Of a DNA stretch of 6,044 nucleotides, positions 1 through 6,044 are shown one piece after another. The notes below the pieces were generated by a model. That model was given only the letters and a program-made list of their open reading frames with translations, ran no database searches and was not told where the DNA came from. Made by a program: the position numbers and the translations under genes. Location of the stretch: the NCBI GenBank assembly GCA_021789095.1, contig JAJYJX010000138.1, forward strand, positions 1 to 6,044, read 5' to 3'. Every line of letters starts with the position of its first letter. Position 1 is the stretch's first letter. Source of the stretch: a bacterium (lineage in GTDB: Bacteria > JAMCPX01).

Positions 1-258
1 AAGATTTTGCATGGGAAGACGGAGATCGATGTTCTTGGTTTTCTCTTCAAACAGTGCTTCGAGCACGGCAAGGTACAGGTCTTCCTTGCTCTTGAAAATG
101 TAGTAGATCAAAGCCTTGTTCACTCCGGCCTTGGCGGCAATAATGTCAACCCTTGCGCCTGGCAGACCGTGCTTGGCGAATTCTCGGGCCGCCGCATCCA
201 GTATGCGCGTTTTAGTTCTGTTTAAATCCCGTCGGTTTGTGGCATTTTTTTTCTTCAC
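1..258 (-). CDS. TetR/AcrR-family transcriptional regulator, N-terminal part (runs off the left edge)
   Basis: The 86 visible residues hold a TetR-type DNA-binding domain. A basic N-terminus (VKKKNATNRRDLNRTK) leads into helix 1 (RILDAAAREFAKHG, residues 19-31), then helices 2-3 with the recognition helix (VDIIAAKAGVNKALIYYIFKSKEDLYLAV, about 38-65). The small-aromatic stretch IYYIFKSKEDLY is the family hallmark. The ligand-binding C-terminal domain lies outside the window. The GTG at 258 is chosen because an in-frame TGA lies two codons upstream and any later start would cut into the DNA-binding domain. An AGGGAG ribosome binding site (269-274) precedes it by 10 nt. It is the last visible gene in a minus-strand series with acyl-CoA dehydrogenase remnants. 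TetR regulators of acyl-CoA metabolism are common in such operons, so a fatty- or aromatic-acyl-CoA ligand is inferred, not seen. The palindrome at 1850-1869 is its candidate operator. Confidence 0.9.
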   Translation of the reverse strand, partial: MKKKNATNRRDLNRTKTRILDAAAREFAKHGLPGARVDIIAAKAGVNKALIYYIFKSKEDLYLAVLEALFEEKTKNIDLRLPMQNL

Positions 259-338
259 AAATCATAAGCTCCCTATGTTACTGAGTGCTTGCGTACAGAA
301 TCCATGAATTTATTTATCAGATCCACCTCAGTACCAAG

Positions 339-1142
339 TTATTTATAACAAAACGGGCAGTTGTCCTCTACCCCAAGTTCATGCTGACATATCCTATTAA
401 GAATTTGCAACTCTTTCGCCAATGCCCCGGCTGACAAATGATCCTTGATTATGCAGCCAAGAATATCTTCGACTGCAAGATTTGCTGTACTAAGTGTTGC
501 CGGCAATGGAATTTCCCTCTTGCCGACATATAAATAATGTCCGGAAAAGGTAACCGGACTATCGATTCCACCATTCAATATCTGAATTAACGCTTCCACA
601 TCTTCCAGACCAAGAAAGGTCAACCGGGACATGAGGAACCCCGAGCCTGAAATCAATGGAATACTATTTTTATGCTGTCTCAATTTCCTGAAAAACCGGA
701 TTTTCCGGAATCGTAATGCCATAAATCCGATATCCGACAGCACGTTGGCGGGGATGGTTAAATAATAGAGAATTTTTTTGAAAGGGGATTTGGCGGATTT
801 TTTATGCGGGAAACAACAGTCATTGGACCCTGTAGCCAGCGACCCGGCGAAATCCATGCCTTCTCCGGAAACCCCATGTACTGCCTGCGAGGGAACCTTT
901 TGAGCTTCGGGCAGAATCAGCCTCTCGGCCTCTCGATAGACCAGCCCGCCTTTGCGAACCAGTATGAAGTAGGCCAGCACGGCAAATAGCAGGAATCCTA
1001 TTATCCAGCTTAAGTAGGCATTGACCAGTATTTTGTTTATTCCGCGGATAATGAGACTTGCAGCGATGGCAGAGCCAAGGCCGTAAATAATTATAAGGCG
1101 AAATTGGAGGACTTTCCTTCGTGGAGGTTCTGAAGAGCCCAT
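339..1142 (-). CDS. Unrecognised membrane protein with two N-terminal transmembrane helices
   Basis: I do not recognise this 267-residue protein. A basic N-terminus (PPRRK) is followed by two hydrophobic segments, about residues 16-32 (LIIIYGLGSAIAASLII) and 44-62 (LSWIIGFLLFAVLAYFILV). This suggests a hairpin in the cytoplasmic membrane with both ends inside. The remainder (about 200 residues) looks soluble, with a basic patch FRKIRFFRKLR near residues 146-156, an acidic/hydrophobic helical stretch (LEDVEALIQILNGG) and a short Cys pair near the C-terminus (NCPFCYK) that could bind a metal or be redox-active. The ATG at 1142 overlaps the dehydrogenase-like fragment at 1091-1204 in another frame and has only a poor ribosome binding site, so the true start, or even the original N-terminus, may have been altered by a deletion. 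Expression is uncertain. It lies 80 bp upstream of the TetR gene on the same strand. It could be a genuine gene of the old operon or an ORF retained by chance in decaying DNA. Confidence 0.55.
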   Translation of the reverse strand: MGSSEPPRRKVLQFRLIIIYGLGSAIAASLIIRGINKILVNAYLSWIIGFLLFAVLAYFILVRKGGLVYREAERLILPEAQKVPSQAVHGVSGEGMDFAGSLATGSNDCCFPHKKSAKSPFKKILYYLTIPANVLSDIGFMALRFRKIRFFRKLRQHKNSIPLISGSGFLMSRLTFLGLEDVEALIQILNGGIDSPVTFSGHYLYVGKREIPLPATLSTANLAVEDILGCIIKDHLSAGALAKELQILNRICQHELGVEDNCPFCYK

Positions 1143-1204
1143 GCCCCATACCTGGCTGCGGTCTCGGCAAACAAGGATATCTCTTCGGTCTCATACCATT
1201 CCAT
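1091..1204 (-). pseudogene. Truncated start of a possible second acyl-CoA dehydrogenase
   Basis: Two bases after the stop of the preceding dehydrogenase remnant, an ATG at 1204 follows a strong GGAGGGGG ribosome binding site at 8 nt spacing, a classic coupled operon junction. The reading frame gives 37 residues beginning MEWYETEEISLFAETAARY and ends in TAA at 1091-1093. Openings of the form TEE-x-x-x-F-x-x-T-A/V-R-x-F are typical of the first helix of acyl-CoA dehydrogenases, a family of about 380 residues. Tandem dehydrogenase genes are common in acyl-CoA degradation operons. After about residue 20 the resemblance stops and the DNA becomes the 5' part of the membrane-protein ORF in another frame, which suggests a deletion junction near 1140. 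Family assignment from so short a piece is tentative. It could instead be a short leader peptide. Confidence 0.45.
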
Positions 1205-1206
1205 GT

Positions 1207-1808
1207 TTAATACCCCCTCCAGGTTCTTGCCTGGTCTTTGAAATGGGTAATCCGGTTGGCCTGATTGGTACCCTCATAAATCATGGTGAGCTTGGCGTCG
1301 CGGTATGACTTTTCCACGGGCCCCGGATGTATTTCTCCAAGATGTAGGGATCAATAGATAACAGTCCGCAAGAGAGACCTGCCGAATGGACACCTATGGC
1401 GCTCGCAACTCCGGCACATCCAACTGCTATTTCTTCTACCCTAGCCGCCATGAGCAACACGCCCCCGCCAACACCCTCGAATGCCTCCGGTATAATCAAC
1501 GAGAAAAAACGGTATTTGCATGCATCTTTCATCAGGTCCCATGCAAAGTAAGAGTGATCCAGTTTAACCCTTTGATCAATTTCCACGGCCCGCGGCCGCA
1601 CATATTTATCTGTGAACTCCCTCGCCCGACTCCTCACCTCCTGAAGCTGCCGGAAGTAGGTTGCAGGAAATCGCCGGGCGACCCTGAAAGAATTGTCAAT
1701 CTCTTCCCAAGAGAACGGAAAATCCGAATAAGCGGACTTCGTCTCCCTGACCGGGAGAATATCATCAAAGATCGTCGTTGGTTCATGTTTAACTGCTTCT
1801 TGTTCCAT
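1207..1808 (-). pseudogene. Acyl-CoA dehydrogenase remnant with out-of-frame internal deletion
   Basis: The N-terminal part reads from ATG 1808 for about 165 residues: a helical dehydrogenase N-domain (YFRQLQEVRSRAREFTDKYVRPRAVEIDQ), then FFSLIIPEAFEGVGGG, matching the family's L-x-x-P-E-x-x-G-G-x-G pattern, then VEEIAVGCAGVASAIGVHSAGL. After LEKYIRG this frame yields nonsense and stops at TGA 1281-1283. In another frame, 1317-1207 encodes VEKSYRDAKLTMIYEGTNQ and on to TAA. That is the C-terminal hallmark of the family (x-Y-R-D-A-K-x-x-x-I-Y-E-G-T-N), normally some 200 or more residues further on. The FAD-binding beta-barrel and the usual catalytic glutamate region are therefore missing, and the junction (about 1318-1330) is out of frame. 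Intact enzymes are FAD-dependent alpha,beta-dehydrogenases that pass electrons to electron-transfer flavoprotein. This one cannot be active. The start at 1808 has a weak AGAAGAG ribosome binding site (1814-1820). Confidence 0.88.
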
Positions 1809-1849
1809 GATCGCTCTTCTTTTTTATCCAAATATTACTTTCCCATTAA

Positions 1850-1869
1850 TTAACTAACTGGTTAGTTAA
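1850..1869. promoter_or_regulatory. 20-bp palindromic operator, probable TetR-family site
   Basis: TTAACTAACTGGTTAGTTAA pairs at 18 of 20 positions (nine of ten base pairs; only the central T/G fails). Palindromes of this size are the usual targets of TetR-family dimers. It covers the -10 element and the predicted start point of the promoter serving the dehydrogenase remnant, where bound protein would block transcription. The TetR gene at the left edge is the obvious candidate partner, but that pairing is inference. The site lies about 90 bp upstream of the SMR transporter start, so it could also affect the divergent gene. Confidence 0.72.
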
Positions 1870-1894
1870 CAGTATAACCTCCAGGGTTTGTCAA
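1866..1894 (-). promoter_or_regulatory. Candidate sigma70-type promoter for the dehydrogenase remnant
   Basis: On the minus strand a perfect TTGACA -35 box (1894-1889) is followed by a 17-bp spacer and TGTTAA (1871-1866), a poor -10 with three of six consensus bases. The weak -10 overlaps the palindrome, and transcription would start near its centre (about 1859). The perfect -35 and exact spacing support it. The -10 is the weak point, and the TATAC just upstream is spaced too closely to the -35 box to serve. Confidence 0.5.
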
Positions 1895-1946
1895 GCGGTA
1901 TAGACAAGGTGTGGAATGTATAGTATCTTTACAGCATTAAGTTCTT

Positions 1947-1953
1947 AAGGAGG
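1947..1953 (+). promoter_or_regulatory. Strong ribosome binding site of the SMR transporter
   Basis: AAGGAGG lies 6 nt before the ATG at 1960. It is a near-perfect anti-16S match at good spacing and fixes the start codon. It contrasts with the weak sites of the four-gene operon to the right. I could not find a convincing -35/-10 pair for this gene. TATAGT at 1919-1924 is a possible -10 without a well-placed -35. Confidence 0.85.
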
Positions 1954-1959
1954 AACACA

Positions 1960-2283
1960 ATGTACTGGATTTATTTAATCTTAGCGATTCTCTTTGAGGT
2001 CTCAGGCACTACAAATATGAAGCTGTCCTCTGGGTTCACGAAAGTCCTGCCAACCGTGCTGATGTTTCTTTTTTATGCATTAAGCTTTACCGCAATGACC
2101 TTCGCAATAAAGAAGATTGATGTGGGCGTCGCCTATGCAATATGGTCAGGCCTTGGGACCACACTTATAGCAATAATAGGCATTGTATGGTTTAAAGAAC
2201 CCGCTGCTGGAATAAAGCTGATCTCAATCGGGTTGATCATAATAGGAGTGGTTGGCTTAAATCTCAGCGGAGGAACGCATTGA
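1960..2283 (+). CDS. Small multidrug resistance (SMR) family efflux transporter
   Basis: A 107-residue protein with four hydrophobic helices (about residues 2-20, 30-48, 57-76, 84-103), the exact size and plan of the SMR family, whose members work as antiparallel dimers in the cytoplasmic membrane and exchange protons for small cationic compounds. The essential membrane glutamate is present as Glu13 in LFEVSGTTNMK, and the helix-3 signature YAIWSGLG supplies Tyr59 and Trp62, matching EmrE Tyr60 and Trp63. Tyr39 matches EmrE Tyr40. The G-T-T-x-M-K sequence after the glutamate and the WSG motif resemble the Qac/EmrE drug-exporter branch more than the SugE/Gdx guanidinium branch (usually W-A-I-G-L-K and WTG), but the substrate cannot be settled by eye. 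It is a single gene, convergent with the glycosyltransferase (55-bp gap) and divergent from the dehydrogenase remnant. It looks intact. Confidence 0.93.
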   Translation: MYWIYLILAILFEVSGTTNMKLSSGFTKVLPTVLMFLFYALSFTAMTFAIKKIDVGVAYAIWSGLGTTLIAIIGIVWFKEPAAGIKLISIGLIIIGVVGLNLSGGTH

Positions 2284-2338
2284 CTTTTTATTTTAAATAA
2301 TCAACCGGGCAAGGGAATTTTGTATATTCTATGCGATC

Positions 2339-3505
2339 TCATGCAGTTACTATCTGCCTTATCAATTGCTCAATTGCAGAGACATTGTTTTGTATGCCAA
2401 AGCGCGCCTTGGCCTTCTCCCTTGCCTTATCAGCAATTGACTTTCTCAAATCAGGATCACCTGCTGCCCTTAAAATAGCATGTGAAAGTGCATCCCGACT
2501 GCCAGCCCTGTAGAGTATCCCGTCTGTCCCGTGCTCGATAAGTTCCGGAGGTCCTCCCTTATCCGGAGCAATAACAACCTTCCCTGCTGCCATACCCTCC
2601 ATGACAACCTGTCCAAGTCCTTCTGTTATAAGCGTACTAAGTACAATTACATCGCTGCTTTCTATAAAATCATCCACATCGTCCCTGAAACCTGTAAATA
2701 GCATATGATCTTGCATGCCGTATGATTTAACCATGTTTTTCAAATGCATCATGTACTGTTCATTCCCTTTAAAAATATCCCCGACTATAAGGAATCTTAT
2801 CTTGCTGTCACGTTTTATGCATTCTCTTGCCGCATTGATAAAAAGCTCCTGGCCTTTTATGGGACTGACTCTGCCAACGTTAGAAATGATAATATATTTT
2901 TGCTTTTTCCATTCTGTCAGCACATCCGGTAATTTATGATCTGCATGAATAAATCTATCAAGTACAACCCCGTCATATACTACATTTATTTTTTGAGGAC
3001 AGCATGGGTTTACAAATGATGCGACTGCATTGCTTATAACTATCAACCTGTCAGACAACCTGCATAAAAACGACCGGTAAACCCGGGACAATCCCGGATA
3101 ACTATCATAAAGTTCCCTTATATGGCAGACATGCGGTCTGCGTGTTATGAAAGCTGATAAAGCAGAGCCAACGATTATGCTCGTGTTAGAATATACAAGC
3201 GCAATGCCTTCTTTCTTTATTATCCTCGCAAGCCTTATCACGCTGCAAGGCAGTTTTAGTATATAAAATAAAAATCTTATGCTTCGGAATACACCCTTTC
3301 TTATGACCCATGGATCTGTTATGTATACAGCAACACCTATAGACCTGAATTTCTCCGAAAGTTCCCCCTCAAACGGAAGTACAATAACAGGAGTAAATTG
3401 TTCTTTATCAATCCTTTTTACAAGTTCATATAAACATCTGTCCGAACCGTACATCTCTGATGAGGAATGAACAAACAGTATCCTGACAGGCCCGGTGCGC
3501 ATCAC
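2339..3505 (-). CDS. GT4-type glycosyltransferase (GT-B fold)
   Basis: This 388-residue protein has the normal length and plan of family GT4 enzymes, which transfer a sugar from a nucleotide-sugar donor, usually at the cytoplasmic membrane face during synthesis of lipopolysaccharide, capsule or glycolipid. The N-terminal acceptor domain begins VRILFVHSSSEMYGSDRCLYELVKRI (residues 7-32). The donor domain begins near 203 with IIISNVGRVSPIKGQELFINAA, where Arg212 and Lys217 sit at the phosphate-binding positions. The E-x7-E motif is Glu295...Glu303 in TEGLGQVVMEGMAAG, followed by GGPPELI. It is the last gene of the operon. The GTG at 3505 overlaps the DUF721 stop as GTGA, and the next codon is an ATG that could be the real start. 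Donor and acceptor cannot be read from sequence. No clear terminator follows in the 55 bp before the convergent SMR gene. Confidence 0.92.
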   Translation of the reverse strand: MMRTGPVRILFVHSSSEMYGSDRCLYELVKRIDKEQFTPVIVLPFEGELSEKFRSIGVAVYITDPWVIRKGVFRSIRFLFYILKLPCSVIRLARIIKKEGIALVYSNTSIIVGSALSAFITRRPHVCHIRELYDSYPGLSRVYRSFLCRLSDRLIVISNAVASFVNPCCPQKINVVYDGVVLDRFIHADHKLPDVLTEWKKQKYIIISNVGRVSPIKGQELFINAARECIKRDSKIRFLIVGDIFKGNEQYMMHLKNMVKSYGMQDHMLFTGFRDDVDDFIESSDVIVLSTLITEGLGQVVMEGMAAGKVVIAPDKGGPPELIEHGTDGILYRAGSRDALSHAILRAAGDPDLRKSIADKAREKAKARFGIQNNVSAIEQLIRQIVTA

Positions 3506-3804
3506 CTGTTGCCAAATTCCTGTTCTGCGCTTACATGGACCTTTATATCTTTTATATGCGGCATGTCAGACCTGGTATTTATATTTTTTAATATCCGGTG
3601 TTTGTTGTAGAGCAACTCCTGTAATGCGACGCCATTTTTAACCGCGACAAAAAGTATCCCGCTTTTCATTGATACCGGCTGCGAAATAGCTGATAGGTCC
3701 TTACCTGCAATATCTTTCCACTGTTCATACAGAATTAACCCCTCCATGCCCTGTTTTAATTTTGTACCATTTAATCCGGAAATTATTGTTTTAATGTCTT
3801 CCAT
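3502..3804 (-). CDS. DUF721 (DciA-like) small protein
   Basis: A 100-residue protein with the DUF721 pattern: an N-terminal helix (MEDIKTIISGLNG), a conserved Trp followed by IAG (LYEQWKDIAGKDLSAISQPVSM, Trp29), a strand pair (GILFVAVKNGVALQELLYNKHRILKNIN) and a final strand IKDIKVHV. The family includes DciA, which helps load the replicative helicase DnaB in bacteria lacking DnaC/DnaI, but many short members have no assigned role, and this one lacks any extra domain. A DciA function is therefore possible, not shown. It starts 4 bp after the helical-repeat gene and overlaps the glycosyltransferase by 4 bp, so its translation is probably coupled to both. No good ribosome binding site is visible before the ATG. 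Confidence 0.8.
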   Translation of the reverse strand: MEDIKTIISGLNGTKLKQGMEGLILYEQWKDIAGKDLSAISQPVSMKSGILFVAVKNGVALQELLYNKHRILKNINTRSDMPHIKDIKVHVSAEQEFGNR

Positions 3805-3808
3805 ATTT

Positions 3809-4564
3809 TTATATGGTCATACCCTGTGAAAGAATAATCCTTGCCTGCATCCTCTCAATGTCAGACAGCCTGTTGTCATTTATTATACTGAACAGATCAA
3901 CGCGCAAAAGCTCCGGAAGTATGCTCAAGGTTATATCAGACGGCGTATAAGGGTTCAGCGCAAGTGCGCACAGTATGCTGTACCGGTGCCGCCATTTCTC
4001 ATGATTGTAGATCGTTCTTAAGACTCTATTCGTATTGGGCATTCTCGACGCTATCTTGACAACGTCTCTTTCCGTTATCCTTGGATTGTTCAGCAGTCCA
4101 TGAATAACAGATGGTTCCGGATCATAAAGAAGTTTTTCTATAACATCCCGGTTATGTGATTTAGACAACGATTTTCTAAAGCCCAGAGGCATACTTTCCA
4201 TTCGTGAGTCCTGAAGCGGCTCATCTATCTCCCTGCTCCTCGGTGAAAACATACTGTCAATCAGGAATACCAAAAAGTCTTTATAACCTTTTTCTGCGGC
4301 AGTCCTTGTCAGCTCGTACATGCCTTTTTCGCCAAGGCTGTTTTTGAGCAGGGCCTTATTTGTAAACAGAGCGACGACATCAAGATACTTTTCTTCTTTC
4401 TGATATGCCATAACGATCACGCGCATGATGATATCCACAAGTGTATCTACCGGTATTGCTTTTATTTTCTGCGAAAATACGCTTTCTCTTATCGGGGGCT
4501 CTTTGTAGATGATAAGTTTGTTTACAAGATCTGATGCAAGCTGTTTAATATCATTTTCTGCCAT
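3809..4564 (-). CDS. Uncharacterised all-helical repeat protein
   Basis: A 251-residue protein, apparently soluble and helical, with no signal peptide or membrane segment. The C-terminal half contains two related units: LLYDPEPSVIHGLLNNPRIT followed by ERDVVKIAS (residues 145-173), and a later SILCALALNPYTPSDITLSIL (196-216). Both carry the pattern L-x-x-NP-x-(I/T)T-x-x-(D/I)-(V/T)-x-x-I, like HEAT-type or leucine-rich-variant repeats, which usually serve as protein-binding scaffolds. From memory, similar NP-x-T repeat proteins occur beside zinc-ribbon/DUF3426 genes in deltaproteobacteria. No function is known to me. The gene starts 3 bp after the zinc-ribbon gene and ends 4 bp before the DUF721 gene, which ties it into the operon. 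The ATG at 4564 has no strong ribosome binding site, so reinitiation after the upstream stop is likely. Confidence 0.82.
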   Translation of the reverse strand: MAENDIKQLASDLVNKLIIYKEPPIRESVFSQKIKAIPVDTLVDIIMRVIVMAYQKEEKYLDVVALFTNKALLKNSLGEKGMYELTRTAAEKGYKDFLVFLIDSMFSPRSREIDEPLQDSRMESMPLGFRKSLSKSHNRDVIEKLLYDPEPSVIHGLLNNPRITERDVVKIASRMPNTNRVLRTIYNHEKWRHRYSILCALALNPYTPSDITLSILPELLRVDLFSIINDNRLSDIERMQARIILSQGMTI

Positions 4565-4567
4565 AAT

Positions 4568-5668
4568 CTATTGTACACTTGGATGCGCACTTTTCGGTAT
4601 AACAGCAAAGGAGGTAATATTATCGGGAACATCGAAGAGCACAACCATAAATGGTATGCTGGTTTTTGGAGGTATGTTAAAGTTTTTTAACGATTGGCCC
4701 ATCTCATTGTTGAGGTTTGAATTAATCTGATCGCTTGTTAATGTTCTGAGATCATCGTCTGACAGCATATTACCTGCAAAAAAGTCTTTTGTAGCAATAA
4801 GATTGTTGTTATTGTCTGATATATTTGCTGTAAGCTTTATAAAGCTTACAGGATGCTCGGTTGTATTGGTAACATTTCCCTCTATAACAAATAACTGCTG
4901 ACCTCTTATATTCTTTAAAAAGTATCCCCTGGAATCACTTACGTTAACACCGATATTTATAGGCTTATGCGAGGTAGTGTAGCTTGACACTATCTGGAAT
5001 ACGTTGGCACCGATATTTAAAAGCTGGGATCTGTATATATAGGTGAAATAGCCTGCAACAGCAATTACAACAAGTATGAACAATGATTTAATAATTTTTT
5101 TTACAGTAAGTAATACAGTTTTGGGGATATATTCTGATCTTCCCTGTTTTATCGATTCTCTTACAACATGTTCAACTGTCGGGTTGGACAGTTTTGGTTC
5201 GTTATAATCATTAACCGGTATATTTTGCGGACCTTCTGTGGGAACTTCATTTATTACTTCATCAGTCGGTTGCATTGAACCTGTATTCCGTGGTGTCTCG
5301 ATCTCAGGTGTCCATTCAATGGCCGCAGGCTCCTCCTTCGGCTGCTTCTCCTTGCCTTCTGACTTCTCTCCGGTCAGATCTGACCAGTCAAATTCAGTAC
5401 CTGTGTCTGGTGTTTTTTGCTGCTGTGAAGTAATAGTATTGATTGTTTCATTAATTGCTTTGTCAAGATCATTATGAATATCCAGCTGCGTTCCCGGATC
5501 CTTACCGTCCAGATCCGGCTGTACAATCTTTTGAATATCTTCGGGCTTTGGTTTTTTTACAATGAATGTGTTGCCGCATTTTGAGCATCTTACCTTCACG
5601 CCTTCCTCGGTAATAGTGGTATCATCCAGCTTGTACTTTGTATTGCATTTATCACATATAACAATCAT
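4568..5668 (-). CDS. MJ0042-type zinc-ribbon, single-pass membrane protein with DUF3426 domain
   Basis: A 366-residue protein in four parts. Residues 1-38 form a zinc ribbon with Cys5, Cys8, Cys28 and Cys31 (VICDKCNTKYKLDD, then GVKVRCSKCGNTF). Residues 40-180 are an acidic, Pro/Gln/Asn/Thr-rich linker that looks disordered. A transmembrane helix spans about 194-212 (IKSLFILVVIAVAGYFTYIY), after a basic stretch (VKKIIK). Residues 235-355 match the DUF3426 pattern (QQLFVIEGNVTNTTEHPVSFIKL, a later FAGNMLSDDDLRTL, then IPPKTSIPFMVVLFDVP), probably a beta-sandwich outside the membrane. The ribbon would thus sit in the cytoplasm and DUF3426 in the periplasm. Its role is unknown. Such proteins may sense or scaffold at the envelope, which is inference. 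It is the first gene of the operon, with a promoter 15 bp upstream and almost no leader. Confidence 0.9.
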   Translation of the reverse strand: MIVICDKCNTKYKLDDTTITEEGVKVRCSKCGNTFIVKKPKPEDIQKIVQPDLDGKDPGTQLDIHNDLDKAINETINTITSQQQKTPDTGTEFDWSDLTGEKSEGKEKQPKEEPAAIEWTPEIETPRNTGSMQPTDEVINEVPTEGPQNIPVNDYNEPKLSNPTVEHVVRESIKQGRSEYIPKTVLLTVKKIIKSLFILVVIAVAGYFTYIYRSQLLNIGANVFQIVSSYTTSHKPINIGVNVSDSRGYFLKNIRGQQLFVIEGNVTNTTEHPVSFIKLTANISDNNNNLIATKDFFAGNMLSDDDLRTLTSDQINSNLNNEMGQSLKNFNIPPKTSIPFMVVLFDVPDNITSFAVIPKSAHPSVQ

Positions 5669-5682
5669 ATTTTTCTTTTTTT

Positions 5683-5711
5683 AATATAACAGCTTCTTTA
5701 TAAACTGGCAA
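5683..5711 (-). promoter_or_regulatory. Sigma70-type promoter of the four-gene operon
   Basis: On the minus strand TTGCCA (5711-5706, five of six consensus bases), a 17-bp spacer and TATATT (5688-5683, five of six) form a good promoter between the 5S terminator and the zinc-ribbon gene. Transcription should begin near 5676, leaving only about 8 nt before the ATG at 5668. The sequence between the -10 box and ATG is almost all A with one G and holds no usable Shine-Dalgarno sequence, so the first gene may be translated as a near-leaderless message. Confidence 0.78.
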
Positions 5712-5713
5712 CT

Positions 5714-5747
5714 GGGAAAATAAAAAGCCCCCGCCGCAGGCGGGGGC
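5714..5747 (-). terminator. Intrinsic terminator of the rRNA operon
   Basis: A perfect 9-bp GC stem (GCCCCCGCC at 5747-5739 pairing with GGCGGGGGC at 5735-5727, TGC loop) is followed on the minus strand by TTTTTATTTT. It begins 6 nt after the 5S 3' end and should stop rRNA transcription before the zinc-ribbon operon, which has its own promoter just beyond. Confidence 0.95.
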
Positions 5748-5753
5748 ATAAAA

Positions 5754-5756
<3 letters not shown>
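5747..5756 (-). repeat. GGATTTTATG repeat, copy after 5S rRNA
   Basis: On the minus strand GGATTTTATG spans the 5S 3' end and its trailer. The same 10 bases recur at 5892-5901, again right at an rRNA 3' end. They may mark rRNA processing or be chance in AT-rich spacer DNA. Confidence 0.5.
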
Positions 5757-5871
<115 letters not shown>

Positions 5872-5891
5872 AAAATTACTTAAATTGAATA

Positions 5892-5901
5892 CATAAAATC
5901 C
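5892..5901 (-). repeat. GGATTTTATG repeat, copy after 23S rRNA
   Basis: This is an exact second copy of the 10 bases at the 5S 3' end, located at the predicted 23S 3' end in the 23S-5S spacer. The rest of the spacer is AT-rich with no other recognisable element. Confidence 0.5.
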
Positions 5902-6044
5902 AGTCAAGTCATTCGACCTATTAGTATCGGTTAGCTCAATGCTTTACAGCACTTACACACCCAACCTATCAACCTTGTAATCTCCAAGGGGTCTTATCTT
6001 CAGCCTTTCGGCTGAAAGGGATACTTTATCTTGATGTGGGCTTC
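5901..6044 (-). rRNA. rrl: 23S ribosomal RNA, 3' end only (continues beyond the right edge)
   Basis: The minus strand of the last 144 bases matches the 3' end of bacterial 23S rRNA, including a TTTCAGCCGAAAGGCTGAAG hairpin, GATTACAAGGTTGATAGG, and GAGCTAACCGATACTAAT shortly before the end. The mature 3' end was placed at about 5901 (GACTTGACTG), which normally pairs with the 23S 5' end outside the window. The spacer to 5S is only about 29 nt and has no tRNA. Confidence 0.95.

Follow-up and report, generated by a model that had tools for sequence, protein, structure and literature searches.

A probable deletion pseudogene of an acyl-CoA dehydrogenase in a putatively TetR-controlled operon

The locus studied here raises the question of how an acyl-CoA dehydrogenase (ACAD) gene came to have both of its ends recognisable while its middle is missing relative to intact homologues. 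The stretch analysed (hereafter the window) is an entire contig of 6,044 bp (C76) from a draft genome of 203 contigs, 2.15 Mb and 92% completeness. We consider it likely that the gene is a pseudogene that arose through a single out-of-frame deletion, in an operon that is redundant and specific to its lineage. The features on which this reading draws are as follows.

1..258, minus strand: regulator of the TetR family, truncated where the contig ends (PF00440, E 1.6e-15)
339..1142, minus strand: open reading frame of a 267-aa membrane protein, downstream of the ACAD and in the same orientation; no Pfam family over the cut-off
1142..1204, minus strand: possible stub of a companion ACAD, MEWYETEEISLFAETAARYGA, 21 codons (63 nt); weak, placed by its position as in relatives
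1207..1317, minus strand: C-terminal fragment of the broken ACAD gene, VEKSYRDAKLTMIYEGTNQANR...RGY, in a frame different from that of the N-terminal part, with YEGTN kept and TAA at 1209-1207 (C-terminal homology)
1281..1325, minus strand: junction and out-of-frame tail of the N-terminal reading frame, RGPWKSHTATPSSP, with its stop at 1283-1281 (translation)
1318..1325, minus strand: probable deletion junction, CGGGGCCC, 8 nt, with about 900 bp missing (homology limits on either side)
1326..1808, minus strand: N-terminal ACAD part, 161 codons, MEQEAV...ILEKYI, uninterrupted (PF02771 and homology to full-length ACADs)
1850..1869, no strand assigned: TTAACTAACTGGTTAGTTAA, a perfect palindrome of 20 bp that lies upstream of the broken gene (sequence)

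Two ends of a dehydrogenase gene

The original prediction placed both ends of an ACAD within 600 bp, and domain matches (PF02771), homology and scores above those of shuffled sequences show that these ends are real and lie where it had put them, on the minus strand. The N-terminal alpha-helical domain is present, with residues 56-144 of the N-terminal piece matching positions 5-88 of the 113 in Acyl-CoA_dh_N (PF02771, E 5.1e-14). This piece is 37-42% identical to full-length ACADs (E about 1e-24), and it scores 234 against one relative, compared with at most 52 in 500 shuffles. The C-terminal piece, which begins PVEKSYRDAKLTMIYEGTNQANR... and encodes the last 36 residues of an ACAD, shows 60-82% identity with these proteins at their C-termini (E about 1e-9), scoring 101 where shuffles reached at most 43. 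Aligning both pieces to full-length ACADs had been suggested as a check, and the same proteins do match both ends. The catalytic glutamate block near the C-terminus is also present, though in another frame than the N-terminal part: Glu376 of MCAD, the catalytic residue, aligns with the glutamate of the YEGTN motif in the tail.

Scanning with an alignment of full-length relatives was effective; the N-terminal piece alone, used as query in a first scan of the genome contigs, had found none. No match at E 1e-24 or better appeared among the 386 genomes searched. The best homologue was only about 42% identical and there was no close relative, and the deletion is therefore not seen against an intact orthologue. 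ACADs of uncultured Deltaproteobacteria and Actinomycetota (e.g., L037 from RBG_13_61_14, L045, L047 and L040) resemble both pieces in sequence, with identities of 37-42% for the N-terminal and about 64-77% for the C-terminal one, and in several of these loci the next start codon stands at the same place as in the window. Those proteins are full-length (about 460-515 aa among the relatives), and their gene often comes first in a tandem pair, whereas the window gene lacks about 303 residues and changes frame.

Junction and extent of the loss

Homology to the relatives ends at codon ATC (1328-1326) on the N-terminal side and resumes at codon GTG (1317-1315) on the C-terminal side, which places the breakpoint within CGGGGCCC (1325-1318). 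The alignments thus agree with the single internal deletion that had been proposed, with a junction near 1318-1330, and narrow the interval to 1318-1325. The two parts are, as predicted, one reading frame apart: the N-terminal frame meets a stop at 1281-1283 after 14 junction or aberrant residues, the C-terminal piece ends on the TAA at 1209-1207, and a single continuous reading frame is absent. An imperfect 16-nt direct repeat (1580-1595 versus 1311-1326, identical at 14 of 16 positions) has one copy at the junction. Its two-copy match is probably due to chance, and we did not use it as junction evidence.

The loss itself is larger than first proposed. When both pieces were projected onto 29 full-length relatives, a median of 303 residues lay between them (298-307 when only the thirteen loci most similar to the N-terminal piece are taken), corresponding to about 900 bp after subtraction of the 8-nt junction. 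The earlier estimate of about 200 residues, or 600-700 bp, was too small, partly because, compared with standard ACADs, the C-terminal half of this subfamily contains an additional segment; in the relative L037, about 60 residues separate two stretches matched to solved structures, which have about 8 there. Missing from the window are the last stretch of the N-domain, the beta-domain and the greater part of the C-terminal domain, and with them the body that binds FAD and substrate. The original description of a deleted "catalytic middle" is therefore right as regards the beta-domain, where FAD and substrate bind, and the bulk of the C-domain, but not as regards the catalytic glutamate, which the tail retains. 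Of 90 strongly conserved family columns, 58 are missing and 32 are still covered, 28 of the latter unchanged. With hardly any decay in what remains, the event should be recent, or else an artefact.

Deletion, misassembly or fusion

We infer that the deletion is a feature of the organism and not of the assembly, that it was a single event and that its product is inactive. The contrary view, in which the organism has an intact gene whose ends were misjoined in the contig, for example because of mixed strains, scaffolding or gap closing, appears unlikely. It is favoured by the fragmented state of the draft, in which the window is one 6-kb contig among 203, and the near absence of decay in the remaining pieces would fit an intact gene as well. 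However, any repeat deduced at the junction would have a length of at most about 8 nt, which would not be enough for an ordinary k-mer join, and the sequences of relatives beside the breakpoints likewise give no sign of shared sequence exceeding the 8-nt junction. The assembly also offers no close match to the missing middle beside these ends and no second copy of the flanks. Neither 1000-2000 nor the junction occurs a second time elsewhere in it, making a collapsed repeat less likely. Finally, the GC content of the left half (0.47) is normal for this genome, whose sampled contigs range from 0.42 to 0.49.

Given that many relatives encode a second ACAD directly after the first (at offsets of -11 to +25 nt) and that the genome has many paralogues, the two pieces might also stem from two genes, for example the N-terminal one from the first of a pair and the C-terminal one from the second or from a paralogue, joined by deletion or recombination. 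We consider such an origin very improbable. The second ACADs of relatives never carry the YEGT motif, while the first ones and the C-terminal piece do; an ATG stands 2 nt past the stop of this piece, as it does after the first gene in relatives; and none of the genome's paralogues matches at the DNA level. The fit of the C-terminal piece to this subfamily (scores of 81-105) is no worse than its fit to the genome's other ACADs, for which the best scores were 91, then 81 and 65. This same-subfamily fit, together with the position of the ATG, is what would be expected of one gene rather than two joined ones.

Tandem pairs were observed at L031, L033, L040, L041, L043, L045, L047, L049, L069, L070 and L102, in uncultured Deltaproteobacteria, Actinomycetota and others, with YEGTN in the first gene and not in the second. 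Sixteen PF00441 matches lie elsewhere in the genome assembly, indicating that ACADs are redundant in this organism. Another ACAD of the same subfamily is found at L133 (contig C118 of the same genome, 1-1179, minus strand), cut by the contig start, in an operon (TetR, epimerase, ACAD) resembling that of the relative G001. We considered whether the C-terminal piece could belong to this contig-edge ACAD and rejected this, as C118 ends well before the C-terminal block; the operon on it corresponds to another one (L015 type), and it is not the source of the piece.

The deletion pseudogene that we favour probably arose as follows. A probably TetR-controlled operon would once have started with a full-length ACAD of about 465-500 residues, resembling those whose genes, in relatives, often stand first in a tandem ACAD pair. 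A single loss of about 900 bp would then have joined the codon for Ile161 to a codon 36 residues before the stop and shifted the frame, leaving between the joined codons 8 nt that could stem from either side. Translation would now yield a 175-residue N-domain stub. It would have neither the beta-domain, which binds FAD and acyl-CoA, nor the helical bundle of the C-terminus, and is not expected to form an active tetramer. The loss looks recent, and was presumably tolerated thanks to the many other ACADs of this genome. A literature search for a matching ACAD deletion pseudogene returned nothing relevant.

That the 175-residue product is instead maintained as a functional truncated protein, acting as a regulator or partner, seems to us scarcely credible, even though its reading frame is open and the upstream region with its operator-like palindrome is intact. 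The last 14 residues are junction and out-of-frame sequence without homology, and no such short form occurred among the relatives found. In addition, an ACAD N-domain alone has neither cofactor nor substrate sites.

The operon and its relatives

The left half of the window, read on the minus strand, consists of the upstream region with the palindrome, the broken ACAD, the 267-aa membrane protein and the contig-cut TetR gene. The palindrome TTAACTAACTGGTTAGTTAA sits between the broken ACAD and a divergent gene of the small multidrug resistance (SMR) type, and is found nowhere else in the genome when up to 3 mismatches are allowed; it is probably the operator of the TetR regulator at 1-258. The SMR-type gene (1960-2283, plus strand), which diverges from the broken operon, is intact. 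Residues 15-94 of the membrane protein match a small ORF (35% identity, E about 1e-9; L177, about 5915-6157) in the deltaproteobacterial genome G047, and the protein thus appears genuine near its N-terminus. The same deltaproteobacterium also carries relatives of the ACAD.

The right half, in turn, is a conserved chromosomal block of genes for a glycosyltransferase, DciA, a 251-aa protein and a DUF3426 zinc-ribbon protein, followed by 5S rRNA and the 3' end of 23S rRNA. In a same-locus comparison, other genes adjoin the glycosyltransferase-DciA block in five comparable relatives of the family, so the operon occupies a variable place.

No second ACAD survives in the window, except perhaps as a stub. 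From the ATG at 1204, placed as in relatives, the frame reads MEWYETEEISLFAETAARYGA up to the start of the membrane protein at 1142; this resembles the beginning of an ACAD, with weak statistical support. Its mean similarity was reached by 20 of 1500 shuffles, 1142..1204 had no Pfam or NCBIfam match, and full-length second ACADs used as queries against 1-1300 found no remnant above noise. If this is truly a stub, the second ACAD has been lost as well. It is conceivable, though we think it quite unlikely, that both subunits of a heteromeric ACAD pair were lost through two nearby deletions (one of about 900 bp, the other of nearly all of the second gene) while regulator, operator and membrane protein were kept; the TetR-controlled membrane protein would then have a role independent of the dehydrogenase.

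A parallel to the tandem pairs of the relatives exists in steroid degradation, where the ACADs ChsE4/5 and Scd1AB are alpha2-beta2 heterotetramers encoded by adjacent genes, only one subunit having the catalytic glutamate (PMC8399759). The relatives of the window gene likewise form adjacent pairs in which only the first member has the catalytic glutamate motif. They differ from the steroid enzymes in being known here from sequence alone, and the window copy is broken.

The locus resembles ordinary bacterial internal-deletion pseudogenes, in which the ends are kept, the middle is lost, the frame is shifted and the gene content is redundant; no difference from these is evident. Unless the assembly is wrong, this is an ordinary event of little significance beyond correct annotation, and metabolic reconstructions of this lineage should not list the locus among its functional ACADs. 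The widespread tandem pairs among its relatives nevertheless suggest that heteromeric ACADs may extend beyond the known steroid degraders.
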